64,000 bases of DNA from Janthinobacterium sp. CG3 (GTDB taxonomy: Bacteria > Pseudomonadota > Gammaproteobacteria > Burkholderiales > Burkholderiaceae_D), in the NCBI RefSeq assembly GCF_000344615.1, contig NZ_KB467824.1, forward strand, positions 542,445 through 606,444, written 5' to 3'. Each line of letters begins with the position of its first letter. The first letter of the stretch is position 1. A program made the translations under genes and the position numbers. The notes beneath the pieces were generated by a model, which was not told where the DNA came from, made no database searches, and saw only the letters and a program-made list of their open reading frames with translations. Positions 1 through 64,000 of this stretch are shown piece after piece.

Positions 1-98
1 ATACGGCGCCGCCCCGCAAGACGGCAAGTGTGCGGTCCAGCGTCATCAATGCGCTAGGTGCCTTACCAATCACGCCGCATTTGAGGGAGATTTGAACC

Positions 99-617
99 AT
101 GAAAGCGAAATATGGATATTTAACGGCTTGCGCTTTGGCCTGCGCCGCGGCGCTGGCCCAGGAACCGGCGCGCAACACCAGTTCCGGCACCGCCTACGAC
201 AGCACCCCGGCCGTTGACGCGGCGGTCCAACTGGCGCCAAAAACCGAAAACGGCATTACCTACCTCTGCGGCGGCATCGGCTCCACCGAGGCCGCGCAAA
301 TGAAGCGCGACGCCGGCAACTACCATCTCATGCTGACCTTTGCCGAGAACACCGGCGCCTACCTGGCCGCCGTCGACGTCAGCATCGCCGACACGCGTGG
401 CAACGAGCTGCTGCGCACCAGCTGCGACGCGCCCATCATGCTGGTGAATTTTCCGAAGGCGGGCGGCTACCGGGTGCGCGCCGAGGTCGACGGGCATCCG
501 GTGAACCGGCTTGTCAGGGTCGGCCGCCGCGGGCACAGCTCGGTGGCGATGGTGTGGCCGCGCCGCCTGCTCGAACGGCCGCCGACGGTTAACCTGCAGG
601 GCTCGGTGACGCCGTAG
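99..617 (+). CDS. Small secreted protein, carboxypeptidase-regulatory-like (unknown function)
   Basis: 172 residues. The first ~21 residues form a typical Sec signal peptide (charged KAK, hydrophobic stretch, AxA-like end before Q21), so the product is probably periplasmic or secreted. The mature part has one beta-rich region (about residues 70-145, from YHLMLTFAEN to the RVGRRG region) resembling the carboxypeptidase-regulatory / Ig-like fold. The ATG is preceded by GAGGGAGA at good spacing. I recognise no catalytic motif. It stands alone: a hairpin repeat follows the stop and separates it from convergent argP. The specific role is unknown; the signal peptide is the firmest call. Confidence 0.7.
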   Translation: MKAKYGYLTACALACAAALAQEPARNTSSGTAYDSTPAVDAAVQLAPKTENGITYLCGGIGSTEAAQMKRDAGNYHLMLTFAENTGAYLAAVDVSIADTRGNELLRTSCDAPIMLVNFPKAGGYRVRAEVDGHPVNRLVRVGRRGHSSVAMVWPRRLLERPPTVNLQGSVTP

Positions 618-626
618 CCAGGTTTG

Positions 627-712
627 CTAGGTCGGGTTAGCGCACAGCGCGTAACCCGACTGGCGTCGGCGCCGGCTCGGCGTCGGATGACGCGTTCCGC
701 CAAACCGACCTA
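627..712. repeat. REP-like hairpin repeat, copy 1
   Basis: Contains the core AGGTCGGGTTAGC...GCGTAACCCGAC, in which GTCGGGTTA pairs with TAACCCGAC, followed by a degenerate second unit ending CAAACCGACCTATA. It fills the gap between two convergent genes. The argP stop codon (TAG, read on the minus strand at 710-712) lies in the last bases of the element. Confidence 0.75.
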
Positions 713-1594
713 TAACAGCCATGTCCGCGCCGTTTCGATGATCCGCTCCGACAACCGGCGCGTCAGCGGCGTCTGTATGTCCCAGGCGTGCCAGACCAGC
801 GCGACGTCGAGGCCATCGCCCGGCGTCACGTCCACCAGCGTGCCGGCGGCCAACTCTGCGCGCACTTGCAGCACCGGCACCATGCCGTAGGCCACGCCCG
901 CTTCGATGAAGCGCACGAACGCCTCGGACGAGGCCAGCGAATGGTGAGGATAGCGCAGCGCCGCGCCCAGCCGGTGCTGCACGTAACGCTCCAGCAGCGC
1001 GTCGCGCTGGTTGAACACCAGCGCCGGCGCGCGCGCCACCGCGTCGGCGGTAAAGCCGCCGCCAAACCAGCGCGCGGCGAATGCCGGCGCCGCCACGCAG
1101 ATGTAGCGCATCACCCCTAGCGGCGTCGAAATCGTGCCGGCCACCTGGGCCGTCTCGCTCGTCACGCAGGCAAACACGCGGCCCTCGCGCAACTGGCTCA
1201 GGGTGTGGTCTTGGTCGTCGAGGTGGATGTTGAGCAGGCAGGACGGCGGCGTCAGCAACGGTTGCAGCGCCTCCAATACCCAGGTCGCGGCGCTGTCGGC
1301 GTTGACCGCGATGGCCAGCGCCGGCAGTTGCGCGCCTTGGCCGGGTTCGTCGTCGAGCGCCGCCTCCAGCAGCTTGACTTGGCGGAAGTGGGCAATCAGG
1401 CGCTGCCCGGCGGCGGTCGCCTGCGGCGGCTGGCTGCGCACGACCAGCAGCGTCCCGGCGCTGTTTTCCAGCGTGCGTAGCCGTTGCGACACGGCGGGCT
1501 GGCTGATCGCCAGCGCCGCCGCGGCCTTCTCGAAACTGCCGTGGCCAATCACGGCGTCGAGCGCAGCCAGCGCCCGGTAGTCGACTGCTCTCAT
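710..1594 (-). CDS. argP: LysR-family regulator ArgP (IciA)
   Basis: 294 residues, the normal LysR length. The N-terminal winged helix-turn-helix (residues ~5-62, with GSFEKAAAALAISQPAVSQR) is followed by an effector-binding domain. Sequence and context match ArgP, which senses lysine/arginine and activates the amino-acid exporter argO. It is transcribed divergently from the LysE/ArgO exporter at 1684, the classic argP-argO arrangement, so control of that gene across the 89-bp gap is a strong inference. The stop codon falls inside a repeat element, so the extreme C-terminus may have been altered by its insertion. Confidence 0.88.
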   Translation of the reverse strand: MRAVDYRALAALDAVIGHGSFEKAAAALAISQPAVSQRLRTLENSAGTLLVVRSQPPQATAAGQRLIAHFRQVKLLEAALDDEPGQGAQLPALAIAVNADSAATWVLEALQPLLTPPSCLLNIHLDDQDHTLSQLREGRVFACVTSETAQVAGTISTPLGVMRYICVAAPAFAARWFGGGFTADAVARAPALVFNQRDALLERYVQHRLGAALRYPHHSLASSEAFVRFIEAGVAYGMVPVLQVRAELAAGTLVDVTPGDGLDVALVWHAWDIQTPLTRRLSERIIETARTWLL

Positions 1595-1683
1595 AAGTAA
1601 CTCTTATGTATGGTAAATAATATTCATTATACTTATATTGTCCGCCGCCTTATGCTGGCCTCCATTCAAACCAAGGGGGCGAC
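1595..1683. promoter_or_regulatory. Divergent argP/argO control region
   Basis: An 89-bp intergenic region, distinctly AT-rich (TATGTATGGTAAATAATATT and following bases) in GC-rich surroundings, lies between the two divergent start codons. ArgP binding here is inferred from the known argP-argO system. I cannot fix exact -35/-10 boxes. Confidence 0.45.
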
Positions 1684-2289
1684 ATGGACGCAGCGGTATT
1701 TTTCAAGGGAATGGGCTTGGGCGCCAGCCTGATCATCGCCATCGGCACGCAAAACGCCTTCTTGCTCAAGCAAGGTTTGCAGCGCCATTACGTCTTTACC
1801 TGCACCTGCATTTGCATCGCCTGCGACGTCGTGTTGATCGCCGCCGGCGTCGCCGGCATGGGCAGCCTGATCACGGGCGCCCCCTCCTTACTGTTGTGGA
1901 TCAAGCTGGCCGGCGCGCTGTTCCTGCTGGGCTACGCCTTGCGCGCGGCCCGCGCCGCCTGGCGCCCGGCGGCGCTGGTCGTCGGCTCGGAGAGGGCGCC
2001 GGCCAGTTATATGGCCGTGATCGGCACCACGTTCGCCTTGACGCTGTTGAACCCGCACGTCTATCTCGACACCGTCGTGCTGCTCGGCGCCATCGGCGGC
2101 CAGCAGGCCGGCGCCGGGCGCTATTACTTCGGCGCCGGGGCCATGCTGGCGTCGGCGATCTGGTTCGCCAGCCTCGGCTATGGCGCGCGCTTCCTGGCGC
2201 CGCTGTTCGCCAAGCCGCTGGCCTGGCGCGTCCTGGACGGCGTGATCGCTATCGTCATGTGCGCGATCGCCGTGTCTTTGCTTTTATAG
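1684..2289 (+). CDS. argO: LysE/ArgO-family amino-acid exporter
   Basis: 201 residues, the usual length for the LysE/RhtB superfamily. About six hydrophobic segments are visible. The N-terminus carries the family pattern GLGASLIIAIGTQNAF (residues ~11-26), typical of the LysE/ArgO branch, and the conserved LLNPHVYLDTVV segment occurs near residue 120. It exports basic amino acids (lysine or arginine) across the inner membrane. Divergent argP strongly supports an arginine/lysine substrate. The ATG is preceded by AGGGGGCGAC. Confidence 0.88.
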   Translation: MDAAVFFKGMGLGASLIIAIGTQNAFLLKQGLQRHYVFTCTCICIACDVVLIAAGVAGMGSLITGAPSLLLWIKLAGALFLLGYALRAARAAWRPAALVVGSERAPASYMAVIGTTFALTLLNPHVYLDTVVLLGAIGGQQAGAGRYYFGAGAMLASAIWFASLGYGARFLAPLFAKPLAWRVLDGVIAIVMCAIAVSLLL

Positions 2290-2372
2290 CAGGCGGCACT
2301 CGGGCGTACCCGCCGATGGCGCTTCGCGCACTTTCCTGTAACATGCTGGCTTCTTTTCATCCGAGGCTAGTC

Positions 2373-2870
2373 ATGCAGTTATTGCTTCTTATTCCGGCAT
2401 TTTTGACGATCTATTTCGTGTTCAAGAGCCGGCCGGCGTCGAAGCCGGGCGCCTTCGCCACGCCATCCGGCGTAATATATTCTCTGGTCTTGCCGGCCAC
2501 GGCGCCCGCCTGCCATTGGCAGGACGGCGGCCGCTACAACACCGAGGTCGTAGTCGAGTCGGCCTTCCAGGGCGCCATTCGCGCACTGGCCGGCGAGCAC
2601 GGCGCCGACAAGGCCAACGTGCCATACCAGGCCGTGCTGGTGCCGGACGACCTCAACCCCTACGACGACAAGGCCGTCACGGTCTTCCTCGGCGGCGCGG
2701 TGGTCGGCCACCTGGCGCAGGAAGACGCGCTGAACCTGCGCCGCAAACTGGGCCGCGGCGGCATCGCCGACGCGCCTACCTCGTGCGACGCGATGGTGCG
2801 CGGCGGCGGCCTGTGGCAGGGCAAGCGCCTGACGTACAGCGTCGTGCTGGATATTCCATCGTTCGACTAA
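2373..2870 (+). CDS. HIRAN-like domain protein with N-terminal membrane helix
   Basis: 165 residues. The first ~18 residues (MQLLLLIPAFLTIYFVF) form one transmembrane or signal-anchor helix. The C-terminal half contains a HIRAN-type pattern: a hydrophobic strand, then NPYDDKAVTVFLGGAVVGHL, then an acidic/basic segment, like the NPxDxxAVxV...VGYL signature of HIRAN domains. HIRAN domains bind DNA 3' ends in helicases, but many small bacterial HIRAN proteins have no known role. CCGAGG six bases upstream supports this ATG; an in-frame ATG at 2343 has weaker support. trxC follows after 10 bases. Confidence 0.65.
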   Translation: MQLLLLIPAFLTIYFVFKSRPASKPGAFATPSGVIYSLVLPATAPACHWQDGGRYNTEVVVESAFQGAIRALAGEHGADKANVPYQAVLVPDDLNPYDDKAVTVFLGGAVVGHLAQEDALNLRRKLGRGGIADAPTSCDAMVRGGGLWQGKRLTYSVVLDIPSFD

Positions 2871-2880
2871 GGACTGCGCC

Positions 2881-3345
2881 ATGAATCCACCCACCTCCAC
2901 TTCGCCCGAGTCGCTGCACATCGTCTGCCCGCATTGCGACGCGGTGAACCGGCTGCCGGCCGCCAAATTGAACCAGCAGCCGACCTGCGGCAAGTGCCAG
3001 AAAGACCTGTTCAGCGGCCAGCCGGTCGATTTGCCCAGCGCGCGCTTCCTGAAACACATCGAGCGTAACGACATTCCTGTGCTGGTCGATTTCTGGGCGC
3101 CGTGGTGCGGCCCGTGCCGCTCGATGGCGCCGTTCTACGCCCAAGCCGCGCAGGGCCTGGAGCCGCAGTTCCGCGTCGTCAAGGTCAACACCGAAGAGGC
3201 GCAGGACCTTGGCGCGCGATTCGCGATCCGCAGCATTCCGACGCTGGCGCTGTTTCGCAACGGGCGCGAAGTGGCGCGCCAGCCGGGCGCGATGGACGCC
3301 AACAATATCATGGCGTGGGCGCGCAACAGCGCCCGGCTGGGCTGA
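2881..3345 (+). CDS. trxC: Thioredoxin 2 (zinc-containing TrxC)
   Basis: 154 residues. An N-terminal zinc ribbon has two CxxC pairs (C16/C19 in CPHC and C36/C39 in CGKC). The thioredoxin fold follows with the redox centre WCGPC (C76, C79) and the cis-proline segment RSIPTLALF. This is the TrxC architecture: a cytoplasmic protein-disulfide reductase that is often oxidative-stress responsive and recycled by thioredoxin reductase. It lies 10 bp after the HIRAN-like gene and 15 bp before the truncated racemase, so the three may once have been co-transcribed. Confidence 0.93.
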   Translation: MNPPTSTSPESLHIVCPHCDAVNRLPAAKLNQQPTCGKCQKDLFSGQPVDLPSARFLKHIERNDIPVLVDFWAPWCGPCRSMAPFYAQAAQGLEPQFRVVKVNTEEAQDLGARFAIRSIPTLALFRNGREVARQPGAMDANNIMAWARNSARLG

Positions 3346-3360
3346 ACGGTGCGCGCGGCG

Positions 3361-3744
3361 ATGCAGACCATCGGATTAATCGGCGGCATTGGCTGGGCCT
3401 CCACGGCCGAATACTATCGGCTCATTAACGAGCGCATCGGCGCGCGCCTGGGCGTTGCGCACAGCGCCAGGATCATCCTGTTCAGCATTGACCAGTTCGA
3501 CTTCACGGCGCGCGCGGCGCAGGCCGATCCGGCGTCGATTCACGACTTTCTCGTGGAGGAGGGCGTGCGCCTGAAGGCCGCCGGAGCCGATTTTTTCCTG
3601 TTCTGCGCCAACGGCGTACACCGCTTCGCCGACAATGCCTTCGCCGGGCTATTCGCAGTGCCGCTCCAGCCACCGGGCGATGCCGGCCAGGCTGCGGAAG
3701 TCGGCCGTCGAGCGGCAGGCGATGCCGGGATGGCGCGCCTGTAG
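3361..3744 (+). pseudogene. Aspartate/glutamate racemase-family gene, truncated
   Basis: The frame opens with MQTIGLIGGIGWASTAEYY, the unmistakable N-terminus of the Asp/Glu racemase superfamily, and continues to the CAN segment (LFCANGVHRFAD) that carries the first catalytic cysteine. Homology then stops near base 3648 (about residue 96). The remaining ~32 codons are simply the antisense of the mdcH 3' end. Family members are about 230 residues with a second catalytic Cys in the C-terminal half, so this copy lacks half the fold and should be inactive. It sits 15 bp after trxC. The break coincides with the end of mdcH, marking a rearrangement junction. Confidence 0.75.
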
Positions 3745-4548
3745 CATGCGCGACAGCGCCGCGCCCGGTCCCAGTTCCAGCGCGACGCCGATGCCGGCCT
3801 CGGCGCAGGCGTCCATGCACTCCGTCCAGACAATGTGCTCGGCCAGTTGGCGCGACAGGTGTTCGACCGCGCCGGCCTTGCCGACGACGCCGCAGGCGGC
3901 GATGCCCGACAGCACCGGCGCCTGCTGCGCGCCGAAGCCGGTGGCGCGCAGCGCGGCGGCGAACGGCGCCACGGCTTGCGCCATGTACGGCGTGTGGGCG
4001 GCGACGTCGACCGGCAGCCGCTTGAGGCGCCCGCCGGCCGCCGCGACGCCCGCCGTCAGCGCCGCCAACGCCGCCGCCGGTCCGCCGGCAACGCAGCTGT
4101 CTTCACCCGTCTCGATCGCCACGTGGTACAGGTCGCCGGCCAGCAGTTCGCGCACGCGCTGCAGGCGCAGGCCGGAAATGGCGGCCAGCGCCTGCCCCGG
4201 GTGGTGCTCCAGGCAGGCGTCCATCAGCGCCGCGCGCGCCTGCGCCAGCGCCACCGCGTCGTCCGGCGCCAGCGCGCCCGCAACGCCGTAGGCGGTCAGC
4301 TCGCCGACGCTGTAGCCGGCCACCAGCGCCGGCGCCGGCGCGACGCCGCGGATCGCTTGCCACAGCGCCAGGCCGGCCGCGACGATCTGCGGCTGGGCGA
4401 CGCGGTTGGCGAACAGCCGCGCCGGCTCGGCCGGCACCGCGATACGCTCGAGCAGCGCGGCGGCGCCCGCGTGCGTGCGCGCCAGGTCGAACATGCCGGC
4501 GTGCTGGCCGCCCTGGCCGGGGCAAAGGATCAACAGGCGCCGGCTCAT
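3649..4548 (-). CDS. mdcH: Malonate decarboxylase malonyl-CoA:ACP transacylase (epsilon)
   Basis: 299 residues with the acyltransferase fold: N-terminal LILCPGQGGQHAGMF, nucleophile-elbow serine in GYSVGELTAYG (about residue 95), and conserved R and H further on. MdcH loads malonyl groups from malonyl-CoA on to the decarboxylase acyl-carrier subunit, priming the enzyme. It is the last gene of the minus-strand mdc operon, and its start overlaps the mdcB stop by ATGA. The C-terminus (ARWLERHCE) looks complete although it abuts the truncated racemase on the other strand. Confidence 0.92.
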   Translation of the reverse strand: MSRRLLILCPGQGGQHAGMFDLARTHAGAAALLERIAVPAEPARLFANRVAQPQIVAAGLALWQAIRGVAPAPALVAGYSVGELTAYGVAGALAPDDAVALAQARAALMDACLEHHPGQALAAISGLRLQRVRELLAGDLYHVAIETGEDSCVAGGPAAALAALTAGVAAAGGRLKRLPVDVAAHTPYMAQAVAPFAAALRATGFGAQQAPVLSGIAACGVVGKAGAVEHLSRQLAEHIVWTECMDACAEAGIGVALELGPGAALSRMLQARHPGIACRSTADFRSLAGIARWLERHCE

Positions 4549-5462
4549 GCGCCCTCGCGCGCGACGGCGGCGTGCACCAGGCAGGTCGCCGCCAGCAAAT
4601 CGGCGGCGCCGCCCGGCGACAGTTTATGGCGCACGAACAGGCGGTGGCACGCCATCGCCTGGGCCTGCCATTCCGGCTGGGCGGTGCCGCCCAGCGCCAG
4701 GAAGCGCCGCGCCTGCAGGCGGACGGTGCGGGCGCCGTTGGCGCCGCCGCGGTGGAACACGTTGGTGTCGCTGATGTGCGCCATCAGCGCGAACAGCGCG
4801 TCGACGCGGGCGTGGCGCAGGCCGCGTCCGGCCTGCAGCGTGTGGCGCAGCGCCGGCAGGGCCACCTCGAACACCGACGGCAAGCCGAGCGCGCCTTCCT
4901 CGCGCGCGCCGGCCGCCGCGTGCAGCGCCGCCACCCGCAGGCCGTGCGTGGGCGCCTCGGCCGGCGCCGGCCGGGTGTGCGCGGCCAGCTCCAGGCCCCA
5001 GCGCAGCAGCAGGATGGCGCGCAGCGCCTCGGCCGACACCTCGACCCGGTGCGCGCGCGCCTGGCCGATCGCCGCGCACAGCAGGCCCAGGCTGAAGATG
5101 GCGCCGCGGTGGGTGTTGACGCCGCCGGTGGCGCGCATCATGCGCAGCTCGGCCTCGACGCCGAGCCGCTTCAGCGTGGCGAAGGGGGCGTCGTCGATGC
5201 CGGCCTGGCAGATCAGCGCGAAGTAGTGGCGCAGCGAGAACAGGCTGCGCATGAAGGTCGCCGCCGTCATGTCGTCGTGGCTGCCGCTGTCGACCAGCGA
5301 CACCAGCCCCGGTTTCGGGTGCAGCGCCAGTTCGGCGTGCAGCGCGCCCACCGCCAGACGCGCCGTGTCGACGCAGAAGGCGCGGTTCTGCCGCGCCGCC
5401 AACGCCAAGGCCAGCGGCGGCCGGGCGCCGGCGCCGCGGGCGCGCCGCGTCGGCGCTTGCAT
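4545..5462 (-). CDS. mdcB: Triphosphoribosyl-dephospho-CoA synthase MdcB
   Basis: 305 residues from the ATG at 5462. This start overlaps the mdcG stop (TGATG), which favours it over longer upstream readings. The family signature is clear: a DTARLAVGALHAELALHPKPGLVS region, then GSHDDM (about residues 58-63) and the RATGGVNTHRGAIFSLG segment. The enzyme condenses ATP with dephospho-CoA to give the 2'-(5''-triphosphoribosyl)-3'-dephospho-CoA precursor of the ACP prosthetic group, which MdcG then transfers to MdcC. The citG/mdcB families share this fold. Operon context fixes it as mdcB. Confidence 0.92.
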   Translation of the reverse strand: MQAPTRRARGAGARPPLALALAARQNRAFCVDTARLAVGALHAELALHPKPGLVSLVDSGSHDDMTAATFMRSLFSLRHYFALICQAGIDDAPFATLKRLGVEAELRMMRATGGVNTHRGAIFSLGLLCAAIGQARAHRVEVSAEALRAILLLRWGLELAAHTRPAPAEAPTHGLRVAALHAAAGAREEGALGLPSVFEVALPALRHTLQAGRGLRHARVDALFALMAHISDTNVFHRGGANGARTVRLQARRFLALGGTAQPEWQAQAMACHRLFVRHKLSPGGAADLLAATCLVHAAVAREGA

Positions 5463-6130
5463 CAGGGCGCCCTCAGCGTGGCCAGCAGCGCGTTGGTCGA
5501 GCTCAGGCGCACCGCGTCCGCCGCCTTGACCAGCACGCGCGCGTGGCCGGCTTCGGCCGCGCGCCATTCCCTCCAGGCCACCGCGGCGCCGTTCGGGAAG
5601 ACGATTTCGCCGTCCAGCGCCGGCGCCGCGTCAAAGCGTTCCAGCAGCGCCAGGCCGGCGCGCAACTGCTGCGCGGTGGCGGGGTACAGCAGCAGGTCGA
5701 TGTCGGAGCCGGGCCGCAGGTAGGCCAGCCCGGTCAGCGCCTGCATCGCGGCCGAGCCGTAGACGCGCAGTTCGAGGCCGACGCTGGCGTCGCGCAGGCG
5801 CGCCAGCGCGCCGCCCCACGGCTGCGGCAGCGACGCCAGCGCCGCCTTCAGCGGCAGCGGCGGCGCGCTCCTGGCGACATAGTCCGCCGGCACGCGCAGC
5901 GCGAAGCGGCGCCTGGCGCCGCTGGCCGGGTCCGGCGGCGAGGGCAGGCCCAGGCAAACCTGATCGACGTCGGCGTCGGGGTCGTGGCGGCGCGCCACCA
6001 GCGGCCAGTCGGCGTCGCGCCAGCGCTCCAGCGCCTCGGCGTGTCCGGCCGCGACGGCGGCCGCGCGCGCCGCTTGCCAGCCCGGCGCCGACAACCAGAC
6101 CAGGCTATGCCGCGCGAACATGGTCGCCAT
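5462..6130 (-). CDS. mdcG: Phosphoribosyl-dephospho-CoA transferase MdcG (holo-ACP synthase)
   Basis: 222 residues from the ATG at 6130; an internal ATG at 6121 is also possible. The central nucleotidyltransferase-like motif GSDIDLLLYP carries the paired acidic residues (D..D) expected for metal binding. MdcG attaches the phosphoribosyl-dephospho-CoA arm to a serine of MdcC, converting the apo- to the holo-acyl carrier. The gene overlaps the mdcE 3' end by 26 bp and the mdcB start by 3 bp, indicating tight translational coupling. Confidence 0.9.
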   Translation of the reverse strand: MATMFARHSLVWLSAPGWQAARAAAVAAGHAEALERWRDADWPLVARRHDPDADVDQVCLGLPSPPDPASGARRRFALRVPADYVARSAPPLPLKAALASLPQPWGGALARLRDASVGLELRVYGSAAMQALTGLAYLRPGSDIDLLLYPATAQQLRAGLALLERFDAAPALDGEIVFPNGAAVAWREWRAAEAGHARVLVKAADAVRLSSTNALLATLRAP

Positions 6131-6821
6131 GGAGGATCGCCTCGATCACCGGCTGCGCCAACTTGCGTCCGCCGCGCGCCTGCCCGAGCGCGGCGCGGCT
6201 GTCGCCCGGATAGTCCGGCGCCAGCGCCTGCGCCAGCCGCGCCGCCAGGTCGCCGTCCCAGATCGCCTCCAGCGCGCCCATGCGCAGGTAGTTTTCCGGC
6301 CCCGGCGCGAACACCGGGTTGTCCCTGGCCAGCTCCTGCAGGCGCTGCTCCGGCACCTTGGTGATGCGCGCCATCGCCGCCAACCCCATCACGCGGATGC
6401 TGGCGCCGGGCAGCGCGTAGCAGGCGTCGGCCATCATGCCGCTGCTGATAAAACCGCCCGACAGGGCCTGGTCGTACACCAGGCCGATGACCTTGTGGCC
6501 CTGGCGGCGCGCCAGGTCGACGCACTTGGCCAGGTGCGCCATGTAGCTATTGATGCCCAACATTTCGTCGCGGTGGCGCAGGCGCTGGCCCTGGGTGTCG
6601 ACCAGCAGCAGGATGGCGCGGCGCGGCTGCTCGCGCACCACGCGCAGCACCGCGCGCGCCTGCGCCAGCGCGATCTCGACGCCGATCGGCGCGTGGCCGG
6701 TGGTGCCGATGACCTCGACGGTGTCGGCGCCGACCCGCGCGGCGCCGCACAGGAAGTCGTCCCGTTCGGTGATGGAGTGGCCGAGCGGGAACAGGGCCGC
6801 CGCCAGTGTTTGCCAATGCAT
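6105..6821 (-). CDS. mdcE: Malonate decarboxylase gamma subunit
   Basis: 238 residues from the ATG at 6821, which overlaps the mdcD stop as TAATG; in-frame codons further upstream lie within mdcD. It is a crotonase/carboxyltransferase-fold protein. The DQALSGGFISSGMMADACYA segment forms an oxyanion-hole region typical of decarboxylating carboxyltransferase subunits. With MdcD it decarboxylates malonyl-S-ACP to acetyl-S-ACP. Together MdcD and MdcE mirror the beta/gamma carboxyltransferase pair. Confidence 0.92.
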   Translation of the reverse strand: MHWQTLAAALFPLGHSITERDDFLCGAARVGADTVEVIGTTGHAPIGVEIALAQARAVLRVVREQPRRAILLLVDTQGQRLRHRDEMLGINSYMAHLAKCVDLARRQGHKVIGLVYDQALSGGFISSGMMADACYALPGASIRVMGLAAMARITKVPEQRLQELARDNPVFAPGPENYLRMGALEAIWDGDLAARLAQALAPDYPGDSRAALGQARGGRKLAQPVIEAILHGDHVRAA

Positions 6822-7717
6822 TATCTCGCTCCCAGACGGTGGGCGTCGGCGGCGGCGACGAAACTGTCGATGTCCAGCATGGGGATGCCGGCCGCGTCCG
6901 CGATGCCCAGTGTAGCCCAAATATCGGCGGGCTCATGCAGCGTGCCGAACGCCGCGATGCGCGCCGCCAGCATCCGCTGCTCCGCCTCCAGCGCCGCCAG
7001 CGTCAACTCCACCGCTTGATGGCGCGCCGCCGCCAGCGCCGCGATCGCCGCCTGGCGGAACGCCGCCAGCGTGTCGGCGACGATGCCCTGGCAGTCACCC
7101 ATCAGATAGCGGTGCTTGCCGCCGCAGGTGCGCCACACCAGCGCGCGGTCGCGCGCGTCGTACTCCTCGACGCCGGCGGCCGTTTCGATCACCTCCGGGC
7201 CGGACATCGCCAGCCGGCCTTCCTCCGACATGAGCACCGCGTTGGCGCAGCGCGCGACGATGCCCATGCCGCCGAAGGCGCCGTTGGCGCCGCCGACCAG
7301 CGCGATCACCGGAATGCCGGCGGCGCGCACGTCGAGCAGCGCGCGCATCACCTCGGAGACCGCGACCAGGCCGGCGTTGGCCTCGTGCAGGCGCACGCCG
7401 CCGGACTCCAGCAGCAGCAGCACGGCGCTGGCGCGCTCGGCCACGGCCAGGCGCAGCATGCCGGTCAGCTTGGCGCCGTGCACCTCGCCGACCGCGCCGC
7501 CCATGAAGCCGCCTTCCTGCGCCGCCGCGAACACCGCGGCGCCGTCCAGCCGCGCGCGGCCGACCGCGACGCCGTCGTCGAACGCCGCCGGCAGGTTCAG
7601 CTGCGCCAGGTGCGGGCTGACGACGCGTTGCGCCGGCGGCAGCAGTTCCTCGAAGCTGCCGGCGTCGAACAGGCGGCGCAGGCGCTGGCGCGCGTTGGCT
7701 TCCAGATAGCTGCTCAT
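6821..7717 (-). CDS. mdcD: Malonate decarboxylase beta subunit
   Basis: 298 residues. The carboxyltransferase fold is shown by FAAAQEGGFMGGAVGEVHG, LLLLESGGVRLHEANAG and GGANGAFGGMG, the conserved Gly-rich turns of biotin-independent malonate decarboxylase beta subunits. It acts with MdcE on malonyl-S-ACP in the cytoplasmic MdcACDE complex. The start overlaps the mdcC stop by ATGA and the stop overlaps the mdcE start. Confidence 0.93.
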   Translation of the reverse strand: MSSYLEANARQRLRRLFDAGSFEELLPPAQRVVSPHLAQLNLPAAFDDGVAVGRARLDGAAVFAAAQEGGFMGGAVGEVHGAKLTGMLRLAVAERASAVLLLLESGGVRLHEANAGLVAVSEVMRALLDVRAAGIPVIALVGGANGAFGGMGIVARCANAVLMSEEGRLAMSGPEVIETAAGVEEYDARDRALVWRTCGGKHRYLMGDCQGIVADTLAAFRQAAIAALAAARHQAVELTLAALEAEQRMLAARIAAFGTLHEPADIWATLGIADAAGIPMLDIDSFVAAADAHRLGAR

Positions 7718-8028
7718 GGCGCCTCGCCGAGCATGCTTTCGACGGCCTGGTCCAGGCGCAGGCTGACCACCGCCGGCGTCGCGCCGACGTCGTTGATGGC
7801 GATGCGCACGTCGGCCAGCTGCCAGCGCTGGTGGAAGTCGCCCAGCACCGCCGCCCAGATGACGCCGAAGCCGACCGCCGCCGTGTTGACCTCGACGCAG
7901 CAGGCGCCGTCCAGCGGCGCCGCCTCGATCAGCACCTCCAGGTTGCCGGAGCCGGCCACGCCGACCAACTGCGCCTGCGCCGGCAGCGCGCGGCTGCCGT
8001 GTTCAAAACGGTACCTCAGGTTTTCCAT
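7714..8028 (-). CDS. mdcC: Malonate decarboxylase acyl carrier protein (delta)
   Basis: 104 residues from the ATG at 8028. The strong AGGAG site seven bases upstream chooses this over an in-frame codon at 8043. The motif VGVAGSGNLEVLIE contains the serine (S27) that carries the 2'-(5''-phosphoribosyl)-3'-dephospho-CoA arm. The arm shuttles malonyl and acetyl groups between MdcA and MdcDE. The length is normal for MdcC, and 55 bp separate it from mdcA. Confidence 0.92.
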   Translation of the reverse strand: MENLRYRFEHGSRALPAQAQLVGVAGSGNLEVLIEAAPLDGACCVEVNTAAVGFGVIWAAVLGDFHQRWQLADVRIAINDVGATPAVVSLRLDQAVESMLGEAP

Positions 8029-8083
8029 CAAAAATCTCCTCAATTGCGTTGGCCGCGCGAGGGCGGCGGCTTCGGCGTGGTGC

Positions 8084-9751
8084 CTACCAATTCCTGAACC
8101 GCTTCGGCGGGTTGTACAAACCGCCCGAGGCGCGCACCAGGTCCTTCATGGTTTTCGCCGCCAGCAAATCGCGCGTGGCCAGGCGCTTGTCGACGCCGAT
8201 ATCCTCGGGCCGGACGATGACGCCGCGGTCGCGCAGGTTCTCCACCACGCGCTTGTCGCGCGCCATGCCGACCGGGGTGTAGCCGGCCACGCCGCGGACG
8301 GCCTGCTCGCGCTCCTCCTCGCCGCGGCACAGCAGCAGGTTGGCGATGCCTTCCTCGGTCAAAATGTGGGTGACGTCGTCGCCGTAAATCATCACCGGCG
8401 GGATCGCCATGCCTGCCTGCTCGGCCAGCTCCCAGGCGTCGAGCCGCTCGACGAAGGCCGGCTGCATGTGCTCGCGGAAGGTCTCGACGATCTGCACCAC
8501 CAGCTTCCGCCCGCGCGGCATGGCGTTGCCGCCGGCGCGCGCCTGTTGGCCGGCCTTCAGCCAGGCCGGGCTGGCGTGGCGCCGGCCGCGCGCGTCCGCG
8601 CCCATGTTGGGCGCGCCGCCGAAGCCGGCGATGCGCCCCGCCGTCGCGGTCGAGGAATTGCCCTGCAAATCGATCTGCAGGGTCGAGCCGATGAACATGT
8701 CGCAGGCGTAGTGGCCGGCGGCCTGGGCCAGCGCGCGGTTGCTGCGCATCGAGCCGTCCGGCCCGACCGAAAACACGTCCGGCCGGGCGCGGATGTAGTC
8801 CTCCATGCCCAGCTCCGAGCCGAACGAATACACCGACTCGACGAAACCCGACTCGATCGCCGGTATCAGCGCCGGGTGCGGGTTCAGCGCCCAGTGCCGG
8901 GCGATCCTGCCCTTCAGCCCGAGGTCGGTGGCGTAGGTCGGCAGCAGCAACTCGATGGCGGCGGTGTCGAAGCCGATGCCGTGGTTCAGGCGCTCGACCT
9001 GGTACTCGGCGTAGATGCCCTTGATGGCCAGCATCGCCATCAGCACCTGGATCTCCGAGATCTGCGCCGGGTCGCGCGTGAACAGCGGCTCGATGTAATA
9101 CGGCTTGGGCGACTGCACCACGAAGTCGACCCAGTCGCCCGGAATGTCGACCCGCGGCAGCGTCTCGACGATGCGGTTCACCTGGACGATGACGACGCCG
9201 TTCTTGAAGGCGGTGGCCTCGACGATGGCCGGCGTGTCCTCGGTGTTCGGGCCGGTGTACAGGTTGCCGTGGCGGTCGGCCGCCTCGGCCGCGACCAGGC
9301 ACACGCGCGGCGCCAGGTCGATGAAGTAGCGGCTGAACAGCTCCAGGTAGGTGTGGATCGCGCCGATATTGAGCTTGCCGGCGGCGACCAGCTTGGCAAC
9401 CCGCCCGGCCTGCGGCCCGGAGAAGGAAAAATCGAGGCGCTCGGCGACGCCGCGCTCGAACACGTCGAGGTGCTCGGGCAGGGCCAGCACCGACAGCAGC
9501 ATGTGCAGGCCGTTGATGCGCGCCGGGTCGAGGCCGGCCAGCGCCTGGCCGAGGAAGTCGGCCTGCTTCTGGTTGTTACCCTCCAGGCAAACCCGGTCGC
9601 CGCATTCGAGCACCGCGTGCAGCAGGTCCCTGACGCGCGCGGCCGGCAGCGCCTTGCCGTCCAGCGACTCGCCGAGCGCGGCGCGGGCGCGCTCCAGGCG
9701 CTGGCCGCGGTTCGCTTGCAGCGTGTTCCAAACCCGAGGCGACGAATGCAT
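8084..9751 (-). CDS. mdcA: Malonate decarboxylase alpha subunit (ACP transferase)
   Basis: 555 residues from the ATG at 9751, selected because GGAG lies eight bases upstream and the protein then starts with MHSSPRVWNTLQANR, as MdcA usually does; upstream in-frame starts lack a ribosome site. It has a CoA-transferase-type fold, with GNLYTGPNTEDTP, the VGPDGSMRSNRALAQAAGHY segment and a C-terminal NPPKRFRNW. It exchanges malonate for acetate on the thioester-bound carrier, releasing acetate. It is the first gene of the operon, whose promoter should lie in the 231-bp divergent region 9752-9982. Confidence 0.94.
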   Translation of the reverse strand: MHSSPRVWNTLQANRGQRLERARAALGESLDGKALPAARVRDLLHAVLECGDRVCLEGNNQKQADFLGQALAGLDPARINGLHMLLSVLALPEHLDVFERGVAERLDFSFSGPQAGRVAKLVAAGKLNIGAIHTYLELFSRYFIDLAPRVCLVAAEAADRHGNLYTGPNTEDTPAIVEATAFKNGVVIVQVNRIVETLPRVDIPGDWVDFVVQSPKPYYIEPLFTRDPAQISEIQVLMAMLAIKGIYAEYQVERLNHGIGFDTAAIELLLPTYATDLGLKGRIARHWALNPHPALIPAIESGFVESVYSFGSELGMEDYIRARPDVFSVGPDGSMRSNRALAQAAGHYACDMFIGSTLQIDLQGNSSTATAGRIAGFGGAPNMGADARGRRHASPAWLKAGQQARAGGNAMPRGRKLVVQIVETFREHMQPAFVERLDAWELAEQAGMAIPPVMIYGDDVTHILTEEGIANLLLCRGEEEREQAVRGVAGYTPVGMARDKRVVENLRDRGVIVRPEDIGVDKRLATRDLLAAKTMKDLVRASGGLYNPPKRFRNW

Positions 9752-9982
9752 GTACTTCACTCCCATGATGGTTGCCGGCTGAACGGCCGGCACGGCCATC
9801 AGGATAATCGAAAGCGGCGGCGGAAAGAAGGCGAACACGAGCCCGCCAATTTGAACGGCGTCAAATAGAGCGGCATCGGGCGGAAATCCTTCGCTTCGTT
9901 AGCGAACAAAGGTATTTTTGGCATCGGTGTAGTATGGGGCGCCTCGTGTACTCGCCCGCGGCGAATCGAAAAAAGGAACCAT

Positions 9983-11347
9983 ATGGCATACCAAAGCATC
10001 AATCCATTCAACGGCAAAACGCTCGAATCCTTCCCTGAATGTTCCCCGGCGCAGCTGGAGGAAAATCTAGCGCGCGCCGCCGCCTGCTTCACGGCCTGGC
10101 GCGGCACCGGCTTCGCCGAGCGCGCCGCCGTGCTGCATCGCGCCGCCGCCCTGATGCGCGAACGGCGCGAGCAGTTGGCCGGCCTGATCACGCTGGAGAT
10201 GGGTAAGTTGATCGCCCAAAGCCGCGGCGAAGTCGACATCAGCGCCGCCATCCTCGACTACTACGCGCAGCACGCCGAGCGCTTCCTGGCGCCGGAGTCG
10301 CTGCCGACCGAAAAAGGCGAGGCGCTGGTCGAAAGCAGCCCGGTTGGCGTGTTGTTCGGCGTCGAACCGTGGAATTTCCCCTACTACCAGATCGCCCGTT
10401 TCGCCGCGCCCAATCTGATGGCCGGCAACGTGGTGATGGTCAAGCACGCCTCCAACGTGCCGCAATGCGCGCTGGCCTTCGAGCGCCTGATGGCCGACGC
10501 CGGCCTGCCGCCGGGCGGCTACACGAACCTGTTCATTTCGAAGGACCAGGTGGCGCAGGTCATCGACGACGAGCGCATCCGCGGCGTGGCGCTGACCGGC
10601 AGCGAGGCGGCCGGCGCCGTCGTAGCGGCGCGGGCGGGGCGGAACCTGAAAAAATCGACGATGGAATTGGGCGGCAACGACGCCTTCATCGTGCTCGAAG
10701 ACGCCGACCTGGCGCTGGCGGTCAAGCAGGCCGTGGCCGGGCGCATGGGCAATTCCGGCCAGACTTGCACGGCGTCGAAGCGCTTCATCGTCGTCGAGGC
10801 GCTGGCCGACCGCTTCCTTGAACAATTCCAGGCCGCGCTGGCGAAATTCACGCCGGGCGATCCGATGGACGAGAAAACCACGCTGGCGCCGCTGTCGTCG
10901 CCGGCCGCGTTGGAAAACCTGCTCGACCAGGTGCAGCGCGCGGTGGCCAAGGGCGCCCGCGTGGTGCTCGGCGGCGCCCGCCTGGACCACTCCGGCGCCT
11001 TCATGCAGCCGACCATCCTGACCGATATCGACGAGGCCAATCCGGCCTACAAGGAAGAGTTGTTCGGACCGGTGGCGCTGTTCTTCCGCGTCGCCGACGA
11101 GAACGCGGCGGTGGCGCTGGCCAACGATTCGCCGTTCGGCCTGGGCGGATCGGTGTTTTCGCAGGATATCGAGCGCGCCAAGCGGGTCGCGCGGCGCATC
11201 GATACCGGCATGGTCTTCATCAACCGCGCCGCGTCGTCGGCGCCGGACCTGCCGTTCGGCGGCGTCAAGAATTCCGGCTACGGCCGCGAGCTGTCGTCGG
11301 CCGGCATCCAGGAGTTCGTCAACAAAAAGCTGATCCGCGTGTCGTAG
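9983..11347 (+). CDS. NAD(P)-dependent aldehyde dehydrogenase (succinate-semialdehyde type)
   Basis: 454 residues, full length for the GabD/Sad group. Visible elements: VEPWNFPYYQ substrate/cofactor region (~128-136), VKHASN cofactor segment, ALTGSEAAG Rossmann turn, catalytic Glu228 in MELGGND and catalytic Cys262 in GNSGQTCTASKRF, plus a PFGGVKNSGYGRE C-terminal signature. It oxidises a semialdehyde to the acid in the cytoplasm; succinate semialdehyde is the best guess. AAAGGAACCAT gives a good ribosome site. It diverges from mdcA; a link to malonate metabolism (for example malonic semialdehyde) is speculative. Confidence 0.9.
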   Translation: MAYQSINPFNGKTLESFPECSPAQLEENLARAAACFTAWRGTGFAERAAVLHRAAALMRERREQLAGLITLEMGKLIAQSRGEVDISAAILDYYAQHAERFLAPESLPTEKGEALVESSPVGVLFGVEPWNFPYYQIARFAAPNLMAGNVVMVKHASNVPQCALAFERLMADAGLPPGGYTNLFISKDQVAQVIDDERIRGVALTGSEAAGAVVAARAGRNLKKSTMELGGNDAFIVLEDADLALAVKQAVAGRMGNSGQTCTASKRFIVVEALADRFLEQFQAALAKFTPGDPMDEKTTLAPLSSPAALENLLDQVQRAVAKGARVVLGGARLDHSGAFMQPTILTDIDEANPAYKEELFGPVALFFRVADENAAVALANDSPFGLGGSVFSQDIERAKRVARRIDTGMVFINRAASSAPDLPFGGVKNSGYGRELSSAGIQEFVNKKLIRVS

Positions 11348-11422
11348 GGTCGGGGCCGGCGATGAAGACCGTCCTGGTACTCGCCCGATGCGCCAACCCG
11401 ACCAACATTGGCGGTATTCGCG

Positions 11423-11917
11423 TCAGCCCGGCTTGGCCATCTGTTGCAGCGCGTCGCCGGTGACGCGGCAGATGCGCCACTCCGGCAGCAGTTCGGCGCC
11501 CATGCCGGTGTAGAGCTTGATCGCGTTGGCGTTCCAGTCCAGCACGGTCCACTCGAAGCGGCCGCACTGGCGTTCCAGCGCCAGTTGCGCCAGCGCCACC
11601 ATCATCTTGCTGCCGTAGCCGTGGCCGCGGTGCGCCTGGCGCACGTACAGGTCTTCCAGGTACAGGCCCTTGCGCGTCAGGAAGGTCGAGAAGTTGTGGA
11701 AGAACAGGGCGAACGTGACCACCTCGCCGTTCGCCACGCCGATGATGGCTTCGCACGCGGGTTTGGCGCCGAACAGGCCTTCGTGCAGCATCGCTTCGGT
11801 GGCCACCACCTGGTGTTCGAGCTTTTCAAACACGGCCAGTTCGAGGATCATGGCGTGGATGTGGGCGACGTCGGACGGCTCGGCGGGGCGGATGGAAAAT
11901 GCGTTGGTCGTGTTCAT
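11423..11917 (-). CDS. GNAT N-acetyltransferase, diamine/SSAT-like
   Basis: 164 residues from the ATG at 11917. The GNAT fold is evident: acetyl-CoA-binding QAHRGHGYGSKMM (motif A) preceded by LYLEDLYVR, and the C-terminal EWTVLDWNANAIKLYTGMGA typical of the spermidine/spermine (SSAT-like) subgroup that acetylates polyamines or thialysine-like amines. Codons upstream of the ATG continue in frame but are unlike the family. It is convergent with the aldehyde dehydrogenase and arranged in tandem with a second GNAT gene. Confidence 0.82.
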   Translation of the reverse strand: MNTTNAFSIRPAEPSDVAHIHAMILELAVFEKLEHQVVATEAMLHEGLFGAKPACEAIIGVANGEVVTFALFFHNFSTFLTRKGLYLEDLYVRQAHRGHGYGSKMMVALAQLALERQCGRFEWTVLDWNANAIKLYTGMGAELLPEWRICRVTGDALQQMAKPG

Positions 11918-12009
11918 GGTGCTTTCGTGATGGGTGGGGAAGCTTGTTTGGGGCGGTGTTGTGCGCGCCGACGGGCATGGGTTTTCGCGGGCGCGGCGGC
12001 GCGCCGGAG

Positions 12010-12507
12010 TTACTGCTTGATCGACGCCTGCGGCTCGATGTGCTTTTCCATGAACACGCTCAAAGCGTCGAGCGCGTAGCCGCCGAACGGGCCGCGTTCG
12101 ACATAGCCGAGGCGGGCGTACAGTCCCAGCGCCTCCGGGTTTTTGATGCCGGTTTCCAGCCGCGCGGTGCGCACGCCGATGGCCTGCATGTGCAGTTCCA
12201 GCGCCGCCATGATGGCTTTCGACAGGCCGAGGCCGCGGTGTTCGGCGGCGACGAAGACGCGCTTGAGTTCGGCGCAACGGCTGTCGTCCGGCTGCACCTT
12301 GACCGCGCCGCAGGCGACCAGCTCGTCGCCGACGTAGCCGCCGAAAAAAGCCACGCCGGGCGCCTGCAGCGCGGCGACGCCGTCCAGGTGGTTGCTTTCC
12401 GCCGGGTAGAGGCTGTTCATGAGTTCGTCGGACAGCGCGATCAGGCGCCGCGCCGCGGCGTTGTCGGGGTTGATACGTTCAATTTTTACGGATGGGGTAG
12501 GGGCCAT
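12010..12507 (-). CDS. GNAT N-acetyltransferase
   Basis: 165 residues from the ATG at 12507, with GAGG seven bases upstream. Motif A reads RVFVAAEHRGLGLSKAIM (Q/RxxGxG/A-like) after a hydrophobic beta strand with CGAVKVQ, and the C-terminal half has ARLETGIKNPEALGLYARLGY, typical of PhnO/YjgM-like small GNATs. The substrate cannot be told from sequence. It lies 92 bp upstream of the other GNAT gene on the same strand, but the two are not close relatives. Confidence 0.82.
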   Translation of the reverse strand: MAPTPSVKIERINPDNAAARRLIALSDELMNSLYPAESNHLDGVAALQAPGVAFFGGYVGDELVACGAVKVQPDDSRCAELKRVFVAAEHRGLGLSKAIMAALELHMQAIGVRTARLETGIKNPEALGLYARLGYVERGPFGGYALDALSVFMEKHIEPQASIKQ

Positions 12508-12639
12508 GCGGTTCCTCATATGACGTGAGCGGGCAGCGCCAGTGGCTGCGCCTGCAAGTCTATTATAAAAACCGCCACCGTGATGGTCTACCGCAACTGC
12601 GACAGCCATTTTCAGATTCGCCTGCCCGGCGCGCGCGGC

Positions 12640-12876
12640 TCAGGTGGCGAAATCGGTCAGCGTGCCGCCCAGGAAGCGGCCGATGAACTCGGCTTCGTGC
12701 ATGTCGCGCCAGCAGGCGTAGACGTTCTCGAAGGCGTCCTGGCCGGACCGGCGGATGCGCTTGAGGAACTGCACCCGAACCGGGGTATCGGGCAGATTGT
12801 CGCAGGGGAAATCTGCGCGCGCCTGGTCGGTGAAGACGGCGGTTTTGTAGAGTTGCGCGGTGGCGGTGTCGGTCAC
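12640..12876 (-). CDS. Small uncharacterised protein next to nsrR
   Basis: 78 residues if translation starts at the GTG at 12876 (reading M-TDTATAQLYKTAVF), which has GAAGGG about eight bases upstream; a TTG at 12918 would add 14 residues. I recognise no family. The sequence is basic in the middle (LKRIRRSGQ), has two cysteines (in FPCDN and YACWRD), and looks like a real compact protein by codon use. It lies 114 bp downstream of nsrR on the same strand, so it may be co-transcribed with it. Confidence 0.5.
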   Translation of the reverse strand: MTDTATAQLYKTAVFTDQARADFPCDNLPDTPVRVQFLKRIRRSGQDAFENVYACWRDMHEAEFIGRFLGGTLTDFAT

Positions 12877-12990
12877 GATGCTGGCCCTTCTGTACTGGAG
12901 AAGCCGGCAATGTAACAATTTTCACGCCGCCATGTCGCACAAATAGGCCGGTCCGCGCGCGCCGCCAGAGTGTGGCCGCAGGAAGGCGGT

Positions 12991-13443
12991 TCAGGCCCGC
13001 TCGGACGGATGGAGGAAGTGGATGACGTTGCCGGGCGCCGGGTCCGGCGCCAGCAACGACTCCAGCGTCACTTTGTCGAGCACCGCCAGGTAGGCCTGGG
13101 TGGCCTGGGCCAGCGCCGACTTCAGCTTGCAGTTCGGCGTCAGCGGGCAGGTGTTGTTGGCGCGGTCGAAGCACTCGGCCATGAAGAAGTCGCTTTCGGT
13201 TTCGCGCACCACCGCGCCGATGTTGATGTCGGCCGGCTCGCGCTTGAGGCGCAGCCCGCCGTTGCGCCCGCGCACCGTCTCGACGATGCCCGACAGGCCC
13301 AGCTGGTACACCACCTTCATCAAGTGGTTCTTCGAGATCGCGTGCAAATCGGCAATGTCCTGAATCGTCACGAGCCGATCCCGGTTGACGCCCAGGTACA
13401 TCAGCGTGCGCAGGGTATAGTCGGTGTAGGTGGTCAGTCGCAT
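12991..13443 (-). CDS. nsrR: Rrf2-family nitric-oxide-sensing repressor NsrR
   Basis: 150 residues from the ATG at 13443. The N-terminal winged helix (MRLTTYTDYTLRTLMYL, then DLHAISKNHLMKVV) and wing RGRNGGLRL are those of Rrf2 regulators. The three cysteines in ECFDRANNTCPLTPNCKL occupy the NsrR iron-sulfur ligand positions. NsrR represses NO-detoxification genes until NO destroys its Fe-S cluster. No typical target (hmp, ytfE, norB) is in the window, so its regulon lies elsewhere apart perhaps from the small downstream gene. Confidence 0.88.
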   Translation of the reverse strand: MRLTTYTDYTLRTLMYLGVNRDRLVTIQDIADLHAISKNHLMKVVYQLGLSGIVETVRGRNGGLRLKREPADINIGAVVRETESDFFMAECFDRANNTCPLTPNCKLKSALAQATQAYLAVLDKVTLESLLAPDPAPGNVIHFLHPSERA

Positions 13444-13576
13444 CAATCAAGTCCGTGTGAATATGGCGTGCCGGCCGCAAAATGGCGGCTAAGCCGACAT
13501 TTTACTTGATGCCGCACACCATATAGCGGCGTTGGCAATATGTATTGCCGAAGGGAACCGAGTGGCGGCGCCGCCC

Positions 13577-15010
13577 TCACTCCATCCCCAGCAAAATATC
13601 GCGCACCCGCCCCAGCGCGACGTCAATGTCGAGCAGGTCGATGGCGCCGTAGCCGATTACCAGCCCCTGCCGCGGCGGCGTGTCGTGGTAGAACTGCGCC
13701 AGCGGATACAGGCCGACGTCGGCGCGGCGCGCGAGGCGCACCAGCAGCGCGACGTCGAGCGGCGCGTGGCACAGCGCCGCCACGTGGAAGCCGGCCGTCG
13801 CCGGCACCAGCGTGAACCACGGCGCCAGCGCGCCGTCGAACCACTGCCGCAGCCGCTCGCGGCGGGCGGCGTAAATCGCGTGGCAGCGGCGGATATGCCT
13901 GAGCAGGTGGCCGTCGTCGATGAACTTGGCCAGCGCGTGCTGCGCCATGCTGGCGCAGTGCCAGTCGCCGACGTGCTTGACCTTCAGCGCCGCCGGCATC
14001 AGCGCCTTCGGCAGCACCGCGTAGCCGAGCCTGAGTTCGGGCAGCAAGACCTTGGAAAAACTGCCGACGAAGGCGACGATGCCGTGCCGGTCCAGGCTTT
14101 GCAGGGAATCGGCCGGCCGGCCCTCGTAGCGGAACGCGCTGTCGTAGTCGTCCTCGACGACGATGGCGCCGATCTCTCTCGCGCGCGCCAGCAGCGCGTG
14201 GCGGCGCGCCAGGCTCATCTGCATGCCGAGCGGGAACTGGTGGGTCGGCGTCACATAGATCAGGCTGACGCCGCGCGGAATGCGCTCGACCAGCAGACCT
14301 TCCTCGTCGACCGGCACGCCGACCACGCGCGCGCCGTGGCTGGCGAACAGCAGCCGCGCCATCGGATAGCCGGGCTCCTCGACGGCGACGCTGCCGCCCG
14401 GTTCGAGCAGCAGCCGCGCCAGCAGGTCGAGCGCCTGCTGGGTGCCGTTCGTCACCAGCACCTGCGCCGCCGTGCACACCAGGCCGCGGCTGAAGGCGGC
14501 GTGGCGCGCGATGGCCTGGCGCAGCGCCGGCACGCCCTCGGTGGCGCCGTAACGCCCGCGCGTCTGGACGTCCTGGCGCAGCGCGTGCAGCACGCAGCGG
14601 CGCCACGCGTCCTGTGGAAAATGGCCCGGCGTGGTGCGCCCGCCGAGAAACTCGTAGCGCGCGCTGCCCTGCTCGGCGGCGTGCAGCAGCGGCGTCGCCA
14701 TCTGCTGCCATTTGCGCAGCACGGCGGCGCCGGCCAACGCGGCGGCGGGCCGCGCCTGCGCGCGCGGCGCCGGCGGCGCGCAGACGTAACTGCCAACGCC
14801 GACCCGGCCCACCAGCAGGCGCTCCAGCGTCAGGCGGGCGTAGGCGTGCGCGACGGTCTTGCGCGACAGGCCCAATTGCTGCGCCAGCAGGCGCGACGGC
14901 GGAATCTGCTGGCCGTCGGCCAGGCGCCCGGAGCGGATCGCCAGCTCCAACTGGCGGAACAACTGGCCGGCCAGATCGCGGCCGCCCTCTATAACGATAT
15001 GCAACTCCAT
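13577..15010 (-). CDS. MocR/PdxR-type GntR regulator with aminotransferase domain
   Basis: 477 residues from the ATG at 15010. The N-terminal GntR winged helix (residues ~15-75, IPPSRLLAQQLGLSRKTVAHAYARL) is followed by a linker and a type-I aminotransferase-fold domain. The PLP-binding lysine is in SFSKVLLPELRLGY, and IVVEDDYDSAFRY holds the PLP-contacting Asp. MocR proteins use the PLP domain as a sensor. It faces the AhpD-like gene at 15177 across 166 bp, the usual arrangement of such a regulator and its target, so control of that gene is a reasonable inference. Confidence 0.88.
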   Translation of the reverse strand: MELHIVIEGGRDLAGQLFRQLELAIRSGRLADGQQIPPSRLLAQQLGLSRKTVAHAYARLTLERLLVGRVGVGSYVCAPPAPRAQARPAAALAGAAVLRKWQQMATPLLHAAEQGSARYEFLGGRTTPGHFPQDAWRRCVLHALRQDVQTRGRYGATEGVPALRQAIARHAAFSRGLVCTAAQVLVTNGTQQALDLLARLLLEPGGSVAVEEPGYPMARLLFASHGARVVGVPVDEEGLLVERIPRGVSLIYVTPTHQFPLGMQMSLARRHALLARAREIGAIVVEDDYDSAFRYEGRPADSLQSLDRHGIVAFVGSFSKVLLPELRLGYAVLPKALMPAALKVKHVGDWHCASMAQHALAKFIDDGHLLRHIRRCHAIYAARRERLRQWFDGALAPWFTLVPATAGFHVAALCHAPLDVALLVRLARRADVGLYPLAQFYHDTPPRQGLVIGYGAIDLLDIDVALGRVRDILLGME

Positions 15011-15176
15011 GCCCGCCACCCCATTATTTGTATTGTTTTGCACAGCCTGCCTGCATTCGGCCGGATTGGCAACCCGCGGCGGCGTTGGCGTGGCTGAAAA
15101 CGGCCGCATTGGCCTCCTCGCGCAAGGCCCGCGCCGCCTACAATGAACGCCTTCATTCACAACAAGGAAAAGCACA

Positions 15177-15617
15177 ATGGAACCAAGAGCAGACTTCTAC
15201 ACCGCCTCCGCCGAAGCGATGAAAGCGATGATCGCCTTTGAAATGGCGGTCGGCAAACTGGGCCTGGAGCACTCGCTGCTCGAACTGATCAAACTGCGCG
15301 CCTCGCAAATCAACGGCTGCGGCTATTGCGTCGACATGCACGCGGCGGACGCGCGCAAGGCCGGCGAAACCGAGCGGCGCCTGCACGCCGTCGTGGCGTG
15401 GCGCGAAACGCCGTTCTTCAGCGAGCGCGAGCGGGCCGCGCTGGCATGGACCGAAGCGCTGACCCGGCTATCGGACACCCAGGCGCCGGACGCCGACTAC
15501 GCCGCGCTGGCCGCGCAATTCAGCGAAAAGGAAATGGTCGACGTCACCATGGCCATCAACACCATCAACAGCTGGAATCGCCTGGCGCTGGGCTTCCGCA
15601 AACTGCCGACCCTGTAA
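15177..15617 (+). CDS. Carboxymuconolactone decarboxylase / AhpD-like protein
   Basis: 146 residues. The AhpD-type redox motif CGYCVDMHAADARK (CxxCxxxHxxxA, residues ~44-57) sits in an all-alpha fold. Proteins of this subgroup are peroxidase-like or gamma-carboxymuconolactone-decarboxylase-like and often help in alkyl-peroxide defence. The exact substrate is unknown. AAGGAAAAGCACA precedes the ATG. The divergent MocR regulator probably controls it. Confidence 0.87.
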   Translation: MEPRADFYTASAEAMKAMIAFEMAVGKLGLEHSLLELIKLRASQINGCGYCVDMHAADARKAGETERRLHAVVAWRETPFFSERERAALAWTEALTRLSDTQAPDADYAALAAQFSEKEMVDVTMAINTINSWNRLALGFRKLPTL

Positions 15618-15719
15618 CGCCAGCGATGCTACAACCCCAGAGGTTGTTGCGTGCGTCAGCGTACCGACCGCGCGCGGGCGCGGCCTTAGGCTGGCGTTTT
15701 ATTGCTGCGGGAGTCGATG

Positions 15720-15965
15720 ATGCAAAACGAAGAGCAGCGGCGCCAGTTCGTCAATGAGCTGTGGCGTCGCTTCGAGGAGGTGCAGCAGTGGGCCGTCGAG
15801 CATTGGCCGGATGCCGAGCGGCCTTTGTCGTCGGCCGATTTCGTCGAGGCGCGCAAGGAAATCCTGGCGCTGGGCACGACGACGAGCGAGTTGAACCGGC
15901 GGGCGCCTGAGCCGGAGGACGGCGGCCCGCAGTATGTCGATGTGACGCCGGCGCCCTGGCCCTGA
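15720..15965 (+). CDS. Small uncharacterised protein
   Basis: 81 residues (82 if the adjacent ATG at 15717 is used); GGGAG lies 6 bases before 15720. It has a helical, charged N-terminal half (MQNEEQRRQFVNELWRRFEE) and a proline-rich tail ending TPAPWP. I see no signal peptide or known domain. It is monocistronic and convergent with the efflux pump gene. Short conserved proteins of this kind occur in related betaproteobacteria, but I cannot assign a role. Confidence 0.6.
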   Translation: MQNEEQRRQFVNELWRRFEEVQQWAVEHWPDAERPLSSADFVEARKEILALGTTTSELNRRAPEPEDGGPQYVDVTPAPWP

Positions 15966-15972
15966 GCGCTGC

Positions 15973-17169
15973 CTAAGCCTGGGCGGGCGCGCCGTTCGTG
16001 CGGGAGCCGGCCTGCACCGCCAGCCAGCTCGCCAGGCTGAGCACCAGCCCGGCCATGACGCCGTAGGCCAGGTTCAGCGCGCTGTCGAAGAGCAGCGGCG
16101 CCACCAGGCCGGAGACCAGCGCGAACAGCAGCATTTGAATGAACGATTGCATCGACGAGGCCAGCCCGCTGTTGTTGGGGAAATAGTCGAGCGCCATCAG
16201 CGTCATCGGCGGCATCGCGGCGGCCAGCGCGAACGAGTACAGGAACAGCGGCAGCACGGCCCACGGCACCTCGGCGGCGAAATAGTAGTTGTAGCCGATG
16301 TTGGCCAGGGCCGCGGCCAGCATCAGGAAGTAGCCGCTCCACACTAGTTGCTGCTGCGTGTAGCGGTGGGCGAACTTCGCCGACAGCGCCGAGCCAACCA
16401 CCATGCCGCTGATCAAGGGGATGAAGAGCCAGGCGAAGGCGGTTTCCGGCAGGTGCAGGATGTTGATGACGAAGTAGGCCGCCGAGCCGATGTACAGGGC
16501 GAAGCCGCCGAAGCTCAGGCCGACGGCGACCGACAGCAGCAGGAATTGGCGGTGGCACAGCACTTTCCAGTAGTTGGCCGCGATGGCGCCGAAGTGGAAC
16601 GGGTGGCGCTCGCGCGGCGCCAAACTTTCCGGCAGCGCGCGGTAGACCACCACCAGCATCAGCGCGCCGAAGCCGCCGAGGAACCAGAAAATCGAGCGCC
16701 AGCCCAGCGACACCTGCAGCCAGCCACCCAGCACCGGGGCGATCGCCGGCGCCAGGCCGAACACCATCATGATGTGCGACAGGATTTTCTGCGCCGCCGC
16801 GCCGGAAAAGCGGTCCTGCACGATAGCGCGCCCGACCACCGAGCCGGCCCCCGCCGACAGGCCCTGCAGCACGCGGCAGGCCAGCAGCCAGCCCAGCGAC
16901 GGCGCGAGCGCTGCACCGATTGACGCGATGATGTACAGTATCAGGGAGATCAGTATCACCGGACGGCGGCCGAACGAATCGGACAGCGTGCCGTAGAACA
17001 GCATCATGAAGGCGAACGTGAACAGGAACACGCTCAGCGTCTGCTGGATCAGCAACGGGCTAGCGGAAAATTCGGCGGCAATCGCGGGGAAGGACGGCAG
17101 GTAGGTGTCGATGGCGAGCGGTCCGACCATCGTCAGCCCGGCCAGGATCAGTGTCAGTAAGAGGTTCAT
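15973..17169 (-). CDS. Bcr/CflA-type MFS multidrug exporter
   Basis: 398 residues with about 12 hydrophobic segments. The Bcr/CflA signature is visible in LAIDTYLPSFPAIAAEF (residues ~18-34), the loop 2-3 motif GTLSDSFGRRPVIL and CRVLQGLSAGAGSVVGRAIVQD (motif C region). This family is a proton-driven exporter of drugs such as bicyclomycin or of sulfonamides and some amino acids. The ATG at 17169 is preceded by a weak ribosome site. No adjacent regulator is visible. Confidence 0.9.
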   Translation of the reverse strand: MNLLLTLILAGLTMVGPLAIDTYLPSFPAIAAEFSASPLLIQQTLSVFLFTFAFMMLFYGTLSDSFGRRPVILISLILYIIASIGAALAPSLGWLLACRVLQGLSAGAGSVVGRAIVQDRFSGAAAQKILSHIMMVFGLAPAIAPVLGGWLQVSLGWRSIFWFLGGFGALMLVVVYRALPESLAPRERHPFHFGAIAANYWKVLCHRQFLLLSVAVGLSFGGFALYIGSAAYFVINILHLPETAFAWLFIPLISGMVVGSALSAKFAHRYTQQQLVWSGYFLMLAAALANIGYNYYFAAEVPWAVLPLFLYSFALAAAMPPMTLMALDYFPNNSGLASSMQSFIQMLLFALVSGLVAPLLFDSALNLAYGVMAGLVLSLASWLAVQAGSRTNGAPAQA

Positions 17170-17396
17170 TGTTGGTGGCTGGTTCGTTAGCCGGGTATTT
17201 TACGCCAGCAAGGGATTTCCTGTCGGCCCAGGTCCGCCGCGCCGCCGCCGCGCGCGCGTCGATATGCGAATCGCACATATCGATCAAGGAAACGCTTCGT
17301 TCCGTTTTGCCGCAGGGGTAATTAAGCTGGACCGTCCGTCTTATCGCCGGTGGCGCGTGGCGCCGCCTTTTGCCGCAGCAAGCAAGGGATATACAT

Positions 17397-18380
17397 ATGA
17401 AACTCGATACCTTTGATCACTCCAGGCCGACGCCGTCGCGCTGGAACCTGGGCGCGATCATCGACGGCTTGCGCATCTCGCGCGAGGCCACGCACAACAT
17501 CCGCCACCACGGCCGGATCCGCGAACTGCCGTCGCGCGAGGTTCTGACCGGCATCGTCAACGGCCTCTCGGCGGTGCTGTTCCCGACCCATTACGGGCGC
17601 CCCAACCTGACCGACGAGAGCATCGACTACTTCGTCGGCGACACGCTCAACACGACGCTGAACCGGCTCACCGAACAAGTCCGGCGCGGGCTGCTGTTCT
17701 CGTCGCAGAGCGAGGCGCCGGACGGGCCGAACGACGCCGCGCTGGCCGAGCGCGCCGACGAGATCACGCGCGACTTCGCCGCCGGCCTGCCGGCGATCCG
17801 CGCGCTGCTGGTGTCGGACGTGCAGGCCGCCTTCGCCGGCGACCCGGCCGCCACCTCGGTGGCCGAGATCATGCTGTGCTATCCGGGCACCATCGCGATT
17901 CTGTACTACCGCCTGGCGCACAGCCTGCACCGGCTGGGCGCGCCGTTCCTGGCGCGCCTGATTTCCGACATCGGCCACTCGCTGACCGGCATCGACATCC
18001 ACCCCGGCGCGCATATCGGCGCCAGCTTCTTCATCGACCACGGCACCGGGGTGGTGATCGGCGAGACCGCCATCCTGGGCCAGCGCGTGCGCCTGTACCA
18101 GGCCGTGACGCTGGGCGCCAAGCGCTTCCCGGCCGACGCCACCGGCGCGCTCGTCAAAGGCATACCGCGCCATCCGATCGTCGAGGACGACGTCGTCATC
18201 TACGCCGGCGCGACCATCCTGGGCCGCATCACGATAGGCGCCGGCTCCACCGTCGGCGGCAACGTCTGGCTGACCCAAAGCGTACCGCCGGGCAGCAACG
18301 TGTCGCAGGCGCAGATGCGCAACGACGACTGTCCCGAGCTGAAGTTCCGTGAAGCCGCAGCTTTAAAACCAACGGCGTAA
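17397..18380 (+). CDS. Serine O-acetyltransferase (EpsC/CysE long form)
   Basis: 327 residues from the ATG at 17397, which follows AAGGGAT. An N-terminal helical domain (~1-170) precedes a left-handed beta-helix with hexapeptide repeats. The family core is DIGHSLTGIDIHPGAHIGASFFIDHGTGVVIGETA, which includes the catalytic DH pair, followed by RHPIVEDDVVIYAGATILG. It acetylates L-serine with acetyl-CoA, the first step of cysteine synthesis. The longer N-terminus matches the EpsC-type enzymes rather than the short enteric CysE. It stands alone. Confidence 0.88.
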   Translation: MKLDTFDHSRPTPSRWNLGAIIDGLRISREATHNIRHHGRIRELPSREVLTGIVNGLSAVLFPTHYGRPNLTDESIDYFVGDTLNTTLNRLTEQVRRGLLFSSQSEAPDGPNDAALAERADEITRDFAAGLPAIRALLVSDVQAAFAGDPAATSVAEIMLCYPGTIAILYYRLAHSLHRLGAPFLARLISDIGHSLTGIDIHPGAHIGASFFIDHGTGVVIGETAILGQRVRLYQAVTLGAKRFPADATGALVKGIPRHPIVEDDVVIYAGATILGRITIGAGSTVGGNVWLTQSVPPGSNVSQAQMRNDDCPELKFREAAALKPTA

Positions 18381-18453
18381 CCCCGGGGTTTGGCCCGAAT
18401 GCCGCTACGTTAAGATTTTGTAGGTCGGCTGCGGGGGCCGCCGAGGCAGCGAT

Positions 18454-19347
18454 TCAGCGTTCCGTCGCGATGCGCTTGGTCAACGCGTCGCGCGCGGCCG
18501 CGACATATTTGCGGCAAGCCTCAGGATCGACAAACGGATTCTTGCCCGCCTCGCGCGGCTTGGCCTGTTTAGTGAACAGCTCGGCGTCCGTATGCCCGGT
18601 CAGCATGATGTCGCAGGGCAGGGCGGCCAGCGTCGCGTAGCTGCGCTGGAAATCTTGCAACGCGTTCGGATAGTCTTCGCTGGCGCCGAACTTGAAGCCC
18701 TTGCGTGAGTAAGGGTTGAGGCTGTCGGCGAATACCACGTTGGCGCAAACCTTGCCCTCGCACGACTTCCAGCTCCAGCTCAAGCCGCCGGGCGAGTGCC
18801 CCGGCGTGACATGCGCGGTGACCTCGATGGCGCCGGCCGCGATGGCTTCGCCGTCGTGCGCCAGACGCATGTCGAGCACCGGCGCGTACGGCGTCGCCGC
18901 GCCGTATTGCGGATCGTCCGGCCCGACCTGGCCGGCCGCCAGGGCCAGCGCGGCGGACGGGCTGGCGACCACCAGCGCGCCGCTCAGGCGTTGCAACTCG
19001 GCGATACCGCCGGCGTGGTCGAAGTGCGCGTGCGAATTCAAAATCAACTTAATATCGTCGAGCTTGAAACCGAGCGCGCGGATGTTGGCGGCGATCAGCG
19101 GCGCCGACTGCGGCAGCCCGCCGTCGACCAGCACATGGCCGGACGGCGACGTGATCAGCACCGAGGCGAGGCCCGTGACGCCGACATAGTAAGTGTTACC
19201 GAACACCTGGAACGGCTTCTGCGGTGCGTTCCATTGCGCACACAGCTCGCAGGCCGGGGCAGGGTCGGCCCGGGCGTGGGCGCTGGCGAGCAGCGCGGCG
19301 GCCAACAAGGCGCCGCGGACAAGGCGAAAACGTGATGAATGGGACAT
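18454..19347 (-). CDS. Subclass B3 metallo-beta-lactamase (THIN-B/L1-like)
   Basis: 297 residues from the ATG at 19347. A Sec signal peptide (LLAAALLASAHARA, cleavage after about residue 27) directs it to the periplasm. All subclass-B3 zinc ligands are present: H106, H108, D110 and H111 in SHAHFDHAGG, H184 in TPGHSPGGLSW, and H252 in LTGHTDAE. The FGNTYYVG and GHVLVDGGLPQSA strands are also typical. The enzyme is expected to hydrolyse beta-lactams, possibly carbapenems. Chromosomal B3 enzymes are common in Janthinobacterium/Massilia relatives, and no mobile element flanks it, so it looks intrinsic. True resistance activity is not shown by sequence alone. Confidence 0.88.
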   Translation of the reverse strand: MSHSSRFRLVRGALLAAALLASAHARADPAPACELCAQWNAPQKPFQVFGNTYYVGVTGLASVLITSPSGHVLVDGGLPQSAPLIAANIRALGFKLDDIKLILNSHAHFDHAGGIAELQRLSGALVVASPSAALALAAGQVGPDDPQYGAATPYAPVLDMRLAHDGEAIAAGAIEVTAHVTPGHSPGGLSWSWKSCEGKVCANVVFADSLNPYSRKGFKFGASEDYPNALQDFQRSYATLAALPCDIMLTGHTDAELFTKQAKPREAGKNPFVDPEACRKYVAAARDALTKRIATER

Positions 19348-19405
19348 GGCGTGCTTCTCAAAGTTAGCGGTCGGGCCGGGAGTGCCGTATGCTGCCACGG
19401 AAGTG

Positions 19406-19558
19406 TCAATGAAGCAACGGCATAAGCTCACAGGCCAGATTTTGTAGTCGGGTTAGCCCAAGGGGCGTAACCCGCCTGGCGTCGGCAGCGGCAAACAACT
19501 CCCGGTTCGCCCAGGCCTTGTAATCGAACAGTTTTCCCATGAAATCGTTAGCTTGCAT
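19406..19558 (-). pseudogene. DinB-family gene remnant cut by a repeat
   Basis: Reading on the minus strand from the ATG at 19558, which has a good AGAGGGATGCT ribosome site, the peptide begins MQANDFMGKLFDYKAWANRE. The FDYKAWANREL pattern is the first helix of DinB/YfiT-like metal-binding proteins, usually ~165 residues. After about 28 codons the frame runs into a GTCGGGTTA/TAACCCGAC repeat (19444-19490) and then unrelated sequence, ending after 50 residues at TGA (19406). Only the start of the gene remains, with its translation signal intact, so a nonsense peptide could still be made. Confidence 0.65.
19444..19490. repeat. REP-like hairpin repeat, copy 2
   Basis: GTAGTCGGGTTAGCCCAAGG followed by GGCGTAACCCGCC and a GGCGTCGGCAGCGG tail, the same core as the other copies. 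It sits at the point where the DinB-like reading frame loses homology, so it marks the junction of that truncation. Confidence 0.7.
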
Positions 19559-19662
19559 AGCATCCCTCTTTGAATAATCGGTAAACGCGTGTGCATCTTA
19601 GACTTTTCTGGATGAAATATTCGATCAAAATATAGCTATTTTTAAAAGATATTTTCTGTGAC

Positions 19663-20313
19663 CTATGTCAGGTTGCCAGCCATCGTCGCCGCCAACTGGC
19701 GCGCCTCGGCCTTGGCCGCGTCCCTGGCCCCGGCGTCGACATCGCTTCCCATAATGGTTTTCTCGACAATCAGCGCGTGCACGTCGTCGACGCCGACAAA
19801 GCGCAGCCACGCCTCGACGTACGGCTTCTGGAAGTCGAAGCGCTGCGCCGGCGTGCTCGAACCGGCCGAAAAATCCATGCCCCGGGCGTAGACGACGACG
19901 GCGCGCTTATCGCGCAGCAGGCCGCTCAAGCCGGTATCCGGGTCGAAAGAGAACAGGATGTCCTTTTGCGACACCAGGTCGATGAACTGCTTGAGCTTGT
20001 ACGGAATACTGAAATTCCACAGCGGCACCGACAGCACCAGCACGTCCGCCTCGTGCATGCGCGCGGCCAGCGCGCCCAGCGTGGCCCAGGCGCTTTCCTG
20101 CTCCGCGCTCAACGGCGTGCCGCTCAAGCCGGCGTACTTCGCCGCCATCGCGTGCTCGTCGAACTCGGGCAGCGCGCCGTCCCACAAGTCGAGCGTGCTC
20201 ACCTGCGCGTCGGGGTGCGCTTCGCGGTAGGCGTCAATGTAGGCGAGGGCGACCTCAAGCGAGGCCGAGCGCTCTTTACGCGGCGAGCAGGCGATGTGCA
20301 GCAATGTGGTCAT
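19663..20313 (-). CDS. azoR: FMN-dependent NADH azoreductase
   Basis: 216 residues from the ATG at 20313. Flavodoxin-like fold: the N-terminal phosphate loop HIACSPRKERSASLEVA binds FMN, followed by the conserved VPLWNFSIPYKLKQFIDLV segment and a YARGMDFSAG loop. AzoR reduces quinones and azo dyes with NADH and protects against electrophilic quinones. It is divergent from a LysR regulator (20414), the common azoR/lysR pairing, which suggests induction by quinone-like compounds. Confidence 0.9.
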   Translation of the reverse strand: MTTLLHIACSPRKERSASLEVALAYIDAYREAHPDAQVSTLDLWDGALPEFDEHAMAAKYAGLSGTPLSAEQESAWATLGALAARMHEADVLVLSVPLWNFSIPYKLKQFIDLVSQKDILFSFDPDTGLSGLLRDKRAVVVYARGMDFSAGSSTPAQRFDFQKPYVEAWLRFVGVDDVHALIVEKTIMGSDVDAGARDAAKAEARQLAATMAGNLT

Positions 20314-20413
20314 GCTATTTCCTTGTGGCGTGGTTGGAGAACGCCATTGAAACATAGTCTATTTCAAAATGTAAATTGAGTTATTATCGACAATTCAGTT
20401 CAATTTGAAATAT
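20314..20413. promoter_or_regulatory. Divergent azoR/lysR control region with imperfect inverted repeat
   Basis: A 100-bp AT-rich spacer. An imperfect dyad reads TTTCAAAATGTAAATTG around 20361 and CAATTTGAAA around 20401, with arms TTTCAAA/TTTGAAA about 35 bp apart. LysR regulators usually bind such divergent regions. The assignment of this dyad as the operator is a guess. Confidence 0.35.
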
Positions 20414-21280
20414 ATGTTCGATACCGTCCTGCTCAAAACCTTTGTCGCCGTGGTGGACGAGGCCGGCTTCAGCCGCGCCGCCGAGCGCCTGCACCTGACG
20501 CAATCGGCCGTCAGCGGCCACCTGCGCCGGCTCGAAGAACAGGTCGGCAAGCCACTGCTCAAGCGCACCACGCGCTCGCTTGAACTGAGCGCCGACGGCG
20601 CGCGCCTGATCGGCTACGCCCGCGCCATCCTGGCGCTGAACCGCGACGCCGCCGCGCAAATGGCGGGCGCCGACTACCACGGCCGCGCGCGCGTCGGCAT
20701 CGCCGAGGACTTCGCCGACACCGGCGTGCTGCGCGCGCTGCACGCCTTCGCCGACGAATATCCGGGCATCGAAGTCGAAGTGCAGGTCGGCATACCCGGT
20801 GACCTGCTGCGGCAAATGAAGCAGGGCGCGCTGGACATCGTCGTCGGCTCGCAATGCGGCGGGCCGGAGCGGGGCCGCCTGCTGTGGCGCGAGCCGCTAG
20901 TGTGGGCGCGCGCGGCGCACGCCAGCGTGACGCTGCCGTCGCCGCTGCCGCTGGCGCTGTTTCCGGAACCATGCCCGTACCGCGAGGCGGCGCTGGCCAG
21001 CCTGGCGCGCTGCGGCATGGCCCAGCGCACCGTCATGGTCTGCAACAGCATCGCCAGCCTGCGCGCGGCGGCGCTGTCCGGCTTCGCCGTGGCGCCGCTG
21101 GCCGCCAGCCGCCTGGGCGAGGGCCTGGTGGCGCTGAAGGCGGAGCAAGGCTTGCCGCCGCTGCCCGACGTCGAGTTCATGCTGTTCGTCGCCGAGGGCG
21201 GCGACCGGGCGATGCTGGCGGCGCTGGCCGAGCGAATCGTTGACAGTTGCCGTCCCCTTGGCGCGATAAATTTGCAATAA
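20414..21280 (+). CDS. LysR-family transcriptional regulator
   Basis: 288 residues from the ATG at 20414; a TTG at 20405 would add three residues. The N-terminal helix-turn-helix is VDEAGFSRAAERLHLTQSAVSGHLRRLEEQ. The effector domain begins near residue 90 (RARVGIAEDFADTGVLRALHAFADEYPGIEVEV), as in regulators of quinone/azo-reductase or efflux genes. It faces azoR and probably regulates it together with itself. pdxJ follows 33 bp downstream on the same strand. Confidence 0.87.
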   Translation: MFDTVLLKTFVAVVDEAGFSRAAERLHLTQSAVSGHLRRLEEQVGKPLLKRTTRSLELSADGARLIGYARAILALNRDAAAQMAGADYHGRARVGIAEDFADTGVLRALHAFADEYPGIEVEVQVGIPGDLLRQMKQGALDIVVGSQCGGPERGRLLWREPLVWARAAHASVTLPSPLPLALFPEPCPYREAALASLARCGMAQRTVMVCNSIASLRAAALSGFAVAPLAASRLGEGLVALKAEQGLPPLPDVEFMLFVAEGGDRAMLAALAERIVDSCRPLGAINLQ

Positions 21281-21313
21281 TGCTGACATCGCCGAATTTG
21301 ATGATCGCCCAAC

Positions 21314-22042
21314 ATGACCCTGTTATCCGTCAATATCAATAAAATCGCCCTGCTGCGCAATTCGCGCGGGCGCAACTTCCCCGACGTGGCGGCGTTCGCC
21401 GCGCGCTGCCTCGACCTGGGCGCGCACGGCATCACGCTGCACCCGCGCGAAGACCAGCGCCACGCGCGCTATTCCGACGTCAGAGAACTGGCCGCCCTGT
21501 GCGCCGCGCGCGGTTGCGAATTGAACGTCGAAGGGTACCCGTCCGAGCAGTTCCTCGACGTGGTGAAAGCGGTGCGCCCCGCGCAATGCACGCTGGTGCC
21601 GGACGCGCCGGGCCAACTGACCTCCGACCATGGCTGGGACATCGTCAAGAATGCTGAGTTGCTGAGCCGCGTGATCGGCGAGCTGAAACCGCTGGGCATC
21701 CGCACCAGCCTGTTTGTCGATTACGATTACGCGCATTTCGAGGCCGCCGTTGAGGTGGGCGCCGACCGCGTTGAGCTGTACACCGAACCGTACGCAGAGC
21801 ACTTCGGCACCGCCGAGGGCGACGCGATCTACGCCGGCTTCGGCCAAGCGGTGGTGCGCGCGACCGCGCTGGGCCTGGGCGTGAACGCCGGCCACGACCT
21901 GAACCTGGAGAATCTGCCGCACTTCCTCGCCATTGGCGGCGTGCTGGAAGTGTCGATCGGCCACGCGCTGGTGGCCGAGTGTATCGAATCAGGCATGGAA
22001 AAGGTTGTTGGTCGCTACAGCGAGATCGTAGGTGGCCGCTAA
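21314..22042 (+). CDS. pdxJ: Pyridoxine 5'-phosphate synthase, divergent (Bacteroidetes-like) PdxJ
   Basis: 242 residues. The TIM-barrel landmarks of PdxJ are present: LSVNINKIALLRNSRG at the N-terminus, ITLHPREDQRHARYSDV, LNVEGYPSEQF, VPDAPGQLTSDHGWD, ELYTEPYAEHF and LGVNAGHDLNLENLPHF. PdxJ condenses 1-amino-acetone-3-phosphate with deoxyxylulose 5-phosphate in vitamin B6 synthesis. The NINK start and HPRED/QR variants differ from the usual proteobacterial NIDH/HLREDRRHI and resemble the Bacteroidetes-type branch. A second, canonical pdxJ (normally near recO) may exist elsewhere in the genome. It is adjacent to lysR (33 bp). Confidence 0.85.
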   Translation: MTLLSVNINKIALLRNSRGRNFPDVAAFAARCLDLGAHGITLHPREDQRHARYSDVRELAALCAARGCELNVEGYPSEQFLDVVKAVRPAQCTLVPDAPGQLTSDHGWDIVKNAELLSRVIGELKPLGIRTSLFVDYDYAHFEAAVEVGADRVELYTEPYAEHFGTAEGDAIYAGFGQAVVRATALGLGVNAGHDLNLENLPHFLAIGGVLEVSIGHALVAECIESGMEKVVGRYSEIVGGR

Positions 22043-22096
22043 CGCCCCATTGCGGACGGTCACGGCCGCCATACTTGACGAGGCCGATCAGCCTCG

Positions 22097-22579
22097 CTAC
22101 TGGCACTCTTCGTTAAAGATGCGTGTGTAGTTTGCGAACTCTGTACGGGCGAGATCTTTCTCAATGACTGCCTTCGCCACCTCGAAGTCAACAACGTAAC
22201 TACAGACCTCCATTGACCCGCTACCAATGCTTCCCCCGTCACACGTTCCTATGCCAGTCCAACCTAAAGTCTCATTCATTCGATCTTCAAGCCGATGGCG
22301 TTTCTCGACGTCGTTGCTCGTACCCATACCATCGACTGCGTATTCAATAAGCAGAGTATGGTGATCGTCCATGTCGACGGAATGAAATCCCTGCGTAACC
22401 AAACGATCTATTTCTTTTTGAATTGCCTTCTCAGCCTTAGCGAACAAGGTAGAGCGAACGTTTCTGGATTCTCCCTTCGTACCGAGTTCGCCCCAATGAA
22501 TGGTGTACGCGCCACTATCGTCCTGCCAAGTCTCCCAGTACTCTTTTTTCCCATCGGCGAAACGATACAGCTTCAACAT
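22097..22579 (-). CDS. WGR-domain-like protein, unknown function
   Basis: 160 residues with a strong AAGGAATATCT ribosome site. The first ~65 residues (KLYRFADGKKEYWETWQDD, then YTIHWGELGTKGESR) match the WGR-type beta-sheet domain found in PARPs and in small bacterial proteins. The remainder, including DDHHTLLIEYAVDGMG, looks like a separate alpha/beta domain seen with such WGR proteins. The DNA is clearly less GC-rich than its neighbours, which suggests a different origin. It is convergent with pdxJ and has no partner gene. Confidence 0.65.
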   Translation of the reverse strand: MLKLYRFADGKKEYWETWQDDSGAYTIHWGELGTKGESRNVRSTLFAKAEKAIQKEIDRLVTQGFHSVDMDDHHTLLIEYAVDGMGTSNDVEKRHRLEDRMNETLGWTGIGTCDGGSIGSGSMEVCSYVVDFEVAKAVIEKDLARTEFANYTRIFNEECQ

Positions 22580-22654
22580 AGATATTCCTTTAGTCCATAC
22601 GGCGGCTTCAATCTATGATTGTCTGCTGTTGGCCGCAGCCAGCCCGCCAGCCCG

Positions 22655-24214
22655 CTAAGCATGCTCATGCCGCACAAGCTTAAACACGCTAACCGCCCGC
22701 GCCAGTTTAGCCGACTGGTCCTGCAGCGATTCCGCCGCCGCAGCAGCCTGCTCGACCAGCGCCGCGTTCTGCTGGGTCACGGTGTCCATCTGGCTGATGG
22801 CCTGGTTGATTTGTTCGATGCCGTGCTCCTGCTCGCCGCTGGCCGTGGCGATTTCGCCCATCACCAGGGTGACGCGCTGCACGCTGGCGACGATCTGCTC
22901 CATGATGGCGCCGGCCTGGCCGACCAGCGTCGAGCCCTGTTCGACCTGGGTGACCGAATCGCCGATCAGCGTTTTGATTTCCTTGGCCGCCGCCGCCGAG
23001 CGCTGCGCCAGGTTGCGCACTTCGGAGGCGACCACGGCGAAGCCGCGGCCCTGTTCGCCGGCGCGCGCCGCCTCGACGGCGGCGTTCAGCGCCAAAATAT
23101 TGGTCTGGAAGGCGATGCCGTCGATGACGCCGATAATGTCGGCAATCTGCTTCGACGAGGCGTTGATGCCGCCCATCGTCGCGACCACCCGGGCCACCAG
23201 CGCGCCGCCCTGGCGCGCCACGTCCGAGGTCGACGCCACCAGCGCGCTGGCCTGGCGGGTGTTGTCGGCGTTGTGCTTGACGGTCGAGGTGATCTCTTCC
23301 ATCGACGAGGCGGTTTCCTGTAGCGAGCTGGCCTGTTCCTCGGTGCGCGCGGACAGGTCGAGGTTGCCGGTGGCGACTTCGCTGGAGGCGGTGGCGATCG
23401 CATCGGCGCCGCCCCTGACGGTGCCGACGATGCCGCGCAGCGAGTTGTTCATGTCCCGCAAGGCCAGCAGCAGCTGGCCGGTTTCGTCGCCGGTCTGCGC
23501 GACGATGTCACCGCTCAAGTCGCCACTGGCGACCTTGCGCGCCGCCGCCACCGCCGTTTGCAGCGGCTTGACGATGCTGCGCGTGATCAGCGTGGCGCAG
23601 GCGATGCCGAAGGCGGCCAGCAGCGCGATCAGCAGCAGCATCAGCGTCAAGCCGGTTTGATACTGCTTTTCGATGTTTTGCGCGTTGGCGTTGATGCTCT
23701 CGCGCTGCATCGCCAGCAGCGCGCTCAGCGCCTCGTTGTATTGCTTCGCCGCCGGCAGGAATTGCTGCTCCATCAGGCGCGCCGAGGCGTCCGCGTCGCC
23801 GCCGCGCTTGGCCGCGATGGCGCCGTCGCGCGCCTTGATGTACAGCTTGCGCGCTTCGCCGACGTGCTCGTAGGCGGTCTTTTCGGCGGCGCTGGCAAGC
23901 AGCGGTTCGATGGCTTTCTGGATGTCGGTGATGCTGGCGCTGGTGGCGGCGATGTCGGCGGCGAAGAAGCTCGCCAGCGTGTCGTCGGCGCTGCGCACGA
24001 TGGACGTGGTGCGCAGGATGTTGCTGGCGGTGTTGCGATACCAGTCCGAAACGAAGCGTTCCTTCGCCAGCGGCTGTTCGGCCATGGTGCGGGTTTCGAT
24101 GGCGACGGTGCGTAGTTGCCAGATGCCGACCGCGCTGGCGGCGATCGCCACCACCAGGATCGAGGCGAAGCCGCCGAACAGCCGGGTGCCGATGTTAAAG
24201 TCGGTTATTTTCAT
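22655..24214 (-). CDS. Methyl-accepting chemotaxis protein
   Basis: 519 residues from the second of two adjacent ATGs (24214). TM1 is about residues 13-33, then a periplasmic four-helix-bundle ligand domain (~34-185), TM2 (~188-210), HAMP (~212-265) and a cytoplasmic signalling helix. The hairpin tip [32 protein letters not shown] (a well-known invariant segment) binds CheA/CheW. No C-terminal NWETF-like CheR tether is present; it ends in KLVRHEHA. The ligand is unknown. No che genes are nearby. Confidence 0.93.
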
Positions 24215-24358
24215 CATGCGTCTCGATTCTGAACTGTGATTGACGATGTTGCTCCCGGCAAGATGCCGGTTGTCGCACGACAGGTATCGATCGGATACGC
24301 AGGATCGCAGCAACAGGACACGCTGTATGCGCGTCCTGGATTAGTTTAATGTAAATAG

Positions 24359-25747
24359 TTAATCTATGGAAACCTTTTCTGCGGCGTCGATGCGCACCTG
24401 CCGCCCCGGATGCGCCGCCGGCAACCGCGGCCTCTGGCCGAACAGTTGCTGGCGCAGCACGCCGTCGCCATATTCCTTGCGGTAGCGCCCGCGCCGCTGC
24501 AGTTCCGGTACGATCAGCTCAACGACGTCGCGCATGCTTTCGTCGGCCACCGCGAAGGCCAGGTTGAAGCCGTCGATGCCAGTGTCGTCCATCCACGACT
24601 CCAACTGGTCGGCCACCTGCACCGGGTCGCCGACGAAGACCGGGCCGCGCCCGCCGATGCCGATGAATTCGGCCGCCTCGCGCACCGTCCATTTGCGGTC
24701 CGGGTCGGCCTGGCTGAACGAGGCCAGCGCCGAGCGCCCGGCGTCGGACTCGATGTAGTCGATGGTCGCGTCCAGCGGGAAGCGGCTGAAGTCGACGCCG
24801 GTCCAGCCCGACAACAGCGCCAGCGCCGCCTCGATGTCGACGTGGCCGCGGTACTCTTCGTACTTGGCCTGCGCCTCGGCCGCCGTGGCGCCGGTGACCA
24901 CCAGCGCCTGCGCGTAAATCAGCAGGGCCTCGCCGTCGCGGCCGGCCGCGCCCACGGCGGCGCGCAAGTCGTCGGCGTAGCGCTTCACCACCGCCTTGCT
25001 CGGGCCGCTGACAAAGGTGCATTCGGCGTGGCGCGCGGCGAAGGCGGTGCCGCGCGCCGACGTGCCGGCCTGGTACAGCAGCGGCGTGCGCTGCGGCGAC
25101 GGCTCGCACAGGTGGATGCCGGGCACGCGGTAGTAGCGCCCGGCGTGGTTGATCGGATGCACGCGCGAGGGCTCGGCGTAGACGCCGCGCGCCTTGTCGT
25201 TGACGACGGCGTCGTCGTCCCAGCTTTTCTCCCACAGCTTGTAGACCACGTCGAGGTATTCGTCGGCCAAGTCGTAGCGCTCGTCGTGCCCGAGCTGGCG
25301 CTCCAGGCCGAGGTTGCGCGCCGCGCTGTCGAGGTAGCCGGTGACGATGTTCCAGCCGATCCGCCCGCCCGTCAAATGGTCCAGCGTCGAGAGGCGCCGC
25401 GCGAAGCTGTACGGGTGCTCGTACGTCAGCGCGCAGGTGACGCCGAAACCGAGCCGCGTGGTCGCCTGCGCCATCAGCGGCACCAGCGCCAGCGGGTCGT
25501 TCAGCGGCACCTGCACGCCGCCGCGCAGGGCCGCGTCCAGCCCGCCCTGGTAGACGTCGTACACGCCCAGCACGTCGGCCAGGAAGATGGCGTCGAAGCG
25601 GCCCGCCTCCAGCAGTTGCGCCAGTTCGATCCAGTGCTGCGGATCGGTGTAGCGGTGGCTGGTGTCACGCGGATGGGTCCACAAGCCGGGCGACTGGTGG
25701 CCCACCGTGTTCATTTGGAAGGCGTTGAAGCGGATCGTTTTGCTCAT
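24359..25747 (-). CDS. FMN-dependent monooxygenase, NtaA/SnaA/DszA family
   Basis: 462 residues of the bacterial luciferase-like superfamily, NtaA/SnaA/SoxA(DszA) branch. N-terminal FNAFQMNTVGHQSPGLWTHP, DAIFLADVLGVYD, the LSTLDHLTGGRIGWNIVTG block and NLGLERQLGHDERYDLADEY are all family hallmarks. It needs reduced FMN from a separate reductase, possibly SsuE (29753). Members cleave or oxygenate sulfones, dimethyl sulfide, nitrilotriacetate and similar compounds. As the last gene after an importer and a flavin monooxygenase, it probably releases sulfur from an organosulfur substrate. The stop-to-start gap to metQ is only 9 bp. Confidence 0.88.
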   Translation of the reverse strand: MSKTIRFNAFQMNTVGHQSPGLWTHPRDTSHRYTDPQHWIELAQLLEAGRFDAIFLADVLGVYDVYQGGLDAALRGGVQVPLNDPLALVPLMAQATTRLGFGVTCALTYEHPYSFARRLSTLDHLTGGRIGWNIVTGYLDSAARNLGLERQLGHDERYDLADEYLDVVYKLWEKSWDDDAVVNDKARGVYAEPSRVHPINHAGRYYRVPGIHLCEPSPQRTPLLYQAGTSARGTAFAARHAECTFVSGPSKAVVKRYADDLRAAVGAAGRDGEALLIYAQALVVTGATAAEAQAKYEEYRGHVDIEAALALLSGWTGVDFSRFPLDATIDYIESDAGRSALASFSQADPDRKWTVREAAEFIGIGGRGPVFVGDPVQVADQLESWMDDTGIDGFNLAFAVADESMRDVVELIVPELQRRGRYRKEYGDGVLRQQLFGQRPRLPAAHPGRQVRIDAAEKVSID

Positions 25748-25756
25748 GGTCCGGTG

Positions 25757-26584
25757 TTACTTCTTCGCGCTTTGCAGGGCCAGCTGGTAGTCGGGCTTCG
25801 AATAGCCGGCGAAGTGCTTGTTGGTCACTTCGAGGAATTCGCGCGAGCGGTAGGCCGCCGCCAGGTCCTTGGCGAACTGCTTGTCCTTGTCGCCGGTGCG
25901 CACCGCCACTAGGTTGATGTAGTTCGCCGAAATCTTCTCGGCGATCAGCGCTTCGGTAAGTTTGATGCCGGCCGCCAGCGCGTAGTTACCGTTAATGAAG
26001 GAGTAGTCGGTGTCGCCCAGCGAGCGTGGCAGTTGCGCCGCCTCCAGCGGGATGATCTTGATCTTCTTCGGATTGCCGACGATGTCCTTCTCGGACGCGC
26101 GCACCGGGTCGAAGTTGGCGCGCAGCTTGATCCAGCCCAGTTGGTCCAGCAGCACCAGCGCGCGCGCCTCGTTGCTCGGGTCGTTGGGAACGCCGACGCT
26201 GCTGCCTTCCTTCACTTCGTCGAGCGACTTGTGCTTTTTGCTGTAGATAGCGATGGGCGCGGTTGGAATCGTCACCAGGTCGGTCAGCGCCAGCTTGTGT
26301 TCGGTGGCGAATTTGTTCAGGTAGACGATGTGCTGGAACACGTTGGCGTCGAGCGAGCCTTCGGCCAAGGCGAAGTTCGGTTGCACGTAATCGTTGAACT
26401 CGACCAGTTTGATCTTGTAACCCTGTTTTTCCAGGATCGGCTTGATGCCCAGTTTGATCTGGTCGGCGTACGGGCCGGCGCTGGTGCCAATGACGATTTC
26501 CTTCGGGTCCTTAGCGGCGGCGAAGTTCGCGGCCAGGGCCAGGGTCAAGGCGCTGAGGATCAGGGTGCGGCGTGCGATGGTCAT
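25757..26584 (-). CDS. metQ: MetQ/NlpA-family substrate-binding protein
   Basis: 275 residues from the ATG at 26584. It has a Sec-type signal (ILSALTLALAANFAAA) without a lipobox cysteine, so it is periplasmic and soluble rather than a lipoprotein. The mature start KEIVIGTSAGPYADQIKLGI and the DYVQPNFALAEGSLDANVFQHIVYL block are diagnostic of the NLPA family. Classical MetQ binds methionine; here the surroundings suggest another organosulfur compound. It lies downstream of metNI with a 224-bp gap containing a long hairpin repeat. Confidence 0.87.
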   Translation of the reverse strand: MTIARRTLILSALTLALAANFAAAKDPKEIVIGTSAGPYADQIKLGIKPILEKQGYKIKLVEFNDYVQPNFALAEGSLDANVFQHIVYLNKFATEHKLALTDLVTIPTAPIAIYSKKHKSLDEVKEGSSVGVPNDPSNEARALVLLDQLGWIKLRANFDPVRASEKDIVGNPKKIKIIPLEAAQLPRSLGDTDYSFINGNYALAAGIKLTEALIAEKISANYINLVAVRTGDKDKQFAKDLAAAYRSREFLEVTNKHFAGYSKPDYQLALQSAKK

Positions 26585-26670
26585 GGTGTTTCCTTTAGTT
26601 TGGGGTGAATGTGTGGGTGTTGATGGGTCAATTAAATGCAGGGCCGTTGCCGATAAGTTGGCGCAATTTT

Positions 26671-26783
26671 CGTAGGTCGGGTTAGCCGGAACGGCGTAAC
26701 CCGACAACGTTGGCCTGGAGCAGCGCGGCACGCTTCGGCCAACATGGTCGGGTTACGCCCTTGCGGGCTAACCCGACCTACGA
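26671..26783. repeat. Composite REP-like element, long hairpin (copy 3)
   Basis: The outer arms CGTAGGTCGGGTTAGCC (26671-26687) and GGCTAACCCGACCTACG (26766-26782) are perfect 17-bp complements. Each arm is also a small hairpin (GTCGGGTTA/TAACCCGAC). The middle carries its own stem, GTTGGCC (26709-26715) with GGCCAAC (26737-26743). It lies inside the sulfur operon between metI and metQ. Confidence 0.85.
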
Positions 26784-26808
26784 CACGCTAACTTAATGCC
26801 CCCGGCCC

Positions 26809-27471
26809 TCAGCGTTTGTCGAGGCGCTTGGCGATGCGGTTGCCGGTGAACTGGATGGTTTGCACGATTAGCATCAGCACCACGACGGTGGCGACCATGA
26901 CGTCGGTCTCGAAGCGGTAGTAGCCGTAGCGGATGGCCAGGTCGCCGATGCCGCCGCCGCCCACCACGCCAGCCACGGCCGAGTAGGACAGGAAGCTGAT
27001 CGACAACACCGTCAGCGCCAGCACTAGGCCGGCGCGCGCTTCAACGAGTAGCACGCGCAGCACGATTTGCAGTTCCGAGGCGCCCATCGCGTGGGCCGCC
27101 TCGATGACGCCGCGCGGCACTTCGCGCAGGTTCTGTTCGACCATGCGGGCGAAGTAGGGAATCGCGGCGAACGACAGCGGCACGGCGGCCGCCAGCGGCC
27201 CGATCGAGGTGCCGGCGATGACGCGGGTGAAGGGCACCAGCGCGACCAGCAAAATGATGAACGGGAAGGAGCGCACCGCGTTGACGAACCAGCCGAGTAT
27301 CAGCGCGGCGGGGCGGTTTTGCAGCGACTGGCCGTCGGCGATCAGGAATAGCAGCACGCCGAGCGGGCCGCCGATGACGACCGCCGAGGTCAGGCCGATG
27401 GCCAGCATGGTCAGGGTCTGGCCCAGCGCGGTCCACAGCTCGGGCAGCATGGCGATAATATTTTCAAGCAT
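26809..27471 (-). CDS. metI: MetI-family ABC transporter permease
   Basis: 220 residues with about five membrane helices. N-terminal MLPELWTALGQTLTMLAIGL, and the EAA loop region EAAHAMGASELQIVLRVLL that contacts the ATPase. Its start overlaps the metN stop by 8 bp, so the two are translationally coupled. Together with MetN and MetQ it imports a small substrate, methionine in the classical system. Confidence 0.9.
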   Translation of the reverse strand: MLENIIAMLPELWTALGQTLTMLAIGLTSAVVIGGPLGVLLFLIADGQSLQNRPAALILGWFVNAVRSFPFIILLVALVPFTRVIAGTSIGPLAAAVPLSFAAIPYFARMVEQNLREVPRGVIEAAHAMGASELQIVLRVLLVEARAGLVLALTVLSISFLSYSAVAGVVGGGGIGDLAIRYGYYRFETDVMVATVVVLMLIVQTIQFTGNRIAKRLDKR

Positions 27472-28300
27472 GTGCGCGCTCCTTGAATGCGGTCGCTTCG
27501 AAGGCGGGCGTGCCGTAGTGGGCCAGCTCGCGCCCCAGCGCGGTCTTGCGCACGGTGCCGGTGTCGGCCAGCGCGAATTGCTCGGCGATGGCGCCGTCCT
27601 CGATCACCGCGACGCGGTTGCAGATGGCGCCCAGCACCGATAGCTCGTGGCTGACGATGACGATGGTGACGCCGAGGTTCTTGTTGATGTCGCGCAGCGT
27701 GTCGAGCAGCGCGCGGGTGGTTTCCGCGTCCAGCGCGGAGGTCGGCTCGTCGCACAGCAGCACCGCCGGCCGGCTGGCCAGCGCGCGGGCGATCGCCACG
27801 CGCTGCTTCTGGCCGCCCGACAGTTGCGACGGGAAGCTGTCGGCTTTGCCGCTCAACTCGACCAGCGCCAGGCATTCGTGGACGCGGGCGGCGATGTGCG
27901 CGCCCTTCAGTTTGCCGTGGATGATCAGCGGGAAGGCGACGTTGTCGAACACGCTGGCGTTTTGCAGCAGGTTGAACTGCTGGAAAATCATGCCGATGTT
28001 CTGGCGCGCGTCGCGCAGCTCGCGTTTGCCCAGCGCGGTCAGCTCGCGCCCGGCCACGGTGACGCTGCCGCTGTCGGGCCGCTCCAGCAAATTGAGCAGG
28101 CGCAGCAGCGTCGATTTGCCGGCGCCGCTCTTGCCGATTAGGCCGAAGACGTCGCCTTCGCGCACGTCCAGCGAGACCTTGCGCACGGCGTGGAATTGTT
28201 CGCCGCGCGGCAGCGCGAACGATTTGCTGGCGGCGTCGACGCGAATGACGGTGGCCCGCTTCGCGTCCGGCAGCGCGGATAGGTTGAGAGGTGTGCTCAT
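27464..28300 (-). CDS. metN: MetN-family ABC transporter ATPase
   Basis: 278 residues from the ATG at 28300; codons upstream are in frame but atypical. Walker A GKSGAGKST, Q-loop IFQQFNLL, signature LSGGQKQRVAIARAL, Walker B VLLCDEPTSALD and the H-loop VSHEL are intact. The C-terminal C2/ACT-type regulatory domain of classical MetN (about 100 residues that bind methionine for feedback) is absent; the protein stops about 35 residues after the ATPase core. This supports a substrate other than methionine, or no feedback. It is preceded by the SfnB-like gene with a 7-bp gap. Confidence 0.88.
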   Translation of the reverse strand: MSTPLNLSALPDAKRATVIRVDAASKSFALPRGEQFHAVRKVSLDVREGDVFGLIGKSGAGKSTLLRLLNLLERPDSGSVTVAGRELTALGKRELRDARQNIGMIFQQFNLLQNASVFDNVAFPLIIHGKLKGAHIAARVHECLALVELSGKADSFPSQLSGGQKQRVAIARALASRPAVLLCDEPTSALDAETTRALLDTLRDINKNLGVTIVIVSHELSVLGAICNRVAVIEDGAIAEQFALADTGTVRKTALGRELAHYGTPAFEATAFKERAHA

Positions 28301-28307
28301 ATTTTTC

Positions 28308-29528
28308 TTAGGAGTAGGCGGTGGGTTCGGGCAGCGTGCCTTCAAGGGCAAAACGCCCCAGGTCACGGTACTTGTAGTCGATCGGGTCGTGCAGGGTATG
28401 CACGCGGACGTTGCGCCAGAAGCGGTCGAAGCCGTATTTGGCCGAGGTCGAACGGGCCCCGGTCAGCTCGAACATCTGGCTGCTGATCTCGACGCCGGCG
28501 CGGTGCGCCAGGCACTTGGCCTCGGCCACGGCGACCGCCAGTTCGCCGCGGTCGCGGGCGCTGATCAAGGCGCCCTTGTTGAAGACTTTGTCGAGTTCGA
28601 CGCCGGCGTGGTCGGCCAGCAGCACGGCCGGGCGCAGCAGCATCCACAGTTGGCCGTAGCGGTGTTGGATCAGCGGGTCGGCGCTGGCCTTGGCGACGCC
28701 TGAGGCGAACCAGGCCTTCGCTTCGTCGCGGGTGTAATTGCGCGCCGCCTCGAAGGCGCCCTCGGCGATGCCCAGGTACAGATTCGTCATGATCAGTTGC
28801 GCCACCTGCGAGCGCAGCGTGGCCTGCGGCGTCGCTTCCTGCGCCGGCGCCTGCAACACCAGTTCGGCCGGCAGCGCAACCTGGGTGAAGTGGACGTTGC
28901 CGCTGTCGGTCTGGCGCTGGCCGAAGGCGTCCCAGTCCGGCTGCACGGCGACGCCGTCCTGGCGCGTCGGCAGCACGCCGATCAGCGCGCTTTGGCTAGG
29001 CGCGTGCCAGGCCGACACCGTCAGCCAGTCGGAGCCGACCGAGCCGGACGAGAAGCTCTTGATGCCGTCGAGCGTAAAGCCGTCGGCGGCGTCGGCGGCG
29101 ACGGTGCGCTTGTCGAGCGGGTTCAGCGCGTTACCCCAGAACAGGCGCTGCTGCACCGTGTCGCTGAGCAGGCGGCGTTGCTGCCGCGCGCTGCCGTACA
29201 GGCGGATGCCGGCCAGTTGCAGGTGGTGGAAACCGAACACGTGGGCCAGGGCGCTGTCTGCCCGCGCCAGGATGCGGATGGTTTGGTAGACGGTGGCCCA
29301 GTCGGCGCCCTGGCCGCCGAATTCGCTGGGAATCGACAGCGTCAGCAGGCCCGACTCGCGTATCCATTCGCGTTCCCGGGCGGCGTGGCCGCCGGCCTGG
29401 TCGCGTTCGTTGGCCGATTCGGCCAGGCGTGCGGCCAGCGCCGTGGCGACCTGGATCGGATCGTTCGAAGGGGGTGCGGAAGCGTCTGCATGGAGTCCAT
29501 GCTGCGCCTTGATGAATGCTTTTGACAT
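28308..29528 (-). CDS. Acyl-CoA-dehydrogenase-fold flavin monooxygenase, SfnB/DszC-like
   Basis: 406 residues from the ATG at 29528. It has an acyl-CoA dehydrogenase fold with N-terminal helices (ERDQAGGHAAREREWIRESG), SIPSEFGGQGADW, the FSSGSVGSDWLTVSAW flavin region and a C-terminal helix bundle with KYGFDRFWRNVRVHTLHDP, the pattern of the SfnB/DszC/IsoB sulfur-acquisition oxidoreductases. These use reduced flavin and oxygen on sulfides or sulfones rather than acyl-CoA. It leads the minus-strand sulfur operon (this gene, metN, metI, metQ, NtaA-like), whose promoter should lie in 29529-29752. Confidence 0.85.
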   Translation of the reverse strand: MSKAFIKAQHGLHADASAPPSNDPIQVATALAARLAESANERDQAGGHAAREREWIRESGLLTLSIPSEFGGQGADWATVYQTIRILARADSALAHVFGFHHLQLAGIRLYGSARQQRRLLSDTVQQRLFWGNALNPLDKRTVAADAADGFTLDGIKSFSSGSVGSDWLTVSAWHAPSQSALIGVLPTRQDGVAVQPDWDAFGQRQTDSGNVHFTQVALPAELVLQAPAQEATPQATLRSQVAQLIMTNLYLGIAEGAFEAARNYTRDEAKAWFASGVAKASADPLIQHRYGQLWMLLRPAVLLADHAGVELDKVFNKGALISARDRGELAVAVAEAKCLAHRAGVEISSQMFELTGARSTSAKYGFDRFWRNVRVHTLHDPIDYKYRDLGRFALEGTLPEPTAYS

Positions 29529-29752
29529 TGTGCAAAGCCGTTTGTAGTGGAATCGGTGGCGCAGTATTGCAGTGCACAACGGCGTTTGTGAACGATTAAT
29601 TCCGTCTTTGCTTATGCGTAAATCCGAAGTGCACGCCCGTGGCGATATCCAGAAAACACATATCGAAGCGCGAAAGCATTCGTTCTGAATTTGCCGCGCC
29701 GGACTTAATCTGTCCTCTGAAACGACGCACCACCATCACGGAGAGATCGCAC

Positions 29753-30427
29753 ATGAACATACTATTATTAAGCGGTAGCCCGCAGATTCCATCCAGCTCC
29801 AGCCGCCTGCTGTTGCACGTCGGCGAGCAGATGGCGCTGCACGGCCACCGCACCAGCAAGCTGCATGTGCGCGACCTGCCGGCCAAGGCCTTGCTGCACG
29901 CCGACTTCGCCGACGTCACGATAGCGCGGGCCATCGCCGCCGTCGCCGCGGCCGACGCCGTCGTCATCGCCACGCCGGTCTACAAGGCCTCCTACACCGG
30001 TATCCTGAAAGCCTTCCTCGACCTGCTGCCACAAGACGGCCTGGCCGGCAAGCTGGTGCTGCCGCTGGCCACCGGCGGTAGCCAATCGCACATGCTGGCG
30101 CTGGACTACGCGCTGCGCCCGGTGCTGCACGCGCTGGCCGCCAAGCACGTCCTGACCAGCATCTATGCCACCTCCGAGCAGCTTGAATGGAGCGAGCAGG
30201 GCGGCCTGGCGCTGGCGCCGGCGATCGCCGCGCGCGTCGGCGCCGGCGTCGAAGAACTGACGGCGGGACTGCGCACGCTGCGGCTGGCGCGCGCCACCGC
30301 GCCGCAACCCGACATCGATACCAGCGCACGGCCGGGGCGGTCGTTAAAGGACCTCCCGTACAGCCAGGTGCCGCCAACCCAATTAGAGCCAGAGACAGCG
30401 AGCCGGGGTGAGCCCCTCGGGGTCTGA
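29753..30427 (+). CDS. ssuE: NAD(P)H-dependent FMN reductase SsuE
   Basis: 224 residues; GGAGAGATCGCAC precedes the ATG. Flavodoxin-like fold: LLLSGSPQIPSSSSRLL, then ATPVYKASYTGILKAFLDLLPQDGLAGK, the SsuE signature. It supplies reduced FMN to SsuD and perhaps to the neighbouring NtaA-like and SfnB-like enzymes. Family proteins end near residue 180-190. Here the tail (PPTQLEPETASRGEPLGV) is encoded by an inverted-repeat element that also provides the stop codon. It is first in the plus-strand ssuEADCB set. Confidence 0.88.
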   Translation: MNILLLSGSPQIPSSSSRLLLHVGEQMALHGHRTSKLHVRDLPAKALLHADFADVTIARAIAAVAAADAVVIATPVYKASYTGILKAFLDLLPQDGLAGKLVLPLATGGSQSHMLALDYALRPVLHALAAKHVLTSIYATSEQLEWSEQGGLALAPAIAARVGAGVEELTAGLRTLRLARATAPQPDIDTSARPGRSLKDLPYSQVPPTQLEPETASRGEPLGV

Positions 30428-30455
30428 TCCCAGGGTCACGCTTCTGGTTCTAAAT
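30381..30455. repeat. Imperfect inverted repeat fused to the ssuE 3' end
   Basis: The outer arms AATTAGAGCCAGAG (from 30380) and CTTCTGGTTCTAAAT (to 30455) are near-complements. Inside is CCGGGGTGAGCCCCTCGG and then GGGTCTGATCCCAGGGTCACG (to 30440). The ssuE stop codon (TGA, 30425-30427) lies in the GGTCTGATCC motif. A related motif (GGGTCTGACCCCAGGGTTACG) recurs at about 33491-33511, upstream of ssuB. Confidence 0.6.
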
Positions 30456-30488
30456 CTACATCGCGCCCCCGAACATTCAAGGAAAAAC

Positions 30489-31469
30489 ATGAGCACGCGT
30501 CACGAAATTCGCCTATCCCGCCGCCACGTATTGGGTCTGCTGTCCGCCGCCGCGGCCGGCGCGCTGGCGGCCGGCCTGCCCGGCGCCGCGCTGGCCCAGT
30601 CCAAACCGGTGCTGCGCATCGGCTACCAGAAATACGGCACGCTGACCCTGCTGAAAGGCCGCGGCACGCTGGAAAAACGCCTGGCCGCCAAAGGCGTCGA
30701 CGTCAAATGGACCGAATTCCCCGCCGGCCCGGTGCTGCTGGAAGGGCTGAACGTCGGCAGCATCGACTTCGGCACCGCCGGCGAGGCGCCGCCGATCTTC
30801 GCGCAGGCCGCCGGCGCTGATTTGGTCTACGTCGGCAACGAGCCGCCGTCGCCGTCGAGCGAGGCGATCGTGGTGCCGAAGGATTCGAAAATCCGTACGC
30901 TGGCCGATTTGAAAGGCAAGCGGGTGGCGCTGAACAAGGGCTCCAACGTGCATTTCCTGCTGCTCAAGGCGCTGGAAAAGGCCGGCGTCGGCTACCGCGA
31001 GATCGAGACCGTGTTCCTGCCGCCGGCCGACGCCCGCGCCGCCTTCGAGCGCGGCAGCGTCGACGCCTGGGCGATCTGGGACCCGTTCCTGGCGGCCGCC
31101 GAAAAGCAGTTGGGCGCGCGCGTGCTGGCCGACGGCAAAGGGCTGGTGTCGAACCACCAGTTCTACCTGGCCGCGCGTTCCTACGCCGAAAAAAACCAGG
31201 AAATCATCCGCATCGTCATCGACGAACTGGCCAAGGTCGACGAATGGGGCCGCGTCAACCAGAAGGAGGTCGCCGCCGTGCTGGCGCTGCAAACCGGACT
31301 TGATCCGGCCATCCTGGAACTGGCCGCCGCGCGCTACGCCTATGGCGTCAAGTCGGTCACGCCGGACGTGGTGGCGCAGCAGCAGAAGGTGGCCGACGCG
31401 TTCTCGGCGCTGAAGTTGATCCCCAAGCCGATCAACGTCAAAGACGCGCTGCTGTCATTCAAGTTGTAA
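30489..31469 (+). CDS. ssuA: Aliphatic sulfonate ABC transporter substrate-binding protein SsuA
   Basis: 326 residues from the ATG at 30489. The N-terminus LSRRHVLGLLSAAAAGALAA is a twin-arginine signal, so export is by Tat. The mature start KPVLRIGYQKYGTLTLLKGRG, the GSIDFGTAGEAPPIFAQAAG block and GKRVALNKGSNVHFLLLKAL are SsuA hallmarks. It captures alkanesulfonates in the periplasm for SsuBC. ssuD follows after 18 bp. Confidence 0.92.
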   Translation: MSTRHEIRLSRRHVLGLLSAAAAGALAAGLPGAALAQSKPVLRIGYQKYGTLTLLKGRGTLEKRLAAKGVDVKWTEFPAGPVLLEGLNVGSIDFGTAGEAPPIFAQAAGADLVYVGNEPPSPSSEAIVVPKDSKIRTLADLKGKRVALNKGSNVHFLLLKALEKAGVGYREIETVFLPPADARAAFERGSVDAWAIWDPFLAAAEKQLGARVLADGKGLVSNHQFYLAARSYAEKNQEIIRIVIDELAKVDEWGRVNQKEVAAVLALQTGLDPAILELAAARYAYGVKSVTPDVVAQQQKVADAFSALKLIPKPINVKDALLSFKL

Positions 31470-31487
31470 TGTAAAAGGAAGAGAAAA

Positions 31488-32636
31488 ATGTCGTTGAATG
31501 TCTTTTGGTTTATCCCTACGCACGGCGACAGCCGCTACCTTGGCACCACCCAGGGAGCGCGCCCGGTCAACGCCGACTACCTGCGCCAGTGCGCGGTGGC
31601 GGCCGATACGCTCGGCTACGACGGCGTGCTGCTGCCGACCGGACGCTCCTGCGAGGACGCCTGGGTGGTGGCGTCGTCGCTGATCAGCGTGACGCAAAAA
31701 TTGAAATTCCTGGTTGCGATCCGGCCAGGCCTGACGACCCCGGGCCTGGCGGTGCGCATGGCCGCCACCTTCGACCGCCTGTCGAACGGGCGCCTGCTGA
31801 TTAACGTGGTGACGGGCGGCGACCAGGGCGAGCTGGAGGCCGACGGCCTGTTCGCCGACCACGCCAAGCGCTACGAGATTTCCGACGAATTCATCCGCGT
31901 CTGGCGCGCCACGCTGGCCGGCGAGGGCGGCGCCGCCGGCTACGACTTCGAGGGCAAGCATATCCAGGTGCGCGGTTCCAAGACGCTGTACCCGGCGGTG
32001 CAGAAACCGTATCCGCCGCTGTACTTCGGCGGCTCGTCCGAGCCGGCGCACGAGCTGGCGGCGGAGCAGATGGACGTCTACCTGACCTGGGGCGAGCCGC
32101 CGGCCGCCGTGGCCGAGAAGATCGCCGACATCCGCGCCCGCGCCGCCAAGCGCGGCCGCACGGTGCGCTTCGGCATCCGCCTGCACGTCATCGTGCGCGA
32201 GACCAACGAGGCGGCCTGGCGCGCCGCCGACGAGTTGATCAGCCACCTCGACGACGACGTCATCGCGGCGGCCCAGGCGGCGTTCGGCAAGATGGATTCG
32301 GAGGGCCAGCGGCGCATGGCCGCGCTGCACGGCGGCCGCCGCGACAAGCTGGAAGTGTCGCCCAACCTGTGGGCCGGCGTCGGCCTGGTGCGCGGCGGCG
32401 CCGGCACCGCGCTGGTGGGCGACGCCGAAACGGTGGTGGCGCGGATGCAGGAATACGCCGACCTCGGCATCGACACCTTCATCTTTTCCGGCTACCCGCA
32501 CCTGGAGGAATCGTACCGCTTCGCCGAGCTGGTGTTCCCGCTGCTGGGCAAGGGCAGGGACCACGGCGAGCAGTCGCTGAGCGGCCCGTTCGGCGAAGTC
32601 ATGGCGAGCAACATCCTGCCGAAAAAGGCGGCTTGA
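31488..32636 (+). CDS. ssuD: FMNH2-dependent alkanesulfonate monooxygenase SsuD
   Basis: 382 residues, full family length. N-terminal [22 protein letters not shown], active-site C53 region ([10 protein letters not shown]), [30 protein letters not shown] and the [20 protein letters not shown] tail are all characteristic. It oxidises C1-C10 alkanesulfonates to aldehyde and sulfite with reduced FMN from SsuE. The ribosome site AAGGAAGAG lies close upstream. ssuC begins two bases after the stop. Confidence 0.95.
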
Positions 32637-32638
32637 GC

Positions 32639-33415
32639 ATGCGCGCCGGCCGCGTCAAAAGCGGGTTCGAGGCGTTCGCGCCGTGGGCGCTGCCGGCCGC
32701 GCTGGTGCTGGCCTGGCAGGTAGCGGCGCAGGCCGGCTGGCTGTCGAGTCGCATCCTGCCCGAGCCGTGGGCCGTGGTTAAGGCGTTCTGGAACCTGGCC
32801 GAATCGGGCGAACTGTGGGTGCACCTGAAGACCAGCCTGTGGCGCGCCACGGTCGGTTTCGCCATCGGCGCCGGGCTGGGCCTGGCGCTGGGGCTGCTGA
32901 CCGGCAGCGTGAAACGGGCCGAGACGCTGCTCGACACGACGTTGCAAATGATCCGCAACATCCCGGCGCTGGCGCTCATTCCGCTGGTGATCCTGTGGTT
33001 CGGCATCGACGAGACGGCGAAGCTGTTTCTGCTGGCGGTGGGCGTGTTCTTCCCGGTCTACTTGAACACCTTCCACGGCATCCGCTCGGCCGACCAGGGC
33101 TTGATTGAAATGGCCAAGAGCTACGGCCTGTCCGGCTGGCCGCTGTACCGCGACGTGATTTTGCCGGCGGCGCTGCCGTCGATACTGGTCGGCGTGCGCT
33201 TCTCGCTGGGACTGGTGTGGGTGCTGCTGATCGTCGCCGAAACCATCTCGGCGCAGGCCGGTATTGGCTACATGACGATGAACGCGCGCGAATTCCTGCA
33301 AACCGACGTTGTGCTGGTGGGGATACTGCTGTACGCGCTGCTGGGGAAATTCGCCGACGTCTTCTCGCGCCGGCTGGAGCGGTATTGCCTGCGCTGGAAT
33401 CCGGCTTATCGCTGA
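32639..33415 (+). CDS. ssuC: Aliphatic sulfonate ABC transporter permease SsuC
   Basis: 258 residues, ATG two bases after the ssuD stop. About six membrane helices. The EAA-loop region (MAKSYGLSGWPLYRDVILPAALPSILVGVRFSLG) is the conserved contact with the ATPase, and IGYMTMNAREFLQTDVV is a SsuC/TauC feature. It forms the inner-membrane channel for sulfonates. Confidence 0.93.
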   Translation: MRAGRVKSGFEAFAPWALPAALVLAWQVAAQAGWLSSRILPEPWAVVKAFWNLAESGELWVHLKTSLWRATVGFAIGAGLGLALGLLTGSVKRAETLLDTTLQMIRNIPALALIPLVILWFGIDETAKLFLLAVGVFFPVYLNTFHGIRSADQGLIEMAKSYGLSGWPLYRDVILPAALPSILVGVRFSLGLVWVLLIVAETISAQAGIGYMTMNAREFLQTDVVLVGILLYALLGKFADVFSRRLERYCLRWNPAYR

Positions 33416-33430
33416 ACTGGAACCGTCGAC

Positions 33431-33511
33431 GCCAGTCGGGTTACGCCCTGGCGGGCTAACCCGACCTACGAATAGCGCTAACTCGTAGCCGGGTCTGACC
33501 CCAGGGTTACG
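33431..33511. repeat. REP-like repeat plus GGGTCTGACCC motif between ssuC and ssuB
   Basis: The first part (33431-33471) reads GCCAGTCGGGTTACGCCC then GGGCTAACCCGACCTACG, the same hairpin core as elsewhere. The second part (from 33485) reads GTAGCCGGGTCTGACCCCAG and matches the motif at the end of ssuE. It separates ssuB from the otherwise compact ssuEADC genes by 125 bp. Confidence 0.75.
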
Positions 33512-33540
33512 TCGACGCCGCCTAACTTAACTGGATATAT

Positions 33541-34395
33541 ATGATCTTCGCACCCGCCCAACTTGAATCCGACTTCCTGTCGCTGCTGATTCCAGCGGCC
33601 GTCGCCGAGGCGCCGCCGCGCGTTCCCAAGGCGCGCCAGGGCGTGCCGCTGACCCTGCGCGGCCTGTCGAAAGCCTACGCCGCGCGCACGGTGCTGAAAG
33701 ACGTTGGCCTTGAACTGGCCGCCGGCGAATTCGTCGCCGTCGTTGGACGCAGCGGCTGCGGCAAAAGCACGCTGCTGCGCACCATCGCGCAATTGGAGCA
33801 GCTCGACGCCGGCAGCATCGTCGTCGGCAGCGGCCGCAGCAAGCCCGAGGTCCGCATCATGTTCCAGGAGGCGCGCCTGCTGCCGTGGAAAACCGTGCTT
33901 GACAACGTCGCGCTGGGTTTGCCGCGTTCGGTCGGCGCGGCCGCCGCGGCGCTGTGGACGGTGGGGCTGGCCGAGCGCGCCGACGACTGGCCGGCGGCGC
34001 TGTCGGGCGGCCAGCGGCAGCGCGTCGCGTTGGCGCGCGCGCTGGTACACGAGCCGCAATTGCTGCTGCTCGACGAGCCGCTCGGCGCGCTCGACGCGTT
34101 GACGCGGATCGAGATGCAGCAGTTGATCGAATCGCTGTGGCTGACGCGCGGCTTCACCGCCGTGCTGGTCACGCACGACGTGGCGGAGGCGGTGGCGCTG
34201 GCCGACCGCGTGATCCTGATCGAGGACGGCCGCATCGCGCTCGACGTCAAGATCGACCTGCCGCGCCCGCGCGCGCGCGGCAGCGCGGCGTTTGCCGCGC
34301 TTGTGCAACGCATACTGGCGCATGTGCTGGAGCATCCGGCGGTCGTGGAGCGGGCGGCACCGACGCCGCTGGCGCAGCTGCGCTGGGCGATTTGA
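33541..34395 (+). CDS. ssuB: Aliphatic sulfonate ABC transporter ATPase SsuB
   Basis: 284 residues. Walker [11 protein letters not shown]-loop [11 protein letters not shown] (the EARLLPW form is typical of SsuB/TauB), signature [15 protein letters not shown], Walker [13 protein letters not shown] and H-loop VTHDVAEA are intact. An N-terminal extension of ~35 residues precedes the ATPase. It powers sulfonate import with SsuA and SsuC. Its translation signal is not obvious, and the preceding repeat may weaken coupling with ssuC. Confidence 0.92.
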
Positions 34396-34400
34396 GATGC

Positions 34401-34435
34401 TCGTTAGCCCGCCAGGGCGTAACCCGACATACGAC
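34401..34435. repeat. REP-like half element (copy 5)
   Basis: TCGTTAGCCCGCCAGGGCGT followed by AACCCGACATACGA, one unit of the same repeat family, between convergent ssuB and the DUF454 gene. Confidence 0.65.
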
Positions 34436-34445
34436 ACGCTAACTT

Positions 34446-34892
34446 TTAGTCGGCGCCGTCGGGCCGCTCGGGGAAGGGGCCTTCGGGGCGGCGCAGCAGG
34501 TAGTTCAGCACCAGCAGTTCGGTGGCGCCGACCAGCGCGATTACCCACCACGGCGGCGCGCCCGCGCACATGATCGCGAAGCCGATGGCCATGCCGATGC
34601 ACGCCATGCGTTTGCCGCGGCGCGAGACGGCGCGGTGTTCGCGCCACTGCCGTAGCGGTGGACCAAAACGCGGGTGGTGCAGCAACCAGTGTTCCAGCCG
34701 CGGCGAGGAGCGGCTGAAGCAGGCCAGCGCCAGGATCAGGAAAATCGTCGTCGGCATCACCGGCAGCAGCGCGCCGATCACCGCCAGCACCATCATCAGC
34801 GCGCCCAGCGCGCCATAGCCCCAGCGCATCAGCCGGGCCGCGCGGTCGCCGCGGGGCGCAGTGGCTTCTGCTTGCGTCGCCGGTTGCGTCAT
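34446..34892 (-). CDS. DUF454 (YbaN-like) inner-membrane protein
   Basis: 148 residues from the ATG at 34892. After a polar N-terminus comes a hydrophobic segment (YGALGALMMVLAVIGALLPV), then the family motif LPVMPTTIFLILALACFSRSSPRLEHWLLHHPRFG, and two further hydrophobic segments near residues 100-130. The function of YbaN/DUF454 proteins is unknown. It is convergent with ssuB. The 278-bp stretch 34893-35170 upstream, including the yceI promoter region, shows no other gene. Confidence 0.85.
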   Translation of the reverse strand: MTQPATQAEATAPRGDRAARLMRWGYGALGALMMVLAVIGALLPVMPTTIFLILALACFSRSSPRLEHWLLHHPRFGPPLRQWREHRAVSRRGKRMACIGMAIGFAIMCAGAPPWWVIALVGATELLVLNYLLRRPEGPFPERPDGAD

Positions 34893-35170
34893 GCGGACGC
34901 GCAGCCGATGTGGTGGCGGGGCGTGTGGGGGGCTGCGTTCATGTGCTTCCTGTGATGTGTTTGCTACGGATTTTAACCGCTGCGGGCGCCGGCCGATCAC
35001 GGCACGAATCATTATCGATTTTCTCGATGATAAGTACGTAAACTTTACGTTTTACATCGATCTTTAGTGAAGGCATAATAGCCGTCACTAAAGCGCACCA
35101 GCGCGGCATCGAGGCATTGCGCTTGGGCTGTGAAAACTGAAGTATCAACCACCATACTGGAGTCTGACCC

Positions 35171-35737
35171 ATGAAGCAATTGCTCGTCTTTATCGCCGCC
35201 GCCGGCATCTCGCTGGCCGCCGTCGCCGCGCCGGAAACCTATGTTATCGACAGCACCCACACCGCGGCGCGCTTCGAGTACAGCCACTTCGGTTACTCGA
35301 CCCAGCAGAATCGTTTCGACACCACCGCCGGTAAAATCGTCATCGACCGCGCCGCCAAGACCGGCTCGGTCGACGTGGTTATCGACGCCAAGTCGGTCAA
35401 CACCGGTTACTCCACGTTCAACAACCATATCCAGGGCGAGGATTTCCTCGACACCGCCAAGTTCCCAAGCATCACCTACAAGTCGAGCAAACTGAACTTC
35501 GTCGGCGACAAGCTGGCCTCGGTGGACGGCAACCTGACCATCAAAGGCGTGACCAAGCCGGTGACGCTGAGCGTAACCTCGTTCCAGTGCATGCCGCATC
35601 CTATGGTGAAGAAAGACGCCTGCGGCGCCAACGCCGTGGCCAAGATCAAACGCACCGAATTCAACGCCGGCAAATACGCGCCGAACGTCGGCGACGACGT
35701 TACGCTGACCTTCGCGATCGAATCGATTAAAGAGTAA
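35171..35737 (+). CDS. YceI-family periplasmic lipocalin-like protein
   Basis: 188 residues with a Sec signal (LLVFIAAAGISLAAVAA, cleavage about residue 20). The mature protein starts ETYVIDSTHTAARFEYSHFG, the YceI signature, and includes VDVVIDAKSVNTGYSTFNNHIQGEDFLD and LTIKGVTKPVTLSV. YceI beta-barrels bind polyisoprenoids or other amphiphiles in the periplasm. Two cysteines (C in FQCMP and DACGAN) may form a disulfide. A clear terminator follows. Confidence 0.92.
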   Translation: MKQLLVFIAAAGISLAAVAAPETYVIDSTHTAARFEYSHFGYSTQQNRFDTTAGKIVIDRAAKTGSVDVVIDAKSVNTGYSTFNNHIQGEDFLDTAKFPSITYKSSKLNFVGDKLASVDGNLTIKGVTKPVTLSVTSFQCMPHPMVKKDACGANAVAKIKRTEFNAGKYAPNVGDDVTLTFAIESIKE

Positions 35738-35754
35738 GCGCGGCGGATGACAAG

Positions 35755-35791
35755 AATGGCGGCCCGGTTTTGTCGGCGCCGCCATTTTTTA
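35755..35791 (+). terminator. Rho-independent terminator after yceI-family gene
   Basis: Perfect 9-bp stem AATGGCGGC (35755-35763) with GCCGCCATT (35778-35786), a 14-base loop, and a run of T's from 35785. It lies 18 bp after the stop codon. Confidence 0.8.
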
Positions 35792-35894
35792 TGGGCGTTC
35801 GCGTTGGCGCGGACTGGCCCCGCGCGCCGCTGCCACGCGCGCGCGGCGGCGCGCGGGCATGGCTGTATCCGGCGTCGAGCGGCGACAGCGGAAC

Positions 35895-38800
35895 TCAGGG
35901 CGTGAAGTATTGCCGCCGCTGGTGCTGGCCCTGGTGCACCGGGAACATGGTGGCGTAGAACTCGGTCCAGCCGCCCATGCGCACCCGCACCAGGTTGTAG
36001 CGCTCGGGATCGTTGGTCGCCGCCTGGTAGGTGCCCAGGTCGGCGCAGGTCAGCGTGATCAGGTTGGAACCGGTCTCGCCGCGGGCGTAGGCTTTGACGA
36101 AGCGTTGCAACTGGTCGAGCGGGAAATCCTCCTCGATGTTCATGTCCACCGGCGAGGCGTTCGACAGGCCGTGTTCGATCGATTCGACGCGCCAGCTTTG
36201 CAGCGACTGGTAGATGTTGCGGAAGGCGGGCGCGGCCGGCAGGTCTTGCGGCGCCGGCACCGGCGACAGGTCGGAGGCGATCGGCATGCCGTTGCGGCGC
36301 CCGTCGGCCGAGGCGCCGCAGCCCAAGCCGTCGCCGACATAACCCTCGAAGGTGCCGATGCCCGGCGTGATGACGAAGTCGAACTCGCCGTAGGTCTGGG
36401 CGATGCCCGCCAGCGCGCCTTGCAACGCCGGGTGCGGCTTGCGGATCACCTCGACGCAGGTGCGCACCAGGTTGTCCATCACCCAGGTGCCGAGGGCGTC
36501 GACCTCGCTGTGGCCGCTGCCCCATTTCGGCAGCGCCAGCGCGATGTCGCGCAGTTCCTGGTAGCGCCGGCCGCGTTCGCCGGCGTCGGCCGCGCCCAGC
36601 AATTGGCTCTGGTAGGGCTCGACCATGGTGTAGCCCCAGTCGTTGATCAGGCAGTCGAGCAGTTCGGGCAGGGTGGTGACGGCGGTGGCCGGGTCGAACA
36701 CCAGTTTTTGGATCGCGTACAGCGAGTCGATGGTGTTCGAGGCGCCCACGCACAGCGGCGCGATCATGTTGAACTTGGCGCCGCCGTTGGTCAGGTCGCG
36801 GCCGGATTCGGTGCAGCCTTCGATCAGCGCCGATAGCAGCGGGCTCGGGCAGATGCCGGCCAGCGCGCCGAAGCCGCTCAGGATGGTGTTGTAGCTCTGG
36901 ATCGTGATCCATTCGAGCTGGCGCAGGAATTGCTCTTGCAGCATGGCGAAGCTGGCGATGGCGGCGGCCGGCGGCGAACGGAAGGTCTGTTTCAGGCCGC
37001 GCAGGTAGACCGGGCCGGCCGCGCCGTAGCAGGCGCCCTGGTTGAGCGCCTGCTCCAGCGCCGTCATCGGCGTGACGTTGTTGAAGGAAAAGCCGGTGGC
37101 GCCGGCCAGCATCGGTTCGTAGCAACCGTCGGCGGCGTAGTTGCGCGACCAGGCCAGCGAAACGTCGCCGGAATCGCGCAGCGCCTGGCACAGGCGGTCG
37201 TCCTGGTAGAGGATCGGATGGGCGCCGCCGGCCAACAGGCATTTGGCGGCCTCGTCCATGATCTCGTCGGGAATGCCGTCGTACACCCGCAGCGACAGCG
37301 TCGGCGCGTTGACCGGGATGCGCCGCGCCGCCTTCAGGCACAGCATCGTCACCGGGTTCACGCCGCCGGTCGGCAGCGCGTCGTCGTTGGCGACGTAGCC
37401 GCCGACGGTGATTTGCTGGACCCACTGGTTGATGCCGCCGCCCTGGGGGAAGTTGCCGCCGTAGCCGCACACGGCGGTGGTGCCGTAGTTGACGTAGTCG
37501 GTGATGTCGGCGCGGTTGGCGAAGGCGTTTTCACCGATTTTCAGCCACAGGCAGTCGATGATGTCCTGGGCCCGCTCGGGCGTGACGTTGTCGAGGCGCA
37601 GCAGCGGCCACAGGATCTGGTCCAACCGCCCCAGCGACGTCAGTTCGCCGACCAGGTGCAGGCAGCAGTGGAAGGAGTACACCAGTTGCACGCCGTCCTG
37701 GAAACTGGCGGGCGGCTGCTCGCGCAGGCGGCGCAGGCGCGCGGCCACGGCGCGCATATTCTCGGCGCCGTCGGCGCCGCTGTCGCCGGCGGCGTCGGCG
37801 GCGGTGGCGGCGGCGTCGGCCAGCTCGGCCCAGTTGGCCAGGTAGCCTTGCACCGCTTGCAGCGACACCAGCGCCGACTGGTGGAACTGCAGCTGGTCGC
37901 GCGCGGCGGCGTCGTCGGGCTTGCCGCTCAGCCGGCTGGCGCTGGCGGCGACGCAATCTTGCATCTCCTCAATCAGGCCGTTCAGGCCGCGCTGCACCAG
38001 TTTCTCGTAATTCGGCACCACGTGGCCCATCGCCGACCACTCGTTCAACTGGCCCTTGAGCCAGGCGGCCACGGTTTCATCCTCGCTCAGGTAGGGCAGC
38101 ACTTCCTTGCCGCGGCCCAGTGTGAAGTCGGGAATCACGCCGACGATCAACTCCTCCGGGTAGATGCGCAGCAAGCCGTTGTGGCGGGCGATCTCGGAAC
38201 CCGGACTCGACAGCAAGTCGGTCAGCGTGTAGCGGTTGGCGTTGGCCTTGCGCAGCGCCACCGGCTGGTCCGGCGCGCCGGCCGCCGGGTCCAGTTCGGC
38301 CAGGTGCGGCAGGCGCGGGAACGGGGTGCGCTTGAGCCAGCCGTCGGACCAGTGCGAGAAGGTGCGCGCGAGCAGGGCCAGCAGGCGCGGCGACGGCGGA
38401 TCGCCGGCCACGTACTTGCCTTCGCTCATCTGGTGCAGATAGTCTTGCGAGTTGTAGAACATGTAGCCGTTCGGGCTGCGCACGTTCCAGTGTGGGTCTT
38501 CCCGCACGTCGTCGAGGGCGGCCGACGGCACCGACAGCTCGCGCGCGTTCGGCACGTACCAGTAGCTGCCCGCGACGCCTTGCACCACGCTCATCAGGCG
38601 GTCGGCCGGGCGGTCCGGGCGTTCGCCCATCATGTGCCGGATAATGGTTTCAAAGCGCGGCTGGGCGCCGCAGAAGCCGACGAACATCAGCCCTTTTTCG
38701 CGCGCGGCGCTGCCGGCGTGCTCGCCGAAGGGCAGGGCCTGGCGCAGCAGCTTGAGGTTGTCGCCGTTGCTGTCGAGCACGTGGACGCGGTGGATGTGGG

Positions 38801-39434
38801 CGTTGCGGTCGTGCTGCGGCAGCATCGCGCCGTGGGTGTCGCGGCCCAGCATGGCGTCCTGCGCGTCGGGCAGCATGTCGGCGATGCTGCCCCATTCGAA
38901 CAGGAATTTTTGGGTGAAGCCGAAGCTGGCGCCGCGGAACTCGCCGTCGACCAGGATGTCGCTGGCCAGGCTGACGGGATCGTTCGGATTGGTGATGCCG
39001 TCGAGGTAGCGCCCGCCCATGACCTTGCCGTCCGGGCGCTTGCCCAGCGGTAGGATTTCAATCTCGACCGCGAGCGCCTCCAGCGCGGCGCGCACCTCGC
39101 CCATCAGACGGGCGGCGGTGGCGGCGCTGCCCGACTTGACATACAGCAGCACGTCGCCGCCAGTGTCGCGCAGCTTGGGCGAGTTGTTCAGCACCGTGCG
39201 CGAGACCGGAATGTCGCGCCCCTGCCAGCGGCCCCACAGCTCGGGGTTGAAGGCCGCCACTAGGCCGGAGTTGTCGGGCGCCGCCTTGGCCTCCCTGGCC
39301 AGCAGGCGTATCAGTTCGAGCAGGGTCTGCTGGGTCGCCTCGGTGTGGTCGCGCAAGGTGATGGTGGCGATCTGGCCGAACACGGCGCGCGTCAACAGGC
39401 CGTATTGGGAGTGCTGGATGGCGTCGAACAACAT
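35895..39434 (-). CDS. Fusion: DyP-type heme peroxidase + glycyl radical enzyme (PFL-like)
   Basis: 1179 residues in one unbroken frame; AAGGA lies seven bases before the ATG. Residues ~1-310 are a DyP-type peroxidase: catalytic D145 in RYLDGITNP, likely proximal heme ligand H213 in AHIHRVHVLD, distal R231 in LLRQALPFG, then GLMFVGFCGAQPRFE and GSYWYVPNAREL. Residues ~400-1179 are a pyruvate-formate-lyase-type glycyl radical enzyme: YPEELIVGVIPDFTLGRGKE, LVGELTSLGRLDQILWPLL, thiyl cysteine C771 with E773 in DGCYEPM, and the radical site RMGGWTEF with G1155 24 residues from the end (PFL has a similar spacing). GCxE resembles the dehydratase/decarboxylase branches rather than the CC of PFL. The reaction is unknown. 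No radical-SAM activase is nearby. No signal peptide, so cytoplasmic. Confidence 0.85.
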   Translation of the reverse strand: MLFDAIQHSQYGLLTRAVFGQIATITLRDHTEATQQTLLELIRLLAREAKAAPDNSGLVAAFNPELWGRWQGRDIPVSRTVLNNSPKLRDTGGDVLLYVKSGSAATAARLMGEVRAALEALAVEIEILPLGKRPDGKVMGGRYLDGITNPNDPVSLASDILVDGEFRGASFGFTQKFLFEWGSIADMLPDAQDAMLGRDTHGAMLPQHDRNAHIHRVHVLDSNGDNLKLLRQALPFGEHAGSAAREKGLMFVGFCGAQPRFETIIRHMMGERPDRPADRLMSVVQGVAGSYWYVPNARELSVPSAALDDVREDPHWNVRSPNGYMFYNSQDYLHQMSEGKYVAGDPPSPRLLALLARTFSHWSDGWLKRTPFPRLPHLAELDPAAGAPDQPVALRKANANRYTLTDLLSSPGSEIARHNGLLRIYPEELIVGVIPDFTLGRGKEVLPYLSEDETVAAWLKGQLNEWSAMGHVVPNYEKLVQRGLNGLIEEMQDCVAASASRLSGKPDDAAARDQLQFHQSALVSLQAVQGYLANWAELADAAATAADAAGDSGADGAENMRAVAARLRRLREQPPASFQDGVQLVYSFHCCLHLVGELTSLGRLDQILWPLLRLDNVTPERAQDIIDCLWLKIGENAFANRADITDYVNYGTTAVCGYGGNFPQGGGINQWVQQITVGGYVANDDALPTGGVNPVTMLCLKAARRIPVNAPTLSLRVYDGIPDEIMDEAAKCLLAGGAHPILYQDDRLCQALRDSGDVSLAWSRNYAADGCYEPMLAGATGFSFNNVTPMTALEQALNQGACYGAAGPVYLRGLKQTFRSPPAAAIASFAMLQEQFLRQLEWITIQSYNTILSGFGALAGICPSPLLSALIEGCTESGRDLTNGGAKFNMIAPLCVGASNTIDSLYAIQKLVFDPATAVTTLPELLDCLINDWGYTMVEPYQSQLLGAADAGERGRRYQELRDIALALPKWGSGHSEVDALGTWVMDNLVRTCVEVIRKPHPALQGALAGIAQTYGEFDFVITPGIGTFEGYVGDGLGCGASADGRRNGMPIASDLSPVPAPQDLPAAPAFRNIYQSLQSWRVESIEHGLSNASPVDMNIEEDFPLDQLQRFVKAYARGETGSNLITLTCADLGTYQAATNDPERYNLVRVRMGGWTEFYATMFPVHQGQHQRRQYFTP

Positions 39435-39639
39435 GGCATGATCCTTTTCGTGGCGCGGCGGCGCCGGGAATGGTTGTGTGGGTTGTATTGCTGCAAGGAA
39501 AACAATTCTAATATAGTATTTACTGGAATTGTTGATATTTCATTTCCGGGGAACGAAAACGAAGGGCGTCGTTGGCGGTGGCGCAACGGACGCGGCTTTG
39601 AGCCGGGAATGGCGGACCACTGGCCCGGCTCAAAGCGTG

Positions 39640-40827
39640 TTACGCGCGCTGAAATTGCGTCATGAAGCGTTGCAGCCGGGCCAAGGCTTCGTTCAGGTCG
39701 GCGCTGGAGGCGGCAAAGGACAGGCGGACGTGCTCGGCCGCGCCGCATTGGCCGAAGTCGTTGCCCGGGGTGAGGGCGACATGGACCTCGTCGAGCGCGC
39801 GTTCGCAAAATTGCATCGAATCGAGTCCGGTGGCGGCGACGTTGAAGTAGACGTAAAAGGCGCCGTCGGGCGGCACCGGCACCGGCAGGCCGATGCGCGC
39901 TAGGCCTTCGAGCACCAGCGCGCGCCGGGCCACCAGTTCTTCGCGGCGCGACTCGCAGATGGCGATTGTTTCGGGAAGGAAGCATGCCAGGGCCGCGTGC
40001 TGGGCCAGCGTCGACGGGCATATATAGTAGTTCTGCGCCAGCCGCTCCAGCACCGGGATCATCTCGGCCGGGGCGATGCACCAGCCGAGGCGCCAGCCGG
40101 TCATGCCGAAGTACTTGGAAAAGCTGTTGATGACGATGGCGCCGGGGTCGATGGCCAACACGCTTTGCGCCGGGCGGCCGGCGGCGTCGGCGTCGGCCAG
40201 CCCCAGATAAATCTCGTCGACGATGCGCCAGGCGCCGTGGCTGCGCGCCAGTTCGCAGATGGCGGCCAGCTCCTCGGGCGGCACCGAGGTGCCGGTCGGA
40301 TTGCTCGGCGTCGCCACCATCAGGCCGCGGACGTCGTCGGACCAGTGCTGGCGCACCAGGGCCGCGTCGACCTGGTAACGCGTCGACGCGTCGGTCGGCA
40401 CCAGCGTGACGTCGGCGCCAAAGCTCGCCAGGAACTGCCGGTTGCATGGGTAGGACGGGTCGCCCACCAGCACCTTGTCGCCCGGATTGACCAGGGCCGC
40501 CGTCACCAGCAGCAACGCCGCCGAGGCGCCGGCGGTGACGACCACGCGCGCGGGGTCGATCTGCACGCCGTAGGTCGTGTCGTAGTAGCGGGCGATCGCC
40601 TGCCTCAGCGCCGGCAGGCCCAGCGCCGACGTGTACGGCATGGCGGTGCCGCGCAGCGCTTCCTGCATCGCGTTCACGACCGGAAGCGGCGCGCCGAAAT
40701 CGGGTTCGCCCAGGCTCAGTTTGATGACGCGATGGCCCTGCGCTTCCAGCGCCGCCGCGCGGCTGCCGAACTCCATGGCGAAAAATGGCGCGACGGCGCG
40801 TGCCCTGTCAGAAAATTTCATGTTCAT
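39640..40827 (-). CDS. PLP-dependent class I/II aminotransferase
   Basis: 395 residues, full length for the AspC-like fold type I group. VIKLSLGEPDFGAPLPVV, TAGASAALLLVTAALVNPGD, ATPSNPTGTSVPPEEL, IVDEIYLGL and the PLP lysine in SFSKYFGMTGWRLGW are clear, as is the C-terminal VRLSFAASSADLNEAL with substrate-binding Arg. The substrate is uncertain (aspartate, aromatic or other amino acid). It lies 205 bp upstream of the DyP-GRE gene on the same strand, so joint expression is possible but not shown. Confidence 0.9.
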   Translation of the reverse strand: MNMKFSDRARAVAPFFAMEFGSRAAALEAQGHRVIKLSLGEPDFGAPLPVVNAMQEALRGTAMPYTSALGLPALRQAIARYYDTTYGVQIDPARVVVTAGASAALLLVTAALVNPGDKVLVGDPSYPCNRQFLASFGADVTLVPTDASTRYQVDAALVRQHWSDDVRGLMVATPSNPTGTSVPPEELAAICELARSHGAWRIVDEIYLGLADADAAGRPAQSVLAIDPGAIVINSFSKYFGMTGWRLGWCIAPAEMIPVLERLAQNYYICPSTLAQHAALACFLPETIAICESRREELVARRALVLEGLARIGLPVPVPPDGAFYVYFNVAATGLDSMQFCERALDEVHVALTPGNDFGQCGAAEHVRLSFAASSADLNEALARLQRFMTQFQRA

Positions 40828-41075
40828 GTTTTAGCGTTTTCCTTGTTGTGTACGCCGGGCATGGCGAGCGCGGGGTTCGTCCCGGCGCCTTGCCGCAGGG
40901 TCCATGGCCGGTATTTTAACGCGGGCGAAGCCGTCGGCGGCCTGGCTTTTCCTGGAATGTTCAGGCTGTCGCGCGCAAGTCACCGTGACGTAATATTTTC
41001 TTAATATTATCCTGCCTGCAAGCGAAGCGGCCGCCTCGTTCCCGATACTCCATCCCTGCCATGAAAGAAGAACCC

Positions 41076-41267
41076 ATGTTGTCCCCGACCCCGACACGCC
41101 CCTCGCGCAGCCACGGCGCCCGCTTTGTGCTCGCCGCGCTGATGTGCGCCACGCTCGCCGCCTGCGGCGACAGCGCCGAGCCGCCGCCGCCAGAAAAGCC
41201 GGCCGACACCTCCGATCCGGCGCGCAACTGTAGCGTCAAATCGCCCAACAACCGCTGCGCGCCCTGA
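41076..41267 (+). CDS. Small lipoprotein, unknown function
   Basis: 63 residues from the ATG at 41076 (68 if the ATG at 41061 is used); the purine-rich GAAAGAAGAA before 41076 favours the shorter form. A basic N-region is followed by a hydrophobic core and the lipobox LAAC, then a short mature part rich in proline and glutamate with two further cysteines (RNCSVKSPNNRC). Predicted to be a lipid-anchored peptide, role unknown. The phospholipase gene follows 52 bp downstream. Confidence 0.55.
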   Translation: MLSPTPTRPSRSHGARFVLAALMCATLAACGDSAEPPPPEKPADTSDPARNCSVKSPNNRCAP

Positions 41268-41319
41268 CTCCGCCACGCTCCCGTGCGCGACCATCCATCG
41301 CCAAGAAGAAAAATTATCC

Positions 41320-43479
41320 ATGACCAATGACAATAGACGCGCCTTCCTGCGCAAAGCCGCCGGCGCCGGCGCCGCGGCCGCCACGCTTTCGCTGTTTCCG
41401 CCGGCCATACGCCGGGCTCTCGCCGTGCCGGCCAGCAACCGCACCGGCACCATCAAGGATGTCGAGCACGTCGTCATCCTGATGCAAGAGAACCGTTCCT
41501 TCGACCATTATTTCGGCACCTTGAAGGGCGTGCGCGGCTTCGCCGACCGCTTCCCCATCCCGCTGCCGGAGTCCGCCGCCATCGGCAAGCACAACGTCTG
41601 GTATCAGCTCAACGACAGCAACGCCGCGTTGCCGCGCGTAATCGCGCCGTTCCGCCTGAACACACAGCAATCCTTCGACTATATGCGCGTGTCGGGTACG
41701 CCGCACTCCTGGCCGAACGCCCAGGACGCGTGGAGCAACGGCATGCTCGACAGATGGCCTACCTATAAGCAAAACCATTCGATGGGGTATTTCACGGAAG
41801 CCGATATTCCCTTCCAATTCGCGCTGGCGAACGCGTTCACGATCTGCGACGCCTACTATTGCTCCTTCCAGGGCGGCACCAATGCGAACCGGGTGTACGC
41901 GTGGACCGGCGCCAACGATCCCTTGCAGCAAGGGCACGGCCCGGTGATCGGCAATAGTTACGACAACCTCGACCACGATCCGACCGGAGGCTACGCCTGG
42001 ACCACCTACCCGGAGCGCCTGCAGGCGGCCGGCGTCACTTGGCAGGTGTACCAGAACATGGACGACAACTTCACCGACAATCCGCTGGCCGGCTTCCGCA
42101 GCTTCCGCGAATCCTACGCCGGCGGGCGCAGCGCCGATCCGCAACTGCGCGAGCGCGGCCTGAGCACGCGCGACATCGACATGCTGAAGCAGGACGTGCA
42201 AAACAATAAGTTGCCGCAGGTTTCCTTTATCGTGGCGACGGCCGAGGGTTCCGAGCATCCCGGGCCGTCCAGCCCGGCCCAGGGCGCCGACTACACCGCC
42301 AGGGTGCTGGACGCGCTCACCGCGAATCCGGAGGTCTGGAGCAAGACCGTGCTGCTGCTGATGTTCGATGAAAACGACGGCTTCTTCGACCACGTGCCGC
42401 CGCCCGCCGCGCCCTCGTACGTGCGCTGGAATGCCGACCCGGCCCAGGCGACGCTGGCGGGCGCGTCCACCGTCAGCACCGCCGGCGAATACCACAATTT
42501 TGCCAGCGCCGAGTCGGGCGAGTCGGCCGCGCTGATGCACCGGCCCTACGGCCTGGGGCCGCGCGTGCCGATGTATGTGATCTCGCCGTGGAGCAAGGGC
42601 GGTTGGGTCAATTCCCAGGTGTTCGACCACACCTCGGTGATCCGCTTCCTGGAGCAGCGTTTCGGCGTGATGGAGCCGAACATTACGCCGTGGCGGCGCG
42701 CCGTCTGCGGCGATTTGAGCAGCGTCTTCAACTTCAGCGATCCCGACGGCGCCGCTTTCGCCGCCGCCTTGCCCGACACCAAGGCGCTGGCCCAGCGCGC
42801 CAAGCTACTGAGTTCGACGCGCACGCCGATCACGCCGGCCTTGCCGGAGCTGCCCAGCCAGGCCAGCGGCACCCGGCCGTCGCGGGCCTTGCCCTACGAG
42901 TTGCACGCCAGCGCGCGCGTCCACGCCGACACGGTGCAGGTTGAACTGTTGTTCGCCAACACCGGGACGGCGGCGGCGGTGTTCCATGTCTATGACAAGA
43001 TGAATTTGAAACAGGTGCCGCGCCGCTACACGGTGGAGGCGAACAAGGATTTGAAGGGCGCCTGGGCGCTGGGAGATCAACTCGGCGCTTACGATCTGTG
43101 GGTGCTCGGTCCGAACGGCTTCCACCGCCAGTTCAGCGGCAACGCCAACGCGTCGCGCACGGGGCCGAATCCCGAGATCCAGGTATGCTACGACGTCGTT
43201 AATGGCAGCGTGACGGTGAAATTGCACAACACCGGCGCCGCCGCGGCCACCTTCTCGGTGGGCGCCAAGGCGTATTTCGATCCGGCGCCGTGGATTGTCA
43301 GCGTGGCCCCGAACGGGACGGCGGAGCAGACCTGGCCCTTGTGTGACTGCGGCAACTGGTATGACTTCCTTGTGCAGGTGAAGGAGTTGCCGGCTTATGC
43401 GCGGCGCTTCGCCGGCCGTGTCGAGACCGGTAAGGACGGGATCAGCGATCCCGCGATGGGGGGCTTGGCCGTTAGCTGA
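41320..43479 (+). CDS. Phosphocholine-preferring phospholipase C, Tat-exported
   Basis: 719 residues. The N-terminus DNRRAFLRKAAGAGAAAATL is a twin-arginine signal. The phosphoesterase domain (~45-510) carries VVILMQENRSFDHYFGTLKGVRGF, DAYYCSFQGGTNANR and LMFDENDGFFDHVPPPAAP, diagnostic of the PlcN/PlcH family. Two C-terminal bacterial PLC domains (beta sandwiches, ~530-620 and ~630-705) follow. It hydrolyses phosphatidylcholine and related lipids outside the inner membrane, releasing phosphocholine for phosphate, carbon or nitrogen. No PlcR-type chaperone is adjacent. Confidence 0.93.
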   Translation: MTNDNRRAFLRKAAGAGAAAATLSLFPPAIRRALAVPASNRTGTIKDVEHVVILMQENRSFDHYFGTLKGVRGFADRFPIPLPESAAIGKHNVWYQLNDSNAALPRVIAPFRLNTQQSFDYMRVSGTPHSWPNAQDAWSNGMLDRWPTYKQNHSMGYFTEADIPFQFALANAFTICDAYYCSFQGGTNANRVYAWTGANDPLQQGHGPVIGNSYDNLDHDPTGGYAWTTYPERLQAAGVTWQVYQNMDDNFTDNPLAGFRSFRESYAGGRSADPQLRERGLSTRDIDMLKQDVQNNKLPQVSFIVATAEGSEHPGPSSPAQGADYTARVLDALTANPEVWSKTVLLLMFDENDGFFDHVPPPAAPSYVRWNADPAQATLAGASTVSTAGEYHNFASAESGESAALMHRPYGLGPRVPMYVISPWSKGGWVNSQVFDHTSVIRFLEQRFGVMEPNITPWRRAVCGDLSSVFNFSDPDGAAFAAALPDTKALAQRAKLLSSTRTPITPALPELPSQASGTRPSRALPYELHASARVHADTVQVELLFANTGTAAAVFHVYDKMNLKQVPRRYTVEANKDLKGAWALGDQLGAYDLWVLGPNGFHRQFSGNANASRTGPNPEIQVCYDVVNGSVTVKLHNTGAAAATFSVGAKAYFDPAPWIVSVAPNGTAEQTWPLCDCGNWYDFLVQVKELPAYARRFAGRVETGKDGISDPAMGGLAVS

Positions 43480-43498
43480 AGCGCCGGGCCGCCGCCGA

Positions 43499-43540
43499 CG
43501 CCGGTCGGCTTACGCGCCGCGCGCTAACCCGACCAACGAA
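43499..43540. repeat. REP-like hairpin repeat (copy 6)
   Basis: CGCCGGTCGGCTTACGCGCC followed by GCGCGCTAACCCGACCAACG, a slightly degenerate unit of the same family, between the convergent phospholipase and Hsp70 genes. Confidence 0.6.
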
Positions 43541-43546
43541 AATCGT

Positions 43547-46456
43547 TCAGGCGAGTAGCTTTAGTCCGGGCGGCAGCGCTTCGCCCAACATGCGCCGCTC
43601 GCTGGCCTGGTCCAGTTGTACCACTTCGCGCACCATCGCGGTCCAGCCCGGCGGCGCGTTGACGGCGGCCAGGCGGCGGAGGACGGTGTCGCGCAACGCT
43701 TGCGGGATGTCGCGCGTGCGGTCGCCCGTCATGCGCGCCATGTGGGCGGCGGCGAAGCCGGCCGGCTCGACGCGTTTCCAATCCAGCGCCAGCACGGCGT
43801 CCAGCCATTCCGCCACGACCTCGACCGGCACCACGTCGTGCGCGCTGCCGTAAAACGGCTGGCGCGCGCCGATCCTTCCCAGCGCCCACAGCCGGCGGGC
43901 GTCGATGCCCTCGGCATCGGCACCTTGCGCCGCGTCGGCGCCGCCCAGGCGGCCCAGCAGCCAGGCGCCGATTTCGCTTTTGTAGCTTCCCGGAATGCGT
44001 TCGAGCGAGGCGCCCAGGCGCATCATGTCGTCGTCGCCGCCTTTGACCAGCGTGACCGGACGCTGGCGTTGCTCCTCGGGGTCGGCTTGCAGGTTGAAGG
44101 CGAAGTCGTCGAGCAGGCGCAATTGTTGCGTGGCGTCCAGGCCGCCGCCGACGCGGCGCCACAGCGTCCACCATTCGGCGCAGACCTGGCTGTCCTTGTG
44201 GTGTTGCACGCCGGCGTCGAACAGCGTCCATAGTTGCTCGATTCGCCATTCGTCGAGCGGGCAGCCGAACCCCGGGCGCAGGCAGTAGCCGGCCAGGTTC
44301 AGCCAGGTCCGCTCGTGCTCGGCGGAACGGCGCCGGCCGCGCGCGCGTTGCAGCAGCGCGTCGAAGAGTTTGCGCAGCAGCGGCGTGTGCCAGTTTTCGC
44401 GCCCGCCGAGCAGCTTTTCCAAGTGCAGGCGCAATTGCTTGACTTCCTTCGCCGCCACTTGTTGCGATTTGCCGCCGAAGATGCGTTCGATGGCGGCCAA
44501 GGCTTCGGCCAGGCGCGGCGGCATGCTGGCGTCGTGTTCGGCGGCGTCGGCGCCGTCGCCGGCCTGGTCCTGGCCGCGCAGCTGGAATTCCAGCAGCCAG
44601 CGCTGGGCCGGGGCGGCGTCGCCGTCGGCCGCTACGCAATGCACTTCCAGCGTGCCCACTTCGGTCAGCGCGGTGGCCAGTTGCACCGGTATTTCATGTT
44701 TCTCGTCGCGCTTTTCGACCTGCTTGTCTTTCGATGCGCGCGCCCGCAGCACGGTGGCGATCGGCGGCAGGCGCACGTAGTCGCCCTGGTTCAGGTCGAC
44801 CAGTTCGCCCAGTTGCGGCGGCGTGCCGGCCTCGGCAATGGAGGAGGCGAGGTGGAAGCGCACCGGCCGTCCCAGGCGTAGCGCGAAGATGCGCTCCGTT
44901 AGGCGGATTTCCCGGCCCTGGGCGCTGCCGCGCGGCAGGATGCAGATGGCGCGCTGGACCCGCGCGGCGGCCGGCTGGCCGGGCCCCGGCTCTTGTGCCT
45001 TTTCTTGGTCCAGCACCAGGAAGTAGCTGCGCGGCGAGCCGCCGCCGATGGTCGGCGCCCGGCCCAGCCGGCCCAGCGCGTAGGCGACGCCGCCGCGCGC
45101 CACGGCGACGTCGGGGTTGTCGTTGTGTAGCAGGCGCAGCGGCGCGCCGCGCCAGTTGGCCAGGGTCGCTTGCAGGCGCCGCGCCAGCGCGTCGGCGCGG
45201 AACACGCCGCCGTTCAGCAGCAACGTGTCGGGAATGGCCGGCGCGGCGGCGTCGTCCAGGCCCAAGGCCTGGCGCGCCGCCGCCGCGTGCTGCCGCAAGA
45301 AGCTGGCCAGATGCCGGGTAATGGCGGCGTCGCTGGCGTAGGGCAGGCCGAATTCGACGATGCCGCCGCGGCCGCGCTTGGCCGTTTCGTCGGCGCCGAC
45401 CAGCGGGAAGAAGCCGTCGACGACCAGCCGTTCGACTTCGTCGCGCGTCAGTTCGACCGAGCGGCTGCCGCCGATCAGGCGCGCGCCGGCGCCGAGCAGG
45501 GTCACGCTGGCGCGTTCGGGCGCGTCGGCGGCGAGCAGTTGTTCCTTGGCGGCGCGGCAACGTTCCATCAGCTGCGACAGGCGCGCCGCCGACAGCCGCG
45601 CGGCCGGTTCGGACCCCGCTCCAGCCGTGGCCAGGCGGGCCTCGACCAGGTGCGCCAGCGCCAGGTCCATATTGTCGCCGCCCAGTATCAGGTGGTTGCC
45701 GACGCCGATGCGGGTGATCCGCGGTTCGCCGTCGGCCACTTCCACCTTGATGAGGCTGAAATCGGTGGTGCCGCCGCCGACGTCGCAGACCAGAATCAGG
45801 CGCGTTTGCGCCAGCTCCTGGTTCAGCGCGGCGCGATGGCGGTATAGCCAGTCATAGAAAGCGGCCTGCGGTTCCTCGAGAAAACGCACGCCGGGCAGGC
45901 CGGCCTGGCGCGCCGCCGCCATCGTCAGCGCGCGGGCGCCGTCGTCGAAGGAGGCCGGAATGGTCAGCACGACTTGCTGGTCTTCAAGGGGCTGTTGCGG
46001 AAAGCGCCAGTTCCACGCGGCGCGCACGTAGGCCAGGTAGCTGGCGCTGGCCGCCACCGGCGAGACCTTGGCGACCTCGCCCTCGGCGCCCCACGGCAGG
46101 ATGGACGCGAGGCGGTCGACGTGCGGGTGCGACAACCAGCTTTTGGCGCTGGCGACCAGCCGCCCGGGAACTTGCGCGCCCAGTTGCCGCGCCAGCGTGC
46201 CGACGACGACTTGGTCGATGCCCGCCACGTCGGCCTGCGGCCACGGCAATTGTAGTTCGCCGGGCGCCAGTTCGCCGGGGGCCGGATGGTAGCGCAGCGA
46301 CGGTAGCAGCGCGCGCGCGCCGACCTCGCCGGGCGCCAGCAGTTGTTCGATGTCGAACAGCTGGATCGCGTCCTTGCCCGGTGTGGCGCCTATTGTCGAG
46401 TAGGCAACGACCGTGTTGGTCGTGCCCAGGTCGATACTGACGACGTATTGCTTCAT
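43547..46456 (-). CDS. Hsp70-family ATPase with long C-terminal domain (DUF3731-like)
   Basis: 969 residues. The N-terminal actin-like ATPase (~1-420) has phosphate-1 loop SIDLGTTNTVVAYS and phosphate-2 loop VCDVGGGTTDFSLI (~223-236), plus LEEPQAAFYDWLY. A substrate-binding-like beta region follows (~490-640). The long helical C-terminus (~670-969, with RIFGGKSQQVAAKEVKQLRLHLEKLL and GRIGARQPFYG) matches the DUF3731 tail of large bacterial Hsp70 relatives. It is more than 300 residues longer than DnaK and has no DnaJ or GrpE partner nearby. Its start overlaps the stop of the second Hsp70 gene by ATGA. The client is unknown. Confidence 0.85.
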   Translation of the reverse strand: MKQYVVSIDLGTTNTVVAYSTIGATPGKDAIQLFDIEQLLAPGEVGARALLPSLRYHPAPGELAPGELQLPWPQADVAGIDQVVVGTLARQLGAQVPGRLVASAKSWLSHPHVDRLASILPWGAEGEVAKVSPVAASASYLAYVRAAWNWRFPQQPLEDQQVVLTIPASFDDGARALTMAAARQAGLPGVRFLEEPQAAFYDWLYRHRAALNQELAQTRLILVCDVGGGTTDFSLIKVEVADGEPRITRIGVGNHLILGGDNMDLALAHLVEARLATAGAGSEPAARLSAARLSQLMERCRAAKEQLLAADAPERASVTLLGAGARLIGGSRSVELTRDEVERLVVDGFFPLVGADETAKRGRGGIVEFGLPYASDAAITRHLASFLRQHAAAARQALGLDDAAAPAIPDTLLLNGGVFRADALARRLQATLANWRGAPLRLLHNDNPDVAVARGGVAYALGRLGRAPTIGGGSPRSYFLVLDQEKAQEPGPGQPAAARVQRAICILPRGSAQGREIRLTERIFALRLGRPVRFHLASSIAEAGTPPQLGELVDLNQGDYVRLPPIATVLRARASKDKQVEKRDEKHEIPVQLATALTEVGTLEVHCVAADGDAAPAQRWLLEFQLRGQDQAGDGADAAEHDASMPPRLAEALAAIERIFGGKSQQVAAKEVKQLRLHLEKLLGGRENWHTPLLRKLFDALLQRARGRRRSAEHERTWLNLAGYCLRPGFGCPLDEWRIEQLWTLFDAGVQHHKDSQVCAEWWTLWRRVGGGLDATQQLRLLDDFAFNLQADPEEQRQRPVTLVKGGDDDMMRLGASLERIPGSYKSEIGAWLLGRLGGADAAQGADAEGIDARRLWALGRIGARQPFYGSAHDVVPVEVVAEWLDAVLALDWKRVEPAGFAAAHMARMTGDRTRDIPQALRDTVLRRLAAVNAPPGWTAMVREVVQLDQASERRMLGEALPPGLKLLA

Positions 46457-48312
46457 TGCCCGCCGGACTGGCCGCGCACGTCGAACTCGACTTTCCAGCG
46501 CTGGCCGTCGGCGTCGGACACGGCCATTAACTCCAGCGTGCCCGAATCGGTGACCTTGGCGTGCAGTTTCACCTGCACCACGTCGCCGGCCTGGCGGCCG
46601 TCGGCGGACAGGGTGGCGTGGATTTCGTTGAGTTCCTGCAATTCGTCGGCTTGCCAGAAGTCCAGCATGGTGCCGATCTGGTCATGCCGGCGCACCGACG
46701 AGCCGAAGAAGCGGAAATGCACCGGCGCGCCGACCACCAGGCCGAATTGTTGCGTCGGCAATTCCGCCTCGGTGCCTTCCTCCATGCCGAACGGGGCCAC
46801 GCACAGCGCCTGGATCGGCGGTTCCATGCCGGGAATGGCCGGCATCGCCGATTCCACCGCGACATAATAGGAGCGCGCGGTGCCGCCGCGGATGCGCACG
46901 CCGTGGCCGCGCCGCACATAGCTGTAATAGGCCGCGCCGCGCGCCACCGCCAGGTCGAGGTCGGCGCCGCTGAGCATGCGCGCCGGTTCCGCGCCCTCCA
47001 GGTAAAGCCAGTCGTTGACGGTACTGAGGATGCGTTCGACCAAAATGTCGGATTTGAACACGCCGCCGTTGAACAGCACGGCGGTCGGGTGCAGGAAGCT
47101 GGCGTCGGCCTTCAGCGCGCCGTTGAAACCTTGCAGTTCGCTGGTGGCTTCGACCTGGCGGCCGAGGAAGGCGGCCAGGTGGCGGGTGATGGCGGCGTCC
47201 TGCGCGTACGGCAGGCCGAGCTGGGTCAGGCCGGAGCGGGCGCGCACGGCCGGACGGGCCGACGCCTCCACTTTCGGGAAGAAGCCTTCCAGGATGAAAT
47301 TGGTGACTTCGGCGCGCGTCAGTTCGGTGCGGATCGAGCCGCCGATCAGTTTCGAGCCGCGGCTCGGCACGACGATCGGCAGCGACTCGATGCTGGCGTC
47401 GGCCAGCAGAGTTTCCTTGGCGCTGCGGCAGCCGTAGGTCAGCGCGCGCATTTGCCACGGGTCGAGCTGGGTGCCGGCGGCGGCGACCTTGCGCGCCACC
47501 AGGTGGGCCAGCGCCAAGTCCATATTGTCGCCGCCGAGCAATATGTGCTCGCCCACCGCGACCCGGTGCGGTTCCAGGTTGCCGTCGCGTTCGAGGATGG
47601 CGATCAGCGAGAAATCGCTGGTGCCGCCGCCGACGTCGACCACCAGGATGATGTCGCCCGGCTTGACTTCCTTGCGCCAGTTGCCGGCGCTGCTTTGAAT
47701 CCAGCTGTACAGCGCCGCCTGCGGTTCTTCCAGCAGCGTCAGCGAGGCGTAGCCGGCCGTGGTGGCCGCCTCGGCCGTCAATTCGCGCGCGGCCGGGTCG
47801 AACGAGGCCGGGATCGTCACGGTGATTTCCTGCTCGGCGAACGGCGCCTCGGGATGGGCGGCGTCCCAGGCCTGGCGCAGGTGCTCCAGGTAGCGGGTCG
47901 AGGCGGTGATCGGCGACACCCGTTCCACCTCGGCCGGGGCGTCGTTGGGCAGGATCGCGGCGCGGCGGTCGACGCCGGGGTGGCACAACCAGCTTTTGGC
48001 GCTCGACACCAGGCGGATCGGCGTGGTGGCGCCGCGGCTGCGGGCCATTTCGCCGACCACGTAGTCGGTGTTGCTTTGCTGTTCGCGCCAAGGCAGGCCC
48101 AGCTCGCCGGGCGCCATTTCCTCGGCGTGCGGCAGGTACAGGAAGGACGGCAGCAGCGGCAATTCCTCCACCGTGCCGGGCGCCGTCAGTTGCGGCACGG
48201 CCAGTACGCCGTGCACCGATTTTTCGCCGTCGCTGGCGCCCAGGTCGACATACGACAGCGCGCTGTGGGTGGTGCCAAGGTCGATGCCGATGGCGAAACG
48301 CGGCTCGCTCAT
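46453..48312 (-). CDS. Hsp70-family ATPase (second, shorter)
   Basis: 619 residues. Phosphate-1 loop GIDLGTTHSALSYVDLG at the N-terminus, phosphate-2 loop VVDVGGGTSDFSLI, LEEPQAALYSWIQ, and VLFNGGVFKSD (the adenosine-binding region in this subfamily). The C-terminal part (~480-619) is beta-rich and ends GQRWKVEFDVRGQSGGQ. Size is DnaK-like but with a different C-terminus. Both its start and stop overlap neighbours by ATGA, so DUF2760, this gene and the 969-residue Hsp70 are one translationally coupled unit. Confidence 0.88.
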   Translation of the reverse strand: MSEPRFAIGIDLGTTHSALSYVDLGASDGEKSVHGVLAVPQLTAPGTVEELPLLPSFLYLPHAEEMAPGELGLPWREQQSNTDYVVGEMARSRGATTPIRLVSSAKSWLCHPGVDRRAAILPNDAPAEVERVSPITASTRYLEHLRQAWDAAHPEAPFAEQEITVTIPASFDPAARELTAEAATTAGYASLTLLEEPQAALYSWIQSSAGNWRKEVKPGDIILVVDVGGGTSDFSLIAILERDGNLEPHRVAVGEHILLGGDNMDLALAHLVARKVAAAGTQLDPWQMRALTYGCRSAKETLLADASIESLPIVVPSRGSKLIGGSIRTELTRAEVTNFILEGFFPKVEASARPAVRARSGLTQLGLPYAQDAAITRHLAAFLGRQVEATSELQGFNGALKADASFLHPTAVLFNGGVFKSDILVERILSTVNDWLYLEGAEPARMLSGADLDLAVARGAAYYSYVRRGHGVRIRGGTARSYYVAVESAMPAIPGMEPPIQALCVAPFGMEEGTEAELPTQQFGLVVGAPVHFRFFGSSVRRHDQIGTMLDFWQADELQELNEIHATLSADGRQAGDVVQVKLHAKVTDSGTLELMAVSDADGQRWKVEFDVRGQSGGQ

Positions 48313-48908
48313 AACTCCACCTCCGCCGGTGCCAGCACACTGGCGTCATGGCTGTCGGTCAATTTCGGCAGGCGCACGCTGGCGGCGCGCCAGCCGCGAT
48401 GGCTGAGGCTGCCGCGGAAGGGCGCGCTGCCGACCACGTTGCCGGTCAGGCGCACGGCGCCGGCGTCGAAGCCGTTCTCCAGCACGATACGGCTGCCTTC
48501 GGCTTCCGTGCGCACCGGCTCGATGGTGAAATGTTCGCGCAGCACCTTGCTGCAACCCTCGTGGACCACGCGGGCGGCGGCGCCGATGTCGGCGTCCGAA
48601 TAGGCCGTCAGGTTTTCCTGGGTGAAGTCGATCAGGCGCGCTTCGCGTTGCAGCAGGGCCAGCAGTTGCAGGGCGGCGTCGGGACTCGCTTCCTTCAGCG
48701 GGCGTACCGGCGCGGGCGCGGCTTGGGCCGGTTCGGGCGCGCGGGTCGGCGCGGTCGCGACCGGCGCGGCGGCGACGGCGGGTTCGGACAGGGCGCGCAC
48801 GCGCGCCGCGTAGGCCGGGTCGGACAGGGTGCTGAAGAAGGCGCCGAAGGCGAGCGGAATTCTGCTCCAGAACGACGGCGGTTGCGGTTGTGAGGTCGAA
48901 TTGGTCAT
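48309..48908 (-). CDS. DUF2760 protein, first gene of the Hsp70 operon
   Basis: 199 residues. A hydrophobic stretch early on (FWSRIPLAFGAFFSTLSDPAYA), an Ala/Pro-rich linker (~40-70), then the DUF2760 core with ALQLLALLQREARLIDFTQENL, AYSDADIGAAARVVHEGCSKVL and a beta-rich C-terminus. The function is unknown, but DUF2760 genes regularly sit next to such Hsp70 pairs, so it may be a cofactor or adaptor. It overlaps the following Hsp70 by ATGA. Confidence 0.82.
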   Translation of the reverse strand: MTNSTSQPQPPSFWSRIPLAFGAFFSTLSDPAYAARVRALSEPAVAAAPVATAPTRAPEPAQAAPAPVRPLKEASPDAALQLLALLQREARLIDFTQENLTAYSDADIGAAARVVHEGCSKVLREHFTIEPVRTEAEGSRIVLENGFDAGAVRLTGNVVGSAPFRGSLSHRGWRAASVRLPKLTDSHDASVLAPAEVEL

Positions 48909-49335
48909 TCAATGCCCGTGAATTAGGAACAGCTCAGATTAATAAGTCGGGCCTGCGCCTGGCCATGGCGAGGCGGACCCGAGGTAGATGATGCAATGCG
49001 GCAGCGCCGCGCGCCCGGCCATCCGGCCGTCCGGCCCGTGGCGGCGGGCGGCGGGACGGCGGAAAAACGGATCGCCAGCTGCAAGGCTCGCATGATACCA
49101 GTTGCCGGGCCGGTGCCAAATAGCAAACATGAGCCACGCCGGGCCGGCATGTTGCAACGCGTCATAGTGTTCTCCAGTTTCCGCCGGATTGCTTGGAATA
49201 ATGCGGCTTCCTTGTTCCATGTCTACAACGGCGACGCTCGGGCGTGGTCGATTGAAAGGTACGCTAGCGTACAGATCAAGTGGCCGCGAGCAACTATCCT
49301 GGCTACTCACACCCCTCTTCGCGGCTAAGGAAACA
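48909..49335. promoter_or_regulatory. 427-bp divergent intergenic region with a 14-bp perfect palindrome
   Basis: No convincing gene here. It should hold the promoters for the leftward DUF2760-Hsp70 operon and the rightward L,D-transpeptidase gene. The only clear structure is the perfect palindrome GTACGCTAGCGTAC at 49259-49272, 63 bp before the transpeptidase ATG, which could be an operator. This use is a guess. Confidence 0.4.
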
Positions 49336-50319
49336 ATGTTAAAGCGTACTCTTCTGGCAGTTATTAGCGTCTGCGCCGCCAGCGCGGCATTTGCGCAGGC
49401 GGCCCCCGCCGCCGGCGCCTGGTCGGTCGAGGCGGTCAACGCCGCCGACGCCGCGCCCACGGTGGGCGCCAACGCCAAGGGCGCGGCGGTGCTGCGCGCG
49501 CAAATCCTGCTCGACCGCGCGCGATTCTCGTCCGGCGAACTGGACGGCGCATACGGATCGAACCTGCGCCTGGCCATCGCCGGCTACCAGAAAAAGCAGG
49601 GCATCAACGTCAGCGGAACGGTGGACGCCGCCACGTGGACGGCGCTGAACGCCGACGCGGCCGCGGTGTTGATCACCTACACGTTGCAGGAGAGCGACGT
49701 TGCCGGTCCGTTTGCCGCGGTGCCGGTGAATATGGCGGAGCAGGCGAAACTGACCGCGCTCGGCTATGCCAGTGCCGAGGAGGCGTTGGCCGAGAAATTC
49801 CACGCCAGCCCGGCGCTGCTGAAACGGCTCAATCCGGGCCGCGATTTTAGCCGCGCCGGCGAACAGATTGTCGTACCGAACGTGCTCGACATCGCGCCCT
49901 TGTCGCAGGCGAAGAAAATCGTGGTCGACCGCTCCGACGGCACCCTGACGCTGCTCGACGCGGAGGGCGTGGTGCTGGCGCAATATCCGGCCACCACCGG
50001 CAGTTCGCGCGACCCTTTGCCGGTCGGCGAATGGAAGGTTGACAGCGTGCTCATGAATCCGGTCTTCCATTACAACCCGAAACTGTTCTGGGACGCCAAG
50101 GCGGACGAGAAGGCGGCGAAGATCGCGCCGGGACCGAACAATCCGGTCGGCGTGGCGTGGATCGACTTGTCCAAGCCGCACTACGGCATCCACGGCACGC
50201 CGTCGCCGTCGACGATAGGCAAGACCCAGTCGCACGGTTGCATCCGTTTGACGAACTGGGACGTGACGGCCGTGGCCAAGGCGGTGTCGGCCGGCGCGCA
50301 AGTGTTGTTGCAGGAATAA
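49336..50319 (+). CDS. L,D-transpeptidase (YkuD) with peptidoglycan-binding domain
   Basis: 327 residues from the ATG at 49336 (AAGG five bases upstream). A signal peptide ends near AAFAQA (residue ~21). A PG_binding_1 domain (~50-105, LLDRARFSSGELDGAYGSNL then VSGTVDAATWTAL) precedes a LysM-like stretch and the YkuD catalytic domain (~195-325) with HGTPSPSTIGKTQSHGCIRL, where the Cys of SHGC is the nucleophile. It forms 3-3 crosslinks or attaches proteins to peptidoglycan in the periplasm. An anchored M23 peptidase follows by 13 bp. Confidence 0.93.
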   Translation: MLKRTLLAVISVCAASAAFAQAAPAAGAWSVEAVNAADAAPTVGANAKGAAVLRAQILLDRARFSSGELDGAYGSNLRLAIAGYQKKQGINVSGTVDAATWTALNADAAAVLITYTLQESDVAGPFAAVPVNMAEQAKLTALGYASAEEALAEKFHASPALLKRLNPGRDFSRAGEQIVVPNVLDIAPLSQAKKIVVDRSDGTLTLLDAEGVVLAQYPATTGSSRDPLPVGEWKVDSVLMNPVFHYNPKLFWDAKADEKAAKIAPGPNNPVGVAWIDLSKPHYGIHGTPSPSTIGKTQSHGCIRLTNWDVTAVAKAVSAGAQVLLQE

Positions 50320-50332
50320 CCAGGAGAATATG

Positions 50333-51025
50333 ATGCGAAAAGGGATCTTTATCTTGCTGGCGCTCGCGCTGGGGGCCGGCGCCATGTTTTTCTTCCTTGC
50401 CTTAAAGCCGCACTCGGTTGCGCCGCCGGTCGCGCCGGCGCCGTTGGCCGTCGCGGTGCAGCCGCCGCTGGCGACGACGGCGCAGCAGCCGCTGGCCACC
50501 CCGGCGGCGGCGCCGCAGGTCGGCGCGGTGCCGCAGATTGCCGACCCGTCGGCGCCGCCCGCCGCCTCCACAACGGCCAGCACCGCTTCCGCCGCCGTCT
50601 TGCAGATGCCGGTGGAGGGCGTCACGTTTGCCCAACTGAGCGATACCTTTAACCAGCCGCGCCCCGGCGAACGCCGCCATGAAGCGCTCGACATCATGGC
50701 CCCGAAGGGCGCCAAGGTGCTGGCGGCGGCGGACGGCAAGGTGGCCAAGCTGTTTATCAGCAAGCCGGGCGGAGTGACCTTGTACCAGTTCGACGCCAGC
50801 GAAAAGTTCGCCTATTACTACGCCCACCTGGACCGCTACGCGCCCGGCGTCGTCGAGGGCAAGGTCTTGAAGCGCGGCGAGCTGCTTGGCTACGTCGGCA
50901 CCACCGGCAACGCCGATCCCGCCGCGCCCCATCTGCATTTCGCCGTCTTTGAATTGGAGCCGGCCAAAGAGTGGTGGAAGGGCGCGCCGCAAAATCCCTA
51001 CCCGCTGCTGCAACCGGTGTTGTAA
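50333..51025 (+). CDS. Membrane-anchored M23-family metallopeptidase
   Basis: 230 residues from the second ATG (50333), which has AGGAG six bases upstream. One N-terminal helix (~5-24) anchors it to the inner membrane. A Pro/Ala-rich linker (~28-85) reaches the periplasmic LytM domain: HEALDIMAPKGAKVLAA supplies the His/Asp zinc ligands and HLHFAVFE the remaining His pair. It is expected to be a peptidoglycan endopeptidase or a LytM activator. The pairing with the L,D-transpeptidase 13 bp upstream indicates a cell-wall remodelling operon. Confidence 0.9.
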   Translation: MRKGIFILLALALGAGAMFFFLALKPHSVAPPVAPAPLAVAVQPPLATTAQQPLATPAAAPQVGAVPQIADPSAPPAASTTASTASAAVLQMPVEGVTFAQLSDTFNQPRPGERRHEALDIMAPKGAKVLAAADGKVAKLFISKPGGVTLYQFDASEKFAYYYAHLDRYAPGVVEGKVLKRGELLGYVGTTGNADPAAPHLHFAVFELEPAKEWWKGAPQNPYPLLQPVL

Positions 51026-51196
51026 GACAGGCAAGCTTGACGACTGTTGTTGTTGCTATATGGGTTAATATGCATATGTTGATAAAAACAATATTTCCCG
51101 CTAAATAATTCAAGCAACAACTCCACATCCACCAGGCCACGATTTCGAGCGCGTTCTCGACATGCGTGGCCTGCGTCTTCTTATGAGAACAAAGAA

Positions 51197-51973
51197 ATGA
51201 AAGTGATTTTTCCGGTTTTGATAGGCACGCTGCTGCTGGCGGGCTGCGGCGCGAAAAGGGACGCGGGCGGTCCGGGCGGCGCGGCGGTCAGCGTGGGCGA
51301 CAAGGGCAAGGGCAGCGCCTACCTGGCGTACGCCCATTCCGCCTCGGTCGATACGGCCGAGGACGGCGTGCGGCCCTTGTATGATAAGTTGGTCGCCGCC
51401 TGTAAAGCGGAGCCCGCCGACGGCTGCGTGCTGCTCGATTCCGAGCTCAGCAGTGGGCGCGACGTTAGCGCCCGCGTCAGCTTTCGCGCCGCCCCGGCCG
51501 GCGTGCGCCGCCTGCTCGCCCTGGCGTCGGCCGGCGGCGAACTGGTCAGCCAGTCCACCGAGGTGGAAGACTTGGCCGGTCCTATCGTCGACAGCAACAA
51601 GCGGCTCGACATGCTCAAGCAATACCAGAAGAAACTGCAGGAGCTGGAGCGCCGCGCCGAGCGCGACGTCGACGCGCTGATCAAGGTGTCGCGCGAACTG
51701 GCCACCATCCAGTCCGAGCTGGAGCAGGCCAGCGGCGACAACGCGCGCCTGATGGAGCGGGTCAACAAGGACGTGTTGAAGGTGTCGATCGGCACGCGCA
51801 TGAACCGTTCGTTCTGGACGCCGGTGCGCCGCGCGATGGGTGATTTTTCCGGCAACCTGTCGAGCGGCATGGCCGGCGCGATCACCGGAATGGCGTATAT
51901 GTTGCCGTGGATTCTGGCCTTCCTGCTGCTGTTCCCGCTCGGGCGCAAGGCTTGGCGCAAAATCCGCTCCTAA
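51197..51973 (+). CDS. DUF4349 lipoprotein
   Basis: 258 residues. Lipobox LLAGC (cleavage before C17) anchors the N-terminus. The DUF4349 core (~60-210) includes VSFRAAPAGVRRLLALASAGGELVSQSTEVEDL and a coiled coil (~130-185, NKRLDMLKQYQKKLQELERRAERD). A C-terminal membrane helix (~225-250) and basic tail (KAWRKIRS) follow. The function is unknown; the domain resembles an envelope scaffold. 171 bp separate it from the M23 gene, with AT-rich sequence likely holding its promoter. Confidence 0.85.
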   Translation: MKVIFPVLIGTLLLAGCGAKRDAGGPGGAAVSVGDKGKGSAYLAYAHSASVDTAEDGVRPLYDKLVAACKAEPADGCVLLDSELSSGRDVSARVSFRAAPAGVRRLLALASAGGELVSQSTEVEDLAGPIVDSNKRLDMLKQYQKKLQELERRAERDVDALIKVSRELATIQSELEQASGDNARLMERVNKDVLKVSIGTRMNRSFWTPVRRAMGDFSGNLSSGMAGAITGMAYMLPWILAFLLLFPLGRKAWRKIRS

Positions 51974-51989
51974 GTTGAATGCCTTTATT

Positions 51990-52063
51990 GTTGGCCTGGA
52001 ACAGCGCGTCTTGCGTCGGCCAACATTGTCGGATTACGCCCGATGGGCTAATCCGACCTACGA
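51990..52063. repeat. REP-like hairpin element (copy 7)
   Basis: GTTGGCCTGGAACAGCGCGT with a GGCCAAC partner, then TGTCGGATTACGCCC and GGGCTAATCCGACCTACGA. This is the right half of the composite form at 26671, with A-for-G changes in both arms (GGATTA/TAATCC), so pairing is preserved. It fills most of the 315-bp gap 51974-52288 before urtA; nothing else is seen there apart from an expected urtA promoter. Confidence 0.75.
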
Positions 52064-52288
52064 TGTATGCTCGCGGGCGATTCAAAGCGGCGGGCCGCAC
52101 CGTTTTAATACGTCCGCCTTGCGCTGCGCGCAAAGCTCACCAAGCTGCGGCGCGCCCGCACCAGAAACGATAGCCCGCCTGGCCCTGGAATCGAAAAAAC
52201 GCACTGAAAAAGGTGGCACGCATCCTGCTATAGATGCTGTGTCGGTCTTTTTTACAAACTTTTCGATTTCAACCACCCAGGAGCAACC

Positions 52289-53542
52289 ATGTCACGACGT
52301 ATTCTTCTGAAGGCGGGCGCGGCGGCCGCTTTGGCTCTAGCGACTTCGTCCTTTATGCACGCGGCGATTGCCGCCGATACCATCAAGATCGGTATTTTGC
52401 ATTCGCTGTCGGGCACGATGGCCATTTCCGAAACCTCGCTGAAGGACGTCGCCTTGATGACGATCGACGAGATCAACGCCAGCGGCGGCGTGATGGGCAA
52501 AAAACTGGAAGCGGTCATCGTGGACCCGGCGTCGAACTGGCCGCTGTTCGCCGAGAAGGCGCGCCAACTGGTCTCGCAGGACAAGGTTGCCGTCGTCTTC
52601 GGCTGCTGGACGTCGGTGTCGCGCAAATCCGCCTTGCCGGTGTTCAAGGAACTCAACAGCCTGTTGTTCTATCCGGTGCAATACGAGGGCGAGGAATTGG
52701 AAAAAAATGTGTTCTACACTGGCGCCGCGCCGAACCAGCAGGCGATTCCGGCGGTCGAGTATCTGATGAGCAAGGACGGCGGCGGCGCCAAGCGTTTCGT
52801 GCTGCTCGGCACCGACTACGTCTATCCGCGCACCACCAACAAGATCCTGCGCGCCTTCCTGAAAAGCAAGGGCGTCAAGGACTCGGACATCGACGAGGTG
52901 TATACCCCGTTCGGGCATGCCGACTATCAAACCATCGTCGCCAATATCAAGAAGTTTTCGGCCGGCGGCAAGACCGCGGTAATCTCGACGATCAACGGCG
53001 ATTCCAATGTGCCTTTTTATAAGGAACTGGGCAACGCCGGCCTGAAGGCGACCGACGTGCCGGTGGTGGCGTTCTCGGTGGGCGAGGAGGAGTTGCGCGG
53101 CGTCGACACCAAGCCTTTGCTGGGCCATCTGGCGGCGTGGAACTATTTTGAGTCCGTCAAGAATCCGGTCAACAGCGCGTTCATCAAGCAATGGAAGGCG
53201 TACGCGCTCGCCAAGAAGTTGCCCAACGCGGCGTCGGCGGTGACCAACGATCCGATGGAGGCCACCTATGTCGGTATACATATGTGGAAGCAGGCCGTGG
53301 AAAAGGCCAAGTCGATCGATACCGACAAGGTGATCGCGGCGATGGGCGGGCAGACCTTCAAGGCGCCGTCCGGTTTCACCCTGACCATGGACCCGAGCAA
53401 CCACCATTTGCACAAGCCGGTGATGATCGGCGAAATCAAGGGTGACGGCCAGTTCAACGTGGTATGGAAAACCAAGGCGCCGATCCGCGCGCAGCCGTGG
53501 AGCCCGTTTATCGCGGGTAACGAGGCCAAGCAGAAGTTGTGA
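52289..53542 (+). CDS. urtA: Urea ABC transporter substrate-binding protein UrtA
   Basis: 417 residues. A Sec-type signal peptide with an SRR start (SRRILLKAGAAAALALATSS), cleaved near AIAADT. The mature protein begins DTIKIGILHSLSGTMAISETSLKD, then GVMGKKLEAVIVDPASNWPLFAEKARQL and FGCWTSVSRKSALPVFKELNSLLFYPVQYEG, all UrtA-specific. It binds urea or short amides in the periplasm. AGGAGCAACC precedes the ATG. The other urt genes follow after a 175-bp gap with a repeat. Confidence 0.94.
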   Translation: MSRRILLKAGAAAALALATSSFMHAAIAADTIKIGILHSLSGTMAISETSLKDVALMTIDEINASGGVMGKKLEAVIVDPASNWPLFAEKARQLVSQDKVAVVFGCWTSVSRKSALPVFKELNSLLFYPVQYEGEELEKNVFYTGAAPNQQAIPAVEYLMSKDGGGAKRFVLLGTDYVYPRTTNKILRAFLKSKGVKDSDIDEVYTPFGHADYQTIVANIKKFSAGGKTAVISTINGDSNVPFYKELGNAGLKATDVPVVAFSVGEEELRGVDTKPLLGHLAAWNYFESVKNPVNSAFIKQWKAYALAKKLPNAASAVTNDPMEATYVGIHMWKQAVEKAKSIDTDKVIAAMGGQTFKAPSGFTLTMDPSNHHLHKPVMIGEIKGDGQFNVVWKTKAPIRAQPWSPFIAGNEAKQKL

Positions 53543-53576
53543 TGTCGCGCCGCTAGGGCGCCGGGAACCTTGCGTG

Positions 53577-53666
53577 TCGTAGGTCGGATTAGCGGAACGC
53601 GTAATCCGACGCCGAGCCGCTGCCGACGCCAGTCGGGTTACGCGCTGTGCGCTAACCCGACCTACA
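53577..53666. repeat. Composite REP-like element between urtA and urtB (copy 8)
   Basis: TCGTAGGTCGGATTAGCGGA with CGCGTAATCCGAC, then GCCAGTCGGGTTACGCGC with GCGCTAACCCGACCTACA. Two units in opposite orientation, able to form local hairpins or one long stem. Confidence 0.78.
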
Positions 53667-53717
53667 AATCTGCCTGGCCCGGTTTTCGGCCTTCCACCTT
53701 CACAACAAACGAAACGA

Positions 53718-55322
53718 ATGATGTCGATAAAAAAACTGCTGTTGCTCGGCTGCCTGTGCCTGCACGCGCTCGCGGCGCAGGCCGCCATCGACGCGGCCGT
53801 GCTGGCGCCGCTGGCCGGCGACGATGCCGACGCCCGCATCGCCGCGGTGGCGCGCATCGCCGCGCTGGCCAACGAGGACGCCGCCAGGGTCTTGCTGGCA
53901 CTGAAGAATGACGCCTTGTACGCCGTGCCCGACGGCAAGGTCGTGATCGTCGACGGCGGGCGGGCCTTCGATCCCGCCACCGGCGTCAGCGCTCCGTTGC
54001 CGGAGGGCGCAGACGGCATCGTCGTCAACAACCGTTTGCGCGGCGCCGTCGAGGGCGCGCTGTCGGGATTGAAACTGTTCGCGCCGGAGCCCGCGCTGCG
54101 CCTGGCCGCGGCGCTGGAGTTGCAAAAGACGTTAGAGCCGGTCCAGGTGCCGCTGGTCCAGAAGGCGCTGGAGAAAGAATCCGACGCCACCATCAAGACC
54201 ATCCTGCAACTACTGATCGCCAGCGCCAATTTGCAGGCGCCCGAGCCGGCGCTGCGCCAAGCCGCCGTGCGCGCCCTGGCCGACAGCAGCGACGCCAAGC
54301 TTTTGCCGCAGTTGCAAAGAATGCTGGAAAAAAATCCCGACGGCGGCAACGTCGAGCCGGACGAGGCGGTGCGCATCGCCGTCGTCGCCACGCTCGGCGA
54401 GATCCGCGGCCGGGTCCGGCGTACCGAATTCATCGGCAACCTGTTCTATGGTATTTCGCTCGGCAGCGTGCTGCTGCTGGCGGCGCTGGGGCTGGCCATC
54501 ACCTTCGGCCTGATGGGCATTATCAACATGGCGCACGGCGAATTGCTGATGATAGGCGCCTACACCACCTATGTCTGCCAATTGTTGTTCCGCAAATTCC
54601 TGCCCGGGGCGGTCGACGCCTATCTGCTCGTGGCACTGCCGGCCGCCTTCCTGGTCGCCGGCGCGGTCGGCGTGGCGCTGGAGCGCACGGTCATCCGCTG
54701 GCTCTACGGCCGCCCTCTCGAAACGCTGTTGGCGACCTGGGGCATCAGCCTGATGCTGATGCAACTGGTGCGCACGGTGTTCGGCGCGCAAAACGTCGAG
54801 GTCGCCAATCCGTCGTGGATGTCCGGCGGCGTCACCGTGCTGGGCTCGCTGGTGCTGTCGTACAACCGCATCGTCATCATTTTCTTCGCGCTGTTCGTCG
54901 TCGTCGCGGTCTGGCTGATCCTCAACAAGACCCGGCTCGGCCTGTTCGTGCGCGCCGTCACGCAAAACCGCCGCATGGCCGCTTGCGTCGGCGTGTCCAC
55001 CGGCAAGATCGATATGATGACCTTCGGCCTCGGCTCCGGCATCGCCGGGCTGGGCGGGGTGGCGCTGTCGCAGCTGGGCAACGTCGGCCCGGACCTGGGG
55101 CAAAGCTATATCGTCGACTCCTTCATGGTGGTGGTGCTGGGCGGCGTCGGCCAATTGGCCGGCACCGTCATCGCCGCGCTCGGCCTGGGCGAGGTCAACA
55201 AATTCCTCGAACCGCTGGCCGGCGCCGTGATGGCCAAAATCGTCATTCTTGTATTCATCATCATTTTCATCCAGCGCCGTCCGCAAGGGCTGTTCGCGAT
55301 GAAGGGACGGAGCGTCGACTAA
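53718..55322 (+). CDS. urtB: Urea ABC transporter permease UrtB
   Basis: 534 residues, typical for UrtB with its N-terminal extension. A signal peptide (LLLLGCLCLHALAAQA) leads a soluble helical, HEAT-like region (~22-225), followed by a LivH-type permease (~235-530) with GLMGIINMAHGELLMIGAYTTY and FMVVVLGGVGQLAGTVIAALG. Its stop overlaps the urtC start as TAATG. Confidence 0.93.
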   Translation: MMSIKKLLLLGCLCLHALAAQAAIDAAVLAPLAGDDADARIAAVARIAALANEDAARVLLALKNDALYAVPDGKVVIVDGGRAFDPATGVSAPLPEGADGIVVNNRLRGAVEGALSGLKLFAPEPALRLAAALELQKTLEPVQVPLVQKALEKESDATIKTILQLLIASANLQAPEPALRQAAVRALADSSDAKLLPQLQRMLEKNPDGGNVEPDEAVRIAVVATLGEIRGRVRRTEFIGNLFYGISLGSVLLLAALGLAITFGLMGIINMAHGELLMIGAYTTYVCQLLFRKFLPGAVDAYLLVALPAAFLVAGAVGVALERTVIRWLYGRPLETLLATWGISLMLMQLVRTVFGAQNVEVANPSWMSGGVTVLGSLVLSYNRIVIIFFALFVVVAVWLILNKTRLGLFVRAVTQNRRMAACVGVSTGKIDMMTFGLGSGIAGLGGVALSQLGNVGPDLGQSYIVDSFMVVVLGGVGQLAGTVIAALGLGEVNKFLEPLAGAVMAKIVILVFIIIFIQRRPQGLFAMKGRSVD

Positions 55323-56443
55323 TGAGCAATTCCTCCCTGGCGTCATCGCTGTTTTCCCGCCCGGCCTGGTGCGCCATCGTCGCCTGCGCCATGCTGGCGG
55401 CTTTGCTGCCGCTGCTGAACCTGGCCTTTCCAGACGGCCACGCGCTGCACGTGTCGAGCTACACCGTGGCGCTGGTCGGCAAGTTCATGTGTTACGCGCT
55501 GGCGGCGCTGGCGCTCGACCTGGTGTGGGGCTACACCGGCATCCTCTCGCTCGGCCACGGCGTGTTTTTCGCGCTGGGCGCCTACGCCCACGGCATGTAT
55601 CTGATGCGCTCGATCGGCCGCGACGGCGTGTATCAAAGCCATCTGCCCGACTTCATGGTTTTTCTCGACTGGAAAGCCTACCCCTGGTATTGGGCCATGA
55701 CGGACAATTTCTGGTACTGCATGGCGCTGGTGGTGCTGGTGCCGGGCGCGCTGGCCTTCGTCTTCGGCTATTTCGCGTTCCGCTCGCGCATCAAGGGCGT
55801 GTATTTCTCCATCATCACGCAGGCCATGACGTACGCTTTCATGCTGCTGTTTTTCCGCAACGACACCGGCTTTGGCGGCAACAACGGCTTTACCGACTTC
55901 AAGCGCATTCTCGGCCACAGCGTCACGGCGCCGGCCACCAAGGCCGTGCTGTATTTGCTGACGCTGGCCTTCCTGCTTGGCGCGCTGGTGTTGTGCCGCG
56001 CCATCGTCAAGTCCAAGCTGGGCCGGGTGCTGCAGGCGGTGCGCGACGCGGAGTCGCGCCTGATGTTCATCGGCTACAACCCGCTGTGGTTCAAGCTGTT
56101 CGTCTGGACCCTGTCGGCGGTGCTGTGCGGCGTCGCCGGCGCGCTGTACGTGCCGCAGGTGGGCATCATCAACCCGTCCGAGATGTCGCCGGGAAATTCG
56201 ATTGAGATGGTGATCTGGGCCGCCGTCGGCGGGCGCGGCACGCTGGTCGGGCCTGTCGTCGGCGCTTTCGCGGTAAACGGTTTGAAAAGCTGGTTCACGG
56301 CGGCGCTGCCGGACTTGTGGTTGTTCGCGCTGGGACTGCTCTTCATCCTGGTGACGCTGTTTATGCAGAAGGGCATCGTCGGCTTGTTGCAAAAAATTAC
56401 ATTCAAGCGTGGCGGCGGCGCCGTGGAAGGGGAGACGGTATGA
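55322..56443 (+). CDS. urtC: Urea ABC transporter permease UrtC
   Basis: 373 residues of the LivM type, with about ten hydrophobic segments. ALALDLVWGYTGILSLGHGVFFALGAY is the family signature, and IEMVIWAAVGGRGTLVGPVVGAF is close to the C-terminus. Forms the urea channel with UrtB. Translation is coupled to urtB (TAATG) and urtD (ATGA). Confidence 0.94.
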   Translation: MSNSSLASSLFSRPAWCAIVACAMLAALLPLLNLAFPDGHALHVSSYTVALVGKFMCYALAALALDLVWGYTGILSLGHGVFFALGAYAHGMYLMRSIGRDGVYQSHLPDFMVFLDWKAYPWYWAMTDNFWYCMALVVLVPGALAFVFGYFAFRSRIKGVYFSIITQAMTYAFMLLFFRNDTGFGGNNGFTDFKRILGHSVTAPATKAVLYLLTLAFLLGALVLCRAIVKSKLGRVLQAVRDAESRLMFIGYNPLWFKLFVWTLSAVLCGVAGALYVPQVGIINPSEMSPGNSIEMVIWAAVGGRGTLVGPVVGAFAVNGLKSWFTAALPDLWLFALGLLFILVTLFMQKGIVGLLQKITFKRGGGAVEGETV

Positions 56444-57273
56444 ACGCAGTCGCGGCGCCAATGCGCGGAGAGAGCGGCGGGCAGGGCGTTTCCTACGGCC
56501 GCGTAAAGGGCGAGGGCGTCGACACCCGCCACGGCGCGATCCTGTATCTGGAGGATATCACCGTGTCCTTCGACGGCTTCAAGGCGCTCAACAAGCTCAG
56601 CCTGGATATCTCGGTGGGCGAGTTGCGTTGCATTATCGGCCCCAACGGCGCCGGCAAGACCACGATGATGGACGTGATTACCGGCAAGACGCGGCCCAGT
56701 TCCGGCACCGCCTGGTTCGGCCAGACCATGGACTTGTCGCGCATGACCGAATACGACATCGCCCGCGCCGGCGTCGGCCGCAAGTTCCAGCGCCCGACGG
56801 TGTTCGAGCAGCACAGCGTGTTCGAAAACCTGGAACTGGCGATGAAGATGGACAAGCGGGTGCGCCCGACCCTGTTTGCGCGGCTGTCGTCCGAGCAAAA
56901 GGGCAAGATCGACGAGATCCTGGCGCTGATCCGCCTGCGCGGCCAGGAACACCGGCCGGCCGGTTTGTTGTCGCACGGCCAGAAGCAGTGGCTGGAGATC
57001 GGCATGCTGCTGATGCAGGAGCCGCAGCTGATCCTGCTCGACGAGCCGGTGGCCGGCATGTCCGACGCCGAGACGGCGCGCACCGCCGAGCTGCTCAACG
57101 AGTTGCGCGGCAAGCATTCGATCATGGTTGTCGAGCACGACATGGGCTTCGTCGCCGAGATCGCGCAGCAGGGCGTCGTGAGCGTGTTGCACGAGGGCGC
57201 GGTGCTGGCGCAGGGGCGCATGGACCAGGTCCAGGCCGACGAGCGGGTCATTGAAGTGTATCTGGGGCGCTAA
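56440..57273 (+). CDS. urtD: Urea ABC transporter ATPase UrtD
   Basis: 277 residues from the ATG at 56440, which overlaps the urtC stop. After a ~35-residue tail come Walker A GPNGAGKTT, the FQRPTVFEQHSVFENLELAM segment typical of LivG/UrtD, a variant signature LLSHGQKQWLEIGMLL (LSHGQ in place of LSGGQ, as usual in UrtD), Walker B LILLDEPVAGMSD and H-loop VEHDM. Confidence 0.94.
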   Translation: MNAVAAPMRGESGGQGVSYGRVKGEGVDTRHGAILYLEDITVSFDGFKALNKLSLDISVGELRCIIGPNGAGKTTMMDVITGKTRPSSGTAWFGQTMDLSRMTEYDIARAGVGRKFQRPTVFEQHSVFENLELAMKMDKRVRPTLFARLSSEQKGKIDEILALIRLRGQEHRPAGLLSHGQKQWLEIGMLLMQEPQLILLDEPVAGMSDAETARTAELLNELRGKHSIMVVEHDMGFVAEIAQQGVVSVLHEGAVLAQGRMDQVQADERVIEVYLGR

Positions 57274-57274
57274 G

Positions 57275-57973
57275 ATGCTACAAGTGGAACAATTAAGCCA
57301 GTATTACGGTTCCTCGCACACCTTGCGCGGCGTGTCGCTGTCGCTCGACAAGGGCGAGTGCCTGACCTTGCTGGGCCGTAACGGCGTCGGCAAGACCACC
57401 TTGCTGAAATGCCTGATGGGCGTGCTGCCGGTGGCGCAGGGCAGGGTCGTCTTCAACGGCCGCGACATCACCCGGCTGGCGCCGCACGAACGGGCCAGGC
57501 TGGGCATCGCCTACGTGCCGCAGGGGCGCGAGATCTTCGCCCGCCTGACGGTCGAGGAGAATTTGCTGATGGGCATGGCGACGCGTTCCGGCCGCAACGC
57601 TGCCCGCATCGACGGCGAGGTGTACGAGCTGTTTCCGGTGTTGAAGGAGATGTTGCGGCGGCGCGGCGGCGACCTGTCCGGCGGCCAGCAGCAGCAACTG
57701 GCGATCGCCCGCGCGCTGCTGGCGCGGCCGCGGCTGATCATTCTCGACGAGCCGACCGAGGGCATCCAGCCGTCCATCATCAAGGACATCGAGCGGGTGA
57801 TCCGGCTGCTGCGCCAGCGCGGCGACATCGCCGTGCTGTTGTGCGAGCAGTATTTCGATTTCGCCCGCGCGCTGGCCGACAAGTTCGTCGTGCTGTCGCG
57901 CGGCGAGGTGGTCGCCGGCGGCGCGCCGGAGCTGATGGACGGCGAGGACGTCAGGCGGCATTTGGCGGTGTAG
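57275..57973 (+). CDS. urtE: Urea ABC transporter ATPase UrtE
   Basis: 232 residues from the ATG at 57275, one base after the urtD stop. Walker A GRNGVGKTTLLKCLMG, YVPQGREIFARLTVEENLLMG (LivF/UrtE feature), signature LSGGQQQQLAIARAL, Walker B LIILDEPTEGIQPS and a variant H-loop LLCEQYFDFA. It completes the UrtABCDE importer. No urease or glnK gene follows in this window. Confidence 0.94.
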   Translation: MLQVEQLSQYYGSSHTLRGVSLSLDKGECLTLLGRNGVGKTTLLKCLMGVLPVAQGRVVFNGRDITRLAPHERARLGIAYVPQGREIFARLTVEENLLMGMATRSGRNAARIDGEVYELFPVLKEMLRRRGGDLSGGQQQQLAIARALLARPRLIILDEPTEGIQPSIIKDIERVIRLLRQRGDIAVLLCEQYFDFARALADKFVVLSRGEVVAGGAPELMDGEDVRRHLAV

Positions 57974-57976
57974 CCG

Positions 57977-58007
57977 GGCGCCGCCCTCCGCTCAGGCGGG
58001 CGGCGCC
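57977..58007. terminator. GC hairpin between convergent urtE and HisKA-REC genes
   Basis: Perfect 10-bp stem GGCGCCGCCC (57977-57986) with GGGCGGCGCC (57998-58007) and an 11-base loop, straddling the stop codon of the minus-strand gene. There is no T tract, so it may terminate poorly or only protect the 3' ends. Confidence 0.35.
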
Positions 58008-58831
58008 ACCAGCTTCGAGACGGCGCTCGAGGCGATCAACGCCAACAGCGCGTCGACGTCGACCGGCTTGACGAAGTAGTGGCCGAAGCCGGCCATGATG
58101 GCGCGCGCGCGGTCTTGCGGCTGGCCATAGCCGGACAGGGCGATGGCGAACGGGATGTGGGTGTCGGTGGAGGCGCGCAGTTCGCGGATCAGGTCGAAAC
58201 CGTTCATGCCGGGCAGGCCGATGTCGCAGATCAGCACGTCGTAATCGCGCCCGCGCGCCATCGCCAGGCCGTTGGTGCCGTCGTAGGCGGTGCTGACGGT
58301 ATGGCCCTCGAGTTGGAGGAAGTCCCTCAGGGTGGCGCTGGCGTCGGCGTTGTCCTCGACCAGCAGGATGCGGTAGCCGGCCGCCGCCACTTGGCGTTTG
58401 GGTGCCGGCGACGCCGCGTCCGGGGTGCGCGACAGCGGCAGCGTGGCCTTGCCGTCGCGGATGCGGGCCACGTCGAGCAGCTCGTCGAGCAGGCGCGACA
58501 TATGTTCCACCTGGCGGCTGATGGTGTCCTGCAGGCTCGCCACCTGCGGCGGCGCGTCGGCGACGCGGCCGAGCAGGATGGCGGCCATGCTGATCGGCGC
58601 CAGCGGGTTGCGCAGCTCGTGCGCCAGCGTCGACAGGAATTCGTTTTGCCGCTGGCTGCTCGCCTCGGCCTCGTCGCGCAGGGTCTGGGCGCTGAGCGCG
58701 GCCAGCGTCAGGTTCTGGTTGGCCTCGCGCAACTGCGCCACCTCGCGCCGCAGCGCCTGCCACTCGGCAGGCGTGCCGCCGGCCGGGGATGGCGCCGTCG
58801 CGGCGTCAACTGGGAGGTCGTGGTTGGACAT
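57992..58831 (-). CDS. HisKA-REC protein lacking the kinase ATPase domain
   Basis: 279 residues. A coiled N-terminus (~20-62) leads a histidine-phosphotransfer/dimerisation helix pair (HisKA, ~63-127) with the phospho-accepting H71 in LAHELRNPLAPISM. A short linker (~128-150) is followed directly by a receiver domain (~153-275) with VEDN, phospho-acceptor D203 in LICDIGLPGMNG and K255 in YFVKPVD. The HATPase_c catalytic domain that normally sits between the two is missing, with no frameshift. It may act as a phosphorelay partner or dominant modulator of another kinase. It is divergent from the REC-PAS-GGDEF gene. Confidence 0.8.
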   Translation of the reverse strand: MSNHDLPVDAATAPSPAGGTPAEWQALRREVAQLREANQNLTLAALSAQTLRDEAEASSQRQNEFLSTLAHELRNPLAPISMAAILLGRVADAPPQVASLQDTISRQVEHMSRLLDELLDVARIRDGKATLPLSRTPDAASPAPKRQVAAAGYRILLVEDNADASATLRDFLQLEGHTVSTAYDGTNGLAMARGRDYDVLICDIGLPGMNGFDLIRELRASTDTHIPFAIALSGYGQPQDRARAIMAGFGHYFVKPVDVDALLALIASSAVSKLVAPPA

Positions 58832-59273
58832 TGGCGGCGCCGTCAGATGGGCGCTTTGAGCGCGGACGGGCGGCCCGACCGCCGACCCTGAAACTGCGGG
58901 GGCGCGTCAAGACTCAACTGCTGCCGATTGTCGTGGTGTTTATCCATGCATGGCCAATAAAATATATGCAACGTGCAAGGGCGAATTCCGTTTGCGTAAC
59001 GTCAGGGTGTCGTCACCCTGTCCTTTGCGCCATTGTAGCCTATGTGAAATAAGACCTTCGTACAAATATTTTTAACCGGGTGCGCGCTGGCCGGACCTGG
59101 GTGTGCTAGCGCACAGTCCGCCAGCGGCAAATGCTGTCTACTCTAGCTGCGTTAGAAAATTCATGTCAACAATATCGTTTCCATCATGGCCGACCGGCCT
59201 GGTCCGGTTGCCCATCGTTTTTTCGCCGGCCGCTGGGGGTTTCGTTAGCGTTGGCGCCACCAGAAAGTATGCA
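58832..59273. other. 442-bp divergent intergenic region
   Basis: Upstream DNA of both the HisKA-REC gene (leftward) and the diguanylate cyclase gene (rightward). In-frame codons continue upstream of the cyclase start to about 59103 but do not look coding. There is a short degenerate repeat-like patch (GTGCTAGCGCACAGTCCG, about 59102-59120). No other gene is seen. Confidence 0.5.
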
Positions 59274-60599
59274 ATGAGCCGAGTATTGATCGTTACCGCC
59301 GACCCGGCCAGCGCCGGCGCCCTGAAGGACGTGCTGCGCGGCGACCGCCACGGCGGGTTCGACGCGGCCTGGGCGCGCGGCTTGGGCGAGGCCCTCGATT
59401 GCCTGCGCGGCGGCCGCTTCGACGCCATCCTGGCCGACTTGGCGCTGCCCGACGGCGCCGGCAAGGCCGGCGTCGAGGCGCTGGCCGCGGCCGCGCCGGA
59501 CACGCCTATCCTGACGCTGGGCGAGGACCAGGCGCTGGCCGACCAGGCGATGCGCCGCGGCGCGCACGGGCACTTTTCCAAAGCCCACTTCCGCAGCGCG
59601 CTGCTGCCGCAGTCGCTGCGCCACGTCGTCGAGCGCGTCGCGCTGGCGTCGCGGCTGGCGCGCGCCGAGAACACCCTCAATTCGATGGGCGACGCCGTCG
59701 TCGGCGTGGACCTCGAGGGGCGGGTCGACTACCTGAACCCTGCGGCCGAGGCCGTCACCGGCTGGTCGCTGGCCCAGGCGCGCGGGCTGCAGGTCGGCGA
59801 GGTGATGCCGCTGGTGTGCGGCGCGATGCGCATGCCGCTGCCGCATCCGTTGGAACTGGCGCTGGGCGGCGACGCGCCGACCGTGCTGGCGCCGGGCGCG
59901 CTGCTGCTGCGCCGCGACGGCAGCGAGGCGGCCATCGCCGATTCGGCCACGCCGATCCACGACGCCGGCGAACGCCTGGTCGGCGCCGTGATGGTGTTTC
60001 GCGACATCAGCGCGACGCGCGCGATCGGCGTCAAGATGGCGCACCTGGCGCAGCACGATTTCCTGACCGACTTGCCGAACCGGGTCTTGCTGAACGACCG
60101 CATCGGCCAGGCCGTCGAGCAGGCGCAGCGCCGCGGCGGCGGCTTCGCCGTGTTGTATGTGGACCTGGACAATTTCAAACACGTCAACGACTCGCTCGGC
60201 CACGCCACCGGCGACCTGCTGCTGCAATCGGTGGCGCGGCGCCTGCGCGCCAGTGTGCGCGGCGCCGACACGGTCAGCCGCCAGGGCGGCGACGAGTTCG
60301 TGGTAGTGATGCCCGACATCGGCTGCGCCACCGACGCCGCCGTCAGTGCCGACAAGGTGCTGGCGGCGATGGCGGCGCCGCACGCGGTGGCTCGGCACGG
60401 ACTGTACGTCAGCGCCAGCATCGGTATCAGCGTGTACCCGGACGACGGCCACGACGCCGATACCCTGCTCAGGAACGCCGACGCGGCGATGTACCGGGCC
60501 AAGGCGAGGGGCCGCAACAACCGGCAGTTTTTCAGCGGCGAGTCGAATCCGCCCTTGATCGAGCGCGAGCGCGTCGACGGCAACCGCCGCCGCGCCTAG
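59274..60599 (+). CDS. REC-PAS-GGDEF diguanylate cyclase
   Basis: 441 residues from the ATG at 59274, where the protein starts MSRVLIVTADPASAG as receivers do. The receiver domain (~2-120) has phospho-acceptor D55 in DAILADLALPDG and K103. A PAS domain (~132-250, AENTLNSMGDAVVGVDLEGR) is followed by a GGDEF domain (~265-425): active-site RQGGDEF (338-342), with the inhibitory I-site R329-x-x-D332 five residues before it. It should make cyclic di-GMP under control of phosphorylation, with product inhibition. No EAL domain. The kinase at 60618 is convergent and could be its partner. Confidence 0.9.
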   Translation: MSRVLIVTADPASAGALKDVLRGDRHGGFDAAWARGLGEALDCLRGGRFDAILADLALPDGAGKAGVEALAAAAPDTPILTLGEDQALADQAMRRGAHGHFSKAHFRSALLPQSLRHVVERVALASRLARAENTLNSMGDAVVGVDLEGRVDYLNPAAEAVTGWSLAQARGLQVGEVMPLVCGAMRMPLPHPLELALGGDAPTVLAPGALLLRRDGSEAAIADSATPIHDAGERLVGAVMVFRDISATRAIGVKMAHLAQHDFLTDLPNRVLLNDRIGQAVEQAQRRGGGFAVLYVDLDNFKHVNDSLGHATGDLLLQSVARRLRASVRGADTVSRQGGDEFVVVMPDIGCATDAAVSADKVLAAMAAPHAVARHGLYVSASIGISVYPDDGHDADTLLRNADAAMYRAKARGRNNRQFFSGESNPPLIERERVDGNRRRA

Positions 60600-60617
60600 C
60601 GCCGGGGTCGGCCGAGT

Positions 60618-61763
60618 CTACGCCGGCGCCGCGCCGCGCGGCAGGCGCACGGTGAAAACGGTGCCCTCGGCCTCGCTCGAGGTGGCGGCGATGCCGCCGC
60701 CGTGCGCCAGCGCGATTTCGCGCGCGACGAACAGGCCCAGCCCGAGGCTGGTGCGCGGGCGCGCGTCCTGTTCCTCGTCGGCCTCGAGCTGGATCAGTGG
60801 CTGGAAGATCGCCTGCAACGATGCCTGCGCGATGACGGCGCCGAAATTGGTGACCCGCAGCACCACCTGCTCACCCTCGCCGCGCACGTCGACCAGCACC
60901 GGGCGCCCCTTGGCGCCATATTGGGCGGCGTTGACGAACAGGTTGGTGCATAATTGGTGCAGGCGCACGCTGTCGAAAGCGCCGCCCAGCCTGCCCGCCG
61001 CGCTCAGCTCGAACTCGCAGGCCGGGTGCACCGCCTTGGCGTCTTCGATGGCGGACTGGCAGATGTTGCCGAGGTCGGCGTGCAGCAGCACCATCGGCAT
61101 ACCGCTGCCGAGCTGGGTGCGGGTGTAGCCGAGCAGGTCGTCGACCATGCTGACCATCAAATGGGCGCTGCGTTTGACGCGGGCGGCGATCTGTAACACC
61201 TTCTCGGGCGGCGTGTCCGGACGCAGCAACAGCTGGCCGGCCAGCGACATGGTCGACAAGGGCGCGCGCAAATCGTGGCCGAGGATAGCCAGGAACAGGT
61301 CGCGGGTCTGCTCGGCGCGGGCCGAGTAGGTAACGATGGATTCGGCCAGGGCCTGGTCGATGGCCTCGTTGAAGCGCACCATTTCGTCAACCCTGCCGGC
61401 CGACATCGTCCGCACTTGCGGCAGCCACAGCCGCAGCACGGTGGCGCGCAGCGCGCGAAATTCCGCACTCAGCTGCAACAGCGAGAAATGGCTGGCCTGG
61501 CGCAACGCGCCATGGATCGAGGCCGCGCTGTGTTCGTCGCTGTCGGCGTCGTCGTCGGCCATTCCCTGGGATTTCTCGAATTGCTGTGCGGAATTTTGCG
61601 TCGTGTTGATGTCGAGTGCGATGGTTTGCAGGATCTGCCGCGCATGGTCGCGCAGCGCCACCGCCGACATGTGGTTGGTCGCCGGGTCCAGCGTGCGTGC
61701 GAAGGCTTCCCATTCCGCGAGAATGGCCTCCATGTGCTCGCCGATGAAGTCATATAATTTCAT
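60618..61763 (-). CDS. Sensor histidine kinase with RsbRD-like N-terminal domain
   Basis: 381 residues from the ATG at 61763, after AGGGACC. The N-terminal helical domain (~10-150, EHMEAILAEWEAFARTLDP and LRDHARQILQTIALDI) resembles the RsbRD/RsbR N-terminal sensor. No membrane helix is present, so it is cytoplasmic. HisKA contains H163 in ILGHDLRAPLSTMSLAG. HATPase_c has the N-box LCTNLFVNAAQYG and the G2 box SLGLGLFVAREIALAHGG. The input signal is unknown. It is convergent with the diguanylate cyclase gene, only 18 bp apart. Confidence 0.88.
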   Translation of the reverse strand: MKLYDFIGEHMEAILAEWEAFARTLDPATNHMSAVALRDHARQILQTIALDINTTQNSAQQFEKSQGMADDDADSDEHSAASIHGALRQASHFSLLQLSAEFRALRATVLRLWLPQVRTMSAGRVDEMVRFNEAIDQALAESIVTYSARAEQTRDLFLAILGHDLRAPLSTMSLAGQLLLRPDTPPEKVLQIAARVKRSAHLMVSMVDDLLGYTRTQLGSGMPMVLLHADLGNICQSAIEDAKAVHPACEFELSAAGRLGGAFDSVRLHQLCTNLFVNAAQYGAKGRPVLVDVRGEGEQVVLRVTNFGAVIAQASLQAIFQPLIQLEADEEQDARPRTSLGLGLFVAREIALAHGGGIAATSSEAEGTVFTVRLPRGAAPA

Positions 61764-61898
61764 TGAGGTCCCTGCGGGTGCGGTGTCGGGTAGTCTTTTA
61801 ATGCCGTGCAATTGTACGACACTTCCGGCAAGGTCGCCGCACGACAGTTTGCGCCCCGGCAGGAACGGGGGTAAAAAACCGCGGGGGCGCGCGCCGTG

Positions 61899-62483
61899 TC
61901 AGACCAGGCCGAACCAGCCCAGCGCGGCGCCGCCGGCGAGCAGCCACAGCAAATGGAATTTGGTGCGCCAGATCAGCAGGCCACTGGCAACCGACAGGGT
62001 CCACAGCGGCCAGTCGCTGCGCCAGTCGTGGTTGGCGCCGCCCAGGATGATGCCGGTGGAGATCAGCAGCGCGATCACGGTCGGCGCCATGCCCTGTTTG
62101 AAGGCGCGCACCGCCAGCAAGTCGCGGTTGCGGTGGCCCCATTGCGCGGCCAGGTAGGTGATCGTGGTGCTCGGCAGCATGATGCCGATCATCGTCACGG
62201 CCACGCCGAGGAAGGCGGCCGGATAGCTGCCGGCGTTGAGGCCGACGTTCCAGCCCATCAGCGCGACGAACAACACGTTCGGCCCCGGCGCCGCCTGGGC
62301 GATGGCGATCGATTCGTTGAACTGCGCCTGCGTCAGCCAGTGGTGCTGCTCGACCAGAAAACGGTGCATTTCGGCCGTGGTGGAAATGGCGCCGCCGATC
62401 GACATCAGCGACAGCAGCAGATAGTGGGCGAACAGGTTAAGCCAGTCGGCCCAGCCCAGCGCCAGCTGCAGCGGCGCGTTCAC
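61899..62483 (-). CDS. Chromate transporter family protein (second half gene)
   Basis: 194 residues starting at a GTG (62483) that overlaps the previous stop as GTGA; upstream in-frame codons belong to the partner gene. Short-chain CHR domain: LLLSLMSIGGAISTTAEMHRFLVEQHHWLTQAQFNESIAIAQAAPGPNVLFVALMGW, with about five to six membrane helices. Short CHR proteins occur in pairs with opposite topology and export chromate or a related oxyanion. The real physiological substrate is unproven. Confidence 0.85.
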   Translation of the reverse strand: MNAPLQLALGWADWLNLFAHYLLLSLMSIGGAISTTAEMHRFLVEQHHWLTQAQFNESIAIAQAAPGPNVLFVALMGWNVGLNAGSYPAAFLGVAVTMIGIMLPSTTITYLAAQWGHRNRDLLAVRAFKQGMAPTVIALLISTGIILGGANHDWRSDWPLWTLSVASGLLIWRTKFHLLWLLAGGAALGWFGLV

Positions 62484-63055
62484 GCGGCGATCCGGCGGTA
62501 GGTCAGCGCGCAGCCCACGCCGCCAAGGCCGAGCAGGATGTACAGCAGCGGCCAGTGCAGCACGGCCACCATCAACACGCCAAGCAGGCACATGGGCACG
62601 GTCAGGCGCAGCGGCAGCGGGTGCTTTTTCAGCGCCGCCGCCAGTTTCAGGCCGGTCGCGGCGATCAGGCCGGCCGAGACCGCTGCCATGCCGCGCAGGG
62701 CGCCGCCGATGCCGGGAACCTGGGCGTACCGCGTGTACAGCAGGGCCAGCAGCAGCACGATCACCAGCGGCACCGCCAGCATACCGGCCAGCGCGCACAA
62801 GGCCCCCGGCAAGCCGAAATAGCGCCCGCCTATCATCAGCGACAAGTTAACGACGTTCGGCCCCGGCATGATTTGCGCGACCGCCCATTCCTCGACGAAT
62901 TCCTCTTGCGTCAGCCAGCGCTTGCGCTCGACCAGTTCGCGCTGCACCACCGCCAGCACGCCACCGAAACCCTGCAACGCCAGCAGCGTGAACGACACGA
63001 ACAGGTCGGTCAAGGAGGTCGGCTGGGGGCGCACTGGCGCAGTGTCGGGTGTCAT
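62480..63055 (-). CDS. Chromate transporter family protein (first half gene)
   Basis: 191 residues with CHR signature FTLLALQGFGGVLAVVQRELVERKRWLTQEEFVEEWAVAQIMPGPNVVNLSLMIG and about five to six helices. It is the partner of the gene at 61899-62483 and the two overlap by four bases, so they are made together. Single-gene ChrA proteins contain both halves; this is the split form. Confidence 0.87.
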   Translation of the reverse strand: MTPDTAPVRPQPTSLTDLFVSFTLLALQGFGGVLAVVQRELVERKRWLTQEEFVEEWAVAQIMPGPNVVNLSLMIGGRYFGLPGALCALAGMLAVPLVIVLLLALLYTRYAQVPGIGGALRGMAAVSAGLIAATGLKLAAALKKHPLPLRLTVPMCLLGVLMVAVLHWPLLYILLGLGGVGCALTYRRIAA

Positions 63056-63116
63056 CCCGTCATTATCGCCCCGGCCGAGCCGGCTTGTCTATGAGCAAGT
63101 AGCGCGGCGGCGCGCG

Positions 63117-63317
63117 CTAGCCGCCGCCTATGCCCTCGATGACCAGGCCGGTGCCGCCGCACATCGGACACTGGCTGCCGTTCTCCATCACGCCGCGGCC
63201 CCGGCAATGCCTGCAAGTGTCCTCGCCGCTGCCGGGCGTGCCGGGCGCCGCTTCGTCGCCGGGGTTGACAGCTTGGTCGGGATGGATGGCGGGTGAGTTG
63301 TCTGCTGGGGTGTGCAT
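63117..63317 (-). CDS. Small zinc-ribbon protein (CxxCxGxG type)
   Basis: 66 residues from the ATG at 63317, with GGAGAG five bases upstream. A disordered, Pro/Asp-rich first half is followed by a DnaJ-like zinc module: CRHCRGRGVMENG then CPMCGGTGLVIEG, giving four cysteines. Such small CR-type domains may bind metal or protein; no specific role can be given. Same strand as the chromate genes but 62 bp upstream of their start. Confidence 0.65.
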   Translation of the reverse strand: MHTPADNSPAIHPDQAVNPGDEAAPGTPGSGEDTCRHCRGRGVMENGSQCPMCGGTGLVIEGIGGG

Positions 63318-63556
63318 TGGGTCTCTCCGGTGAAGCCGCCCTGGGGCGCCAACCTCCATGCTAGGCCGGCGCCGCGCGCCGGGTTTGATATAGCGCAAAA
63401 CGCTTCGCCGGCGCCGGATGCGGCGCGAGGATGCATATATGTCGCCGCGATGGAAAGCAGACATTGACTTTGCGTTTTATTCGCCAATACTGCTTGCTGT
63501 GAACTCCCGGTTCACGTCCGATCAACCATGATTTCAAGGTCATTTGAAGGATAGTG

Positions 63557-63784
63557 ATGAACGCGCCGCGACTGCTGCAAGCTCTTCGTTCCCCGATGAT
63601 AACGGAACTGTATCAACAACGCGTTGACCAGGAGGCCCACAACGTCGTCAACCAGGGCATTGCGGTGCAAGCGAGTTTTAATACCGTTTGCGCGATCGAA
63701 TACATGAAGTCGCACAACGTCGACGCCAATGTGATCGAGCGCGTGCTGCTGCATCCAGAGCAGCGCCGCAAAACCTGCCACTGA
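63557..63784 (+). CDS. Small conserved-looking cytoplasmic protein
   Basis: 75 residues from the ATG at 63557 (AAGGA five bases upstream). Predicted mostly helical, with the second half (FNTVCAIEYMKSHNVDANVIERVLLHPEQRRK) resembling a short helix-turn-helix-like segment but not a known DNA-binding family. I do not recognise it. Preceded by a 239-bp gap (63318-63556) with only an AT-rich presumptive promoter area. Confidence 0.5.
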   Translation: MNAPRLLQALRSPMITELYQQRVDQEAHNVVNQGIAVQASFNTVCAIEYMKSHNVDANVIERVLLHPEQRRKTCH

Positions 63785-64000
63785 GCGGGCCGCCCGCGCC
63801 CGCCTGCCAGGCACCCCGCCGGCGCCGCTCCACGGACGCTTTCTGGGTGTTGTTATATTTGCCATCTTGCACCGAGTTATGCACAAAAAATATCGACAAG
63901 AAATAGCGTAAATTATTTTCCTGGCTCAAACGTTAGATTTTTAAGCTCTTGATTTTTATGGCTTTTATTTTTGCTGTTTGAATGAGCAGTTTGTTGAAAC
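63785..64000. other. No gene seen to window end
   Basis: The last 216 bases become AT-rich after about 63850. They contain no ORF with a ribosome site and no clear terminator. A gene may begin just outside the window. Confidence 0.5.

What the first reader, a model, noticed from the sequence alone, without database searches (positions are those of the whole stretch)
35895..39434. DyP-type heme peroxidase fused to a glycyl radical enzyme in one 1179-residue protein
Seen directly: one unbroken frame with DyP landmarks (D145, H213, R231) in the first ~310 residues and a complete PFL-type glycyl radical enzyme in residues ~400-1179, including C771-x-E773 and the radical-site RMGGW (G1155) 24 residues from the end. 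Known of the families: glycyl radicals are destroyed by oxygen, and DyP enzymes use hydrogen peroxide. Joining them is chemically striking. Inference: the peroxidase may protect the radical domain, generate or quench the radical in place of a radical-SAM activase, or process the same substrate. I know of no described function for this architecture.
Basis: partly seen in the sequence, partly recalled or inferred. Interest (0 to 1): 0.93.

Follow-up and report, generated by a model that had tools for sequence, protein, structure and literature searches.

The report
Peroxidase-driven glycyl radical enzyme
One gene joins a heme peroxidase to an enzyme of the glycyl-radical type, and since most examined bacterial genomes that carry it show no known radical activator, the peroxidase likely starts the radical reaction with hydrogen peroxide, which would let air-breathing microbes use chemistry thought to need the absence of oxygen.

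Summary
Confirmed: window 35895-39434 (-) is one 1179-residue frame; residues 7-302 have a DyP peroxidase fold, 341-1179 a glycyl-radical-enzyme (GRE) fold. It is not an assembly error: 115 of the 120 listed homologues (241 found) carry both domains, in several bacterial phyla and many ascomycetes. C771, E773, G1155 and W1156 are the same in 125 of 125 full-length rows, the DyP Arg too, the heme His in 124. The architecture is in print, function unknown (PMC5041501, passages).

New here: of 18 carrier genomes, 14 have no PflA, NrdG2 or NrdD match over cut-off, five of them 99-100% complete. The canonical GREs in these genomes lie beside their activases. No radical-SAM gene was found in 20 fetched fusion loci.

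Best reading: the DyP heme replaces the radical-SAM activase. H2O2 would give Compound I, which would oxidise the G1155/C771 pair on demand, as class I ribonucleotide reductase does (recalled). The radical step and substrate are inferred. Against: the window's own genome holds one NrdG2 (beside NrdD), two myxobacteria hold NrdG-like proteins, and a putative activase is reported in Chaetomium.

The parts
35895..39434 (-). Whole gene: DyP peroxidase fused to a glycyl-radical-type enzyme, 1179 residues
38529..39416 (-). DyP domain, residues 7-302 by fold
35898..38414 (-). Glycyl-radical-enzyme fold, residues 341-1179
39000..39002 (-). D145, distal acid of the DyP site (Asp 115, Glu 9, Asn 1 of 125 rows)
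38796..38798 (-). H213, predicted heme-iron ligand (124 of 125 rows, one gap)
38742..38744 (-). R231, distal Arg of the DyP site (125 of 125)
37116..37124 (-). C771-Y772-E773, predicted thiyl-radical Cys and acid/base Glu (C and E 125 of 125)
35967..35978 (-). M1153-G1154-G1155-W1156: predicted radical Gly1155 and the invariant Trp after it (GGW 125 of 125)
39501..39533 (.). Imperfect inverted repeat upstream of the gene (13-nt arms, 85%); possible operator, untested

Best explanation
The protein is a DyP-type heme peroxidase fused to a glycyl-radical-type enzyme, and its peroxidase half is predicted to replace a radical-SAM activase by using hydrogen peroxide to start the radical in the other half. 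Shown: both folds (by model) and both sets of catalytic residues are kept across phyla, and 14 of 18 carrier genomes have no PflA, NrdG2 or NrdD match over cut-off. Inferred: H2O2 turns the heme into Compound I; its oxidising power passes along conserved Trp/Tyr residues (candidates the same in 125 of 125 rows: W181, Y293, W362, W366, Y448, W671, W933, W1156) to the G1155/C771 pair; the C771 thiyl radical then attacks a still unknown substrate with E773 as acid/base. The radical would be made on demand rather than stored, so that it could work in air, much as class I ribonucleotide reductase starts its cysteine radical (recalled).
For: Catalytic residues of both halves invariant or nearly so. 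Fusion kept in 115 of 120 listed homologues. 14 of 18 carrier genomes lack PflA, NrdG2 and NrdD over cut-off, five of stated completeness 99-100%; in the 13 of these with any PflA-model match at E<=0.001 the best one is MoaA, PqqE, QueE, RlmN, a quinohemoprotein maturase or AmmeMemoSam rSAM, and the 14th has none. Canonical PFL (2) and NrdD (3 genomes) in the same 18 genomes lie next to PflA or NrdG2, so the search finds activases where expected. No radical-SAM gene in 20 fetched fusion loci. NrdD absent from 15 of 18 carriers, which suggests aerobic life (inference). Fungal fusion gene induced 3-fold by H2O2 and 18.5-fold by peroxyacetic acid (PMC5041501, passages). A B-type DyP has a tyrosyl radical that derives from its peroxidase cycle (PMC8154254, passages).
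Against: The window's own genome has NrdG2; 4 of 18 carriers have PflA or NrdG2. Two of 8 further myxobacteria have NrdG-like proteins below the NrdG cut-off. PMC5041501 reports a putative PFL activase in Chaetomium; fungal genomes could not be searched here. The PFLE/PFLC model was run in the own genome only and the NrdG model in no whole genome, so a divergent activase could be missed; Fer4_12 has matches over its low cut-off in all 18 genomes and only the stronger ones were inspected. In KpDyP, Compound I is stable, added H2O2 did not increase the protein radical, and its radical Tyr is said to be conserved only in enterobacterial enzymes. D145 is Glu or Asn in 10 of 125 rows. No distance, heme binding or activity was measured.
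Confidence: 0.45

Rival explanations
1. The barrel is activated in trans by a radical-SAM protein (NrdG2, an NrdG-like orphan, or an unrecognised activase), and the DyP half processes the substrate or product or removes peroxide.
For: NrdG2 in the own genome, G393 and G394; PflA in G392 and G394; NrdG-like proteins in G480 and G517; putative PFL activase in Chaetomium (PMC5041501).
Against: 14 of 18 carriers show none of PflA, NrdG2, NrdD over cut-off. Each PflA or NrdG2 over cut-off has its own canonical GRE or NrdD beside it, none lies near the fusion.
Confidence: 0.25
2. The barrel no longer does radical chemistry; it serves as a scaffold or substrate-binding domain for the peroxidase.
For: No activase in most carriers; Gly_radical PF01228 not matched; fingerprint Val replaced by Met/Thr.
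Against: C771, E773, G1154, G1155, W1156 and H471 the same in 125 of 125 rows, which a mere scaffold would not need.
Confidence: 0.17
3. The peroxidase is a guard that destroys H2O2 to protect a conventionally activated glycyl radical.
For: Peroxide induction of the fungal gene; DyP residues conserved.
Against: It is oxygen that adds to the glycyl radical and cuts the chain (PMC9576991, passage), and DyP does not remove oxygen; it leaves the missing activases unexplained.
Confidence: 0.08

Closest known systems
DyP-B/PFL fusion of ascomycetes and proteobacteria (PMC5041501, 2016, passages read; it cites Strittmatter 2014, not read)
   Same: Same architecture: N-terminal DyP, C-terminal PFL domain; transfer between proteobacteria and ascomycetes inferred there
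   Different: That paper leaves the function open and assumes a PFL activase; the activase survey and the residue counts over phyla are added here
Glycerol/diol dehydratase and choline TMA-lyase type GREs (1r8w, 5i2g, 5fau)
   Different: Below every NCBIfam GRE cut-off; fused DyP; R-M/T-G-G-W in place of RVXG[FWY]; no activase beside it
B-type DyP peroxidases (KpDyP 6fks, V. cholerae 5de0, 5vj0)
   Different: Stand-alone enzymes; here fused in front of a radical barrel; first Gly of GXXDG replaced
Class I ribonucleotide reductase (works-like only, recalled)
   Same: An oxidant from O2 or peroxide starts a Cys radical in a related barrel through aromatic residues
   Different: Uses a separate metal/tyrosyl subunit, not heme; no membership claimed

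Membership tests
Glycyl radical enzymes (PFL-like) | PFL-like domain and barrel fold | tested here: met
Glycyl radical enzymes (PFL-like) | Mid-chain catalytic Cys (CxE) and C-terminal Gly aligned with known ones | tested here: met
   C771, E773, G1155 in 125 of 125 rows
Glycyl radical enzymes (PFL-like) | Exact fingerprint RVXG[FWY] (as given in PMC11528403) | tested here: not met
   R-M-G-G-W in 120, R-T-G-G-W in 5 of 125 rows; PF01228 not listed
Glycyl radical enzymes (PFL-like) | Partner radical-SAM activase, usually encoded nearby | tested here: not met
   None in 20 fetched loci; PflA or NrdG2 over cut-off in 4 of 18 genomes only, each beside a canonical GRE or NrdD
Glycyl radical enzymes (PFL-like) | Glycyl radical by EPR | not testable with these tools
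   experiment needed
Named GRE families (PFL, CutC, HypD, sulfopropanediol dehydratase, HPAD, indoleacetate decarboxylase) | NCBIfam curated cut-off | tested here: not met
   Best TIGR01774 179.9 vs 678.2; the others listed are far below too
DyP-type peroxidases | Family model over cut-off and fold | tested here: met
DyP-type peroxidases | Exact GXXDG motif | tested here: not met
   R-Y-L-D-G in the window, R or H at the first Gly in the 34 rows shown; D145 itself D 115, E 9, N 1 of 125. A solved DyP also departs at this Gly (PMC8230527, abstract start in the listing)
DyP-type peroxidases | Proximal His and distal Arg | tested here: met
   H213 124 of 125 (one gap), R231 125 of 125; aligned to solved DyPs
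DyP-type peroxidases | Heme content and H2O2 turnover | not testable with these tools
   experiment needed
DyP-B/PFL fusion (PMC5041501) | N-terminal DyP joined to C-terminal PFL domain in one chain | tested here: met

The most novel reading that the evidence does not exclude
A third way to start radical chemistry in the GRE/ribonucleotide-reductase barrel: a heme peroxidase in the same chain makes the Cys/Gly radical from H2O2, with no S-adenosylmethionine and no activase. It works in air and is used by bacteria of several phyla and by ascomycete fungi.
Probability: 0.4. Interest if true: 0.94.

Novelty: new variant of a known kind. Interest (0 to 1): 0.78.

Why it matters
Glycyl radical enzymes are held to be closed to aerobes, because oxygen adds to the radical and cuts the chain (PMC9576991, passage), and to need a dedicated radical-SAM activase (PMC11528403, passages). 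A conserved family with the radical residues intact, no known activase found in most carrier genomes examined, and a peroxidase in the same chain makes both statements directly testable. It would give this chemistry an oxygen-compatible form and would give B-type DyPs, whose biological substrate is still to be identified, a built-in electron donor. A radical enzyme switched on by peroxide would also be easier to use than present anaerobic ones (inference).

Tried and rejected
Assembly or frame error: rejected. Operon partner: with a crude gene caller (it missed the fusion gene itself in L014) no neighbour is shared by more than two of 14 loci. The shared ones are L006/L008 (same genus), a TonB-receptor-like gene in L013/L016, a phosphoesterase (PF04185) in L015/L016, and one gene in L013/L018. 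The window's phospholipase C, two genes away, is 23-25% identical to the L015/L016 ones. The ssu-like cluster of the window is not found by the fusion elsewhere, apart from an unrelated-looking ABC ATPase match in L008. Substrate by residues: E773 and H471 are kept, but no substrate can be assigned. Papers: searches (open-access library only) gave one paper on the fusion, PMC5041501; none seen on activation without an activase. The fungal 'PFL activase' it names could not be examined; that such fungal proteins may belong to another radical-SAM family is recalled only, and one search gave nothing usable on it. The AATTC/GAATT pattern upstream in the window occurs in 5 of 104 loci, at the fusion gene only in the own genome's L005 and L035.

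Limits and rows dropped: one search used 111 of the 120 listed proteins (9 under 1100 aa left out) and 14 loci; not used were L006-L008 and L012 (species already among the proteins), L016 (stops), L017 (partial), L035-L040, L068 (same gene as L014), L072 and L074 (truncated, no DyP). L012 was left out of the genome counts as the likely duplicate of G186. The 20 loci count two genes twice (window = L035; L012 = L038), and L035-L040 carry only about 1.5 kb on each side. Its three motif hits (L007; L012 = L038) were judged spurious by eye. L100, L102, L103 and L105-L112 were classed by eye, not by HMM; L101 had no NCBIfam match at E<=1e-40. NrdD, NrdG2, Fer4_12 and PFL-like models were not run in the 8 further myxobacteria; L080, L082, L083, L086-L092 and L094-L097 were not run against HMMs. 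P0110, one of five homologues without a DyP hit, lies on a 200-kb contig and may be a barrel-only form or a mis-called start. In VIA-align and Foldseek lists absence of other folds was not used as evidence.

Full report

It is a real family. A protein search gave 241 relatives; the best 120 are listed and 115 of those hold both Pfam domains. The five others start at residues 250 to 469 of the query; they may be fragments, though P0110 lies on a 200-kb contig. Names in the list include Collimonas, Janthinobacterium, Massilia, Chromobacterium and Andreprevotia, many ascomycetes (Xylaria, Fusarium, Chaetomium, lichens), Chloroflexota and Bacteroidota. Genome scans add Pseudomonas cichorii, Paracidovorax, Azohydromonas, Archangium and several metagenome bins, and 9 of 147 genomes of Archangium's class. 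Distribution is patchy: 6 of 392 genomes of the window's own family, itself included. In a quick tree of 45 rows the fungi form one clade beside the betaproteobacterial one; a second group joins Chloroflexota, Bacteroidota, a Rhodobacter bin and myxobacteria; a third holds a second myxobacterial copy with a Marinobacterium bin (some branches long, midpoint root).

The active sites are intact. In 125 full-length rows C771, E773, G1154, G1155, W1156, R231 and H471 are the same in all; H213 in 124 with one gap; D145 is Asp in 115, Glu in 9, Asn in 1. The Glu rows include the second myxobacterial copy and Marinobacterium. Profile alignment puts G1155 on the Gly of RVAGY of glycerol dehydratase and C771/E773 on its Cys and Glu. 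The motif is R-M(T)-G-G-W, close to but not equal to the fingerprint RVXG[FWY] given in PMC11528403 (passages). Of 30 positions examined, eight Trp/Tyr are the same in all 125 rows (W181, Y293, W362, W366, Y448, W671, W933, W1156); W671 follows a 7-residue stretch absent from glycerol dehydratase and aligns there with Met. That they form a relay is inferred.

The activase test. GREs get their radical from a dedicated radical-SAM activase and are typically encoded near it (PMC11528403). The window's genome (G000, 6.27 Mb, 100% complete) has 19 Radical_SAM stretches in 18 proteins: MoaA (2), LipA, HemN (2), HemW, BioB, RimO, MiaB, PA0069 family, RlmN-like (2), YgiQ, UDG-linked, a KamA-like one below cut-off, QueE, NrdG2, and one unclassed 506-residue protein. 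No PflA and no PFLE/PFLC passes the cut-off. NrdG2 stands beside NrdD. The fusion is the only PFL-like protein there.

Over 18 carrier genomes: PflA passes its cut-off in 2 (both Andreprevotia, each beside a canonical PFL), NrdG2 in 3 (G000, Massilia G393, Andreprevotia G394), NrdD in the same 3. That leaves 14 of 18 with none of these. Five of the 14 are of stated completeness 99-100% (G201, G117, G130, G186, G217; all in the window's family, two genera). Completeness is not given for the other nine: four isolates (Paracidovorax, Azohydromonas, P. cichorii, Archangium) and five metagenome bins, of which G401 carries a copy with two in-frame stops and G402 a partial one at a contig end. One of the 14 (G395) has no PflA-model match at E<=0.001; in the other 13 the best is MoaA (6), a quinohemoprotein maturase (2), RlmN (2), PqqE, QueE or AmmeMemoSam rSAM. 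Fer4_12 has matches over its low cut-off in all 18; the stronger ones in the 14, as far as inspected, are SPASM-type maturase-like, MoaA- or QueE-like. The PFLE/PFLC model was run only in the own genome and the NrdG model in no whole genome.

In a further 8 genomes of Archangium's class no PflA passes the cut-off; two hold NrdG-like proteins below the NrdG cut-off (83.6 and 104.0 vs 126.1 bits), three hold AmmeMemoSam rSAM, and one carries a 5'-truncated copy without DyP. NrdG2 and NrdD were not searched in these 8. The canonical GREs in the first 18 genomes act as a positive control: each lies next to its activase. The fusion does not in any locus seen: no radical-SAM gene in 20 fetched loci (three motif hits judged spurious by eye), and no neighbour shared by more than two of 14 loci.

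How it most likely works. A radical barrel with its residues intact, without a known activase in most carriers examined and tied to an enzyme that makes a strong oxidant from H2O2, points to the peroxidase as the activator. Steps inferred: H2O2 gives Compound I; the oxidant moves along aromatic residues; G1155 and C771 share the radical; C771 attacks the substrate. Making the radical on demand would avoid a standing glycyl radical, which oxygen cuts, an injury said to preclude such enzymes in aerobes (PMC9576991, passage). KpDyP, a B-type DyP, has a tyrosyl radical that comes from its peroxidase cycle; but its Compound I is stable, added H2O2 did not increase the radical, its radical Tyr is said to be conserved only in enterobacterial enzymes, and the authors suggest that a substrate-induced change may be needed (PMC8154254, passages). 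The Chaetomium fusion gene rises 3-fold with H2O2 and 18.5-fold with peroxyacetic acid (PMC5041501, passages), which fits a peroxide-driven enzyme but also an antioxidant.

What weighs against it. The own genome does have NrdG2. PMC5041501 reports a putative PFL activase in Chaetomium, and I had no way to look into fungal genomes. Absence is judged with models of known activases. No chemistry has been measured. I therefore put the mechanism at 0.45 and keep trans-activation (0.25), loss of radical function (0.17) and a guard role (0.08) open.

Place among the known. The architecture was published in 2016 (and, as cited there, 2014), with its function open. By sequence and fold each half is homologous to its superfamily, but the exact GRE fingerprint, the partner activase and the strict GXXDG of DyP were tested and not met. 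I file it as a new variant of a known kind: a GRE-type barrel that probably works like one, with a different way of being switched on.

Noticed in passing
window 39501-39533; L036, L037, L039, L012 upstream of the fusion gene: Inverted repeat upstream of the gene in the window; in the four Collimonas-type loci a different palindrome around CTGTCAAATTTGACAG lies upstream (read by eye). Possible operators, not shared between the genera.
   Followed up: partly
window 29639-34395 (+): Gene row of FMN reductase, substrate-binding protein, luciferase-like monooxygenase, ABC permease and ABC ATPase, like an alkanesulfonate (ssu) cluster; not conserved next to the fusion elsewhere.
   Followed up: partly
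L015 13592-15124; L016 8062-9690; window 41320-43479: A PF04185 phosphoesterase lies beside the fusion in a Rhodobacter bin and close upstream in a Kordia bin; the window has a distant relative (phospholipase C type) two genes away.
   Followed up: partly
L075 (Archangium second copy), L069-L071, L073, L018: A second, diverged clade of the fusion in myxobacteria and a Marinobacterium bin has Glu in place of the catalytic Asp of the DyP site.
   Followed up: partly
L074 1519-3468: Genome G448 holds a 649-residue copy without DyP and without the front of the barrel; it looks like a 5'-truncated gene.
   Followed up: no
L079, L084: NrdG-like proteins of 218 and 205 residues, below the NrdG cut-off, in two myxobacterial genomes that carry the fusion.
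   Followed up: partly
window 43547-46456 (-): A 969-residue Hsp70-like protein with a C-terminal DUF3731.
   Followed up: no
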